NCBI RefSeq assembly: GCF_027595985.1
Contig: NC_073307.1
Coordinates: 15,643,127-15,707,126, forward strand
DNA: 64,000 nucleotides
Direction: 5' to 3'
Source: Sorex araneus
Lineage: Eukaryota; Chordata; Mammalia; Eulipotyphla; Soricidae
Below the pieces are notes generated by a model. The model was given only the letters and a program-made list of their open reading frames with translations, was not told the origin of the DNA and did not search any database. The translations under genes were made by a program, and so were the position numbers. The stretch's first letter is position 1; the number at the start of each line of letters is the position of its first letter. This document shows positions 1-64,000 of this stretch, piece after piece.

Positions 1-1609
1 GTCCCAACAGTTTTACCTTTACATAGCGAGGCCAGAGGCCACTGTTAGTTTAATCTATAAAATAAGGATAAAACTGCTGGTCTGCCTACAGATAATAAAT
101 GCTAAATGGTTTTCTAACCTTCAAGCTCTGTTAAAGGAATTAGGAAAGTGACATTGGTGTCATTGATCATATGTCTTCTTGCTTTACCAGTTTGCAGCCG
201 GGGCTGGGCCCTTACTCTGAAACAGAAAGGAGGGAGTTGGGGATGCAGACAGGGGAAGGATGTCTAGTGTTTTTCAGTTATTCCCCAGGGCTCACCCCTG
301 CTCCTGAGGCTAAGAGGCATCATCTAATCAAAGTATCACTTGACCCAGGGGGAGGATGTGGGTGCTCCTTCTCCCCTGTGATGGGCAGTTACCGCCTGAT
401 CTTTCCAGGCGGGGAACTTCCTAATCACGGGAAGTGTTCTCTTTTTTCTTCTCTTTGTTGCCCGGCCCCCTAGCACCTAGTCTGACATGCAGTGGGAATT
501 TTGTCAGGGTTTAGGGACAAACTTCATCAGCAAATAGGAGGCTGCTTCTCCTTGGGGGCATCACGCTCCTCTGTATTCTGTACACGTACTGTCTTTCTCA
601 GACCTATCCTCCTTCTCAAATGTCTTTAAAGAAACCCACAGCTCTGGGGAGACTGGGTCATGGGAACATGAATACTTAGGTCTTGAAAAGAACTAGGAAA
701 ACCTGGGAAGAACAAGAAGCTTTGTCTTGATTTTCTAAATTGATTGATTTTTAAAAAATCTTCCAAACTGCTTTCCTTTTGGATACATCTGTGCCCTGAG
801 AATCAATTTTGGGGCCCAACGGGCAAGTGTCATAGAGGTTGGGTAAGGGGCCCCAGGCAACTCTGTGGACCATTTTTCTGTCTTGACCCCACATATATTG
901 TTCTGTGCCTTAAAGGAGACAGTGATGCTGGAATCTGAGTTTTCTCAGTAAGGACAATCAGCATGAGACAATACGACTTTGGCACTCACAGTTGTTACTG
1001 GAAGGTTGAAAACAGATGATGTGTGTATTTTCTGAGTGCGGCCATGATTTTTAAGTCAGGGAGCTTCTTAATTTTAGGTTGGTTTCCACTGTTATCCTCA
1101 TTACCTCATAGGATAGTGACAAGGATGACATGGCTCAGGGCATGCCCTGTCTTGAAGGGCTCTTTTCCCCACACCACGAGATCTTCGTCTCATATTTCAT
1201 AATTTTCCAAGGTCTGTTTCACCTTGACCCCATTTTATAGATGAGAAAACTGAGGGTTGAAGCGATTTTTCTCAAGTGGATTCCTCATGATCACCCGCGT
1301 GTGAACCTTATTGAAAGTCAGGTGGGATGGTTCATGTTCCTTTTCACCTGCAAACTGTCTCTTTCCAGAAGGATCTCGTGGAGTTGATAACGAGGTTGCA
1401 CACATCCCCCTCTAAAGCGCTTCCTGAGAAGCACCACAGAAGTCCCAATTTTGCTTATTTCTGTGACAAGAACGCCTTCTTAGCCTGACACCTCCCATCC
1501 AGGGCTCCCTCACAGATTTCCCTGTCAACTCCAGCCGGGAGACCAGGGGGGAGAAAAAAGGGAATAACCCAACAGTGCAAGGAGAAAAACAAAGGACCCC
1601 GAGGTGTGC
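1..1609. other. Unique sequence, no gene recognised
   Basis: No repeat family, microsatellite or coding exon was recognised here. Open frames are short and carry no family motif. If the CpG-rich block that follows is a minus-strand promoter, this stretch would be the start of that transcription unit, but no splice site could be tied to a known exon. Confidence 0.5.
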
Positions 1610-2060
1610 AACCAATCTGGAATGAAACCCGCCTTCTCAGTTCGCCAGATGCGGTCGCTGGTCTTTGTTCTCCGCGCTGGTGGCACGGAGCGGCAGTTCC
1701 CCCCCTAATCAGCTCTTTAGAAATTCTCCCCCGAGTGACACAGCCCGGCCTCGAGGATGCTCGTCATCTCTGCTGCTCCTCTGCGCTGACAGACGCACGC
1801 ACAGCGAGCTTGTCACTTGCCCTTCTCCTTCCTCCCTCCGCCCGCCGGCACACGTGGCGCCCCTGCTAGCTCCAGCAGGGGCTCTGAGCTGCACCCCTCC
1901 CTCCCCAACGCCCCCGCACCGCCCCCACAGCCGAGCACAGCTCTTTGCATTCTCCCAGCGCGCCCGTCATGCGCTGCTCCCCCCGGGATAAGCTTGTCTT
2001 CCCTGCAGCCCGGTTCACGGTGACACTTGTATCGTGCTCTGTGCTGGGGCAGGTGTGCGG
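1610..2060. promoter_or_regulatory. CpG-rich, promoter-like block (candidate SH3RF2 5' end, minus strand)
   Basis: By hand count there are about 33 CpG dinucleotides in the roughly 420 bases from 1621 to 2040, far more than in the surrounding DNA, where CpG is rare outside young SINEs. The stretch is C-rich on the + strand and includes a TTTGCAT octamer-like site near 1945. No repeat family was recognised in it. In mammals GRXCR2 is flanked on its 5' side by SH3RF2 in the opposite orientation, so a divergent minus-strand promoter here would fit that order. The identity is inference, because no SH3RF2 coding exon is visible. It could also be a CpG-rich enhancer or an unannotated noncoding-RNA promoter. 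Confidence 0.5.
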
Positions 2061-2155
2061 GGGAGAGGTGGGTGTGAGGAGGAGGCTGGCTGTAGGGGTG
2101 GGGGCTAACATTTATCATGTATGAGCTCTGTTCCCAGATTCCAATCATTAACTGG

Positions 2156-2156
<1 letters not shown>

Positions 2157-2202
<46 letters not shown>
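2157..2202. repeat. (ATC)n microsatellite
   Basis: About 15 uninterrupted ATC/TCA units. Similar runs at 6704 and 25988 belong to the tail of a retroposon family, but no body of that family was recognised beside this one. Confidence 0.95.
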
Positions 2203-2626
2203 GGTTAAATCCAGGTACCAATGAGGCACATGGAGATGTCCAAGAACACATCTCTCTTGTATCTAGATTCTTCTCACAGTCAGTCTTCACTGGCTTGGGG
2301 TTGTTCTAGAACCTTCGATGTTGGTTCACACAGAGAGTGATCTCTGGTGTTTGAAGTTTTCCGTGCAAAGAACCGGAGTGTGGAGGTGGACAATCACCTC
2401 TAGAAAGGTCAGGTCCAGCGGCGATCAGAACTGGAAGCCTCTGTGTAGCAGTCACCAAAACAAGGACCCATCTCCACCCGTCAGCATGGAATGCCGCTGA
2501 GACATGAGTCCCTGCCCCCGTGTCCCTCCTGCAGGGCAGCCACCCTGCTGAGGGCTCTCATCTTGCTCTTTCTGCTCCCTCCTCATGGCTGAGTGCTCAG
2601 GATGGAGGTTCTCAAGGTTGTGGGAT
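2203..2626. other. Unique spacer
   Basis: No gene or repeat was recognised. The stretch ends at the antisense tail of the L1 fragment that follows. Confidence 0.4.
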
Positions 2627-2990
2627 TTTATTTTAATTGACTCACCGTGAACTATAGTTACAAAGCTTTCATGTTTGGTTTCAGTCATACAATGCTCAAA
2701 CACCCATCCTTCCACCAGTGCATTCTCCACCACTAATGTCCCCAGTATACTCCCCCCTTTCAACCCTTCCCCTGCCTCCATGGCAGACAATTTCCCCCAT
2801 ACTCTCTCTCTCCTTTTGGGCATTATGGTTTGCAATGTAATGATATTGAGAGGTTATCATGTTTGGTCCTTTATCTACCTCAGCACACATCTCCCATATC
2901 AAATGATTCCTCGAACCATAATTGTCTTAGTGATCTCTTCTCTATTCCAACTGCCTTCTCCCCCAGCTCACGAGACAACCAGTGTTGGTG
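2627..2990 (-). mobile_element. L1 3' end, antisense
   Basis: This begins with a T-rich run, the antisense of a poly-A tail. It continues with the phrase common to many copies in this window: GACTCACCGTGA, then TTTCAGTCATACAATG, then ACCCATCC and CCACCACTAATGTCCCCAG. It ends at CTTCTCCCCCAGCTCA. The same order is seen at 16566, 21545, 39400 and 45050, so this is one dispersed L1 3' UTR family. The next 500 bases are L1 in the opposite orientation, so the two parts are read here as one inverted insertion. Confidence 0.75.
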
Positions 2991-3500
2991 TGGAAGTGGG
3001 GATAAAGGGATGCTCTTTCACCATTGGTGGGAATGACGACTGGTCCAGCCTTTTTGGAAACAATATGGGCATTCCCTCAAAAACTAAAAATAGAGCTTCC
3101 ACAGGACTCCACAATACCACATCTGGAAATTATCCCAAGGGTGCAAAAAAGCACAGTAGAATAAATGACATCTGCACCTGTATGTTCATTGCAGCACTGT
3201 TCACAATAGTCAGAATCTGGAAACAACCCGAGTGCCCAACTGGTTAAAGAAACTTTGGTGCATCTACACAGTGGAATATTATGCAGCTGTTAGGAGAGAT
3301 GAAGTCGTGAAGTTTGCTTATAAGTGGATGGACATGGAGAGTATCATGCTAAGTGAAATGAGTCAGGAAGAGAGGGACAGACATAGAATGACTGCACTCA
3401 TTTGTGGAGTATAAAATAACATAATATGAGACTGATACCCAAGGACAATAGACACAAGGGTTAGAAATATTGCCCCATAGTTGGTTGTGATATTTCTCAA
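2991..3500 (+). mobile_element. L1 ORF2 end and 3' UTR, sense, inverted segment
   Basis: The text GGAAACAACCCGAGTGCCCA, then CACAGTGGAATATTATGCAGC, then the phrase around GACATGGAGAGTATCATGC is typical of the region downstream of L1 ORF2. It lies upstream, in L1 coordinates, of the antisense piece directly to its left. Together they have the order expected from twin-primed L1 integration. The reading frame is broken and the copy is inactive. Confidence 0.75.
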
Positions 3501-4217
3501 GGAACTCATCTGAGATGCAGATCTTAGGAATGCTGCTTCCGGGAGAGACAGAACCCAGGACTTTTCCTCTGTACCAAATCCCCTCAGTGATTCTAAGGCA
3601 AGAAGTCTCTCAGTCTTTGTTTCAAAATGACATTGCTCAGACTCATCTGAACCCAGAACGGAAGGCACCAGTGGGCCAGCACCCTCATGTGGCTTCAACA
3701 CCAGGAGCACAGCTGTGGCCCTGTGACCTCTGGGTGTCCCACCTCCAGGCTCTTAGTTCCTCCCCTTCTCTGGGGTGATGCATCTGAGGAGCTGATTGCC
3801 TTCTTCTGTGCTTCCTGGGGGTGTGCAACAATCACTGATGTCTGTAAACATCTTAGAATGATTTTTATCCTTTGGTCTAAGAGACCCGTGAAAAGGAGCC
3901 CCCTTCCCAGCTTCTGTGTCCCCTGAACTTTCCCCTCTGCTGCCCACCATCCTGTCCCTGTTTGATAAGGCCTCGTCTTCTCCCCTGGACCCTGGGCTGG
4001 GCGGGCTGGTGTTATTGACCTTTGGATTTCTTAGAGGCACACAGTACCCTGCATGGTACAGGCATTCAGTAATGGGAGACTCCTTAGAGCCTCTGGCTTG
4101 AACCTTTTCTTGTGGATGGGGGAGCCCAGAGGTAACCTGCACCCCGCTTTTTTGATGATGCCAGAGCACATGCAATCCACAGGCTTGAATGAATAAAAGA
4201 GAAAGTGGGCAATACAA
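3501..4217. other. Unique spacer with one arm of a 75-base duplication
   Basis: No gene was recognised. Positions 3865-3939 recur at 4798-4872 with three mismatches. Confidence 0.4.
3865..3939 (+). repeat. 75-base direct duplication, copy 1
   Basis: Nearly identical (72 of 75 by eye) to 4798-4872. The match starts at TTATCCTTTGGTCTAAGAG and ends at TTTCCCCTCTG. Flanks on both sides are unrelated, so this is not a larger tandem duplication. Confidence 0.9.
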
Positions 4218-4400
4218 TTTTTTTTCTTTTTCTTTGGCTTTTCAGGTCACACCTGGCGATGCTCAGGGGTTAGTCCTGGCTTTGCACTCAGGAATTACTC
4301 CTGGCAGTGCTCAGGGGACCATATAGAATGCTGGGAATCAAACCTGGGTCGGCTGTGTGCAAGGCAAACGCCCTACCCACTGTACTACCACTCCAGTCTC
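4218..4400 (-). mobile_element. SOR-A SINE, antisense
   Basis: Antisense copy of the A-tailed tRNA-derived SINE, with a T-rich tail first, then GGTCACACCTGGCGATGCTC, the body, and the head complement ending CTACCACTCCAGTCTC. The head shows several substitutions compared with younger copies. Possible imperfect duplications (CAATACAATTT and CAAAAGCAATTT) flank it. Confidence 0.9.
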
Positions 4401-4569
4401 GGCAAAAGCAATTTGGCTGTGGTATTGAGCAGATTCAAAAATAGTCTTTGAAATTCAGGCCCCGTCAAAGTACTGAGCACAGAGTGGACCCAAAGGAAAA
4501 GTGAGTTTGGACCCTCACTGTAGATGGTTTGGGTTTTGGGTCAGTTTTTCCTACGTATTTTCTTTCTTT

Positions 4570-4745
4570 CTTTTTTTTTTTTTTTGCTTTTTGGGTCACA
4601 TCCAGTAATGCTCAGGGGTTACTCCGGGCTCTGCACTCAGGAATTACTCCTGGCAGTGCTTGGGGGACCATATGGGATGCCGGGGATTGAACCCGGGTCA
4701 GCCGCGTGCAAGGCAACCCTACCCGCTATGCTATCGCTCCTGCCC
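4570..4745 (-). mobile_element. SOR-A SINE, antisense, with target-site duplication
   Basis: Full-length antisense copy from the T-rich tail through GCTTTTTGGGTCACATCC to CTATCGCTCC. The flanking CCTACGTATTTTCT is found on both sides (about 4550 and 4747), which is a clear target-site duplication and supports L1-type retroposition. Confidence 0.93.
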
Positions 4746-4797
4746 CTCCTACGTATTTTCTCCTCTATATTTCCTTAGATCTCCTGACAAAGAGATC

Positions 4798-4872
4798 TTA
4801 TCCTTTGGTCTAAGAGACCCATGAAGAGGAACCCCCTTCCCAGCTTCTGTGTCCCCTGAACTTTCCCCTCTG
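4798..4872 (+). repeat. 75-base direct duplication, copy 2
   Basis: Second copy of the segment at 3865-3939, offset 933 bases. Differences are G/A in ACCCGTGAA, A/G five bases later and G/A before the C run. Confidence 0.9.
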
Positions 4873-5205
4873 TTGTATTCTGGCTTCTGTTCCATTCAAA
4901 CTCCCTTGCTTCCTTTCCCTGTCCTGTTGCTTCCCAGCAACTCATTCTGCAGCCAGCACAATTGCACAGGCACTGGAGGTAGACAGGAGCCTCTCCTCCT
5001 AGTGAAGTGTTGGTCCTTCATCTTCCCTGACTTAGGCAACTAACACAGTAGAACATGGAAAGAGCGTGCAACTCAAATTTAGACGTAATTGATGTCAAAT
5101 GTCTGTCTAATAGCAGTGAGGTCATATTGGACAGAAAATTTAAGCACCCTGAAACTTGGTTTCTTATTCTGAGAATGAGAACATAGTTGGATGCTGCCTC
5201 CCCAT

Positions 5206-5280
<75 letters not shown>

Positions 5281-5394
5281 TACACACACTTCATATAGAT
5301 GATCTTGGTTCTCCTCTTTGAATGTTCTTCTTAGAACTTCACACAATTCATAAGAATTGAGTTTTGGAGTATGGCAATCTCTCAACATATTAAA
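4873..5394. other. Unique spacer with CT/CA microsatellite
   Basis: No gene was recognised. The compound microsatellite is listed separately. Confidence 0.4.
5209..5287. repeat. (CT)n(CA)n compound microsatellite
   Basis: About 19 CT units pass directly into about 15 CA units, with two interruptions near 5274-5282. The polypyrimidine half and the alternating half could adopt different non-B structures. Confidence 0.95.
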
Positions 5395-6116
5395 ATAGAT
5401 TTTTCATGTTATCCGGCAATTCCACTCCTTGGGATCTATCCAAAGAAGACAAAAATACTAAACTGAAAAGATACACCCACAGCATATTCTCTGCAGCACT
5501 ATTTCCAGTCGCCAAGATCTGGAAACAACCTAGGCATCCAACCACAGATGAGGGGACAAAAATGTTGTGGTGTATAGACATCATGAAATACTACTTAGCT
5601 ATGAGAAAAGATGAGATCTTGTCTTTTGATACAACATGGGTTTAACTGGAGGGGGTCATGTTCAATGCAATAAGAAGGAGAAAGATAAATAAGGCATAAT
5701 CTCACTCATTAAGAAACAGGACAAGGGCTGGAGTGATAGCACAAGCGAAAGGGCGTTTGCCTTGCACTCGGCCAACCCGGGTTCGATTCCCAGCATCCCA
5801 TATGGTCCCCTGAGCACGGCCAGGGGTAATTCCTGAGTGCAGAGCCAGGAGTGACCCCTGTGCATCGCTGGGTGTGACCCCCCCAAAAAAAAAAGAAACA
5901 GAAAAAAAAGGAATAGCGTCCAATGTACAGAATTCCCACTCTCTGATCATATAATGGAGGTTTCCAATGGGGAAGGAAGGGGCTGAGAGAACCCAGTGGA
6001 CTCTGAAAGGATATTAGCACTTTGGTGAGAGGGGGTGTGATGTTATCTAAACAATGGGATGTTTGAAGTCTTGTAAACCATGAATTCAATGAAATACAAT
6101 AAAATGATTAATAGAA
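5395..6116 (+). mobile_element. L1 3' region, sense, split by a SINE
   Basis: Sense L1 text includes GGAAACAACCTAGGCATCCA and AAATACTACTTAGCTATGAG, the usual end of ORF2 and start of the 3' UTR. The SINE at 5725-5894 interrupts it, with AAGAAACA on both sides. L1 resumes after the SINE and ends near AATACAATAAAATGATTAATAG. Truncated and non-coding. Confidence 0.8.
5725..5894 (+). mobile_element. SOR-A SINE, sense
   Basis: Starts GGGCTGGAGTGATAGCACAA, with B box GGGTTCGATTCC near 5779, CATATGGTCCCCTGAGCAC, and GGTGTGACCCCCCCAAAAAA at the end. Inserted in the older L1 fragment around it, so it is younger than that L1. Confidence 0.95.
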
Positions 6117-6703
6117 AAAATGGATTTCCTATGTTTTATGCCTCTCCCTCTTTAGAGCACTGTTAGATAGTGGAGTGACTTATCATTCCCAAGGTCCTGG
6201 CAACTGTGGGGAGCACAGAACTAGCATATTATGCTGTCCTTATTAATGCTCGTACTTTTTTATGGACAGTGGGGAAATTATTGGAAAGAAGAGAAAAGAA
6301 AACCTTTGGGTAACACAGTTCTCTTTGCTTGGTTAATGCAGAGACTAATTTAGGTTAGCAAGGGCTGGGCGGGTTAGCCTAGAGGTTCTTAATTTCTAAA
6401 TAGAGGTAGCAGGAGTGTCACTAGTTGTCAACTTATGATTAGACACTAAGTTGGAGAAGATCAAGTTTTTTTTTTAGATACCTCTTCCCCTCCAGCCTGC
6501 TTGTACAGTTTCAATTTATTTAGTAATGAATTCAATTGGCATTTCTCTCCTGGAACACTGTTATTAAAACAAACGTGACAGAGACTCTGCTTGCAGGAAC
6601 AACAGTGTAGGAATGAAATGAACAGCAATGTACAATATGAGATCCAACCTTGGCTGGGCTACGGCGCAGTACTTAGAATGTCTGAGACCAATGATAATCT
6701 CGT
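6117..6703. other. Unique spacer
   Basis: No gene or repeat family was recognised. Confidence 0.4.
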
Positions 6704-7262
6704 TCATCATCATCATCATCCCGTTGATCATCGAATTTCTCAAGTGGTCTCAGTAATGTCTTCATTCGTCCTAGCCCTGAGATTTTAGAAGCCTCTCTTT
6801 ACTCATCCTTCCCAACAATGCCTCATTGGAGGCTCTTTCAGAGTCAGAGGAATGAGACCCATCATTGTTACTGGTTTTCACATATTAATACACCATGGGG
6901 ACCTTGCCAGGCTCTCCCATATGGGCAGGAAACTCTCGGTAGCTTGCCAGGTTCTCCTAGAGAGAGAAATAGGCTATAAGATGTTTTCGGGAGCTTGGTT
7001 TTAAGTCTCTGGATGTTGGCCATTGGTGGGATTACAGGCACCAGGGGCAGTCCCTGGGTGTGACCGCCTAGCTACTAGAAAATGGGAAATCTGGGTGGAA
7101 GAGGCCTACTTCCAATCCGAGCAGGCTTGGAGGTCTCAGCCCCGGGTCCCACACACCTTGGTTCCTTTGCCGGTACCTTCATGCATGAGGCTTGTCCGAA
7201 CATGTGGAGAGGGGCCTTGAGCATGGCTGTGGCTAGGCTCCGGAGGTCTTCGGCTGCGAATC
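6704..7262 (-). mobile_element. SOR-C retroposon with (ATG)n tail, antisense
   Basis: Begins with CATCATCATCATCATCCCGTTGATC, here split as a CAT run then CCCGTTGATCATCGAATTTC, and runs through GGGACCTTGCCAGGCTCTCCC, CCTGGGTGTGACCGCCTAGC and GGGCCTTGAGCATGGCTGTG. A second copy with the same order is at 25988-26618. Read on its own strand, the element ends in CGATGATCAACGGGATGATG and repeats of ATG rather than poly-A. Part of its tail resembles SOR-B. No intact coding frame was recognised. Probably a non-autonomous element moved by a non-L1 LINE. Confidence 0.8.
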
Positions 7263-8246
7263 TCGTTAATCCTCACAATTTAACACAAGCCTCCATGAGA
7301 GGGAGAGAAATTGTGTCGAATCAGACAGTTGTTCATCTTATAGCTGTGCAAGGCAGAAGGGAACAGGGCAGTAAGAGGAAGAGGGATCTTTACCCTACTT
7401 CTTGCTCATTTGCTGACAGAGCAAGCTAAATGGAAAGGATCTAGAGGAAGAAGAGAAGCTTGTGTCGAGAAGGCACAGGACTGAGGGGCTCTCAGTGTCT
7501 TTCAGTGGGAGGCACATTCTGGACTCTCTGGAGCCAAGGGTGAGGAAATCAAAGTGTTTGTTCTCAGGAAGCGAACATGCTGGTGACCAGAAATAGGTCA
7601 CAACCAACTGAACCAATCAATGAAGAGAAAATAAAATGAGAGAAAATAAAACAGGGACATGGGATGCCCTATGGGTATGTGGATGGAGACAGTGGCATGA
7701 ACTGGACTTTACACGGCACAGCTGCGGGACTGGACAGGCGAAGAGCCAGCACCTAAAAGAGACTCAGCATCAGGGGGAAGAACCCTCAGCTCCCTCCCAT
7801 AATAGTATACACCTCATTAATATTTCCACCCTCTACTGTACATTTAGTAGTGTTTACTGTTTATGAACAATGTGACCTTTCTTCTACTGTACATTTAGTA
7901 GCATTTACTGTTTACGAACAATGTGACCTTTGGCAAGTTATTCAATCTCTAATTTGACGTCATGACGACTACACCTCTCACAGCCTTGTGTGTGACAAGA
8001 ATTGTATGTAATAGCAACGGAAATTAGCAATGACCAAGTGCCTATCGTGTGCTCCACCTAGATAATGTCTCATTTTTTTTTGATAGCCATTTTCATGGTA
8101 AGAAGTATCATCCTCCCCATGTTGTAGATGAGAACAGTCCAAAGAGTGAGTAACTTGCTCCAGGTCACCCAGAGTGGGGATTGGAACCCAGTTACTCTTC
8201 TGCCAAAGGCCTCACTCTTAACCTCGCATCCTCCAGGTGTAAAATT
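7263..8246. other. Unique spacer with a short tandem duplication
   Basis: No gene was recognised. It includes the tandem duplication at 7832-7931. Confidence 0.4.
7832..7931 (+). repeat. Tandem duplication, two 49-base units
   Basis: Units 7832-7880 and 7883-7931 start TCTACTGTACATTTAGTAG and end AACAATGTGACCTTT. They differ at three positions (TG/CA and T/C). The period is 51. Confidence 0.95.
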
Positions 8247-8405
8247 CTTTTTTTGCTTGTCTTTTGTTATTTTGGGCCACACCTAATGATGCTAAGGGAT
8301 TACTCCTGGCAGTATTTGGGGCACCATATGGGATACTGGGGAAAGAACTGGTTCAGCTGCGTGCAAGGCAAGTGCCCTACACATTGTCCTATCGCTCCCG
8401 CTCCC
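8247..8405 (-). mobile_element. SOR-A SINE, antisense, with target-site duplication
   Basis: Antisense body from the T-rich tail and GGGCCACACCTAATGATGC to CTATCGCTCC. CCAGGTGTAAAATTCT is present at both ends (8233 and 8407), a 16-base target-site duplication. The body is somewhat diverged and slightly short. Confidence 0.92.
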
Positions 8406-8407
8406 CC

Positions 8408-9477
8408 AGGTGTAAAATTCTGAGACCAGATCCTGCACCTGCTACTTTCCAGGCTTCTAGTTCTACTGCTACTGTGCCCATCCACTTTCTTCTGTTTGAT
8501 CACCACTGCGGGCGATTGTAGATTCGATGTTTTACAACGTTCCAGGCAGAGTGAAGAATTGGCCCTAGAAGCCAGCTCTTCTGATTTCTGATCCCTGGGT
8601 CTTCTTGCAGCATGCCTCCTGGAGATTTTGCTTATTCTCATTAAGTGTATTTTGAAAGGAGCCTGCAGAAACACACGCTGAATTTGCTTCAGTAGCTCCA
8701 GCTGTTTGCGAAACAATAGGTTCAATTTTCTCCCTTAATACCGCTTCTATTAACATTTAAAAGATCCCTCCATATTCATCGTTCCTATTTTAAGCTGCAA
8801 AACTTGTCAGCGCGCTTCAGTATTTGTCAGCTGATGAAACCCACCAGGCTTCTGAACTGACACCTACTCTACCTGCCACCTGCCAGCCCGGGCATCACGC
8901 GCCTGTCTGCCTTGCTCCTGCTTGTGTCTGGCCCAGGAATTCCAGGTTTCCTGAGAAGCCTCACCTCGGGCCTTCCTCTCCTTGCTCTGTTTTTATTTTG
9001 CTTTGTCCAGTTGGGTTTTGCCTGTGGCCATTCCTCTCCTCTAGGGTGCAGAGAGCTGAACTTGAAGATGGAAAACTTCGAGAAATCGGGCGAGGGTGGT
9101 TCGAATACGGACTCTGCCTGGGAGACGCACTCCCTGCCTTGCAACCACAGTGAGGCCGGCGCAGAGGGGAGCAGCCAGTGGGGGCATCGTCCACCTCGCC
9201 CCCGCAGGCAGGCAGAAGCTTCCCTGGAGGAAAGTGTCTCTAAAGCTGCTGCTCATTTGTGCTATTTGTTCTTGGGCTTGGATACCTTTACATTTTAAAA
9301 ACTGTTTTTGGATCGAAGTTCTGTGATTTACAATACTGTTAAAGATGGCTTCTCATACACCTAATTCCAACACAACACCCATCTGCTTTGACTCTTGCCG
9401 TTCTCCATACACAGTGTGACAAATCTATGTTGGCCCTTTTTCTCAGAGGGAAAGTTAAATACTTAGTTGTGGGGGCT
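8408..9477. other. Unique sequence, moderately GC-rich
   Basis: No repeat was recognised. 8820-9260 is more GC- and CpG-rich than its surroundings and keeps several overlapping open frames up to 128 codons, but none shows a recognisable domain, splice pair or start context. A conserved noncoding or untranslated exon cannot be ruled out. Confidence 0.4.
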
Positions 9478-9750
9478 GGGGAGATGGTTCTTATTGTAGA
9501 GCCCATGGTTAGCACCTGCAGTTGACCCAGAGATGGGTCAGTCCCTGGCCCTGCATAATCCCTGAGCACGGCGGGATGGGGTAGCCCCTAAAACATCGAG
9601 CTTCTGAAGATGGCCTGCCTTGCAAGTGTGAGGTTGTGAGTTTGATCCCTGGTGTCACCACATGCTCTGAGTATGGTCCCAATGTCTCTGCCTGGCAGCA
9701 TGGCTGACTGAGATCCTTGGGTTCACCAGTGATTTCTGATAGCACTGCAG

Positions 9751-9795
<45 letters not shown>

Positions 9796-9838
9796 CACCG
9801 TGGCTGGGACATGACCCCTAAAAGCAAAAATGAAAAGA
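9478..9838 (+). mobile_element. Diverged tRNA-derived SINE(s) with internal (GT)n
   Basis: GGGCTGGGGAGATGGTTCTT resembles a SINE head. A second head-like stretch, GCCTGCCTTGCAAGTGTGAG with GAGTTTGATCCCTGG, follows at about 9615-9660, and the tail ends with GGGACATGACCCCTAAAAGC. This looks like an older relative of SOR-A, perhaps two pieces. The GT run lies inside it. Confidence 0.6.
9752..9793. repeat. (GT)n microsatellite
   Basis: About 21 uninterrupted GT units. Confidence 0.95.
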
Positions 9839-10199
9839 TGTGCAAGCATGTGTGTGAACGCCAGGACCGAGGAATGCACAGCTCAGTGGCACTGTGACTG
9901 TGAATGCGAACCTGGTGTATGACCTTTGATGAACACCGCCACCAAGCGTGTGTGCCACCCCCAGTGACCACAAATTCCGCAGAAGGAAGGGGAATAACGT
10001 CCTTAGGCATTTCCTATACAGTCTGCCAAGCTCCTGCCCTTTTCCACCATCTACTTGCCTTTCCCATCCTTGCTCTCATATAAATTCCACGAAGGCAGGC
10101 GGATTTGCTCATGTTTTCACTCTGTTTCAAATGCCCAGAATAGTGAAGCCTGAAGTATAAGTATTAAATGAGTTAATGACTGCCAAGAGATTAACATAG
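9839..10199. other. Unique spacer
   Basis: No gene or repeat family was recognised. Confidence 0.4.
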
Positions 10200-10285
10200 T
10201 GAGCTGGGGATGTAAGTCACAGAACCCATGCCTTGCATGTTTGAGGTCCTGGGTTTGATCCGCAGGCAACAAAAAGAGCCAAACA
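10200..10285 (+). mobile_element. Diverged SINE head fragment
   Basis: GAGCTGGGGATGTAAGTCAC then CATGCCTTGCATG and GGGTTTGATCCGC match the tRNA-like head of older SINE relatives. The body is mostly missing before an A-rich end. Confidence 0.6.
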
Positions 10286-11480
10286 AAGTCCATTAATTCA
10301 AGATGGATATAAAAACACTGACATAAGGCCAAATTCATAAAATACATTAAGAAAAACACAAACAGAACTCTCCGGGATATTATCTTCACAGAATTTTCAG
10401 CTATTCCACCCCATGGGTAAAGAAAACAAAAGCAGAAATAAATGGGGTTACAGCAAATTAAAAAGCTTCTCCACTGAGAAAGAAAATGGTTGAATAAAGA
10501 CATTCTACTGAATGAAAGAAAATATTTGCATTCCATCTGACAAAGGGCTAATCTCCCAAATAATAAAGTTCTCACAAAAATAAGAAAGGCCAAACATCTC
10601 CATGAAAAAAATGGAAAGAGAGCTGAACAGATATTTTCTTAAAGAAAAAAACAGAAGGTCAATAGGTATAGGGAAAAGTGTTCATCAATATTTATTTTCA
10701 GACAAATGCAAACCAAAACAGCAATGAGGTATCATCTAATAGAAATGAGAAATGGTTGATATGCAAAAGATTGGATAGACCAATCAATGAGGGTGTGGGA
10801 GAGTGTGATGAAAAAGGAACCTTCATTCATTGAGGCTGGGAATGCCATCTGGTTCAACCTCTGTGGAAAATGGCATAGAGTCTTCTAAAAAATTTAAGGG
10901 TAGAGCTTTCATATGCCCTGCAGATTCTACTCCTGCCATCGACTCCAAGAACAGCAACAACAAAAACCCATTCATTGGAAAAGATATATGCATGTATATG
11001 TTCATTTCAGTGCTGGTTACAGTAGCCAAGATCTGGTCAAGATGCAAAGCCCAACCACAGACAAGATGCTAAGATGTTGTACGAAGTGAAATACTACTCA
11101 GCTATGAGAAAAGATAAAGTCTACAATTTGGATGGAGCTAGAAGGGGTCATGTTAAGCAAAGGAAGTCTGAGGAGAGTAAGTATTGGATGACCTCACTCA
11201 AATGTATAACACAATATATATAACACAATGTATAAACAATCAAAGCAAAGCAATGGACAGCACCAGTGATAATAAACTCTTGGACTGTGACAATAGAACT
11301 TAGCATGCATTTATGGAAGTAGGTTTTGGGGTAGGTAAGGAAGAGGCAGCCTAGAGGGGACATAGGAACAGAGGTGGAAGATCTTTGACACTTTGGTGGT
11401 GACGGAGGTGCTGTAAGTTTGTATGTCAAAAGCATCACCAACACCAGGTAATCTCAATAATCTAAAGACAATTAAAAATG
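10286..11480 (+). mobile_element. L1 ORF2 C-terminus and 3' UTR, sense
   Basis: The longest sense L1 piece in the window. It includes an AAATTAAAAAGCTTCTCCAC stretch (the KLLH-type region near the end of ORF2), AACAGCAATGAGGTATCATC, GTTCATTTCAGTGCTGGTTAC, and the TACTCAGCTATGAG region of the 3' UTR. It ends in an AT-rich tail near 11480. Many stops and indels are present, so it is an inactive 5'-truncated copy. Confidence 0.8.
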
Positions 11481-13706
11481 AGGGATATTATGCTCATCCA
11501 TATGCATAGACTGAGAGGGAGAGAAAGCGCTACCTCTGACGAGGATGACAAGTGGATCATGGTCAGATTTACCACATATTACCCCCAGGCTGATATTTGC
11601 AGGATGTGCTTCTGGTCTGGTCATGATTATATTCCATGATCCCTAAGGACTCCCAGTGAAAGATATGCCCCAATTCTTGGACTGATATTCAAGATTCATC
11701 ATACTGCAGCTCCAATATGCTTTTCCAGCTTTCTCTCTCACCAACCCCCCTGGGATCTCTGCTGTTTGGGGAACACCATCTGTTCATTTACCATTTCATG
11801 CATCTACATACATAATATTTGTTAAGCACCTACTATATGCTTTCCAGTCTTTGTTCATTTCATGACCACTCTGCTGAATGCCATCACCCCTGTAAGTACA
11901 TAAAAACCCAGCACATTCCTTACAGCCCAGGGTAAACACCATATTTTCTAAGATGCCCTCATTCGTCTTTTCCCCATGCAGTTCAGAATGATTTATTCCC
12001 TCGATCTCTCTTCAAAGGACTTGATTCATTCCTCTTTTGAGGTAGCATTATTTTTGACCTTAGGTTAATCTTATATATGCACATACTTATGTGTGCTATT
12101 GAAAGCTAAATTCTTTAAGGGCTTGGGCCTCCTACTATAGAGCCAGCCAGTTATAATAGCACACAGAACACGCATCCAATAACTGCTTGAGAAATGGATG
12201 AATAACAAACTGAATTGACTTCAATGTTCAGTTTCTCCTCCCTTGTCACTGTGACAGGCTTTTCTATATGGCATGTTTGTATTCGTAAAACGTTTTCTGA
12301 ACCTTTTGTGTTATTTGATTTTTGTAATGATATTCTGAGCTGGGTAGCATCTCAATTTAAAAAAAATGAAGAAACCAAATCTCAGATAGGTCAGATAACT
12401 TTTTGGCTAGACCGTGACCCGGACATTAATTGAATTCAGATCTTTTGAGTCTTGAGTATTTTGGCCACGAATCTTAGCAATTCAAACCAGATAAATGTGA
12501 AAACTGCACTGATTAATTAATGGCCCCGAGAGGACCGTGAGTCTGGTCCTAGTCGTCATCCTTTAGATGGTGCCTCGATGAGACCCACAGAACTCGGATG
12601 TGTCCAGGAGTCGCTTGGTTCAGTGGGACTTCGGTAAACAGAGTGTGGATGGAAGTGTGATAGTGTCAGCCCTTTGGATTTGTCTGCACGGAAGGCTCCC
12701 TCTTGGATACCAGCTGACATGCCTGAAGCAGTCCAGGCCACGCGGAGGGACGCCAAGAGCTGAACTGAGATGCTTTAGTCTGAAGCCCAGCTGCGTCTCA
12801 GCATCTACCCAGCACCAACTGCCCGCGTGAGCGAGCATCCTACATGCTCCAGCCTCCGGATGACAGAAATCCCAGCTACAGAAACACGAGGGAGAATCAA
12901 CAGCTGTCATTTAAAAGTCATTAAGTAACACTGCTCGAAATAAAATTTGACAAAACCATGTACTTGGATTTAATGAATATCAGCAGTATGGAGAAAGGGA
13001 AAAGCCATTTCGTATGAGAGCAGCTGGATCGTTCATGAGAGGCACCAGGCCTAGCCTTGACCAAACTCTGCGGCCCCACAAGGTGGCGGGTTCCTACGCC
13101 TCCTACCAAGACTCCATGGCTCAGGGGGAAGCATGTTCAAAGAAGTGTTTAGGAAATTGTGCAAAACAAGGAAGTTGTAATGGTCAAAACCTGGTGGGGA
13201 CCACAGGAAGCCTGCATGCCTCCTCCTGCATGGACACAGTGCATGCCCCTTACCTCATGGAAGTGGGGGGTTGTCAACACAAACAAGTCCAAATCTTATT
13301 CTCTCATCTTGAAGATGCCACAAGAATGAAAAGGCCCTTTCCAGGCTCAAGGCTCATCTTCTGTCAGGCTAGAAGCCCCATCTCTTCAGTTTTTCACTGG
13401 GTCTCTCTCTCTCTCTCTCACTCTTTTCCCCTTAGTGGCGATGGCCCTCAAGATGGAGAGGAGTACTTGAGTCTGTGTGTTTGCAGGGGACTGACCTGGG
13501 GGAAAATGGAAGTTGGGTTTCTGGGGACAATGAGGAAATCCTCCCTGAGCTCTCTCCTCAGCTCTTAGCACTCTTCTGGGTTGAGATTTAGGTTCAGGTA
13601 GAATCCAAATGAACTTGGTTTCAGACACACACACTCCAGTCACACATGGTCTTTACTAATCTGACTGACTGGGCAACCAAGTAGCTGAGGACCTTCTCTA
13701 GAGGTA
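11481..13706. other. Unique intergenic sequence
   Basis: No repeat family or gene was recognised in about 2.2 kb. An open frame of 184 codons at 13014-13568 has no recognisable domain and includes a CT run, so it was not called. Confidence 0.4.
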
Positions 13707-13954
13707 GCACTGTAGCACTGTCGTCCCGTTGTTCATTGATTTGCTTGAGCGGGCATCAGTAACGTCTCCATCGTGAGACTCATTGTTACTGTTTTTGGCA
13801 TATAGAATACGCCACTGGTAGCTTGCCAGGCTCTGGCATTCAGGCGGGATACTCTCGGTAGCTTGCCGGGCTCTCTGAGAGGGGCGGAGGAATCGAACAT
13901 GGGTTGGTCGCATGCAAGGCAAACACCCTACCCACTGTGCTATCACTCCAGTCC
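13707..13954 (-). mobile_element. SOR-B SINE, antisense
   Basis: Antisense copy beginning CACTGTAGCACTGTCGTCCC, then GATTTGCTTGAGCGGGCATC, GTTTTTGGCATATAGAATAC and AGCTTGCCGGGCTCTCTGAG. It ends with the tRNA-like head complement CTATCACTCCAGTCC. A short AGAGGTA flanks both sides. The tail is GTGACAGT-like, not poly-A. Confidence 0.9.
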
Positions 13955-14480
13955 AGAGGTATCATAAAATTTTCACAGGGGAAAAAGACTTAGAGGCAGT
14001 GTTGGGACTCAAGCTTCACAAAATACTCTGTCTGATGTGAAGGTATGATGCTTTTGACAATCTGAGAACAATTTTGTGTGCGTGAAATTTCCCAGAGCAT
14101 TTTGCTTCCTCAGGTAAAAAATGGCTTTCACTGCATGAGCAACAGTCATGAATCTACTCCAGAAAAAGACAATCAATTGAAGCCTCTGACAAATCAATAA
14201 GCGTAGGTAGGAGGCCAGATTTTTCGTGTTCAGTGGATCCTTTATTCTCTTCCTTTCCCATCAGTACTAGAGACAGAGCTGTCGGATGTTCATTCTGAGG
14301 GAATTTAGAGTGTACTTACTCAACGGATGATTTCACAGATGAGGAAATAGGCCCAGAGAGCAGACTGGGGCTTGTTTCAGTCATATTGAAATTTTTCTGG
14401 CTAGGATTTGGATTAGAACTTTCATCTTTGACTCTGAGGCAAATCTCTTCCACAGTCCTGATAACTTTAGTGACACTTGT
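13955..14480. other. Unique spacer
   Basis: No gene or repeat family was recognised. Confidence 0.4.
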
Positions 14481-14668
14481 GGAAAGAGAGGGGGCATTGA
14501 GAGAGAAAGAAGAGAGGAGAGAGGGAGAAAGAGAAGAGGAGAAATAGAGAGGGAGAAAGAGAGGAGAGGAGAAGACAGGAGAGGAGAGAGATAGAGAGAT
14601 AAAGAGAGAGCGAGAGGAAAGGAGAGAGAGAAAGAGGAGGGGGAAAGAGAGAGAGGAGAGAAGAGAAT
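14481..14668. repeat. GA-rich polypurine tract
   Basis: About 190 bases that are almost entirely A and G on the + strand, with only a handful of scattered T and C. It is irregular (GAGA, GGAGA and AAAGAG mixes), unlike the pure (GA)n at 18774. It could form intramolecular triplex DNA. Confidence 0.9.
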
Positions 14669-14824
14669 GTTATATTTTAGATGAAATAGACATATTCAAA
14701 GGAGACCTCAGAGAGTCAAAGAGAATTACTTAGATTTAGATTTTGATCTTAGTGACAACTCTGAAAGCCACTGCCAGTCTTCAACCACAAACAGGACACT
14801 TGTATCTAACATCTTCTAGAAGGA

Positions 14825-15000
14825 TTTTTTTTTTTGCTTTTTGGGTCACACCTGGCAATGCACAGGGGTTACTCCTGGCTCTGCACTCAGGAATTATTCC
14901 TGGTGGTGCTCAGGGGACCATATAGGATGCTGGGAATCAAACCCGGGTTGGCTGCATGCAAGGCAAATGCCCTACCCGCTGTGCTATTGCTCCAGCCCCC
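14825..15000 (-). mobile_element. SOR-A SINE, antisense, with target-site duplication
   Basis: Full-length antisense copy, GCTTTTTGGGTCACACCTGG to CTATTGCTCCAGCCCC. CTTCTAGAAG occurs on both sides. It lies 55 bases from a sense copy, so the two form a long inverted pair. Confidence 0.95.
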
Positions 15001-15055
15001 TTCTAGAAGTTTTTATTGTCATCCACAAGTTTTTTCTAGAAAATTAGTGTTTCTA

Positions 15056-15227
15056 GGGGCTGGAGCGATAGCACAGTGGGTAGGGTATTTGCCTTGCATG
15101 CAGTTGACCTGGGTTCTATTTCCAGCATCCCATATGGTCCCCCAACATCACCAGGAAAAATTCCTAAGTGCAGAGCCAGGAGTAACCCCTGTGCATTACC
15201 GGGCGTGACCCAAAAAGAAAAAAAAAA
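15056..15227 (+). mobile_element. SOR-A SINE, sense, with target-site duplication
   Basis: GGGGCTGGAGCGATAGCACA to CGTGACCCAAAAAGAAAAAA. GAAAATTAGTGTTT occurs before and after the element, a 14-base duplication. Near full length and young. Confidence 0.95.
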
Positions 15228-15591
15228 TAGAAAATTAGTGTTTAATTTTCTCAGGTCCCTATCCCTCTTCTCTGGGGTCTTGAGAAGTTAAACCACTTAC
15301 TCAAGATCACACAGTCAGAGGAAGTTAATTTCAAGGTAGTGCTCTTTGCACTACATTCCACTGCCTTTTAGGGACAGAAATCAACCTTAATGTAAATAGA
15401 ATAGGAATTATTTTGTCCTATAGGAAAATTCACAAGAATAATTAGGAGCCCATTCAAAATGTTTTATTAAAGAGCCATGATTTACACAGTTGCTGATAGT
15501 TGTGTTTTTGACACACAATAATTGAACACTAATCCTTCCACCAGCATCAAATTCCTTCCAACATTAGGAACCACTTTTAATGAATTAATTC

Positions 15592-15755
15592 ATTTTGGTT
15601 TGGGGGACACAAACAACAGTGTTCAGGGCTTACTTCTGGCTCTGTGCTCAGGAATCACTCCTGGTGGGCTTTGGGACCATATGGAGGGCTGGGGATTGAA
15701 TCTTGATAGACCTTGCACCTTATCCACTGTCCTGTCTCCAGCCCTGGATCCTTGT
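15592..15755 (-). mobile_element. Diverged SINE, antisense
   Basis: GTTTGGGGGACACAAACAAC, then TGCTCAGGAATCACTCCTGG, GGGGATTGAATC and CCTGTCTCCAGCCC follow the order of an antisense SOR-like SINE, but with many changes, so it is an older relative. Confidence 0.75.
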
Positions 15756-16565
15756 TTATATTTTAAAGCTCTCTAGTGCTGTTGGTTGAGGATATGGACC
15801 ACAGAGTCAGATTTCCCCGATAGAGTGCAAGTTTAATCATTTTGCTTGACTTTGGGGTGCAGTAGACCCATCCCAGGCTTTCTTCTTCCTCTTATCTCGA
15901 CATTAGGTCCATACATTAGGTCCCTGACCTCATGTAAGCTTGCTTCCTAGTATTGCCATGAGAATAAAAAGAAGTAATGCCTGTACATTATTGAATGCTG
16001 TGTCTGTGCTCAAAACACTTAGCTTTTATTTGATTTAATAATGTGCGATATTAACTGGAGAACAGATTCATGCCGAAAGGGAAAATGTAACAGAAAAGAG
16101 ATGAACCCTTCATCCTAATCTTGGCTTCATGCACTGCCTCTTCTGTATATCCTATGCTCACACCTGTCCCAGCTACTGGGCTATATCACATGGGCTCAAT
16201 TCCAAAAGAGAGAGAACATGAGTGAAACTCTTCAGTGGAAACCCAGCTAGATATACACAAAGGTATGTATAAGAGAATCATCTTTCCAGGATCACTGGTA
16301 ATCGAGATAACCCGGAAATAACCTCATCACTAGCTTATAAGGGACTGGTTCCATCAGCTCTGGGACATTAAGTTCCTGCAGCATCGTGCTGTGGGTGGCT
16401 TAGAATAAAGCCTAGAAATCATTAGATCCTTTCTTACCCTCTGTCTGACAGCAGCAATGAATCCACTCGACTCTGCCTTTAAAATACATTCAAAATCCAA
16501 GCAGTTCTCATTATCTACATAGCCACCACCCAAACCTAACCCATCATGATCTGTCATACCTACTT
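15756..16565. other. Unique spacer
   Basis: No gene or repeat family was recognised. Confidence 0.4.
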
Positions 16566-17190
16566 TCCCCCTTTTAGTCAAATCGCCATGAGATACACAG
16601 TTACAAAGCTGCTCACAGTCAGGTTTCAGTCATATAACGTTCCAACACCCATCCCATCACCAGTGTACATTTCCCACCACCAATGTCCACAGTTTCTCTC
16701 CGCACCACTCCCCCAGTCTGTCTCTATGCAGGCATTCTCTCTCTCTGTCTCTCTCTCTCTGTGTCTCTCTGTCTGTCTGTCTCTCCCTCTCTCTCTCTCC
16801 TCTCTCTTTTTGAGCATTATGGTTTGCATATGCAGATACTGAGAGGTTATCATGTTTGTTTCTTTACCCACATTCAGCACGCAGTTCTTATCCAGAGTGA
16901 TCATTTCCAACTATCATTGCCGTAATAGTTTCTTTTCTATTCCAATTGCTTTCTCCCCCAGCCCTCAAGGCAGCCTTCCAATCCTTTTGGCCTGTGTTTC
17001 TCTGTCCTTGGGTATTACTCTTATACTATATTTTTGTTTATGTCCCACAAATGAGTGTAATCATCCTATGTCTGTCCCTCTCCTTTCTGACTCATTTCAC
17101 TCAGCATGATACTCTCCCGGTTCATCCATTTATAAGTCAATTTTATGCCTATGTTGTATTCAAACTGTCTTTTTAAAACTCCTGCTTTAA
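16566..17190 (-). mobile_element. L1 3' UTR, antisense, with CT-rich run
   Basis: One of the longest antisense copies: ATCGCCATGAGATACACAG, ACCCATCCCATCACCAGTG, a CT-rich stretch at 16736-16808, GAGCATTATGGTTTGCATATG, CAGAGTGATCATTTCCAAC, CTTGGGTATTACTC, and ACTCAGCATGATACTCTCCC. It is a good reference for the family order in the window. Confidence 0.8.
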
Positions 17191-17253
17191 CCTTTTCTGA
17201 CTAAATAGCATCTTTGTCATTTTTAGGGCCCATTTGCTACATTCCTAACTCAG

Positions 17254-17254
17254 A

Positions 17255-17288
<34 letters not shown>
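17254..17288. repeat. (AT)n microsatellite
   Basis: An AT run that directly abuts the SOR-type tail beginning at 17289. Confidence 0.85.
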
Positions 17289-17497
17289 CTCACTGTATCA
17301 CTGTCATCCTGTTGTTAGTCGATTTACTTGAGTCAGCACCAGTAATGTCTCTATTACACTCAGCCCTGAGACTTTAGCAGCCTTTCCTTACTCATCTTTC
17401 CCAATGATTGGAGGCTTTTTCAGGGTCAGGGGAATGAGACCTATCATTACTGGTTTTGGCATATCGAATATGCCATGGGTAGTTGCCAGACTCTGCA
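17289..17497 (-). mobile_element. SOR-B/SOR-C intermediate, antisense, truncated
   Basis: It starts like SOR-B (CACTGTATCACTGTCATCC, then GATTTACTTGAGTCAGCACC), then carries SOR-C body text (CCCTGAGACTTTAGCAGCC, then GGAGGCTTTTTCAGGGTCAG), then returns to GTTTTGGCATATCGAATATG. It links the two families. The tRNA-like head is missing. Confidence 0.75.
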
Positions 17498-18010
17498 AGC
17501 TATATACATATAGCTTGCAATATATATGTATATACACACATATACATTGTATATAATATATATAATATACTAATATATACTACTACTACTACTAATATAA
17601 TAATATAATACCAATACTGTCACTGTTACTGTCATCCTTTTGCTCATCGATTTGTTCGAGTGGGCACCAGTAACGTCTCTCATTGAGAGACTTATTGTTA
17701 CTGTTTTTGGCATATCCAATACGCACGGGTAGCTTGCCAGGCTCTGCCTCTCGGGCTCGATACTCTCAGTAGCTTGCAGGGCTCTCCAAGAGGGGCAGAG
17801 GAATCGAACTCTGGTTGGCTGCGTGAAAGGCAAATGCCCAACCGCTGTGCTATCGCTCCAGTTAATACTACTACTACTAATATATAATATACATTACTAA
17901 TACTAATATATAATATATAATATATAGTATACATAAATATATCACACACATATACATACACAGATATAGCTCTGCAATATATATACATACATGTATATAT
18001 ATTCATGTGT
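17498..18010. repeat. TA/TATACA-rich low-complexity DNA with (ACT)n runs
   Basis: Alternating TA, TACATA and TACTAC runs on both sides of the SINE at 17615-17861, probably one AT-rich microsatellite array split by the insertion. TACTACTACTACTAATA occurs before the SINE, and ACTACTACTACTAATA follows it. Confidence 0.85.
17615..17861 (-). mobile_element. SOR-B SINE, antisense
   Basis: From CTGTCACTGTTACTGTCATCC through TTGTTCGAGTGGGCACCAG and AGCTTGCAGGGCTCTCCAAG to CTATCGCTCCAG. Complete head and tail. Inserted in TA-rich low-complexity DNA. Confidence 0.93.
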
Positions 18011-18733
18011 ATATTTACACTTTCATAATATATATTATTTTTGTAGATATACTATGAGTTTGTTTTTAAAGGACAAAACCCCTCTATTTTTTTGTGTTTT
18101 TTACCCAAATGCATAAAATGTTGGGAAACTCATATTCTAAATGTAAGATAATGCTCATTTTTTTTGAAAGGGTAAGCGGGGACTTTTTGTTTTGTTCTTT
18201 ACGTCTCTGTAACTTAAACAATTTATCTTACAAAGATCCATAATCATGTTTATCTGAGCAAGTTCTTACATAGACTTTGTAAGCTTATGTAATTTTTAAA
18301 AAGTAGGTGCACATGCAGAAAATTCTGCCCTTTATTACCTTCAATCAACACAGCTGGACGAGGGAGTTCCCAGAACACGGTCCATTCCCACGTAAGATCC
18401 GAACCTCTTTGGGAGCAGAACCACGGTGGCGGGGGCTTTTGCTGAAGCCCCGTTTTCTAGCACACCTGAGACTTAGGCTGTGCAAAGCGCGTTATTTGCT
18501 TAGTTCAAGCTGCTCTTTTTCATTCCTTAAGCCGAAGGTGTACCTAGACGTCCAGAATGCACCTGCAGTTCCCTGTGTTCCCTGAAGGTGGCAATCTTCA
18601 CCGGCTTGAAATAACCAGACTTTGTGGCGCAGTGGATACTGATCCATCAGAAGCAATTCATGCTTTCTGACAAAAACAGTTGGGAATGATCATTTGGACA
18701 GGAACTGAGTGTGGAAAGTGGTAAAGGGTATAC
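18011..18733. other. Unique spacer
   Basis: No gene or repeat family was recognised. 18350-18600 is more GC-rich than its surroundings, without coding evidence. Confidence 0.4.
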
Positions 18734-19064
<331 letters not shown>

Positions 19065-19228
19065 TTCATGCTTTCAGTATTTCACATTTCAGTATTTCAC
19101 ATAAATATTCACATTTTTAATCACATTCTCGAATTAGATTAGTAGATTAAATAATAAACTTATAAATATAAGTAAAAACAGAAAGAGAAATAAAAAATAA
19201 GTAGATCTTAAGATACTATGTATTTTAA

Positions 19229-19384
19229 TTTTGGGGGTGCACACCCAGCAATGCTCAGGTGTTACTTTTGGCTCTGCACTCAGGAATTACTCCTGATGGT
19301 GCTCAAGGAACCATATGGGATGCCAGGGTTGAACCCAGGTTGGTCAAATGCAAGGCAAGCACCTGGCCCGTTGAACATCCCCCA
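19229..19384 (-). mobile_element. SOR-A SINE, antisense, with target-site duplication
   Basis: GGGGGTGCACACCCAGCAATG to the end of the head complement. AGATACT, A or C, then TGTATTTTAA flanks both sides with one mismatch. The head is worn (GAACATCCCCC). Confidence 0.85.
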
Positions 19385-19744
19385 GATACTCTGTATTTTA
19401 ATAGCAAAACTTGGGTGCTGTTCCCCTAATTGGTGCTTGGCCACAGACGGACCCGATATGTTTTGCTATATGAGCTGGTGCAGTGGGAAGTAGTCATCCA
19501 CAGTGGTTGACAACTCTCAACACGGCAAAGCGAACATTTCCCTGACTTTAAATGCGTGTTAGTTCTCTAAAATGTATATTAAAGCCAAGATCCTCACTCT
19601 CCTACCAAAAAAAGCCATTGAGTTCCTGGGTTCAGGGATAAAACCATGGAAATCTGGGGTGTGGTTCATATTCTCTACTTTTGGAGGATCTGTATCTCTG
19701 CCTTCTGCTCATTAATTGCGGCATTATTTAGTATGAAATTCACT
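19385..19744. other. Unique spacer
   Basis: No gene or repeat family was recognised. Confidence 0.4.
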
Positions 19745-19912
19745 TAAAAAAAAAAGAAAAGGGGGTGGGGGGGTGATGGAGGGAACCTGGGGGCGCTGGT
19801 GCTGGGAAATGAACACTGGTGCAGGGATGGGTGTAGGGATACTGTGTGACTGAAATCCAATCATGAACTGCTTTGTAACACTCTAAAAAATAAATAATAA
19901 AAAAATTAAAAA
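19745..19912 (+). mobile_element. L1-like 3' end fragment, sense
   Basis: GGGAAATGAACACTGGTGCAG, GGGATGGGTGTAGGGATACTG, TGACTGAAATCCAATCATG and an A-rich tail match the last 150 bases of the L1 3' UTR family. Confidence 0.75.
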
Positions 19913-20115
19913 CAATGAAAAGATATCACATCATATGGCCTCAAGGGACCCAGCCCCGGCAGCCGACCTCCACAACCCAACTGCCCCCACCGCCACAGGA
20001 CGCTTCCCACATGCTCTGGCCGAACTTGACATACAAGTGAACATATTCTGGACCACATAGCCGTGAAAGCAGCCGCATGACACATCGTAAGACACTCCCT
20101 ACTCATTTTCCATAC

Positions 20116-20348
20116 CTCTTGGAGAGCCCGGCAAGCTACCGAGGATATCCCGCCCGCACGGCAGAGCCTGGCAAGCTACCTGTGACGTATTTGATATGCC
20201 AAAAACAGTAACAATAACGTGCTCTTCACGTTCCTGAAGCAAGCAGATGCCACTGGGCTACACTAACATGCGACAGGGACGAATGGAGACATTACTGGCA
20301 CCCACTTAGGCAATCAATGAGCAATGGGATGACAGTGATACAGTGATG
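20116..20348 (+). mobile_element. SOR-B SINE, sense, 5'-truncated, with RTE-like extension
   Basis: Starts in the body (CTTGGAGAGCCCGGCAAGC), lacks the tRNA-like head, and ends in GATGACAGTGATACAGTG. Between CAGTAACAATAAC and GGAGACATTAC it holds a longer stretch including GTTCCTGAAGCAAGCAG and CACTGGGCTACACTAAC. That stretch is absent from standard SOR-B copies but is present in the LINE fragment at 28935-29187. This copy therefore bridges the SINE and the LINE. Confidence 0.85.
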
Positions 20349-20485
20349 GTTTCAAGGAACACAAATGTAAATAAGTTAATACTCCACATCTGTTAGAAGG
20401 GTCAAAAATCCCAAAATACTGCCAGTATCAAATGCTGGTGGGAATGAAAAGTTGTACAGTTACTTTGGAAAAAAAATGTGTATTT

Positions 20486-20677
20486 TCTTTCTTTTTTTTT
20501 TCTTTTTTTTTTTGCTTTTTGGGTCACACCTGGTGATGCACAGGGATTACTCCTGGCTATGCACTCAGGAATTACTCCTGGTGATGCTCAGGGGACCATA
20601 TGGGATGCTGGGGATCGAACCCAGGTCAGCCATGTGCAAGGCAAACGCCCTACCCACTGTGCTATCGCTCCAGCCCC
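20486..20677 (-). mobile_element. SOR-A SINE, antisense, with long target-site duplication
   Basis: Full-length antisense copy ending CTATCGCTCCAGCCCC. AAAAAAAATGTGTATTTTCTT occurs on both sides, about 20 bases. One of the youngest copies by similarity. Confidence 0.96.
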
Positions 20678-20756
20678 GGAAAAAAAATGTGTATTTTCTT
20701 ACAAAACTAAATATTCTCTTATATGATTTGGCCGTTAAATTACTTGATATATACAC

Positions 20757-21001
20757 AGAAATAGCACAGCGGTTGGGCTTTCGCCTTTCACGTGGCCGAC
20801 CCAAGTTCGATTCCTCCGCCCCTCTCAGAGAGCCCAGCAAGCTACCAAGAGTATTGAGCCCACATGGCAGAGCCTGGCAAGCTACCTGTGATGTATTGGA
20901 TATGCCCAAAACAGTAACAATAAGTCTCTCAATGAGAGACGTTACTGGTGCCCGCTCGAGCAAATCTGATGAGCAATGGGATGACAGTGACAGTGACAGT
21001 T
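20757..21001 (+). mobile_element. SOR-B SINE, sense
   Basis: AATAGCACAGCGGTTGGGC, B box AAGTTCGATTCC, CCTCTCAGAGAGCCCAGCAAG, CAAAACAGTAACAATAAG, and the tail GACAGTGACAGTGACAG. The very start of the head is missing. Near full length. Confidence 0.92.
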
Positions 21002-21544
21002 TGAAAAAAAAAAAAAGGGAACATTTCCCCTCATTCCTCTAATGTCCCCAAGGGGGCACCACTGCCCTGGTAAGGCCTTTCTCGATCGCTGTGAATCCAG
21101 TGAGGCAACTGCCCGTGTCTGCTGATCCTGGAAACGTGAAGACTGACTCCAAAACCCAAAACCGAACTTTAGTCTGCACACCGCTTTAGGAATGGATGCG
21201 CACCGATGCTCACTTCAGTTAGGGAAACTGCTTTCGAGTTTGATGCGACTAACAGGTACGGGAATCTATTTTGTCAACTCTACACTGGAAGAAATTTAAA
21301 CACAGATGAAATATTTATTATTGAAAGTTTAACCTAATCGATATGCTTTAAGTGTAAAATACACACAGGAGTTTGAAGATTCAGTGGGATAAAAACAACG
21401 TCGAATAGCTATTGCTACATTTCAATATATTTCTTCAATTTTAGGTTGAAATGATAAGTTGGATATATTGGGTTAAATGAATGTTAATAAAATTAATTTA
21501 ACTGCCTTATTTTTGCTTTATTTGTTGATTGGTTTTTCATGTCT
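21002..21544. other. Unique spacer
   Basis: No gene or repeat family was recognised. Confidence 0.4.
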
Positions 21545-21747
21545 CATAAACCTATTTTATTATTTATTTATTTATTTAACTGAATCACGGTGACATACAC
21601 AGTTATAAAGTTGTTCATGATTGGGTTTCAGTCATACAATGTCATGCAATGTTCCAACACCCATCCCTTCACCTGTGTACATTTCCCACCACCAATGTCC
21701 CCAGTTTTCCTCCTGCCTCCCCCATCTCCCTCCTTGGTAGGCCTCTC

Positions 21748-21793
<46 letters not shown>

Positions 21794-21900
21794 GCATTAT
21801 GATTTGCAATTCAGATACTGAAAGGTTATCATATATATCACTTGTCCCACTTTCAACACAGTCCAGAGTGATCATTTATAACCATTATCTTTTTATCTTT
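21545..21900 (-). mobile_element. L1 3' UTR, antisense, with CT run
   Basis: TTATTTATTTATTTAACTG, GAATCACGGTGACATACACAG, CAATGTTCCAACACCCATCC, a CT run at about 21746-21791, then GGGCATTATGATTTGCAATTC and CAGAGTGATCATTTATAACC. Confidence 0.8.
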
Positions 21901-23351
21901 TTTTTTTAATGTTTCAAGAGGAACAAAACTAAAATACGTTCTAGGAATGCCATCATGTTTTTATTCAAGCGTGCAGGGAGAGAAACCTCTGGACTGATAA
22001 TTCAGTTTCTGAGATCTCTTCTTGCTTTCAGCCTGATAGGAGAGCCCAGCCATTCAGAAGTGAGAGACGCGTTAGAAAAATGAGTTCCTTATCTCTAGAA
22101 GTCAAGCCAGGGGGCCCCATGGAGACGGTCTCAGTGATGGTCGAATAATCCCAAGTGATATTACTTTTTAATGAAGTCCCAGATTTTGGCCCATGGTTCC
22201 TGGCTGGGCCCCGTGTTTTTCCACTACTGCTATCTGTCTACCGGGTCCGCTGGGCGCCTTCCCTGCACATTCTGACGTGAGGGTTCTGGCCTTAGATCAG
22301 AAGGCTCGTGCCAGCTTGGCTCAGAGAAAAGGCCTTTCCAAGTTCAGGAAGCTGGCCCATCTCTCCATCCGGAGATTCACAGATAGAACAGGCACTTCCA
22401 TTTCAAAGCAGACTGCGGGGTCTCCTTTGCCCACGAGCTCCCAGAAGAGCTAGTGACACCGCCAGGGGCCGAGAAGCTTCTTCACTGATCATTTTTCAGG
22501 AATCTGTTAGCATTGGAGATCACGACTCTACCCATTAACATGATTTCCGCCCCACTTTGAAGAAACTCACCTTCCCCTTCCACTGCCCGTAAGGGGTCAG
22601 TTGGATGGCGCGAATGTGACATTCACAGCGAGAAGTGTGGTCTTTGGGGTCAGAGCTGGGTGAGAATAAAAACGGACATTTCAAGGTGATGGTTCTCTGA
22701 GTAGGCAATAACTTGGCCGAGCTTCAGTTGTCAACTCTCTCATCTGTGAAATACCTCACTCAGATGTCGCAAGGGCACCATAAGCAGGAGACGCTTTTTA
22801 TTATGAAGAGAGTGATGGTGTGTGCGGTGGGGGTGGGGAGGGGGAGATCAGAAGAATTTTTTTAAATAAGAGAGTGCCCTAGGACAGACAGCATCTCCTG
22901 GGCCATCCCTGCTCTTTGTCCCAAAACTGGTCCTATGAAATAGAAAGCCACTTAGAAAAAGTTTTGTGCCAGAATATATCTCAGAAGATGGTATGTATAT
23001 CTCAGAAGTGACATATCTCCCTGAGAAGTACATTCTCCAATTTAATATTTAAAGAAGTCCTAGTGGTAGAGGAATCTGTTTAACTTGCCTTAGCCCTGCA
23101 TTTATCAAACTTTGCCATTAGGATTTGACCCCGCAAATAACTAATATTTGTGGGTCATATTTGGGAAATGATGGCGGGGGGGGGTGAAAGTCTCACTTTG
23201 GAATGGGAGCCCTGGGGAACCCACTGGAGGGGCCGGACTCTTGTCAGATTGCCCCCTTGTCACCTAGGTCCCTTGATGCAAAGGTTCCCAATCCTGAGGG
23301 GCCTTACAACAATCTTGGAAGATTTTTCTTCTTTATTTTAATGTTTCTTGA
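21901..23351. other. Unique intergenic sequence
   Basis: No repeat was recognised in about 1.4 kb. 22190-22460 is relatively GC-rich, with overlapping open frames under 90 codons and no domain. Not called as a gene. Confidence 0.4.
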
Positions 23352-23515
23352 ATTTTAAGTTGGAGGGTTTGGGGCCACACCTGGTAAGTGCTCAGGGATC
23401 ATATATAGGAGACAGACTCAAGTGAGGGTCGTGGTCTGAGCAGCCCCATGCAAGCAAGTTGTCTTATGTCTTATACTGTTTCTCTGACTCTCTTGGAAGA
23501 TTTTAATCTTATTTT
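23352..23515 (-). mobile_element. Diverged SINE, antisense
   Basis: GGGCCACACCTGGTAAGTGC, CTCAGGGATCATATATAGG and a worn head complement near 23480-23500. A further short relic of the same kind (GGGCCACACCAAGC) follows at 23527. Confidence 0.6.
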
Positions 23516-23605
23516 ACTGGTTTTTGGGCCACACCAAGCTATGCATAGAAGGCAAGTGCTTTAACCCCTGCACTCTCTGTGTGTCCATTGCCCTTTGGAA
23601 GATTT

Positions 23606-23800
23606 TTATTTTTATTATTTATTTATTTATTTTCCTTATGAGTCACACCCGGCAATGCACAGGGGTTACTCCTGGCTCTGCACTCAGGAATTACTCCTGG
23701 CGGTGCTCGGGGGACCAAGCATCGGGGGATGCTGGGAATCAAACCTGGTCGGCCGTGTGCAAGGCAAATGCCCTACCCGCTGTGCTATCACTCCAGCCCC
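23606..23800 (-). mobile_element. SOR-A SINE, antisense, with target-site duplication
   Basis: An ATTTATTTATTTA tail, GAGTCACACCCGGCAATGC, and an end at CTATCACTCCAGCCCC. TGGAAGATTTTTA occurs before and after. An extra AAGCATCGGG is seen within the CATATGG region, a small copy-specific change. Confidence 0.95.
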
Positions 23801-25410
23801 ATGGAAGATTTTTAAATAGTAAATGTGACATACGAGAGGGCCTTGAAATATTGCCTTGAAAATGTTTATTTTGGTTGGTGGTGAAGCGGGGAGAAACTGT
23901 CAACTAAGAGATTTTATATATCAGGCTTTTTATAAAGTTCCATGAATACTTACAACTCTTTACAATAACTATAATAATATTCTATAATACTTTGAAAGGA
24001 AATGCAGAACTAGTATTCAAGTACATACACGGCATAGTAATATATGAGCAGATTAAAAGGACATGTTTAATTTACAAATCGTGCTCTGATTAGCAATGAT
24101 AGATGTGGAAAGATGACTCAAGAATAATGTTCATACTCAATTTTCAATAATTGCACATTTCTTTTATCAGACTCATATCTAATATGATTTCCAAACCCCC
24201 AACTACACAAAAATAAAGTCCAGTAAATGATATCAGACAGAATAGGATAAAAATTCTACTCCTAAGAAGATCAGAATGCACTAGTGTTTAAATCAAAATG
24301 CAAAGAAGCAAGCCGAGATATCTGTGAATATTTTTATAAGAGCGTTACTTCCCCCAAATTTTATTATAAACATTTTAAATCCCCCAAATGTGCAAAACAG
24401 TACAATAAACAACCATCAAGAAGTCTTACCATTTTCCTCATTTTTAAAACTTCATACATATGCATGTATATTTAAATAGTACGTACCAGGGATATACTTT
24501 TTTCATAATAAATTGTGGACATCATGGTGCTTTGCCTTCAATATTTCACACAGATATCCTCCATCAAGGACATTTCCCTACACTATCAAGTAGCACTATC
24601 TTGGCTGTGAAAATCAATACTATTCTCTAGCTCTGACCCAGTTCTAGAGTCTAATGACTCCAGAAACCAAAATTCATATATTTCATCTGACTATCTCTCA
24701 TTAGAATGTTCCCCTTACTACTCGCCCCCACAAGCTAATTATTAATATTTGGCTGAAGCCAAACCTTTTTTCTCCCCAAGATCACTTGGATGTTTATAAC
24801 ATCATTTGCGACCGTGATGGCCGTATGTATTTGGTCTATCATGCACCCAAGTCAGACCATGCATTTTCACAAACCTAAGCCTTCTGAGGTCCAATGCTTC
24901 CCACCCCCAACTAATTTTTTTTTAAATTCATCTAGTTCCTATATCTCCTTTGCTCCTCATAATCCAAACTAGGCTGAAGTCTTCATTAAACGAATATTAA
25001 TTTTTTGTGGAATATCTAATCAGTGGGTCACCATTTATTATGTTTGGCTTCTATCCACTCCTGTGTAACTGTGAACAGTGATTCTCACCACCTTAACTGT
25101 CCTGGCTGGGACACATCATCTCTAGCTTGAGTACGATGTAGAGTATTAGAAGCTGCAGGGTATTAGTTTATTCCACCGTTAGGGACATGAGTCTAATTAC
25201 TTGACTGGGTGCTCATCACAGCTTTATTAATGTAAAGGTTTCTGTAAGGGGATTATAAATGGAACTGTTTAATTATGGAAGTCATCACTACTTTCAATGG
25301 CCCATTTAAAATTTTAGCAACTGGGTATAATCCAGAGTAAATGATTCTACTTTAAGTTTGATTTATGTTAAAGTCGCCTCTTTATTAGCCTGTATTAAAA
25401 TGATAGTATA
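23801..25410. other. AT-rich unique sequence
   Basis: No gene or clear repeat family was recognised. 24290-25340 contains only short frames. Confidence 0.4.
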
Positions 25411-25545
25411 AGCCAGAGAGGCAGCACAGAGGATGAGGCATTTGCTTTTCACCTGGTTTGCTCTCTAACACTCCCGAAAGCAACCCCTGAGCATAGAGCC
25501 AGGAGTAGACCCTAGAACTCATTGCTGGTGTGGGTCAACATTCTC
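25411..25545 (+). mobile_element. Diverged SINE, sense
   Basis: GCCAGAGAGGCAGCACAGAGG, GGCATTTGCTTTTCACC and GAGCATAGAGCCAGGAGTAG keep the SINE order with many changes. Confidence 0.65.
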
Positions 25546-25946
25546 TTCACCAAATGACAAATGTCAAACAATAACAACCAAAAAATCAACCCAAATACGT
25601 ATGCATGAAAACCTCATTTTTACCAAAAAGTAATGTGATCTTCTTTTTAAAATTTTTTTAGTTTATAAAGTAGTTCACAATATTTGATTACATTTAATAT
25701 TCAAACATCAATCCCACCATCATTACACCTTCCCACCACCATATTTTGGATGTTTCCATCCAAACCCCAACTCCTGACCCAAAGCAGAACGAAATAAATT
25801 TTGTATTGTTTGTTATGGGAAACTACTGAAAATGCTACAAAAATTTTTTCTTAGAGGAGTGTGAGGGTTGTTGTATTTCACCCAGGGACCATTAAGCCCT
25901 TCTATAAGAGATCACTGACGTGTTGTTAAAGGTTGAGACTTGTGTG

Positions 25947-25949
<3 letters not shown>

Positions 25950-25987
<38 letters not shown>
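25950..25987. repeat. (AT)n microsatellite
   Basis: About 19 TA units, next to the (ATC)n tail of the SOR-C insertion. Confidence 0.95.
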
Positions 25988-25991
<4 letters not shown>

Positions 25992-26618
25992 TCATCATCA
26001 TCATCCCGTTGATTGTCAAATTTTTCAGTCGGTCTCAGTAAACATCTCCATTCGTCCAAGCCCTGAGATTTTAGAAGCCTCTCCCTACTCATCCTTCCAA
26101 CGATGCCTTACTGGAGGCTCTTTCAGGGTCAGAGGAATGCGACCCAGCTTGTTACTGATTTTTGCATATTAATACACCATGGGGACCTTGCCAGGCTCTC
26201 CCATGTGGGCAGGAAACTCCCAGTAGTTTGCCAGGTTCTCCCAAAGGGAAAAGTAGGCTATAAGATATCCAGGAGCTGGGTTTTAAGTCTCTGGATGCTG
26301 GCAGTTGACAGGATTACACGGCGCCGGGGCAGTCCCTGGGTGTGACCGCCTAGCTACTGGGAAATGGGAAATCTGGGCAGGGGAGGCCCAGTCCCGATCC
26401 GAGCAGCCTTGGATGTCTCAGCTCTGGGTCCCACACACCTGGGTTTCTCTGCCGGGTCCTTAATGCGTGAGGCTCGTCCGAATGTGTGGAGGGGGGCCTT
26501 GAGCATGGCTGTGGCTAGGATCTGGAGGTCCTCAATCGCTGGGAGCTCTGCTGGGGTGGGGAGGGAAGCTGGAGCCCATCCCCTCTGAGGAGGCCCCGGG
26601 GAAGACAGCCAGGCGCAT
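25988..26618 (-). mobile_element. SOR-C retroposon with (ATG)n tail, antisense
   Basis: Second copy, parallel to 6704-7262 over its whole length, and longer at its 5' end (to GGAAGACAGCCAGGCGCATG near 26620). Inserted in the TA run of an older repeat. The tail on its own strand is ATGATGATG. Confidence 0.82.
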
Positions 26619-26700
26619 GGGCAAAAAGTATATACATATTTTTTATATGTGTGTAAAAAATATTTTCCTCTAAGATTGGTTGAAAAAAATGAAGGGCAGA

Positions 26701-27234
26701 AGTTTACAGATGTAATAATCTCAAATCAATTGCACAAATTCATTGGTATTTAAAAATGTTAGATACAGATTTCTTAAAATTACTTTTTGCTAATATCAAA
26801 AGTAGTGCTATTGCATCCTGGGAAATTTAGAAAAGCATAGAGAAACATGAAGAAAATAAAAATCACTCCTAAAAATCTTCTCAGTCAGAATGGTTATTAA
26901 CATTTTAATATATTTGCTTTCACAGTTTCACAGAGAGAATTCTATATCACAGAAGAAAAAATGTTTGTGTTTTCTTTACCACTTCATTTGTATCATAACA
27001 GAATTCCTCCTATTATTTTAAATGCCATTAAAATGATTTAAAAAGTCTTTATATGGTGGAATTCCTAGTTTGTATGTGTTTTTCATCTTTTTTCTCCTAA
27101 TTTTATGGAGAACCTATTATCTATATAAATGCATTCCTCCATTTAACAGTCTCTCCTTGGGAGCTGTCCTGATTATGTCCAGTCTGGCTCTGCCCATTTT
27201 GAATAAATTTTGGCACAAATAATTTTTCCTCTAT
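26701..27234. other. AT-rich unique spacer
   Basis: No gene or repeat family was recognised. Confidence 0.4.
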
Positions 27235-27574
27235 TTTTATTCAAGCCCCATGATTTACAATACTATTAATAGAGTTTCAAGCATGTGGTGTTCCAATTCC
27301 ACACCCACCACCAATGTCAGTGACCCTCCACCAATGTCCCAAGGTCCCTCTTCCATCCCCCTGCCCTGCCCCATTAACAAATTCATCTTTTAAAAAATGT
27401 CAGGATAGTAGTTTGGTCACCATGCTTATAGTAATAACACTGAGGTGTATTGATCTGATGTGTAGTTAAGTCCCCTCAACCCCATGAAAGTGCCCAAGAT
27501 CCTCTACCGATGTCCTTGTTACACCTAGCTATAGAGTTCCCTCCACCTTCTCCCTCCTAACTTCGCATTTTCAG
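27235..27574 (-). mobile_element. L1-like 3' UTR variant, antisense
   Basis: CCCCATGATTTACAATACTA, CAATTCCACACCCACCACC, CCCATTAACAAATTCATC and CAAGATCCTCTACCGATG form a recurrent antisense order related to the pieces at 28045 and 39985. It is interrupted by a SINE directly after. Confidence 0.55.
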
Positions 27575-27746
27575 GTTTTTGTTGTTGTTGTTGTTGTTGT
27601 TGTTTGCTTTTTGGGTCACACCCGGCGATGCACTCAGGAATTACCCCTGGCGGTACTCAGGGGACCATATGGGATGCTGGGAATCGAACCGGGGTCGGCC
27701 GCGTGCAAGGCAAGCGCCCTACCCGCTGTGCTATCACTCCAGCCCC
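27575..27746 (-). mobile_element. SOR-A SINE, antisense, with (TTG)n tail
   Basis: The tail is GTTGTTGTTGTTG rather than a plain T run, then GCTTTTTGGGTCACACCCGG to CTATCACTCCAGCCCC. CGCATTTTCAG occurs on both sides. The body lacks about 20 bases (the first CAGGGGTTACTCCTGGCTCTG is lost). Confidence 0.94.
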
Positions 27747-27799
27747 GCATTTTCAGTTTTGCAATCCAGAGAAGTACATTCTTAAAACTCTTTAGTGGT

Positions 27800-28036
27800 A
27801 TCTCCCTAACAGTGCTCAGGGGTCCTGGGATCATAGTCAGCCCTGTTGTGCAGACCTGAGGGTTCAGTGCTCAAGCGCATAGATGCGGGGCTACTTGACT
27901 GAGAAGGGCTGTTGGCCACCAGGGTTATCCCTGCTGGTGCTTGGGGTTAGGGAGCACTCAAGGCCAGGGATCGAACTCAGGGCCTTGTTCATGCAAAGTA
28001 TGCAGTCCTGGCAACTGAGCCATCTCCCCAGCCCAA
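27800..28036 (-). mobile_element. Diverged SINE-like element, antisense
   Basis: GTGCTCAGGGGTCCTGGGATC, GGGATCGAACTCAGGGCCTTG and GAGCCATCTCCCCAGCCC keep the B-box and head order of an older tRNA-derived SINE. Confidence 0.65.
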
Positions 28037-28044
28037 ATTTCTAA

Positions 28045-28928
28045 ATTTTAAATATTTTTTAGTTTATTTTTGACATTAAAAAATTAATTTTTATTATCAT
28101 TTAGGTAAAGTGGCTATGATAGTATTAACGTTTATGTACAATGCCACTGTGTACAGTAGCCAGTCTTAAGAGTATCGATATACAAATTTACTGTCTTCCA
28201 CCACCTAAGTGCCCAGGGCCCACCACCATTCTTTCTTGATCACCTCAATTACAGCTTTTCACACACTTCATTTGGTAATCTGAAGTTTTGTAATCCAAAA
28301 TCAAGAGTTTATCATCATTTGATACTGTCTATTCCCTATTTTTTTGTTCTTCTCTATGCCACAGGTGAGTGAGATCACCTAGGATTGTCCTTCTCCCTCT
28401 GACTTATCTTGCTTAAATTGGCATAATGTTCTCCATTTCAGCCCATGTTGCAGTGAACTGCATGATTTCATCTTTTCTTATAACTGCATAGTATTTCTGT
28501 GTGTGTGTGTGTATACCACAACTTGGATTATTTCCATATTCTGGCTGTTATACTAAAATGTTGTGATGAACATAGTGTACATGTATCTTTCAAATAAAAT
28601 GTTTTTGTGTTTGGGCGGTAGGTGCAAAGTAGTGGAATCAAGTCATCTGAAAGCTTAATTCTTATTTTTTGAGGAATCTCCATATTCTTTTCCATAGAGG
28701 TTGAGTCAGACAGCATCCCCGCCAACAGTGAATGAGGGTAACTTACTGTTCTCTTTGAACAGAATTTAAGACACCAAATTTAAGAATTTAAGGAATTTAA
28801 GAAACCAAATTCCTGCTATTGCTGGTTATTTTCAGTCTTTTTGATATGTGCCATTCTCACTGGTGTGAGATATCTCTTTGTTATTTTTAGTTGCATTTGC
28901 CTGATGGTAAGTGCTGATGAACACTTTT
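28045..28928 (-). mobile_element. L1 ORF2 end and 3' UTR, antisense
   Basis: TATCATTTAGGTAAAGTGGC, CAGCCCATGTTGCAGTGAAC, TATAACTGCATAGTATTTC, AATCTCCATATTCTTTTCC and GTTGCATTTGCCTGATGG are the antisense of common L1 3' text. It breaks at CTGATGAACACTT and resumes at 29587, so a later insertion has split it. Confidence 0.8.
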
Positions 28929-28934
28929 TTTTTA

Positions 28935-29187
28935 ATGGGCCAGACACGTAATGCGATTTGGACATGACCACTGGACTAGAGCCATTACTGACTGGATTCC
29001 ATGGGATGTCAAAAGAACGCCTGGCCGCCCACCTATGAGATGGTCAGACTTCTTTGTCAAGACCCTGAACGAATGGTTTAAGGCACTTTGTGTTCCTGGA
29101 GTGAGCAGACACCATTGGGTTACACTAGCACGTGACAGGGACAAATGGAGACGTTATGACAAATGATACAAGTGATACAAGTGATTT
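28935..29187 (+). mobile_element. Non-L1 LINE 3' end, RTE-like ORF C-terminus fragment
   Basis: The frame at 28951-29166 is open for 71 codons and reads [16 protein letters not shown] near its middle, with DKWRR near its end. A G-R-P-x-x-R-W motif close to the C-terminus is typical of the reverse-transcriptase proteins of RTE-like and related LINEs. The nucleotide end, CAAATGGAGACGTTATGAC followed by repeats of GATACAAGT, lacks poly-A, which fits RTE-type 3' ends made of short tandem units. Residues upstream, including the RT and endonuclease domains, are absent. Assignment to a clade is by recall. Confidence 0.65.
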
Positions 29188-29586
29188 TTTTTAAATGAGT
29201 CACATGGGGTACAGTTACAGACTTACAAACTTTCGTACTTACATTTCAGTGATACAATGATTGAGTACCCATCCCTTAACCAGTGCCCATTCACCACCAA
29301 TGATCCCGGTATCCCTCCCACCACTCTCACCCCCTACCTCCTACCCCACCCCACCTCTGTGGCAGGACATTCCCTTTTACTGTCTCTCTCTCCTTATGGG
29401 TGTTGTGGTTTGCAATACAGGTATTGAATTGCCATCATTTGGTCTGTAGTCTACTTCCAGCACGTATCTCCCATCTCCCATCCCGAGGGGGCCCTCCAAG
29501 CACCCCATACTTGGTGGTCCCTTCTCTCTCTGAGCTGCATATGAGGCTGGCTTCCAAGCTGTGGAGCAATCCTCCTGGTATTCAGA
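29188..29586 (-). mobile_element. L1-like 3' UTR variant, antisense
   Basis: TTTTTTTAAATGAGTCACATG, GGTACAGTTACAGACTTAC, ACCCATCCCTTAACCAGTG, GGTGTTGTGGTTTGCAATAC and AGCTGCATATGAGGCTGGC. A subfamily also seen at 32075 and 54950. With the RTE-like piece it lies within the split L1, between two copies of GATGAACACTT. Confidence 0.75.
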
Positions 29587-29660
29587 TGATGAACACTTGT
29601 ACATATACCTAGTGGCCATCCATAGACCTTCTTCAGGGAAGTATCTGCTCCATTTTATCT
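29587..29660 (-). mobile_element. Resumed L1 antisense fragment
   Basis: GATGAACACTTGTACATATACC and GGCCATCCATAGACC are the expected continuation of the antisense L1 that broke at 28928. Confidence 0.65.
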
Positions 29661-32074
29661 TTTAACAGTTCTGGTGTGAGGGCCAGAAATGCAGAATCTC
29701 TGAGAGTTCCAACGAGTTCCAACAGGCAGCCGTTGAGCCCCATAAGTTTCCTGCTTTCTCTCAGTCTCAGAGGCCTTGGCTAGGTCCCTCTCCCAGTCCC
29801 TATTTCTGTATCTTTCATATCTTAAGCAGTAAGACCTAACAATACTTTCCAGAACCCCCGAGAGTTGGACTGCATCTCACTCACAATAGCCAGACTCAGT
29901 CTGGCTGAGGTCAGCCTGTTCTGATATACCTGGGATTGGGTCCAGTGTGAAAACCATTTTGAGTACCCGAATGAGACCTTCTGAGACTCCCCACTGGCAT
30001 CAAAGCCTGCCGAGAGTGTTCTGGAAACACTGGCAGCAGGCAGCAAAAGAGAATTCTTACCAAAATCAGTTCTCCTGGACCTCTCGGTCTGTAGTGCTTG
30101 GCCAAGATGGAAAGCATCTTTGCTCCTTAATTTTCAAATCCAAATTGAGAGGAAAAACAACAACAACAACAAATCAATGGCTGTTGATCTGTCCCTTCCA
30201 TGATAGTCAACTATAGCCTTCTTGCTGATCTTATTTTGTGTCCTGAGAGTTGGGTTTGGCAACTGTCAGCTTGGAGGGTCCCAAATGTGACCCAACAGAC
30301 ATGCAGATCTCCCCATAGTCAGGAAAGTCTCCCTCTTTTGGTGCTGAGATTTGAAGCCAAGGCCTTCCACGTGGGACACAAGTGCTGAGCTGATGACCAC
30401 ATCTGCGACCTCTGTCTAAGTCTTATTTCAGTTATATTTTTTTGGCAGAAGCCTTGGGTTTTGGCTGGATAGTATCATTGGTTCCTTGTTGGGGGACCCT
30501 TCTCATGGCTATGGGGTTGTGCAGTCATGTAGGAATATTTACAAATCTGACCTTGTCACTGTTCTCCAGGAAATGTGCTCTACCCCGTCCCCGGTTTTAT
30601 TTACTTCATTTCCCTCACCTGAAAGTCATTCATTCAACAATTATTAACAAGTTCTATCCTATGCCAGGCACCTTGACCAGCTCTGGGATAGAAAGGTGGT
30701 AAAGCGACTCCTGACTTTCAGAGGCTCCTGACTCCACAGAAATAGCAGGTGGGAAGCCAGGACAGGCAGGAAAAGCTGCAAAATGCAGGGATGCCTTTGA
30801 TGACAGAAGGTGCCAAGGTCCTGGCCTGCAACACTCCTCAGCTGGTGGATCTTTCCCAGAGGTTTGATGCTTCAGTCAGTAACCAGGACTGGAAAGAAGA
30901 GGAAATCCACAATGTAGAGAAAGGGCTGAGCTTTGTCAGTGGAACCCCAACTCCAAACAGCATCTAGAAGATGCCCAAAAACAAGGCTGGAAGGAAGGTG
31001 GAAGTAGGTTTTGAGAAGCTTTTTTTTTTTGTGGCACAGAGGGATTATACATGTGTGTTGGGGGGAGGTGAGCATCTTAGGTGGTACCCAGGGCACTCAG
31101 AGACCCCATTTGGTAATTCACAGCCAACTGGACCATGGCTTAATGAAGGGGATGAGAATGTGGTGCTGGGAGTTACCTGGGCTACTACGTTATGGTCTTT
31201 GGGGCAATGCCAGGAGAAAATCAGAAGGACATGCAGCGCCAGGGATCTGGCATATCCCTTAAACCCTGTACTATCTCACCCCTGAGACCATTTCTGCAGC
31301 AGGAGGACATCCCAGATATGCTTTTGGGCAATAGCCCTTCTAGCAGTGTGGATCTTGAATGGGTGGGGAAGCTCTTAGGAAACTACCATGACTTTCAAAC
31401 CAGAAGTAATGGGGAACTGTGCTAGTGCCCCGTGGAAAGGGTGGATCAAAGAGAACTGTGGTGAGAGGAGCTCCAGGAATGGCTGTGGGGGCAGGAAGGA
31501 GGTCAGTGGGACAACTAAGGAGATGGTGATTTGTTCACACAGGGCAAAAGACTTGACTCCCTCCACGTCTGCTCTTCCAAACCAACCCACCATTTTAGAG
31601 TCAGTCCAAGTCCTGACCTTATTTTCTGAGAGCTGCTCTCTTCCAAAGAGCTGTTCTGAGAGTCCACAGTGGTCAGCTCGCTCCCTGGGGGGAGGCTGAT
31701 ACTTCATGTGCTGGATATTTTTTTTTTTCTCACTGAATCCTTTGAGCTTGGTGATACTCCCCCAACTACATGGGTAAAAAACTATAACCCATAGATAGTG
31801 AATGACGTTTTCATTATTCTTACTTTTTATTATTCTTACTCTCAATCACCAAGAAGCAAAACAAACACCTTAATGCAGGTCTCCTGGATCTAGAATCTAC
31901 ATTCTGAACCACCAGGCCATACAGATATTTGTCTTTGCTTGGAGAGGGCCTGCCTCATGAATCCACTTCACAGGCCTCTGAGCTGCCTGCAGCATGCAGG
32001 ACTCTGTGCTTAGGAAGACACACAGAAAACTTGCTTCAAGGCTTTGATGTTAATGTCTTAACATTCTTTGTTTT
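29661..32074. other. Intergenic sequence, no gene recognised
   Basis: About 2.4 kb without a clear repeat. Open frames of up to 156 codons (for example on the minus strand at 31375-31845) have no recognised motif. 30240-30420 faintly resembles a worn SINE. Confidence 0.35.
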
Positions 32075-32341
32075 CTTTTGCTTTTTTTTTAATTAATAGT
32101 TTATTTTTAATTAGTGAGTCAACGTGAGGGTACAGTTACAGATTTATACATTTTTGTGCTCATGTTTCTCCCTTACAAAGTTTGATAACCCATCCCTTCA
32201 CCAGTGCCCATTCTCCACCACCAGTAAACCCAACATCCCTCCCCCCCTCCCCAGTCCCATCTCCCCCTACCCCACACTGCCACTATGGCAGGGTATTCCC
32301 TTTTGTTTTCTCTCTCTGATTAGGTGTTGTGGTTTGCAATA
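32075..32341 (-). mobile_element. L1-like 3' end, antisense (part of an inverted copy)
   Basis: TTTTTTTTAATTAATAG tail, GTGAGTCAACGTGAGGGTAC, CATCCCTTCACCAGTGCCC and GGTGTTGTGGTTTGCAATAA. It ends abruptly at GTGGCCAT, where sense ORF2 sequence begins. Confidence 0.8.
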
Positions 32342-32690
32342 AAGGTGTTGAGTGGCCATTAAAAAGCTTCTGCACCGCAAAAGATACAGTGACCAGAATC
32401 CAAAGACTATCCACAGAATGGGAAAGGATATTTACACAATACCCATCAGATAAGGGGTTGATATCAATGGTATATAAAGCACTGGTTGAACTCTACAAGA
32501 AAAAAACATCCAACCCCATCAAAAAATGGGGCGAAGAAATGGACAGAAATTTTACCAAGGAAGAGATACGAATGGCCAAAAGGCACATGAAAAAGTGCTC
32601 TACATCACTAATCATCAGAGAGATACAGATCAAAACAACCATGGATATGTTTTCTATCATGTGCTGTGAGCTGTCACCCCCAAGCCCTGC
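32342..32690 (+). mobile_element. L1 ORF2 C-terminal region, sense (inverted segment)
   Basis: Sense ORF2 text: AAAAGCTTCTGCACCGCAAA, GGATATTTACACAATACCC, GAAGAAATGGACAGAAATTTT and CACTAATCATCAGAGAGATAC. The frame stays mostly open to 32823, with L1-like residues such as [11 protein letters not shown], which suggests a fairly young copy. It abuts an antisense L1 3' end at 32341. Confidence 0.85.
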
Positions 32691-33080
32691 ATGTAAGGCT
32701 CTCCTCACGCTCACCCAACAGTTACCTTACAATGTGGGTTTGGTCTGGGTGTTATCGGCAGGACCTTATACCAGGCTCTCGAATGAAATCTTAAATATGA
32801 ACTACGTATATCTCATTGGGTAAATGTTGCAGATTTTCTACTCCCGCCCCTTTATTTTTTGCATACAAGTAGGACTCAACCATTATGTGAGGCTTAAAAG
32901 TCTGTGCCAGCATGACTGAACAAAACACCAGAATTCCATATCATGTGAGAATTATGCAGTGAAATAAAGCAGATCTGGAGGAGATCTGGTTCTGGTAAGT
33001 CAGGGGTAATAGATCCAGAATCCATGACCCAAGTTTTCGAGCACCCCCCCCCTTTTCTTCACTGCAGGGTTCCAAGAAAA
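32691..33080. other. Unique spacer
   Basis: No gene or repeat family was recognised. Confidence 0.35.
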
Positions 33081-33273
33081 TTTTTTTTTTTGCTTTTTGG
33101 GTCACACCCGGCAATGCACAATAAATAAAATAAAAATAAATAAAAAATACCTCCTGGCTTTGCACTCAGGAATTACTCCTGGCGGTGCTCAGGGGACCAT
33201 ATGGGATGCTGGGAATCGAACTCGGCCGCGTGCAAGGCAAGCGCCCTACCCGCTGTGCTATTGCTCCAGCCCC
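33081..33273 (-). mobile_element. SOR-A SINE, antisense, with internal A-rich replacement
   Basis: Full antisense copy ending CTATTGCTCCAGCCCC. After GGCAATGCACA, the usual GGGGTTACTCC is replaced by about 30 bases of AATAAA-type sequence before CCTGGCTTTGCACTCAGG. The B-box region is also shortened (GGGAATCGAACTCGGCCGC). Confidence 0.92.
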
Positions 33274-33455
33274 ACAGTTGTAAAGTTTTGGCTTGAAAGA
33301 CGGGTTGTGGGTTTAGGAGTCGGTTGGAACTGAGGCTGAATCCCAGTTCTGCCATCACTGTGACTGAGTAGCTGAAAAGTGAAAATGTTCTGAGCCTTAG
33401 CTTTCCCTTCTGTAAAACAGGAACACTAATGTTATTATTGGAAGGCTATTTTGGG

Positions 33456-33705
33456 GAAGGACTGAAGCGATAGCACAGCAGGTAGGGCGTTTGCCTCGCA
33501 CAAGGCAGACCAGGTTCGATTCCTCTGTCCCTCTCAGAGAGCCCCGCGAGCTACGGAGAGTATCTCGCCCGCAGGGCAGAGACTGGCAAGCTACCCATGG
33601 CATATTCGATATCCCAAAGACAGTAACAACAAGTCTCACTTGGAGACGTTACTGGTGCTCGCTTGAGCAAATGGATGAACAATGGGATGACAGTGCTACA
33701 GTGCT
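33456..33705 (+). mobile_element. SOR-B SINE, sense
   Basis: GGACTGAAGCGATAGCACAGC, B box GGTTCGATTCC, CCTCTCAGAGAGCCCCGC, GACAGTAACAACAAGTCTC, and the tail GGGATGACAGTGCTACAGTG. It is the last repeat before the GRXCR2 promoter region, about 460 bases upstream of the start codon. Confidence 0.93.
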
Positions 33706-34049
33706 CTTGTGTGGAAAGTGAGAGGAGGCATAGAAAAGTCTCCAGCATATTTTAAAGGATCATCAGATTGGACCTATTGGGAAGAATAGTCAGTCACTTG
33801 CTTAGTGACCGTTTAGTGATTGATCCTTATTGAATTGATACTTATTCAACGGAAATGAAACTCCGGATGCTCCCGTTATAAAAAAAAAAATCAGGCTTGG
33901 GGTAAAGTCCTGGGCGAGTTTGGGATGGGGAGAGGGTTGAGGCTTACGTGCTACCTCCTTCATAAGCCTAGAGTCGCCTGCCTGTGTCTGCGGGTCCATG
34001 AATGTTTCATGCGCGGGTGTCAGTTGCAGTAAACTGAGCGTCCCCGGTA

Positions 34050-34130
34050 CCGACGTGAATTAATCATATGCAGGAGGAGGGGAGAAAATAAAATGCCTTT
34101 TCTCAGAGCCCCAAGTTTCACCGGCTGCTC
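34050..34130 (+). promoter_or_regulatory. GRXCR2: Candidate GRXCR2 core promoter
   Basis: Within 120 bases upstream of the start codon lie AATTAATCATATGCAG (34058-34073) and a TATA-like AAAATAAAAT (34085-34094). If the latter is a TATA box, transcription would start near 34115-34120 and leave a 5' UTR of about 50 bases. The first motif reads TGCATATGATTAATT on the other strand, similar to POU-homeodomain sites, and holds an E box CATATG. No experimental support is available from sequence alone. Confidence 0.35.
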
Positions 34131-34166
34131 CCGAGGTTTGGCCACCGCCGGCGGAAGCTGCTGCTG

Positions 34167-34502
34167 ATGGAGGACCCCGAGAAGAAGCTGAGCCCCAAGA
34201 GCGACGACAAGGCCCGCAAAGTACGCTTTAAAATCGCTTCTTCCTATAGCGGCCGAGTGCTGAAGCAGGTCTTTGAGGACGGGCAGGAGTTAGAGTCTCC
34301 GAAGGAGGAGTATCCTCACAGTTTCCTCCAGGAGTCCCTTGAGCCAATGGATGGTGTTTATGGGTCTGGGGAGGCCCCCAAGCCCCAAGCCTACTCCCCT
34401 AAGCTGACTGCCCAGAGGATCAGCGTGTTTAGAGAGGGCAGTGCTTATACTTTGGCCAGCAGCCAGCCTTTCTTCAACGATTACAAGGCGAATGACCATA
34501 AG
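34167..34502 (+). CDS. GRXCR2: GRXCR2 coding exon 1 (residues 1-112)
   Basis: The ATG at 34167 follows three CTG codons and has C at -3 and G at +4, a moderate start context, and it is the start that gives the family length. The exon ends ...NDYKANDHK with AAG at 34500-34502, followed by GTTGGT. The donor is weak at +3 and +4. Reading through into the intron stays open to 34688, but that text is unrelated to the family. Residues 17-42 (from RKVRFK to GQELE) are the strongest family match. Confidence 0.96.
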
Positions 34503-37500
34503 GTTGGTATTTTGCATGGTGTATCTGCTCTAAGGGCCAAAGTGTGTTCTGAGAAACACATCTTTGTCTCAAACTTGTGTCATGCTAGTGCACTGGTGGT
34601 GCCCACCAGAGTACCCAATGGGAAAGGCACCATGAGCATACAGTTTTCTGGGATAAAAATAACACCCTGGCTGACTACTTTTTTGTAAAGTTGTAATAGA
34701 CATAGATGGTATTCAAATTCCATCCAGGGAAATAAATAGCAATGGAGTCTTGGCTATATTGTCTTGGTCAAGAAATGGAATAAGATACAGGGGGTTTCTA
34801 GCTGGTTGACTGACATCTTAGAAGGTTATGCAGCAAGGGGTTGTTTTCTGAAGGAGCCAAGTGTTTGAAGGTACCCATTTAACTCAAGCCAATTATTCAG
34901 CATGTGAATTATCCAGCCTTGTTCCCCGCTCCCTCCCCAACCCTCCAGTTCACTGTTTTTTTTTTGACATTTCTCTGTCTATTTATCTATATACTTACCT
35001 ATCGATTTACCTTGTTTCTCTATTGCTTATTAGCATGAGTCTTGGGAAGAGATGATGAAAAGCAAACCAACCAGAAAAAAAGTTACATGGAGAAGTTAGA
35101 GTTAATTGTTAAGTTGAAACAGGTGCTTTATCTATGAATTTCAATTCTCTTTCCCAGTACCATAGATAATCAAAAGCTCACATACGATTTTCTTTTAAGC
35201 TAGAAGAACCTGAAAAATAGTCAATGGTTTTAGAAAGTGAATCAGAAATGGATGTATGCTGCCTGCCAGTGGGACCATGAGTGTCTTTTTAAAACAGATT
35301 AAATACAGTTACTTCATGTGCTGGGTTATTAATGAATAACATGCCAGAATATGTTCTCATCTTTAAAGTGTGAAATTCAGATAATTGCTCTATAATCATT
35401 TTTTAATTGTTAGTTTCCTAAGGGAAAAAGTAATACATCTATAGCATACAAATATATTGGGCTTGCTGGTCTTTGTCAAAGTGTAATCATGGTCAAATAT
35501 ACATTGGTCAAAAATGATGCCAGGTTTCTTTTTGATATTAAAGGGTTCTGAAATTAATAGCTACTCTTCTGCTTAGTAATATGGTCTTTGCTTACAAAAC
35601 ATTATCACATGCTCTCCTATAGGGTCTTTACTACAATTTTGAGAAAAAAGGCAAAATATGGTCATCTTGTTTCCCATATGAGGAAAACTGAGCACCTACT
35701 TTTATGGACCCACTCACAATTACAGGGTGCTGAAAAAGAAGAAAATTCAGCCTTCTGATTTACCTTGCTTTGGTCCCTGGAAGTTTCCTTTTAGACAATA
35801 GATCCACAACGGTAATGAAAATAGCAGTTACCATTTATTAAATATTTGTGTCATAGTTACTTGGTTGTATCTGGCACTTATAGTAATTCTTTTTAAGCAG
35901 ATCTTATCTGTAGGTTTAGAATTTATAAAGTTGTCATTTATACTAAGCTACAGATAATGTTGGATTGCTTGACCTTCATAAATCATGTGTCCGTGTTGGC
36001 AGTTGTGTAAATGTAAGACTTGGCATGGACTTCTTGAAGCAGCTAAATGGTTCTTTGTGGAGCAGCATATGACGCTCTCAAATGCTGTTCAGGACCTGAT
36101 TCCTTTCTGGTTGGGTTAGTCTTGTTTTCTTTATGTTGATCGATAATACACCCCAGTCATCTGGGCTTATATGAGAGTGGTCAAGATGAACTCTGGAGCA
36201 CCTCCCACTGAAATAGGATGTCAGTGTGGTGTCTATGAAAAATAAGAAAATGACAGAGGAGTCATGGTTTTTAAAAGTAACTCCAGCTGTAAAATATTCT
36301 TAGTAATGGGGCCAGAACAATGGCAGGTAGGATCTTGTCTTGTATGCGGCAGACTCAGGTTTGATCTCTAGCACCCCATGTGGTCTGTCTGAATCCCAGA
36401 ACATAGAACCAGGAGTGATCCCTGAACGTAGAACCGAGTCAGTCGTGAGCACAACTAGGTGTAGAACCAAAGCCAATATATACACATGTATGTCTATTTA
36501 TATATAGTTAGTAAATAATAGTTGTGTGGCAATATTGGGTACCAGTTAAGTGCAATAGTTAAAATAATGGCTCTGAACCTGAGTAGGTATTTATACATCA
36601 TGTGCACAGAAACTTGCTCAAAGATAAATGAAACAATTCTCAAATACATCAATAGGAGATTGGAAAAACAGACTCTGGTACATGCCAGAATATTATACCA
36701 GAGTGGAATATTATTCAGTCTTAGAAAGAAAATTCTGATATATTCTACAAGCTGGATTATGCTTGAAGATATTGTGACAAGTGAAATAAGCCACTGACAA
36801 GAAGATAGTTATCTGATTCCACGTATATAAAGTATTTAGAATAGTCAAATTTATAGAGACAAAAGTAGAATAATGGTTGTCAGGGGTTGAAAGAAAGGAA
36901 GATATTCAATGGGTACCAAGTTTCTGTTTGGGAATAGAAAAGTTCTGGAAAGGGATGGTGGTCATGGTTATACAATAATAATCAGATATACTTAATATAA
37001 CCAACTTGTAGAGGTTAAAATGATAGTTTTATTTTATATGCATTTTACCACAATCAAAGCATAATAATAGGGCTTGAGAGATAGTGCAGGAGTTAAAGTG
37101 CTTATCTTGCATTCAGGCAACCCTGGTTTGATCTCTGGTACCACATATGGTCCCCAGAGCACCACCTGGGTGATCCCTGAGCACAGAGCCAGGAGTAAGT
37201 CCTAAACACTGCTGAGTGTGGTGCCCAGACCAAAATTAATATATCATAACAATTATAATAAATAATTTTTAAAAGAGGAAAAGGGTTGTGGATATAGGTC
37301 TGGAAAAAAGAAATAAAGAGCTCTGATGTCAGTTAAACCTGCATTTTAATGTCCACCGTCTTCATTGATTGTGTGGGTATAGACAAACTTGTTCATCTTC
37401 AATGTTATCATTTGTGAAATTATGGTGACATGTAAGTATCATAAGAAACTTGAGATCATTAGAAAAGATAATAGAAGTCACATTTAGCATGTATCAGGCA

Positions 37501-39636
37501 CACTGCGTATGCTCAGTAAATACCTACTATTGTAATACAAACTAGGAAGGCCCTTATCAAAGAAATAGACTTCTTAAAAAGTTTAAGTGATAGATATAGA
37601 AAGTACTTATAAAATAAAAATACTTTGATAAATCGAAGTCAACAAGTTTATAGCATTTGTTGAAAAAATTGAAGACAATGAAAGAAAATAAAATTTCCTG
37701 AACACCTACTTGATACCCATGGTGTCATCTTGTCTTCACAGTAACTCTAAGAGAATAAATTTTACAATGCAGAAAATCACATATGTCAGATTATTTGCAC
37801 AAGATTGAATTGAATTTGGCTTGCCTCCAAAGCCATGGTTTTTTTGGTCCCCAGTAGGGCAGTTCTATGTCAACACCCAGAGACTTGGGAAGTATCATGG
37901 CACCAATGTGGTCATCCCCAGGTACATGGCTGTTGACATCAGAGTTACCGCCGGATGCTCAAGCACACACACATTCCAGGGACTATGGAAGGAAACAAAA
38001 ATCCTGGCTCTATACTGGCCCTCAATAATGTAAGAGTGGACATCTCTGACAGGCCGTGGGCAAAACCAGATTAGGTGAACATTATTTATACCTGAAGCGT
38101 TTCCTCAGACATAAGAGAGAAGCTGGCCATCAGGGTGGCTGAAACGTAAGCATGTCTTTAAGGTGATTTGGGACCCTCCATCTTCCGAATGTGTTAAAAA
38201 TTAATGTGTTGTCCTGAATGTCTGTTGGATAATGGCTAGCTGAGGGGCAAGATGCTGGGCTGATGAGTACAGATTTTTCTTTTCTTTTTATTTCTTTATT
38301 TTATTATTATTATTTTTTACCATTGCACATACTTCCCCTTAATAAACCCAGCTCTAGATGCAAACAAAAATACACAAAAACCCTCCTTTGGAACTGAACC
38401 TTTTCAGTGATTACTAGAAGTGAAAATGGAACCTTCCAAAAGTACCACCATTTTTATCTTCCGAGGTTCAGAAACTGATAGTTCAGGGTGTGAAACAGGA
38501 ACCCAGAGAAGGGAATGGAAGCTGCCACACGATCCCTTCAAGGGAGGGAGAGAGAACAGGACCAGGTAGGAAGCCGGTGCTTTATAAATAATTATTGAAC
38601 ACCCTGTGGGTGTTCCAGGGACGTGAATAGTGAAGTCCTGTTCCAGCCAGTTTTGGACTGAGTGCATGAGGACTTTACACCCAAGACTGCTAAAATAGAT
38701 TTGATTTAGGCTGTTTGTAGAACAGGGAAAGGGCCAGCGAGACACTAGAGTGGACAAGGCATTTGCCTTGTACGCGACTGATCCAGGTTTGATTCTGGCA
38801 CCCCAGATGGTCTCCCCCCATGCCCGTGAGTGACTCCTGAGCACAGAACCAGGAGCAAGCCATGAGCACCACTGAGTGTGGCCCAAAAGCAAAACCAAAA
38901 AATAAATCTAAATTAAGAATAGGGAAATAGTCCAGGCTCAGACATCTAGTTGTGTATCGGGATGACATATACCCTGCTGAAGGACAGTTGTGTGGTAACA
39001 ACACTAATAACACTATGAGGAAAGTATTTCAGAGTTTTAAAAAGCTACTTTATACATTCCTTATAGAATCCCACCCCTAGAAGTTGATATAATTGGCCTA
39101 AGGGATGAGAAAGAAACTATTTAACCACTGGGAATAAAAGTTCATCTTTTGGCCTACGTTGGTCTAAGAATGGGATTTCATAATATTATGATATAAAAAA
39201 ATACAGGCCATGAAACACTATAGAATTAGTACTTACGTCATGTGGGATAATTCGAGATTTACCCCTGGAGTTTGAACCATGAAGGTTAAATGACGTGGTA
39301 TTTGTAGTATTGCTAGGGAGACAAATTTGCACATAATTTTACACAAATATTAGCAAGTTCCCTAAGATTGAATGAAGGAATTTTCTTTCCTTCTTTTTTT
39401 TTAAGTTTTAAGTAACTTAATTAATTTTTTAGTCAACCGTCTATTTTAAAAAATTAAAATAATATTTTTCTGAATCACCATGAGAGAAAGCATTACAAAC
39501 AATATTTTAAATATTACAAACAATATTTTAACACCCATCCTTCCACCACTGTAATTTCCCAGCTCCAATGTCCCCAGTTTTCCTCCCAACTCCCGGAATC
39601 ACTCTCCACCCTAGCCTGCCTCTGTGGCAGGCACCT

Positions 39637-39676
<40 letters not shown>

Positions 39677-42600
39677 CTCTCTTTTCCTTTCTTTCATTTT
39701 AGGCATTATTATTTGCAATACAGATGCTGAAAGATTATCATGCATACCCTTTTACCTACTTTCAACACTTAGTTCTTGTCCAGAGTGATTATTTCCAGCT
39801 AGAATTGTCATAATGAACTCTCCTCTATCTTTACTACCCTCCACCCCCCAAACCCTTGTGGTAATTGACGGATTTTTCTTAAAGGAAATTAAATATAGAA
39901 TGAAGCAGTAAATGTGAAAATAAAATGATGCTTTGAATTATGTGTATAGCAGGAAGCTTCACTTTTGTTTTCAACCTTTCAACATTATTATCATTATTAT
40001 AGTTTAGGCAACATGTTTTCAACTGTGTTAGCATTTATGGCTTTGATGCCTAGCATTACTGTATCTCAGTGCTACTGAAGTGTGCAAGACCCTCCACAAA
40101 TGCTCTCGTGTTGCTCCTAGTCCTATTTATTCACTTCACCATCCCTCACCCAGCCCATCCCTCCCAGCTTGGCAATCTTAGTTTTATCTTAATTAAAATT
40201 AGTTAATATAATTAACTTATCTTAATTAATCCTAATCTTAGTTAAATCTTAATCCAAGGTCAAAGGCTTTTTTCCATCATTTAATACTGCCTATTCCTTT
40301 CTTCTGTTTCTCTACCTAAGATGAGGAAAGTCATCGCGTTTCTGTTCTTCTTCCTCTGATTTATTTTGAGTAACGTGATACCCTCCAGTCCTATCCATGT
40401 TGTAGTGAACTTCTAGATTCTGTCTTTCCTAACAGTGTTCACTGCACACATATGGCACAGCCCTTTATTCCAGCCTTAAAATAGGACTGAACATGAAATA
40501 TCACATCAGCTATGAAATGAACATAAAATTTATGTTTTAGTGAGGGCCAAAATTACTTCTGTGTACTTGCTTCTGCATTGTAGGGAATGTATTTACAGGT
40601 TTATTACAAAGATTCAAATAAAAATACTCAATTTTTTGCATAGCCCTAGAATAAGCTAGGAATGAAAATTCTATATTTATGGGGAAAAATTTTTAACTTC
40701 TGGGACATTGCTAAATTAGCCAAGAGGCAAGCAAAGTTTGGAAATAGGATTTCGGGGTCCTGAGTATTAATAGCCACCTTAATAATTGAGAGATAATTCA
40801 AGGTCGCCTAAAAAGTGGTTGGGAAAATAAGAAGGCACTCAGGAGTCTCAGGACTGTATGTATTAACCCCAATATATGCAACTATGTCTGTATTTTAATA
40901 ACTAGTTTGTGTAGGTCAGTCCACTTGCAGATTGGCAAAGAGATTCTGAGAGTCCAGCAGTCCAGTGATTATTCTATATGTCACTGCCGGTGTACAGTGG
41001 CATTTGGATTTAGAGTTCATTGTCTCTAAACTGCCCTAGCTCTGGAAGAAATATGTATTCTTGACCCTAAACATCAGCTTCCTCTCCTTCCCTGCAGCAT
41101 TGAAACACTGCCTGAATTTATTCTGTGGCAAATGGTTAAGTAACTCATGGTAAATCCATACAGGGGAACATTAACAAATAATGATGAGCTAGAAGCATGC
41201 TTGGCAAGGAGATTCTTTTTATACGATACAAAGGAATAAACAAGTTATGGACATATATAACTATAAAATATAAACAATGTATTTGTATATGAGATGCTAG
41301 TATGTATTAATGTAAATAAATATATATAATAGAAATGATGGTCTTTTGTGGGGAGTATATTTATGAATAGTGTTGTGGGGGTGTTAAGAATGTGACTCAA
41401 GAAAATAATTTTGAGTTTAAATCTTAAGCATAGATTCTGGATAACTTGGCAACTTTGGGACTTACTAAATTCCAGTGAGACTCAGCTTCTATCAACCTTA
41501 CATCAAGGTGATGCTTGTAAAATGTGTAGCATGATATTTAACACAGCAAATGCAGTAAATAGGACAAGAGCAATAATCATTCAGTGAATTGCATCTGTTA
41601 TTATTACTATTTTATGTACTAAACGTTTGAAACTCTTAATTTTTTCCATATTCCTTAATATTTAGTAAGCCCTCATTGTGCACGCAGCAGTGCTGTGCAA
41701 TGTGATAGCAAGAGAATTTCTTTTGTCAGCTTTGTTGAATTTCCATCAATGAGCTCAACTTTGATTATGCTGAGGTCAACTTTGGTGGGTTCCCATTAAT
41801 GGGAAAAGCAAGTTAGTCTTCATGGGCTTTAGAGAGACCAAACTAACCAGGGAATGAATCGTAGCTAACGGGATGGAATATTCTAGATGGTCCAAATTTG
41901 TCCTTTCCTATCTTCCGGGATGTTGCAGATTCTGTGGGCTGGTATTTGGTGGGGAATCATCATGTTAATTCTCCTTCTCTCTAGTCCCCACCTATTATAG
42001 ACTTTGGAAAGATAATCATCTACACGAATAACTTGAAGATCATTCGAACCTCGATGGACAAAAGGGACTTCACGAGGAAAATTCTCCAGAAGGAAGAGGA
42101 GGCTGAGGAAGAGTCTCTGGTGAGCAGAGAGGAAATCTATGGCATCAACAATCGGAATGATGGGCCTTTGCCAGAGGCGGGGAGCACATTCCCCCCCAAT
42201 CAGTACCCACAGGTGTGTCAGATTTACGTACAGTCTTATTTGGAGCTGGTCCCACAACCCAGTTTCCAAGGAGTCTTTGTCATACCTAAATATGTTTGAA
42301 TTGTACTGTTCAAAACTAAGTACTAGGGGCTGGAGCGATAGAACAGTGGGTAGGGTGTTTGCCTTGCACGTGGCCGACCCGGGTTCGATCCCCAGCATCC
42401 CATATGGTCCCCTGAGCACCGCCAGGAGTAATTCCTGAGTGCAGAGCCAGGAGTAACCACTGTGCATCGCCAGGTGTGACCCAAAAAGCAAAAAAAAAAG
42501 AAACAAAAACCTAAGTACAAACGGAACACTTAAGATGTCTTCATATCTAAGTTGTTAAGGAATTTCAAAATTCATTGTATTTTCACAGTAGCATGTTAGT

Positions 42601-45600
42601 AGCAACAGTAGAGGTCTGTGTTTTAAATAATCATAGTTTATTTTTTGTGATGGCTACTTTTGAGATGAAATTAATAGTTACAGTTCTCACTTCACAATGT
42701 GACTGATGAACATCTTGCTCATGAGGTGGGGAAAAAAATATCAGCTCTGTTCAGTTCTCTCTGGGTTTGCTTGTGCTTCTGCAATTGTTACTTCAATTCA
42801 GTTTCCTTAAAGGAATCTTATAAACCAACATGTAGCCTTTCTTTTAACTTTCTTTGTTAAAGATTAGCATGGTTAACAAGAGCCAATGTCAGGGCTAGAA
42901 AGATAGTACAGCAGGTAGGATGCTTGCCTTGCATCTGAATTTGATCGCTGGCATCCCTTATGGCTTCTTGAACATTCCCAGAAGTAATTCCTGAGTGCAG
43001 TCAGAAGTAACCCATGAGTATTTCCAGGTGTGGCCCAAAGCCAACAAAATAAAACAAAACAAACCCAAATAACAACAACAACAACAACAACAACAAAGCC
43101 CCAACAACCCAAGGGGAAAAGACAAAACTAAGAGACAATGTCATTTGTAATCTTGGTCCAAGACCAGGCACAAGGGGAAAGCCATAAATTGTAATACGCT
43201 GAAACTGAGCCACTCAATGAGAATACTCGTTGTCACTTTATATCATGCTTATTTCAGGGTCTCTTGAGTGCCACATTTGTCTGTAAATAGTACAATGTCA
43301 ACTGGTTTCTTAAAATTTACTTATAAAATTAGCACATACAATTCCTTTTGAAAATATTGAATCTTAGTTTCTTGACTACTGTAGAAAAGAAGTCAATGTA
43401 AGTAGTGTTGATGGGTTTACTGCATGCATGTCTGAGTCCAACTCTTCATTCTGAAAACCATGGCCCAGACAAACCATGGCTCCAGGGAGGTGAAAGAAAG
43501 GTGAAATCATTAGTTCCCAGCGAGTGATGGAAGGAAAGAAAGGGTGAATTTGGATGAATTTAAGCTAAGAGAGTGAAAGTTTAGGGACTCTGAGTTATAG
43601 CACAGCGTGTAGGGCACTTGCCTTGCACATGGCCGACCTGGGTTCTATCCCCAGGACCCCATATGGTCCCAGAGCACTGCCATGAGTGATCCCGGAGCAC
43701 AGAACCAGGAGTGAGCTCTGAGCACTGCCAGTTGTAGTACCCCCTCACCAAAAAAACCCACACCGAAAAACCCAAACAAACAAAAAAGGAGTGTAGTTGT
43801 TTGGAGGGCATCAGACATGTATTTTCTCTCTCTTGATTACATTCCTCGGGACTTTCAGCTTTCCGTGGGACTCACTCTAATCTCCCATAGGTTGGTGTGA
43901 CCAAGGGGTCAGGGGTGGCTCTGTCTCGAGACGTTGTCCTTATCCCAGGAGGGTTCGGCAATCAGAGGGTCATGACTGCATGACTGGAGTCCAGCCAAAG
44001 GTTCTTAAAATTCTGCTCACAATCGCAGTCTCTTTCCAGACTGCTCTCACACACAATAAGTTCTTTTCTGAAATGCAGATGAGATTATGTGAGCCTTTTG
44101 TCACCCCCCCAATGCCCTTAAAAGAACACAGCAACTCTGAATGACCTGTCATCAGTGGAATAAAACCTAAATTCTTCATTTGTCCTAGAAAACTGGGTAG
44201 TTGGATTACTGCTGGAGTCTTCAGACTCTTCTTTTCTTCCATCTCATCTTCAAACTCTGCCCCAGACACACTGCTGGTCTAGCTAACTGATATGTTTCTT
44301 GCTTTTTTCTTAGCAGAGCCCGATTCCCTCTACCCAAAAGTTCTCCAGAACTGCCTTCCCCTCCCCTCACCGCCACCAACTTTACTTTCAGTTTCTTAGA
44401 TCTCAGTGGAAGCATCACATCCTCAGAGGTACATTCTCTGGCTCTGAGAGGCCCAAACCCTCCAAGGTAGATGCCCAGGATACCTCACAACACTGCATAG
44501 TTTCAGTCCTATGCTTATATTATATAATCATCTGCTCGGTGTTTTCCTTACCCAAAGGATTTGGTTCCCCTGAGGACCTGAACCCCCATAAAGATGGGTG
44601 GAATAAAGCAGTTCTCAGGTGTAAAAAAAAGAGTTGGAGCCTGATGATGAAACAGATACATAGCTATGTGTAGAAAGAAGGGCGGAATTGGACCAGGGGG
44701 GCAGTTGGTAAGAAGTCTCCTTCCCTCTCTTTTCTCCTCTACATACACACTGAGAACTCTCAAGGCAGCATCAGGGAGACAGACAGATGTGTTTCAATCA
44801 ACACCTTTTCATTTTAATTCATTTCTGCCATTGTATATATTGTATGACAACATATGTCCAGAAAAGGGCCAGAGATGGCCAAAGGTAGGTCACTACGAAG
44901 GTCTGAAAGAAAACTAACAGGCCTGATCTGACCATTGCTCTTCAATTCAGTTCAGAAAGGTTTGTCTTTTTCAGCTAGCATGTCATATACTGGGGCAGGG
45001 GTGTGTGGCAGATATTGCCCTGAAAGTTAACATACCTTTGTATTTTAAAATTTATTTTTTAAAAATTGAATAACTGTGAGATATATAGTTACAAAGTTGT
45101 TCATGATTGGGTTTCAGTCATATAATGTTTTAATATCTGTCCCTTCACCAGTATATTTTCCATTAATTACCAATGTCCTCAGTTTCCCTCCCACTACCCT
45201 CAACCCCATCTCTATGACAGGCATTTTCCTTTTCTTTTCTTCTCTCTCTTTCTCTCTCCTTTTGGGCATTATGTCTTGCAATATAGATACTGAAAGGTTA
45301 TCAGGTATCAAGGACTCTTTACCTATTTTTTCAATACTCAGTTCTTGTCTAGAGTGATTATTTCCAACTATCATTGTCATACTGGTCTCTTCTCTATCTT
45401 AGCTGCCCTTCCTCCCACACTGGTGACAAGTTTCCAACCCATTGACCAGTCCTCCTGGCCTCTGTTTTCCCTGAGCTTGGATATTAGTCTCATACTACGT
45501 TTTTTATATCCCACAAATGAATGTAGTCATTCTATATCTGTCTATATATACTTTCTTGTCTTTTCAATTCTGTTTTAATATATTGTCTGATGTTGCATAC

Positions 45601-46265
45601 AGAAAATGCCCAGACAAATTTTATCCTCACAGAGAAGGTCAGAAAACATCAAGGAGCCCATCTTGACCCAGAGTCTCTTTGTTTGATTCTATGAACAAGG
45701 AAGAGTGGGGAAGGCTTAAAGCTAGGCATGCTGCAACCCCATAAGAGCTATAAAAGGATTTTATTGAGTCACAGTGAAGCAAAGAAGGGAGAAATCTGAC
45801 TTTGTGTCCAATAGATTTGAGACCATAAATATTTTTGTTATTTAAAATAAAAAATTAAAAAATTATTTTATTTTATCTTTTTAAAGCAGTTCACAATTTT
45901 TGATTACATTTAATATTCAAACACCAATCCCACCACCATCACACCTCCCCACCACCATATTTCAAGATGTTTCCATCCTAAACCCCAACCCCTGTCCTCA
46001 AAGCAGAACCAAAATAATATATTTTGTTTTGTTTGTTATGACTAATCTGCTAAAAAGATCCAAAGAAGATTTCTTAGAGGAAAGTGTGTGAAGATTGTTG
46101 TATTTCACCCAGGAGCCATTAAGCCCTTCTATAAAAGATTAGCTTATATATATATATATGTCTGTAAAATATATTTCCCCCAAAGATTGGTTGCCTTCTA
46201 CTTTAAATCCCATCAAATGTGAGACCATAAATCTTTAGGCTTAATGAGAACTTGCCTTAGAAATC

Positions 46266-46304
<39 letters not shown>

Positions 46305-48270
46305 GCTGCCACTTATGAGGTCCCTTGGTCACAGGCACCATGGCCACCTTTCCCATTCAGTAGTCCAGCTCCTTCTCACAAGAACTGTGAGGTTGTTGTT
46401 CGTTCCTGAACCTGTGGAAATGAAGACCTAAAGAAGTGGAGTTAGTGGACAGAAGTGATTAGAGTCAGTAGCCAAACCCAGGTCTATCTAAGCAGCAACC
46501 TCGTGATCATAGCAACTCTGCTAAGGCTTTGGATTGGTACTGGTTACCATGTGCATGACCAAGTAAGCTTGAATATGAAATAAAACCTATGGTTCCTGAT
46601 CGGGCACAGTGTATTCTCAGAAGTACAAAGGTGGCCGTTTCCCTGACTGTCTTGGGGCAGAGGAGCTCAGCCACAGCCAAATGTGGGTGTTGAGGACTGA
46701 GGCTTCACAGCAAGGTATAGATGTGAAATCGCATTGACAGGGAATCTATGATAGGCTTGGGAATAGAGCGTGGCCTTTCCATATACTCTCTTCCACCCAC
46801 TCGGGGGTGTGGGGTCAACATTATTACTTGCATTACACAAGCCCAGACACTGGACTTTAGAGCTGTGATGAGGATTTTTCAAGGTGCACGATTCATGAGA
46901 GAAGCAGACTGACTCTGAAGCACGGGACTCTGTTTTTTAGGGGACAGTGAGGTTGGGGGTCACACCCAGTGATGCATTCAGGAACCGCTCCCAGGGGGAG
47001 TGATACGGGGATGATACGGGATGCCGAGGATTGAACTTATGTCGACCATTTGCGAGGGAAGTGCCCTACCCAATCAGTACTATCGACCTGGTTCACATGA
47101 AGCTCTTGATCCTTGGGCTCGACTTCAGTTGTTTGAGAGAATAAAGGAACGCAGTAATTCAGTACTAAGCTGTAAAAAATTGCAACATGGGTCTATTCAG
47201 CCCCTCAGTCTCTTAATCACACAAAACTGCCTCGAGGGCCCACTACTGGACAACAGGGAAGGACATTGCACATAAACATCAGGGGCATGAGCTCTGAACT
47301 CTGCTCAATGGAGTCCAAACCCTCCTCCTCTTCTTCCAAGTGGTGCAAATTACTGTCCTTGGTGCCTCGGTCTCCCCTCTCCAACAGAGGGGTGATATCC
47401 TCTCCCACTGGGATGTTCTTGAGCACTGCAAGTACTTGATCAAGTAGCTACAATTTCTGTTTCTCTGACCAGTTTCCACCCTGGCAATTCTATAACTTGG
47501 CTGACTCTCTGCTCCACCCCCATCCCCAGTGTGCGTCTAATTCTGTCTAATTCTGCTCCAGTCTTTGTGGCAATCTGGTTCTATACACACATTGTCACTT
47601 TCACTGTCATCCCATTGCTCATCGATTTGTTTGAGCGGGCACCAGTAATGTGTCTCATTGTGAGACTTATTGTTACTGTTTTTGGCATATCCAATATGCC
47701 ACGGGTAGCTTGCCAGGCTCTGCCGTGCAGACTCCATACTCTTGGTAGCTTGCCGGGCTCTCCGAGAGGGGCAGAGGAATTAAATACCGTTCAGCTGCAT
47801 GAAAGGTGAACTCCCTACCGCTGTACTATCGCTCCAGCCCCTACAGTTCCTCTGTTCTGTGCAGCTGATACACACATATTTATTTTTAATACATGTACAC
47901 ATTTATTATTTATCATAGGCGCCCCCTCTGACGGTGTCAGGGATTAAACTCAGGGCCTCATACATGCTAAGCATGTGCTCTATAACTTGGCTGACTCTCT
48001 GCCCCAGCCCACCCCCCGTGTTATTTTGACCCCTGGGTGAACAATGGACTTGAACTGCTGTAACACGACCTGCTCTGTGTCTTGCAGGAAGGGGAGCTTC
48101 CTGAGGATAACTGTTTCCACTGCCGAGGTTCGGGCAGTGCCACCTGCTCTCTGTGCCACGGCAGCAAGTTCTCGATGCTGGCCAACAGGTTTAAGGAGTC
48201 CTACCGAGCCCTGAGGTGCCCTGCCTGCAACGAGAATGGTCTCCAGCCTTGCCAGATTTGCAAGCAATAG
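34167..48270 (+). CDS. GRXCR2: GRXCR2 gene, coding span: join(34167..34502, 41985..42212, 48088..48270)
   Basis: Glutaredoxin and cysteine rich domain containing 2. The three exons give 112 + 76 + 60 = 248 residues, which equals the length I recall for mammalian GRXCR2. Both introns are phase 0, with sizes of 7482 and 5875 bases. The N-terminal half is basic then acidic (MEDPEKK, KVRFKI, SYSGRVLKQVFEDGQE). The middle holds the diverged glutaredoxin-like segment (IIDFGKIIIYTNNLKIIR) and an acidic run (EEEAEEES). The C-terminus is a four-pair CxxC domain. In mammals the protein lies at the base of hair-cell stereocilia, is needed for the location of taperin, and its loss causes deafness (DFNB101 in humans). 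No frameshift or premature stop is seen, so the gene looks intact. Confidence 0.96.
36308..36470 (+). mobile_element. Diverged SINE, sense, in intron 1
   Basis: GGGGCCAGAACAATGGCAGG, CTTGTCTTGTATGCGGCAG, GTTTGATCTCTAGCACCCC and GAACCAGGAGTGATCCC keep the SINE order with strong divergence. Confidence 0.75.
36540..37065 (+). mobile_element. Old L1 3' UTR, sense, in intron 1
   Basis: GAATATTATTCAGTCTTAGA, GACAAGTGAAATAAGCCAC, GATTCCACGTATATAAAG, TAGAATAATGGTTGTCAGGG and GCATTTTACCACAATCAAAGC are typical of an old mammalian L1 3' end. It is more diverged from the shrew L1 family than the other copies. Confidence 0.75.
37071..37240 (+). mobile_element. Diverged SINE, sense, in intron 1
   Basis: GGGCTTGAGAGATAGTGCAGG, GGTTTGATCTCTGGTACC, CATATGGTCCCCAGAGCACC and GAGCACAGAGCCAGGAGTAAG. 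Inserted directly after the L1 tail. Confidence 0.8.
38726..38905 (+). mobile_element. Diverged SINE, sense, in intron 1
   Basis: GGGCCAGCGAGACACTAGAG, GGCATTTGCCTTGTACGCG, GGTTTGATTCTGGCACCCC, GAGCACAGAACCAGGAGC and GTGTGGCCCAAAAGCAAAAC. Confidence 0.8.
39440..39860 (-). mobile_element. L1 3' UTR, antisense, with CT run, in intron 1
   Basis: CTGAATCACCATGAGAG, ACACCCATCCTTCCACCAC, a CT run at about 39637-39681, GGCATTATTATTTGCAATAC and CCAGAGTGATTATTTCCAGC follow the family order. A short ACAAACAATATTTTAA unit is doubled at 39496-39530. Confidence 0.8.
39985..40490 (-). mobile_element. L1-like 3' region, antisense, in intron 1
   Basis: ATTATTATAGTTTAGGCAAC, CAAGACCCTCCACAAATGC, ACTGCCTATTCCTTTCTTC, CCTCTGATTTATTTTGAG and CCATGTTGTAGTGAACTTC parallel the piece at 28045-28500. 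Confidence 0.7.
41985..42212 (+). CDS. GRXCR2: GRXCR2 coding exon 2 (residues 113-188)
   Basis: The acceptor is a good pyrimidine tract ending CTCTCTAG (41984), and the donor is CAG then GTGTGT. The exon begins SPPIIDFGKIIIYTNN and continues KIIRTSMDKRDF, KILQKEEEAEEES, ending NQYPQ. It is 228 bases, a multiple of three. It carries the glutaredoxin-like core, which in this family does not have the classical active-site CxxC, so redox catalysis is not evident. The region 151-185 is the least similar to what I remember of other mammals. Confidence 0.96.
42326..42509 (+). mobile_element. SOR-A SINE, sense, in intron 2 near exon 2
   Basis: GGGGCTGGAGCGATAGAACA, B box GGGTTCGATCCC, through GGTGTGACCCAAAAAGC and an A-rich tail. 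AAAACTAAGTACTA before and AAAACCTAAGTACA after are an imperfect duplication. A young copy, close to the exon 2 donor. Confidence 0.95.
42893..43100 (+). mobile_element. Diverged SINE with (AAC)n tail, sense, in intron 2
   Basis: GGGCTAGAAAGATAGTACAGC, GGATGCTTGCCTTGCATC, GGTGTGGCCCAAAGCC, then a tail including about nine AAC units at 43068-43096. Confidence 0.8.
43585..43790 (+). mobile_element. Diverged SINE, sense, in intron 2
   Basis: GGGACTCTGAGTTATAGCACA, GGGCACTTGCCTTGCACATG, GGGTTCTATCCCCAGGACCC, and a tail rich in ACCCAAACAAACAAAAAA. Confidence 0.85.
45050..45560 (-). mobile_element. L1 3' UTR, antisense, in intron 2
   Basis: TTTATTTTTTAAAAATTG tail, TAACTGTGAGATATATAG, GGGTTTCAGTCATATAATG, GGGCATTATGTCTTGCAATA, AGAGTGATTATTTCCAACTA and GCTTGGATATTAGTCTC match the family in full order. 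Confidence 0.82.
45870..46215. repeat. Unclassified AT-rich dispersed repeat, uninterrupted copy
   Basis: AAAGCAGTTCACAATTTTTG, CAAACACCAATCCCACCACC, TTTCACCCAGGAGCCATTAAG, a short TA run, then TTCCCCCAAAGATTGGTTGCC. It is the most complete copy of the family also found at 25650 and 54672, and it shows where those are interrupted. Confidence 0.75.
46271..46304. repeat. (AAT)n microsatellite
   Basis: About 11 ATA units in intron 2. Confidence 0.95.
46925..47095 (-). mobile_element. Diverged SINE, antisense, in intron 2
   Basis: GGGGGTCACACCCAGTGATGC, CATTCAGGAACCGCTCCC, GGATTGAACTTATGTCGACC and CAGTACTATCGACCTGG follow the antisense SINE order with many changes. A GATACGGGGAT/GATACGGGAT doublet lies inside. 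Confidence 0.75.
47592..47841 (-). mobile_element. SOR-B SINE, antisense, in intron 2
   Basis: TTGTCACTTTCACTGTCATC, GATTTGTTTGAGCGGGCACC, GTTTTTGGCATATCCAATATG, GCTTGCCGGGCTCTCCGAG and CTATCGCTCCAGCCCC. Full length, with TTAAATACC in place of the B box. Confidence 0.94.
47915..48010 (-). mobile_element. Diverged SINE fragment, antisense, next to exon 3
   Basis: GTGTCAGGGATTAAACTCAG, GGCCTCATACATGCTAAGC and CTGCCCCAGCCC resemble the B-box and head complement of an older SINE. It ends about 77 bases before exon 3. Confidence 0.6.
48088..48270 (+). CDS. GRXCR2: GRXCR2 coding exon 3 (residues 189-248), cysteine-rich domain
   Basis: The acceptor is GTGTCTTGCAG (48087), and the stop is TAG at 48268-48270. 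It encodes four CxxC pairs: C197/C200, C208/C211, C232/C235 and C243/C246, with G-rich turns such as CHGSKFSM and CPACNENG. The pattern is like the zinc-binding cysteine-rich domain of DnaJ-type proteins and of GRXCR1. All eight cysteines are present, so metal binding is plausible. Confidence 0.97.
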   Translation, partial: EGELPEDNCFHCRGSGSATCSLCHGSKFSMLANRFKESYRALRCPACNENGLQPCQICKQ

Positions 48271-48321
48271 CCCGTGCCTGTGGATGTCTGCTTCTCTCAC
48301 TTCCTCCCCGAAGTTATTTCT

Positions 48322-48327
48322 AATAAA
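48322..48327 (+). terminator. GRXCR2: Polyadenylation signal AATAAA of GRXCR2
   Basis: A canonical AATAAA lies 52 bases after the stop codon, which would give a short 3' UTR of about 70-80 bases. It is followed by a pyrimidine-rich stretch. A longer UTR using a later signal cannot be ruled out. Confidence 0.65.
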
Positions 48328-48535
48328 CTGTTCCCACACCCCTTCCCCCTTTCCCTTGGCGGCAAGGAAGCCCCCAGCAGCTGTGATCACTTCCACCCCT
48401 GCAAAACTCAATTACTTGATGACATTTTGTAAGGCTGCAAACATCTTCATTGTGGGTCTAAGTGGCAGAGGCAGTTTTGAATTAGAATCTACTTTGAAAC
48501 AGGTTCTAAAATTATCTTTCCAGGAATGTGTGAAC

Positions 48536-48538
<3 letters not shown>

Positions 48539-48571
<33 letters not shown>
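48539..48571. repeat. (GT)n microsatellite
   Basis: About 16 GT units, 270 bases after the GRXCR2 stop. Confidence 0.95.
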
Positions 48572-48574
<3 letters not shown>

Positions 48575-49875
48575 TATCTCACTTGGCTCAGCTCCGTTTT
48601 CTCCTTGCACTAGTGAACAAATACATGTACATTCTGGCAGCAGGTTGAAGTCATTTTCTGCTTGGGTGTTATTTTGCAAAATTATGCAGTGAGAAAGGAA
48701 TCAAAAGGGCAGGTTTCTGATGAACTGAATTTCTCTCGCCTAGAATGCATTTCAGATAGTCATTGGTCAAATTGAATTTTTAATTAAGCAGAGGAGGAAA
48801 GGGAGGCCCAGGACTCAAAGCTCTAGCGAGACAGTGACAGTTATACAAGTTCTAAGTGCTTCCTGCTGAAAGGAAGAAGGCTGGCAAAGAGCCTCTCCCT
48901 CAACATCCCGAATCTGTCCTGTGTACTGTGCTTGGTTAATGCGCATGCAGGCAGTGAGCAAAGCTCTTAGGACAAGATGAGATAAGAAGGCATCTCTGTG
49001 TGCCTCTGAGCTATGGAGGGCCTAAGCCAAGTCATAGTAATTTATGATGAATTTGGTGCTTAAGTATGTGTGCAATATGATTTCTTCTAGCCCCCGAGTT
49101 ATCACCAAAGAAATAAATCTATTCTAAAGCTAAGGTATAGCTACTCCCTCCTGGTCTAAGACACTGGATACTTTATAGGTATCTGTTAGAAATCTCTGAA
49201 ACAGAAGATGACCAGGCTGAGTTTTAGCAATTATATTTCCACTGCCCATGAAGACACATAACAAGCATAAATCTGTTCTTCGCAAGTGAGTCATAAAATT
49301 AGAGAAATACTTTGGTTAATGATCTCTTGGAATTCTAACATCCACCTTCCAGACCCCTTGAGAATGACACTGCAAAACCCATTGTCCCATGAGATGCATT
49401 GCTTTTCTATGTAATTATTTTGATTTTCATCACTTATTAATTTCCTAGTTTCTGTTTTTTATTCTCTATCATTCACCCATGAAAATCATGTCATCATGGA
49501 CTGCATTTCGGGCAGTATAAACACTTTTTAATAAAAAGACAAAACACTTTTCAAAGCCCTGCTAATTTTTCTCATCTTCCCCTTAGCCAGAACTCTATTA
49601 CAACTCATTGATTTCCCTCATCTCTGTTCTTAACTCTCTCCTGACTCTATGTTTTCTTGCACCTAGTGACTCTCCTATCTGTTCAAAATACCAGTGAAGG
49701 AGTGATATTGAGAGAATTTTAAGTGTGTTCGTCTACTCTTGAGCAGGAACAATTAAAAACAAGCATTGAGTCCTGCCTGCAAGACAGACCAGACCACCTT
49801 GCTAGGGGCTGGATGGGCAGAATTACCTGGGTGGACACTGCCCTTCTGGTACTCCTGGGACCTGCAGTTAATTAT
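48572..49875. other. Intergenic sequence downstream of GRXCR2
   Basis: No gene or repeat family was recognised. A possible old repeat could be hidden in the AT-rich part. Confidence 0.4.
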
Positions 49876-50040
49876 TTTTTGGTCTTGGTTTTGGGCCATA
49901 CCCAGGTGGTCGCTCAGGGCTCATACTTGTAAAATCATTCCTTGTGGTGTTCAGGAGACCATAGATGGTGCCAAGGATTGAACAAGGGCTGGCTGTGCAT
50001 AAGGCAAGGGTCTTCACTGCATATTCTCTCTCTGGCCCCT
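49876..50040 (-). mobile_element. Diverged SINE, antisense
   Basis: GGTTTTGGGCCATACCCAGG, GGTGTTCAGGAGACCATAG, GGATTGAACAAGGGCTGGC and CTCTCTGGCCCC follow the antisense order. Confidence 0.75.
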
Positions 50041-50692
50041 GAATCTTCAGTTTTAGTGGGAGGGAGAAATGGGTAAACAGATCATAACACCAAGGAAAGA
50101 CAAGTTCTGGCATGGGGGAATCACAGGGAGCCTTTGAGGCCAGGACAGTGCAGTTATCCAGGCTCCCTAGAGGAAGAAGAATGTGTGATGTGGTTTCCTT
50201 CCCCTTGCCCTTCCTCCTAAGTGATTTCACTGCTTTTCACCCCAAACAAATACAAGTACTGATGGTTACATTTATCCAGGCAACAAGCACTGATGGGGCA
50301 CTGGGCCTAGATGAGGAGGCAAAACAGACAAAACTCTGGTTCCTGTAGAGTTTATATTTCATAGGGGGAATCCTGGCAACTGGAATTTTGTATGTCACAT
50401 ACAAAAAATATATTAGTATATATTCTAAGCTCATTTACTTAGAACTAGTCAAATATTTAATATAGAAGAAAATGTGTTTCTACATGATAAACCGTGTGTG
50501 TGTATACAGGTTGCAGAGCGTATTAGAAGAAGAAACAGGTTTTGAAGGAAAATGAAACAGAAAAGTTGGGGCTTAGAAAGCAGTGCAGTTTCTGGAGTGG
50601 GGGGAGGGGAGGTTGTCATGGAGAAGGTGTCCCTTACATACAGGGAAAATGAGGGAGTGAGTCCAGAAGTAGTTGGAGTAAGATTATTCCAG
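50041..50692. other. Unique spacer
   Basis: No gene or repeat family was recognised. Confidence 0.4.
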
Positions 50693-50880
50693 ACTGGAGC
50701 CAGAGTGACAGTACAATGACTACGGGTGTTAGCCTTGCATGCATCCAAGCCAAGTTTGATCCCCAGCATCCCATACGATCCCCTGAACCCACCAGGAGTG
50801 ATTCCTGAGCACAGAGCCAGGAATAAGCTGTGAACACAGATGGGTGTGGTCCCAAACCAAAGGCAAACAAAACAATTATT
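50693..50880 (+). mobile_element. Diverged SINE, sense
   Basis: GACTGGAGCCAGAGTGACAG, GCCTTGCATGCATCCAAGCC, GTTTGATCCCCAGCATCCC and GAGCACAGAGCCAGGAATAAG, with GGTGTGGTCCCAAACC at the end. Confidence 0.8.
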
Positions 50881-50999
50881 CCAGAGGAAACAGAGGGTGG
50901 TAGGAGAGCCTGTCATGTCTGAAGCAGCAAAAACATCGGAGTCTGGAGAGAAATTTGATGAGAAGGCAGGTGTGTGGTCTGTAGTGTATATATGGTTAT

Positions 51000-51112
51000 G
51001 TACGTAGGCAGCATGTGATGTGTATCTGTGTATATGGCATGTGGCATGTGTATAGTATGTGGTGTGTGTATGTGTGTATATTTGTGTGTGTGTGCACGTG
51101 TGCATGCAGAGG
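51000..51112. repeat. TG-rich low-complexity run
   Basis: Imperfect TGTG/TATG/CATG alternation over about 110 bases. Confidence 0.8.
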
Positions 51113-54100
51113 GATGCTGTCCTTCCATGTTACACTTAAGATTTGGGTTTTACTCTGAGTCCGCTGCTGCTCTGAACAGTCTGGCTCTGCCAATCTCTTC
51201 CAGACTCTCCTCCTATTGTGAGGGCTGGAGACCAGCGGACTCTATGTTCCCTAGATGCCCTTGCCTGCTGGCTTCCTGTCAGGGGTGTGTGAAGAGAAAG
51301 GAAGAGCCTTCCACCTTAGGAAGGATCCTAACAGCCTTTCCTACATGGCAGCTGCAAACTCTGCTCAGGCAGCTTGGCTCCAGTCATAGTCACTGGGCTG
51401 GTCCCGGTGATAGGTTCATGGTAACACCACCTCTCGCTCTCTGGTCTAAGGGTCTCTGGTTTTCTGCAGCAACTCGTTTGTGCCTTCAATTTCCTCTCTG
51501 AATGTCTTTAGACTGGTTCTGATTGTATGCTGACTGATCTACAACTGGTTTGAGCAGAGGAATTTCATGACCTGATTTCCGTTTAACAAGTCACACTGCT
51601 GTGTTGCAGAGAGACGCTGGAATAAACGCGAAGCAGGAGATCAGTGTGAAGGTGACTGCATCATCCTGGTGACAGCTAAGGTGGCCTGCGCCAGTGATAC
51701 CCGTGGAATTGGTTAAAAAGTTGGCGTAGTAGGGATACATTTTGGAGGTGGATGTTGGGATTCTTCCTGGCACAGCTCCCTGACCATGTAGGCTGCTGGG
51801 CTTGTGCGGGAAAGCTCCGAGACCCGCCTTGATGAGGGTGAACTGTTGCCAGGGGAGCTGATAATTCCTGATGATTAGCATGACTTGACAGCCTCTCAAT
51901 GGTTGGCAGCTGGGGCTTGAGTGAGGGGGAGCCGACACCTGTGGGATTTGAAAAGCTTACTGCTCATACAGACTCCGTGACACCTTGTGACACTCCGTCC
52001 CTTCTAGCCCGTGTAACATTTGATTTCACCTTCCTCTCGCCTTCTTTAGCTCCTGAGGCAATGCATTCCTCTCTGCCCCTCTATAACCACTGTTCTCCCC
52101 GAGTAAACTTTGTCATATGACCATCAGTCTGTGGCTCGTGTGGATGCTTCCCTCTGGCCAGTTCACTGAGTGCCTGTCTTTGAGCCGCCTGCCTTAGATC
52201 CCGTAATAGTCTCCACGTTCCCGGTTCTTGTAGCTGCACCGACAGTGACAGTGGAGGCGTGGTTCTGCCTGCTTCCTCTGTAACCCTGAGACACAGTGCT
52301 CTTGGGTCACTGTTTGCAAAATGCAACTGAGTTCCCTGCCTACTAGTGAAGACAAATTAAAAATGAAACATTTATTTTCTGGTCTGTGACCTACAAAGTG
52401 CAGATAGAGTGTTGTGCAGAGCTGTGCTAAGGGTAGTCAGCTGAATTTTAAAGATTATAAGAATTCCTTTAGTACTAGACACAAGAGGGTTTAAAAAATA
52501 TCAATAATAGTGTGGTTATAACAAATAATGCTATGCTCAAAAATTTTAATGAATGTATGTCTTCAAGAAACATAACATCTATCCTTTCAGATATCCACTG
52601 AGCAGATTTCCACCAGATTTCCATTCCAAGGGTTTATACTATGTTGTGATAATACAGAGATGAGAACAGAATCTCATTCTCACAAATGAGATTATTGTCT
52701 CGGGCTCTAGTTAATGTAATAGGTGGACTTTTGGCCTTACAACTGGGGAGAACACTGCTACTACCCTTTGCTTCTTACTCCAGCGATTCTTAATTCTTCT
52801 ACCTGGCTAGGTGAACTGGCCCTTGTCTGCAGACTGCTCTACCAGATTTGTTTTTGTATTGTAAGAAGCACATATCAGCAGTTCTGGGTGCTAGATACTG
52901 CTCTAAAGCACCTCTCCTTATACAATCCTTGACTTGTGCTAATCGTCAGATTAATTCTGTTTAATGATCATCTCTTTGTGCCACATAAGCTGATCCTTTC
53001 CAGGCCACCTCCATTTAATTTATGTACATGTGGACCCTTCTGGCAAGACTCACATGCACTTTGCTGTACTAGGCTTTCTGAACAAGTCGTTGGAAATTGG
53101 GCTGAAAATTCCAGGAGGGATACTGCATTCTAGGAAAGAGACATTCTGTAAAGATAGCTTTCGCTGACTGGACTGGGCACTCTTTATTCTCTGGCTTTTT
53201 GACCCACTTCATCTCCTATTTGTTATTACTCTGAACAAGCCATCTTGCTGATTCTTACTCCCAGTCATGACTTGGGGTCAAAACTTACCTACTCCTGGAG
53301 TGATTCTCATAATCTGTAGTACCCAAATTTCAGGAAACACCTTTGCACTAAAGTGCTGTATCCTCCCCTCCTTGCCTAACTCCACCATATTTGTGGAGCA
53401 GAATTCGAAGGCTTTAAACCTTTGACCCTAGAGAAACACTTATGTTTCCCCCGCTTTTATTTGAGTTTCCAGGGAAAATTACTTTCACAGAGAAAGTTGC
53501 CCTTCACATATTTTTGAAATGCATATGAAGTATTAGTTTTATGACCCATAATTAACCTTTCCAAATTAAACTGAACCAAGGATGTCAATGAGCTGAAGTT
53601 TATAGGACAGATGACGTTGTTATTCAAAGTCCTCCACAAATACAAATTACTCAGGCAATATATTTACAGAGCCGGTGCTGCTGACATTTATAGACATTTT
53701 CTGTGGTTCACCAGAGCTTAATCTTAAGTGAATTTTATGATAAAGGTAAATTTGAAAGAAATGTTCACAGTTGTTTTTATCACCTGTCCTCATTAGTTGC
53801 ATCTCCTCGTTTTCTAATTAAACACCGTAATTATACTGAGTTCACATTCATGCAATTATGTGAGCGAGAAATGGAGTTATGTCAGTGTCAAAATTATGGC
53901 ATATAATTACTGTCTGTGTTAAAGAACACGTAAACCCAGAGGAGAAAGACATACCACCGTAGAACTTCCTCATTGCTCAGGGGTTCAGGGTGAGGGGGAA
54001 AGAAAGGAGTGGAATATTTAAACCCAGTCTTGACAAAAACCACAGTCAATGTTTATCCTTCTAACTCTCTAAGCTTTCTATTTTCAGCCCCTTTTATCCA

Positions 54101-54671
54101 GCTCTTAAGTATTTCCTCTACCATTAATGATTCTTACTCAGAGAACTGGGCCATTAACCCACACTCCTGTAAATGGCTATTAGAATACTGACCCACGACT
54201 GTTTTCTTAGATACAAAGTGTATATTTTTGAAGATTTCCTGTGAGTCAGGTTCTGTTAAGGACAAAATGAATGAAAAGAAGAAACAGGAAACAGTATCTG
54301 CAGGCAGGGACAACACACTCTGTAGAGGAAATGAGAGATTTACTCAAATATTTGCAAAAAGAAAGTGATGGGTGTTATAGAAGAGAGTAGAGAGAGCAGA
54401 CAGTGAGTAATTAATTCTCCTTTAATTCTTTGTTTCTGTTCAGCTGTTAGCTCTATGACGACAGTTACAACTGCCGTCCAAGCATGGTCATAATTTCCAG
54501 CCTCCGCCATTGTTCTATGCACACCAAAGACTCAGTAAGTACCTGAAACTTGGTGTTTGTGGAGACTTAAGTTTGGTTGCACTCACAGAGTTTTCAGTGT
54601 AGTGTTGTTATCAGCCCACCTAAATTGACTCCCAAGCACCAACAACTTGGGCTTACTTATTTATTGTTATT
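51113..54671. other. Unique intergenic sequence
   Basis: About 3.5 kb with no recognised repeat or gene. 51130-52330 is of moderate GC. 53640-53930 is AT-rich and carries several TAAT/ATTA motifs and few low-complexity runs, which could mark a conserved noncoding element, but this was not testable here. Confidence 0.4.
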
Positions 54672-54757
54672 TTTTAAAAAATATTTATTTTTATAAAGTT
54701 GTTCAAATGATTTATTGTATTCAATATTTCAACACCAATCCCACCACCATTATTTTG

Positions 54758-55219
54758 TTGTTTTTTAGAATTTTTAATTTTTTTTTTCTTTTTGGGTCAT
54801 ACCTGGTGATGCACAGGGGTTACTCCTGGCTCTGCACTCAGGAATTACCCCTGGTGGTGCTCAGGGGACCATATGGGATGCTGGGATTCGAACCCGGGTT
54901 GGCCGCATGCAAGGCAAACGCCTTACCCTCTGTGCTATCGCTCCAACGTCTATTTTTTCATTTTTTTGTAGTGAGTCACAGTGAGGGCACAGTTATAGAT
55001 TCACACCTTTTCGTGCTTGTTTTCCCTCATGCAATGTTGAGGGAGAGCCCATCCTGCCACAAGTGTCCATTCTCCACCACCAATGAACCCAGTATCCGTC
55101 CAATCCCCCGATCCCATCCCCCCCGCCCCACCCCACCTCTGTGGCAGGGTGTTCCAATTTGTTCTCTCTATCTCCTTTTGGGTGTTGTGGTTTGCAGTAG
55201 GGGCACTGAGTGGCCATCG
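54758..55219 (-). mobile_element. L1-like 3' end plus SINE, inserted between 17-base duplications
   Basis: CCACCACCATTATTTTG at 54741-54757 and 55220-55236 flanks an antisense L1-like 3' end. That end has GTAGTGAGTCACAGTGAGGG, CCACCACCAATGAACCCAG and GGTGTTGTGGTTTGCAGTAG. A SOR-A SINE sits in its T-rich tail. Confidence 0.85.
54777..54948 (-). mobile_element. SOR-A SINE, antisense
   Basis: GGGTCATACCTGGTGATGC to CTATCGCTCC. It sits in the antisense poly-A tail of the L1-like piece, a common landing place for such SINEs. Confidence 0.95.
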
Positions 55220-55475
55220 CCACCACCATTATTTTGAATTTTCTCAACCAGCACCAAAGCCTGCCACAATAGCAGGCCCTTAATAATTTATTTTGTATTG
55301 CTTCCTATGAATAATTCACTAAAAATGATCAAAAAAGATTTCCTTAGAACAAAGTGTATCTTTGTTTTGTGAGATTATTGTATCTCACCTTGGGGTTATT
55401 AAGCCCTTGTGTAAGAGATTACTAACATATTGTTACAGGTTGAACTTTGTGTCCTAGTATTTTCTCCCCGCCTTT

Positions 55476-56315
55476 TTTTATTGCATCACTGTGAGCTACA
55501 GTAAAAAAAATATTGAGAGCATTCAGATAGGAAAGGAAGAAATCAAACTCTCACTATTCGCAGATGATGTGATACTATATCTAGAGAATCCTAAAGCCTC
55601 TACCAAGAAACTCTTAGAAATAATAGACTTGTACAGTAAAATAAAATCAATACCCAAAAGTCTATGGCTTTCCTATGCGCAAATAATGAGACAGAGGAAA
55701 GTGACACGAAAAAAGCAATCCCGTTCACATTAGTGTCCCAGAAAATCAAGTACCTTGGAATGAGCTCAACTAAGGAAGTAAAGGACCTCTACAAAGAAAA
55801 CTATAAAACACTACTCCATGAAATAAAAGAGGACATGAGGAAATAGAAACATATCCCCTGCTCATGGATAGGGAGAAGCACATTGTCAAAAGGGCAATAC
55901 ACCCCATGGCATTATACAGATTCAATGTGATCCCTATAAGCATACCCATGAAATTCTTCAAAGAAATAGATCAAGCAATCCTGAAATTCATATGGAACAA
56001 CAAATACCCATGAATAGCTAAAGCAATTCTTGGGAAAAAGATGATGGGAGGCATCACCCTCCCCAACCTTAAACTCTACTACAAAGCAGTAACAATTAAA
56101 ACAGCATGGTACTGGAACAAAGGCAGAGTCACAGACCAATGGAACAGGATGGAATGTCCTACACACAACCCCAAATATATGATCATCTCCTGCTTTTATG
56201 GAGGAGATGATCTCACTCTACTTTGGGGCACTATGGCTTGCAATACAGATACTGAAAGGCCATCATGTTTGGCCTTTTGTCTGCTTTCAGCACATGTTTC
56301 CCCTCCCAAGCCATG
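55476..56315 (+). mobile_element. Rearranged L1: ORF2 reverse-transcriptase fragment between antisense 3' ends
   Basis: A T-rich tail and ATTGCATCACTGTGAGCTACAG (antisense 3' end) lead at 55504 into sense ORF2 text. The frame from 55491 encodes LSLFADDVILYLENPKAS, with the FADD form of the reverse-transcriptase active-site motif at 55557-55568, then a region with GMSSTKEVKDLYKENYKTL. After about 700 bases with at least one frameshift and stops (TAG at 55844, TGA near 56012), antisense 3' UTR text returns at 56222 (GGGGCACTATGGCTTGCAATA). Inactive. Confidence 0.85.
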
Positions 56316-56380
56316 TGTTAATATTTTCTTAATCACAATTTGTTGCCTTCTACTTTACATCCCATCCAATGAAGTAATCT

Positions 56381-57311
56381 ACTCCCAGTACATCAGTAGT
56401 GTAGAGTATGAGACGTTGTGGCTGCAAATGTGGCCACATGCTTCAGGAATTCTAAAATTTTAAGTAGGGTGATAGAATGAGAGTTAAATTTTTGACTGGA
56501 TGGTGATTTTGAAATCAAGAGACATCTCTGCAGTTTGTTGATCTCTTCCTAGATTTGTTATGAGTCTCTGGATAATGGCTGATATTGTCTTATTTTTTCT
56601 ATTCCTGTATGGATTAAATAATTAGATAAGTCCAGCATTATTATTTTTAAGAGTCAAAAATCTTAGTGATAACTAAGAAAAGATGATCTTATTAGAACAT
56701 ATTAGATAATCTTATTAATTTTTACATTTGTTACTCTCAAGGAGATTCTTAACCCCAAAACATTTTCTGTAGTTAAATACATTTTTCTATAGTTAAGTAA
56801 CTCCCATTAATGTTAGTGAGACTCTTTCAGACTTTGTCTTACACCTCATTTGATTTTGAAACCTAACATCTGCCTCTGATAATGCTTTTTAATGATCACT
56901 TGGCCATTGTTATATAACCAATTATCCTGTCATACTCAAGCATTGATTTGGTGTCTTAGTACTAAAACCTTGCATCTCCCTCATTATTATTAAAATCTAT
57001 TCTTTTAGGATTTGAGATTGTGTTTGTGTAGAAAATATTTCTGTGTGGGCCGTGTGGTTCATACATTATATTGGCAAACATAATGAACCCCTCTTTCTGG
57101 CGTGCTTCTGTGGATACTCAACCTAACTGAATAGTCCTTCCTCTCCTTGGCAATGATTTTTTCCAGCACTATCTCATTCACAATTTTCAATATTTATTCT
57201 CTTTAGACAGATCAAAGCATATGACTTTGTTTTAGAAACAAATGAGATTAATAGATTTATCAAAACTTCTTATTTAGTATATCTAAAGAGAGTAAACTTA
57301 GGGGATTATAT
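56381..57311. other. AT-rich unique sequence
   Basis: No gene or repeat family was recognised. Confidence 0.4.
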
Positions 57312-57929
57312 GCAACATTTTCTATCTTTTTTTATTATTAAATCACCATGTGGAAAGTTATAGTTTCCAGGCTTATCTTGGTTATACCCTGCTCGAACAC
57401 CCGTCCCTTCACCAGTGCCCATATTCCACCACCAAAAATCCCAGTATACCTCCCCACCCCCGCTTGCGTAGCTGATAAATTTCACTTCATTTTCTCTTTA
57501 CCTTGATTACATTCCATATTTCAACACAATATTCACTATTGTTGTTGGAGTTTCCCCTCAAAAAAACAGCCCTGCTGACAAGGAAGTATTTGATAGTTAG
57601 TTTTCCATTGCTGAGAATGAAGAGATATGAAGTCTCTTCATTCAAGGTTTAGAATTTCTGCATTTTAGTACTTTAGTAGTTAAATCCAGTGAGATTTATG
57701 TTAGAAATTGCATCATTTCCCTTCCTGGGGCAGCATGGGGCTCTGGCTTAGTTCACAGTCTAGAGATATTGGTGGAAGCAGTTGCTGGTACCTAAAGTAG
57801 TTTAGCTGGCCTCCGGATCATGGTCATCAGCAGCAGAGCGGCCGTACAAATAAACATGTGGCCACTTGGGTCGCTTCTTGGCAGAGCGCGCACCGATATC
57901 GCCCCGGCCCGAGCAACATTTTCTATCTT
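57312..57929 (-). mobile_element. 584-base composite retroposon with perfect 17-base target-site duplications
   Basis: GCAACATTTTCTATCTT at 57312-57328 and 57913-57929 flanks the insert at 57329-57912. On its own strand it begins GGGCCGGGGCGATATCGG, is CpG-rich for the first 80 bases, has a unique middle, and ends with GGTGGTGGAATATGGGCACTG, GGTGAAGGGACGGGTGTTCG and GGTGATTTAATAATAAAAAA, parallel to the L1 3' end. The head is like the first 14-16 bases of SOR-A, and then differs. This is a complete insertion with a head of its own and an L1-like tail. Confidence 0.85.
57714..57833 (-). repeat. 120-base duplicated block, copy A (inside composite retroposon)
   Basis: Matches 58231-58350 at 117 of 120 positions by eye, offset 517. 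It begins CATTTCCCTTCCTGGGGCAG and ends GATCATGGTCATCAGCAG. Confidence 0.95.
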
Positions 57930-58230
57930 AGTAGTTGCTAAATATTCATATTTTTCTGTTTTGAATTATGTTGATTTCATGTTTTTCATTTGTTCCAGAG
58001 ATGGTGTTGTGGCAATGGTTGGGGTGATGGTGGTCCTGATGGTGAAAGTCACTTTGATGCTCTGGTTGTCACATTGTAACTTCATCTTAAATGTCATCAT
58101 CTTTCAATATAATGGATAAGACTAAGCATTAGTGAATGCAGATTGGATCATAAAACCATTACCAGTTTGCCATTTGGAGGGAGAACCATGTCTAACTTTT
58201 CTTTAAGCTCAGTTAATCCCTGTTCCAAAT

Positions 58231-58350
58231 CATTTCCCTTCCTGGGGCAGCATGGGGCTCTGGCTTAGTTCACGGTCTAGAGACATTGGTGGAAGCAGTT
58301 GCTGGTACCCAAAGTAGTTTAGCTGGCCTCCGGATCATGGTCATCAGCAG
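58231..58350 (-). repeat. 120-base duplicated block, copy B
   Basis: A partial copy of the composite element with neither its head nor its tail and no poly-A. The sequence on both sides is unrelated to the element. Confidence 0.95.
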
Positions 58351-59606
58351 CTACACCACGTCTATCTGTAGATGTAGAAAGGTCAGGAACCACTGGTTTA
58401 TCAGTTTGGTTATAACTGCTGGTCCATGGACTGGAATACAGATTGGTGCCAGTGTGCAGGTGTAGAAAGTTGAAGAATGCTGTTCTAGTATGTTCTGTGC
58501 CATAATATGCTTATTAAATACTGGTAGCAAGAACATGACCTCCAAATAATTGTTTATTTTTTTATCAAGGGCATCTTATAGAAGCCCTTGAGTCCGAGAA
58601 ATGCTTTTCTGAGAAAGTAGCATAACCAGTTTTTTGACACCATAGCTAAGACTCCATCTAGTCAGAGGACAGGTATAGAGGAGAACGGAGTGACTTTTTG
58701 TTCAAGTCCCTTATTGATTAATCATGAACTGTGATAGCCATCACTTATGCCCAGGTAATGGGGCCTATTTTGGCTGTTTGGAATCATATGTTGTGGCAGA
58801 TAAATCCATTTTCAAGATTTGTGCCCGGAGATATTGGCATTCAAGCTTCCTTTTTATTCCAGCTCTGAGGGTTGAAAAGCAGCTGTTGATGGACTAATTA
58901 TCATCGTAGGAGGACTAGGAACTACATCCTTATCCCTTAACGCTGATTTAATGGTTCATCCCACAAAGATTCTGAGAGCATCTCTGGAATGTTACTTCAC
59001 GCAAATGCTACAGGCTGGCCTTGTCTCCATCGCATCCACAACTCAACCATAATAGCTGTAGCAAAAAGACAGTTATGCCCAGCCACATGTAAGGATAACG
59101 GTGGGATGTGTGTGACAAAAAAAAATAATTTGTTATACCACAAGGATTAATTTTCTAACTTACATACCCAGCAGATATTTTGATCCTATCTCTAATTAAG
59201 AGAAATTCTATATCTTAAGGGACTAGCTATAACCAAGCATAAACACAACTATTGCATAACAGCCAACAGAACCGTCATTTAAGCTGTTGGGAAACTAAAG
59301 CAAAATTTTAATCCATTTTATTTACTCTGAATCATCTCTACTACACCAATTAAAAGTATTATTATTGATTACTGAGCATTAAAATGCTCTGTCCACTTGG
59401 TAAACTTATAGGATTGGAATCAGGCAGTTGCCTGATGATTTGGCTTTAGGTCAATGATGTGACCATTTTAGGGAAAGAATATCTATTTTTCTATTGAGGA
59501 AAAAAATATGACAGCCCTTAGGTGACTTCTATATATAGGGGTAAAAACCTTCTTGTCACCAATGATTCTTCTGAGTGACTTGTTTTTTCTTTAAAACCAT
59601 CCAAGC
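58351..59606. other. Unique intergenic sequence
   Basis: No gene or repeat family was recognised. 58350-58500 shows paired AGATGTAGAAAGGT/AGGTGTAGAAAGTT motifs, possibly a worn old repeat. Confidence 0.4.
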
Positions 59607-59760
59607 TAGGACTGGAGAGTGAGTGTAATGGGTAAGACACCACCTTGCATATAGCCAACCCAGGTGAAATCCCTAAAATTGCATGTGTCCCCTGAGCCAG
59701 GATTATCCCCATGCTTAGTCAGATTTATCTACCCCCTCCCCCAAGAAACAAATATAAAAA
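59607..59760 (+). mobile_element. Diverged SINE, sense
   Basis: AGGACTGGAGAGTGAGTGTAA, GACACCACCTTGCATATAGCC and CCCCTGAGCCAGGATTATCC, a worn and internally shortened copy. Confidence 0.7.
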
Positions 59761-59778
59761 TAAAAAGCATTCATGGAG

Positions 59779-59945
59779 GGGCTGGAGAGAGTACAGTGGG
59801 TAAGGCACTTCCTTTGCACCTAGCTGATCAGGGCTGGATTCTTGGCATTACTTATGGCACTTTGAGCCCCACCAGGAATGATCCTTTAGCCTAAAGCCAG
59901 AAGTTAGTCTTGAGCACAGCCAAGTGTCCCCCCACACACAAAAAA
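59779..59945 (+). mobile_element. Diverged SINE, sense
   Basis: GGGGCTGGAGAGAGTACAGTG, GGCACTTCCTTTGCACCTAG, AGCCCCACCAGGAATGATCC and CACACACAAAAAAATCC at the end. Confidence 0.8.
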
Positions 59946-60046
59946 ATCCAAATAACAACTAAAATATCCATGCAGTTGTGAGGACACTTTTGTGTTTATG
60001 ACTTCAGCTATTCCAGTTTTCTTCCAGTAACTTTACCCATATTAGT

Positions 60047-60174
60047 TTGGCAAGCTACCCGTGGTGTATTTGATATGCCAAAAACAGTAACAAGTCTCGC
60101 AATGGAGACGTTACTGGCACCCGCTAGAGCAAATCGATGAGCAATGGGATGACAGTGATATAGTGATACAGTGG
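60047..60174 (+). mobile_element. SOR-B SINE, sense, 5'-truncated
   Basis: Starts at TTGGCAAGCTACCCGTGGTG in the body, then ATATGCCAAAAACAGTAAC, GGAGACGTTACTGGCACCC and a GATATAGTGATACAGTG tail. Confidence 0.92.
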
Positions 60175-61160
60175 TATTAGTTTATACTTCTGTAGGTTAA
60201 AAAAAATTGAGACGGAACTCTACTCCCTTTGTGTACATGAATGATTCTCTCCAAGCATCGTGGATACATCTGTAATAATGGATAATAAACACATGATGAT
60301 GTTTTATGCAAGCGTCGTCTCCACAGCCTTCTTTTCTTTTCCCAATCCCAAAACCATGCTTCTGACTAGAAATTCTCCTTCATGGTGGGGGAAGTGTCTC
60401 ACAGATCTCTTACCTCAGTGGGATCACCCCACCATCAGAGATTCCTATAGGCTCGGCTGAGGCCTTTACTGGACGCACAGATGATTTTATTTTGCCCAAA
60501 TTGTATTCTTCCCATACTTTTGCATGGGAGTATATCTCCAAAATAATCCAATCTTCCTGTAATCCAGTGTGTCAAAGTCTGCTTCCAGGGTAACCAGTCT
60601 CAGACTCAGATAAATACAAATTCTTCATTTTGTTGCTAAATTTGTATATATATACATATATGTATATATTTACATATATATGTGTATATATGCACAAATA
60701 TATATACATATATATGTATATATACACACACATACACACATATATCCATTTGGAAAGCAATCCCTTTGGATTTGAGAATGGACTTAATATTAGACAGACA
60801 ATATTAATGAGATTGCCATTTGTCATTATTCTTAGGTGGTACACCATTGATTGATAACATTCATGTTTCTGTCTAGTCTCATCACTCAGCTCTTTGAGGA
60901 AAATAATAATAATAATAAGTCATCCCAGTCATGGTTAAGTTGTGCTGGTAAGTTTGTGATTTGTCCCTCAAGTCACCCTTCTTCTGCCCCGGGGTTCCTT
61001 ATAGTGTCCTCCTTCCCCACTACATTTCTCTTTATCCTCCCTCCACACCCCCGTTCTCAATTCATCACAGACTTCATTCTCTCCCTTGTGTATCTTACCT
61101 CACCGCTGCTACATTCTTCCCTTAGTCTCATATGTGGGAAGGGAAAGTACCTGGAAAATG
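60175..61160. other. Unique spacer with TA-rich microsatellite
   Basis: No gene was recognised. The TA/TACA array at 60643-60745 and an (AAT)n run at 60901-60918 are the only patterns. Confidence 0.4.
60643..60745. repeat. TA/TACATA alternating purine-pyrimidine array
   Basis: About 100 bases of alternating TATATA, TACATA and CACACA units. Parts are nearly self-complementary. Confidence 0.9.
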
Positions 61161-61340
61161 TTTTTTTTCTTTTTTTGCTTTTTGGGTCACACCTGGCGAT
61201 GCTCAGGGGTTACTCCTGACTCTGCACTCTGGAATCACCCCTGGCAGTGCTCAGAGGACCATATGGGATGCTGGGAATCGAACCTGGGTCGGCTGCATGC
61301 AAGGCAAACGCCCTACCCGCTGGGCTATCGCTCCAGCCCC
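61161..61340 (-). mobile_element. SOR-A SINE, antisense, with target-site duplication
   Basis: GCTTTTTGGGTCACACCTGG to CTATCGCTCCAGCCCC. GAAAGTACCTGGAAAATG is present on both sides (18 bases, perfect). Young. Confidence 0.97.
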
Positions 61341-62084
61341 GAAAGTACCTGGAAAATGAACCCACTCGAGGCCTCAGATATTACCCTGGCTTTCTAAACC
61401 AGAGTTCACCTGGAATGGTCCCCATCTGCCTTTGGTTTTTCACTATTATTATTTTCTGTTTTTTGGCCACAACTTTCCTTCAGTAACTTTTGGACTTTAG
61501 TTTGGTGCGGGGTCAATATTTTAAAATTGGTATTCCCGGACAGAAAATATCGTGCATAGATCCCTTTAAAATGCATGTCGCTAATTGCTCTTGCTATTAC
61601 AAAGAAAATTTCCCCTTTTGTGCTAATGTTGTGTGGTGACTTGGACTTTAAAGATGCCATTTTACCACCCTAATAAAATGCATAAAATTCTTATTGGATT
61701 GCTAAGTAATCAGGGTGAAAAGAATAAAAGCAGTTCAGAATATGAAGCTATAAGGAAGCTCAATTTCCTTAGATCTCAGGAGATGGGTAGATAAGGAAAT
61801 GGAAATTGGCAATTAAATATTTTCTTTTCTTTCTATTTGTCCTGTGGCAGAGGAACACAGAACAGCAATCTTTTTCTTTGACATCTTACTAGGTAAAAAT
61901 CTCAGCAGAAAGTGAGAGGAAACCCAGCACAGATTACTTATGCATACATGGGAAAGGGCCTTAGAAGCTTGGGATATTCAAGAGCATCAGGAAACAGGGC
62001 AACGTAGGGACTGAGGGACAAAAATAGGTGGCCAGAGCCACCTGTCTCTCTTCTCTTTTCATCCCTGCTAGTTTGTATTTGATG
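61341..62084. other. Unique spacer
   Basis: No gene or repeat family was recognised. Confidence 0.4.
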
Positions 62085-63115
62085 TTTATACATTGAATTG
62101 TGTCTTCCGGCTAGTGTTGAAGTTCCAATCCCCAGTCTCTGTAATTTCGACTTCATTCAGAAAGAAGATTTTAACAGATGGCCAAATTCGGATGATACAT
62201 TACGTTTTGCTAGGGCTGCTGTAAGAAATCTTCCACAAGAAGTGACCAGTGGGGCTGGAGTGATAGCACAGAGGGTAGGGTGTTTGCCTTGCACGCAGCC
62301 AACCCTGGTTTGATTCCTAGCATCACATATGGTCCCCTGAGCACCGCCAGGAGTAATTCCTGAGTGCATGAGCCAGGAGTAACCCCTGTGCATCGCCAGG
62401 TGTGACCCAAAAAAAAAAAAAAAAAAGTGACCAGAGATGGCTTAATTCACAGACAGGCAGACAGGGATTTCCTCATAGTCCAGGAGGGGGTCTAAAATCC
62501 AGCAGTAATTAAAAAACAAACAAACTTTTTATAATGAAGCCTAACTCCTCACCTTGCAGATAGCAGATGGCTGTCTTCTTCCTCGGTCTTCACAGGGACC
62601 TCCCACTTTGCATGCCTCTGTGCTGATGTCCTCTTTTTATGAGGAAACCAGTCACCAGACACTGGAACCCATCCTCAAGACCTTGTTTTACCTTAATTAC
62701 CCCTTCAAAGTTCTGCCTACTAACGTGTCAGATTCTGTGACTGTGATGGAGGAATTGAGGATTAGGACATTACTGGGTGACTTCCAAGGGGGCCACGCTT
62801 TAGTCCCTATCTGGACACTATGTGGGGGTCTTCATTTCACCGGACTGGTGTCCTTATAGCCAGTCCTGTGAGACAGGAGACAAGGAAGTTTGAACACAGG
62901 GAAAGACTGTGAAGACACAGGGAAAACATCGTCCAGAAGCCAGGAGAGGCGCTGGAGCACTCTCTCCGACAGCTCTCAGAAGGATCAATCCTGTCTGTGC
63001 CTTGAGTTTGAACATCTGGCTTCCAAACTGATCAGGCCATATATTTGTGGGATGAAGTCTCTGTTGTTTAAGACATTTAGTGTGAGGCACGTTCTTATGC
63101 CCTGGAAAATAAAAT
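62085..63115. repeat. Ancient mammalian repeat, two copies in opposite orientation, nested
   Basis: Sense text GAATTGTGTCTTCC and GTTGAAGTTCCAATCCCC (62093-62145) is followed by antisense text of what looks like the same family: TGCTAGGGCTGCTGTAAG at 62208, GGCTGTCTTCTTCCTC at 62569 and TTACCTTAATTACCCC at 62690. Sense text then returns: GACTGGTGTCCTTATAG at 62843, GAAGACACAGGGAAAAC at 62911 and CTGTTGTTTAAGACATT at 63061. It ends with GGAAAATAAAATAATC. I recognise the phrases from a common eutherian repeat but do not name it. Confidence 0.6.
62250..62426 (+). mobile_element. SOR-A SINE, sense, with target-site duplication
   Basis: GGGGCTGGAGTGATAGCACAG to GGTGTGACCC and a run of 18 A. AAGTGACCAG occurs before and after. 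Inserted in the older repeat. Confidence 0.97.
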
Positions 63116-63800
63116 AATCTGGATGGATTTCTCACAACTGTTGGGGGTCTTTCCCCATGTGCGGCCAGGATGATCCTTGGGACGCTCTTGTCTGACAACT
63201 CATCTTTCGGCTCTTGCTGCTATCTCTACTATCACAAGAGATCCAGAATCCCCAAAGTGCTCACATGTCCACTGACCCCACTGTGGTCTCGAGTCCACGG
63301 TGGACTGCAGTCATCTCCGAAGTGCTTCCTTTTCCCCTCTTCCTCTTCATAATCACTCCACATGATTAGCAGTCTGAGTCATTATGTCAAATTATATGGT
63401 TCAGAGTTTAATTTATCTTCATAATCCGGCAGAGACAAAGCCAACATCTTCACCAGGGTCTACAAGATTCAAGATGTCCTAGGTCATGGCTATTTGTATC
63501 TGACTTGATTTCCCAGAACTCTGCTCCAGTCTTATAGGCCACTTCACAGTTTTCAAACAAACTAGGAAGTACTTAAAAGCTGCCTCAGGGCCTTTGAACT
63601 TGCCACACCTTCTGTACCAAATGATCATGCTTTACATATGAACAAGACTTCTTTCCTCTTTCCTTACAACTTTTCTTTAACTGTCACTATCTCAGAACCC
63701 CTCCCTCTCTTGCCATTCTGTTTACATGATATATATTTCTCCTTTGCACACAGACTGCCTTGTATAATACGAGCTATTTTATACATTTATTTTTATGCAC
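63116..63800. other. Unique spacer
   Basis: No gene or repeat family was recognised. Confidence 0.4.
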
Positions 63801-64000
63801 TGGGGTTGGAGTGATAGCACAGCGGGTAGGGTGTTTGCACAAAGTCGACCTGGGTTGATTCCTTCATCCCTCTTGGAGAGCCCAGCAAGCTACAAACAGT
63901 ATCTTGCCCGCAAGGCGGAACCTGGCAGCTACCCGTGGCGTATTCGATATGCAAAAGACAGTAACAAGTCTCACAATGGAGACGTTACTGGTGCCTGCTC
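63801..64000 (+). mobile_element. SOR-B SINE, sense, cut by the window end
   Basis: GGGGTTGGAGTGATAGCACAG, CCTCTTGGAGAGCCCAGCAAG, GCGTATTCGATATGC and GGAGACGTTACTGGTGCC. The tail lies beyond the window. The B box is reduced (GGGTTGATTCC). Confidence 0.93.

Follow-up and report, generated by a model that had tools for sequence, protein, structure and literature searches.

SINE-like repeats bearing pieces of both ends of a probable RTE-clade LINE in the shrew Sorex araneus

The window analysed here, a stretch of 64,000 bases from the genome of Sorex araneus, contains the end of one LINE together with a set of repeats related to it. BLAST with RTE-related queries identified 12 places in the window, namely the LINE fragment and 11 SINE-like repeats, which cover 2306 of the 64000 bases when most head sequence is excluded. 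The 5'-UTR consensus of the LINE was matched by all 11 repeats, and its 3'-end consensus by 10 of them, the exception being 25989-26241, where a 3' end is recognised by eye without a BLAST match. Since both the 5' UTR and the 3' end of the LINE are matched, the repeats are bipartite. The places are as follows:

28935..29187, plus strand: 5'-truncated copy of the RTE LINE; end portion of the ORF at 28936-29166, stop codon within the tail, which has two GATACAAGT units; some 36 bases missing close to the end
13704..13955, minus strand: tRNA-headed RTE SINE; candidate target-site duplication of 7 bases
17628..17862, minus strand: tRNA-headed RTE SINE, found by BLAST
20761..20995, plus strand: tRNA-headed RTE SINE, found by BLAST
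33459..33705, plus strand: tRNA-headed RTE SINE, found by BLAST
47602..47840, minus strand: tRNA-headed RTE SINE, found by BLAST
60048..60169, plus strand: 5'-truncated RTE SINE that retains the tRNA-form junction
63803..64000, plus strand: tRNA-headed RTE SINE, running off the end of the window
19938..20348 (start approximate), plus strand: 'long-type' RTE-tailed repeat; truncated head A, RTE 5'-UTR piece at 20147-20217, 130-base RTE 3' end at 20221-20347
6704..7251, minus strand: type C repeat; head, then about 150 bases from the RTE 5' UTR and about 57 from its 3' end
25989..26533, minus strand: type C repeat; head as in 6704..7251, 5'-UTR piece by BLAST, 3' end by eye
17290..17496, minus strand: 5'-truncated type C-like repeat; RTE 5'-UTR piece and 3' end

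We consider it highly likely that 28935-29187 is a dead fragment from the end of an RTE-type LINE, and that the eleven repeats are non-autonomous and live off this LINE.

A preliminary description of the LINE fragment had reported a frame open for 71 codons, a G-R-P-x-x-R-W motif near the C-terminus, and an ending in short tandem units instead of poly-A. The frame is indeed open, but it is longer than reported, 28936-29166 (+) counting 76 codons from stop to stop. It contains GRPPMRW, and two GATACAAGT units, with no poly-A, close 28935-29187. We take the C-terminal motif of this frame to be of the RTE type. Submitted to Pfam as sole query, the 76-aa fragment matched no family. By eye, T8AA is present on either side of 28935-29187 and may represent a target-site duplication at a site of low complexity. 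The fragment is apparently flanked by pieces of other repeats (28820-28935 and 29187-29400), and the left one, 28820-28935, presumably resembles an L1 3' UTR.

The LINE was then characterised across the genome (2.4 Gb, 65 contigs). The search scored 40 of 7027 first-look candidates, and the 39 scored places other than the window copy, the best of these 7027, were 84-91% identical to the query. For comparison we assembled 28 copies: the window copy, seven from the search and 20 of the 32 remaining scored places. In their consensus, the frame runs to an end of the WRPLEQIDEQ-DDK type and the stop codon falls inside the AAGTGATAC tail, which leaves the LINE nearly devoid of 3' UTR. Taken one by one, 9 of the 27 other copies keep the frame up to the ORF end, the rest being broken earlier or frame-shifted. 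Short tandem 3' repeats, not poly-A, end the 28 copies by eye, and 28/28 by a loose pattern count. The 3' ends of these copies, which are best hits, differ from the consensus by 3.2-12.3%.

A frame without any LINE protein match would have spoken against the preliminary description; the Pfam reverse transcriptase family RVT_1 was in fact found upstream of the same C-terminus at two loci, L028 (E 2e-14) and L010 (E 5e-11). L028 also has a weak endonuclease-like match further upstream (Pfam E 0.006, below cut-off), and the reverse transcriptase piece of L010 has R2 and LINE-1 reverse transcriptases as its best solved matches. At both loci the frames are broken into pieces. Judged from its layout, its tail and its C-terminal motif, the LINE probably belongs to the RTE clade.

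At the other end of the element, the 5'-UTR piece was contiguous with the ORF start at 39/39 scored places besides the query (best of 8217 candidates). The part of the 5' UTR next to the ORF, about 195 bases up to the start codon, is common to 28 loci, one of which is L028. Upstream of this shared 5' UTR, LINE copies diverge by eye into four or more kinds of 5' end, all attached at roughly one point (L060-L086), a variety which suggests promoter or leader turnover.

One class of these 5' ends, H1 (13 loci), resembles at its very start an HDV-like self-cleaving ribozyme; the loci are L028 (~673-743), L061, L062, L063, L068, L070, L072, L073, L075, L076, L077, L079 and L084. A candidate H1 fold can be drawn, with a P1 of 7 bp, P3, P4 and the pseudoknot P2, and Rfam HDV-F-prausnitzii matches in 5/13 H1 loci (E 0.0016-0.18, none reaching the gathering score). 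Pairing in the drawn fold amounts to 83% of cells, and to 29-54% in slid versions, but column shuffles attain an equal level; as pairing is not above shuffles, covariation of the ribozyme fold was not counted as support. RTE elements with HDV-like ribozymes at their 5' ends are mentioned in an earlier paper (PMC3774820).

The similarity that first linked the LINE to a SINE was a stretch of about 65 bases that the preliminary description had aligned with a repeat at 20116-20348, then named SOR-B. BLAST over the whole window confirmed it: 29092-29156 and 20230-20294 agree at 53/65 positions, ungapped (E 6e-13), and a 25-base consensus of the shared stretch, with at most 3 mismatches allowed, recovers these two places and no others in the window, and 0 in 100 shuffles. 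As for the repeat itself, its shared 3' end stands, whereas its limits had to be revised: it is a copy of the 'long' form, with a non-tRNA head that extends upstream of 20116. Nor is the shared stretch a SOR-B piece lying in unrelated sequence, as it forms the end of the LINE coding frame in the 28-copy consensus.

The true extent of the similarity was masked by a loss in the window copy. By eye, about 36 bases are missing from it just before the tail, and its BLAST match to the LINE consensus is broken at this segment, into 222 and 21 bases. The segment is ungapped in 24/27 other copies, and the remaining three, L014, L016 and L019, lack 6, 4 and 12 bases of it, respectively. Because of this loss, the shared end, about 130 bases long, is visible over only 65 bases in the window copy, and just half of it could be seen at first reading.

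Consensus comparisons quantified both pieces. The tRNA-headed consensus matches the LINE consensus over 71 bases of 5' UTR at 93% (E 8e-28) and over 63 bases of 3' end at 92% (2e-22); the long form matches it over 71 bases of 5' UTR at 89% and 130 bases of 3' end at 91.5% (2e-48); type C, represented by one copy, does so over 153 bases of 5' UTR at 81% and 57 bases of 3' end at 79%. In the SINE tails the units are ACAGTGAT and CAGTGCTA, at least one base different from the ACAAGTGAT of the LINE. None of the 28 LINE copies has, by eye, exactly the SINE ending, which indicates that the LINE subfamily directly paired with the SINEs is absent from this set. Folding of the shared 3' end was no better than that of shuffles for the three consensus ends (z 0.51, 0.09 and -1.06), and this shuffle-level folding gives no support to a conserved hairpin there as the recognition signal.

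Upstream of the RTE-derived parts, the heads of the repeats differ. In the tRNA form, the first 66 bases agree at 91% with an A-tailed SINE consensus (built from six window copies), and the match stops there; no match was found between the A-tailed consensus and the RTE part of the SINE. The six A-tailed copies were called tRNA-Ala by ARAGORN. BLAST with one copy of this A-tailed tRNA-Ala-like SINE gave 25 places in the window, five of which are merely heads of RTE SINEs. Examples of the A-tailed SINE lie at 15057-15226, 42327-42497 and 62252-62423. We assume this A-tailed window repeat to be the published SOR, itself A-tailed. SOR has been described as a class T- shrew SINE. Taken as the A-tailed repeat, SOR shares its 66-base tRNA-like head with the RTE SINE and differs in its ending, an A-rich tail; we thus take it to be distinct from the 20116 repeat that had received the name SOR-B.

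The long form, examined at 30 loci, carries head A in 13, head B in 12 and neither in 5. Head B contains TATATAAG shortly before the RTE part. Type C has a head of its own: the two longer window copies match each other over 550 bases at 86%, head included, and a 411-base type C query is matched over nearly its full length at 39 other scored genome places, at 88-91%. Heads on RTE tails can be seen, for instance, at L030 and L037 (long form) and at 6950-7251 in the window (type C). Comparison of pieces of heads A, B and C showed no match among them, nor with the A-tailed SINE or the sequence upstream in the 28 LINE 5' loci, and none of the three is a recognised Pol III head. Three repeat designs are present: the tRNA-headed one, which is the commonest, the long form with heads A or B, and type C.

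The abundance of the tRNA form was estimated from its exact 32-base junction between 5' UTR and 3' end, which gave 5185 + 5210 = 10,395 genome matches, and 0 for the reversed control. Seventeen tRNA-form copies were 4.8-15.4% divergent from their own consensus, ages drawn from these figures being biased since the copies dated were best hits or window copies. At such divergence most copies would be expected to lack the exact 32-mer, so that a true number in the order of 10^5 is probable; the seven copies in the 64-kb window give a similar order. Searching the genome with the SINE consensus itself gave 0 places, a result not read as absence, for the search skips very common words. Target-site duplications of at least 8 bases flank 7/17 copies, versus 17/272 mismatched pairs; they are not found at this length in the other 10/17, and 2 of the 7 positives are low-complexity (L097 and L098).

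That the repeats carry pieces of both LINE ends makes it very likely that they were copied by the LINE enzyme. In layout they begin with a head, which is either a tRNA-like Pol III promoter, as carried by the A-tailed SINE too, or one of three or more other heads, and continue with a piece of LINE 5' UTR and the last 60-130 LINE bases, followed by tandem units. The LINE reverse transcriptase would recognise the shared 3' end, its own last codons included, and target-primed reverse transcription would then start on the SINE RNA. The smallest shared end, about 60 bases in the tRNA form and in type C, is mostly coding sequence. These comparisons of sequence support the earlier suggestion that an RTE-like LINE may move the repeats, which moreover carry its 5' UTR, unseen in the preliminary description. 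We regard it as very likely, on the same basis, that parallel SINE families parasitise the shrew RTE.

The bipartite layout may also be explained by chance amplification of LINE derivatives with internal deletions, the heads being neighbouring repeats into which they had inserted. A 5' UTR joined to a 3' end is what an internal deletion leaves, and the lack of a recognised Pol III head in A, B and C agrees with such an origin. However, tRNA head, core and tail form one unit of about 250 bases at 39/39 other scored places (best of 6658 candidates), and the duplications found in 7/17 copies lie outside the whole unit; for the tRNA form, a shared head with duplications beyond it largely refutes this origin. 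For type C, the 550-base match between the two window copies takes in the head, and the 39 other places match nearly the whole 411-base query. We therefore judge this explanation unlikely.

Even less probable is the opposite direction, in which the LINE would have derived its 5' UTR from a SINE. The LINE does seem to exchange its 5' ends, of which at least four were distinguished by eye, and a whole SINE core is found, also by eye, inside 3/28 loci (L064, L065 and L081). Against this, the ORF-adjoining part common to the 28 loci, about 195 bases, is longer than the corresponding part of the tRNA-headed SINE, and the 3' piece is LINE coding sequence. Finally, the shared end could come from one older repeat near which both elements had inserted, a possibility that we hold to be very remote: no supporting point was found for it, the shared end is the LINE ORF end in the 28-copy consensus and in 9/27 other copies, and the SINEs contain two distinct LINE pieces whose order is constant. 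Parasitism of the shrew RTE by SINE families thus remains the preferred reading.

A shrew RTE is already known. RTE1_Sar was found in Sorex araneus and nine nematode species by Dunemann and Wasmuth 2019 (PMC6542046); reads from hedgehog, solenodon and mole gave no hits to it, it is the single RTE found common to nematodes and a mammal, the shrew, and a nematode origin is suggested. The word 'SINE' is absent from the main text of that paper. Our LINE, likewise from the shrew, is by inference very probably RTE1_Sar. If so, one transfer from parasite to host would explain a visible share of a mammalian genome, and the oldest RTE-tailed SINEs could possibly date it. RTE-tailed SINEs would also provide lineage-specific insertion markers, and two SINE families with one tRNA-like head, one ending in an A-tail and the other in an RTE tail, would offer a paired test of RNA recognition by RTE. 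We favour, with less assurance than for the parasitism itself, a broader reading in which a nematode-derived LINE in shrews founded at least three SINE-like designs with at least four heads and some 10^5 copies, one design sharing its promoter head with an A-tailed SINE presumably moved by L1. This would make them a mammalian counterpart of the bird AviRTE SINEs.

The bird SINEs mobilised by AviRTE, namely ManaSINE1, GymnSINE and MeloSINE (PMC4844689), have a bipartite tail from 5' and 3' parts of the RTE and several heads per tail, as do the shrew repeats. AviRTE moved between vertebrates and nematodes, as reported for RTE1_Sar. The RTE and the host are different, and the ~40-base 3' UTR of AviRTE contrasts with the mostly coding shared end in shrew. 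Among mammals, RTE-clade partners are listed in Table 1 of PMC3747384 for Bov-tA, Bov-A2, Ped-2, RTESINE1 and Afro SINEs; that paper contains none of the terms shrew, insectivor, Sorex, Eulipotyphla and Soricidae. Ped-2 of the springhare joins an ID-SINE head to a BovB tail (same table), and is similar in taking its head from an existing SINE and its tail from an RTE-clade LINE. Bov-tA and Bov-A2 of ruminants are similar in that tRNA-headed and 5'-end-headed SINEs depend on one RTE-clade LINE. The partner of Ped-2 is BovB and that of Bov-tA and Bov-A2 is Bov-B, unlike the RTE here. Bov-B itself was probably acquired horizontally, by transfer from snakes, according to PMC13295347. We found no report of an RTE-mobilised shrew SINE in the openly accessible literature covered, and these repeats are possibly catalogued already in subscription papers or Repbase. 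The shrew pair of SINE and RTE is a further member beside the known Bov-tA/Bov-A2, Ped-2 and AviRTE SINEs.
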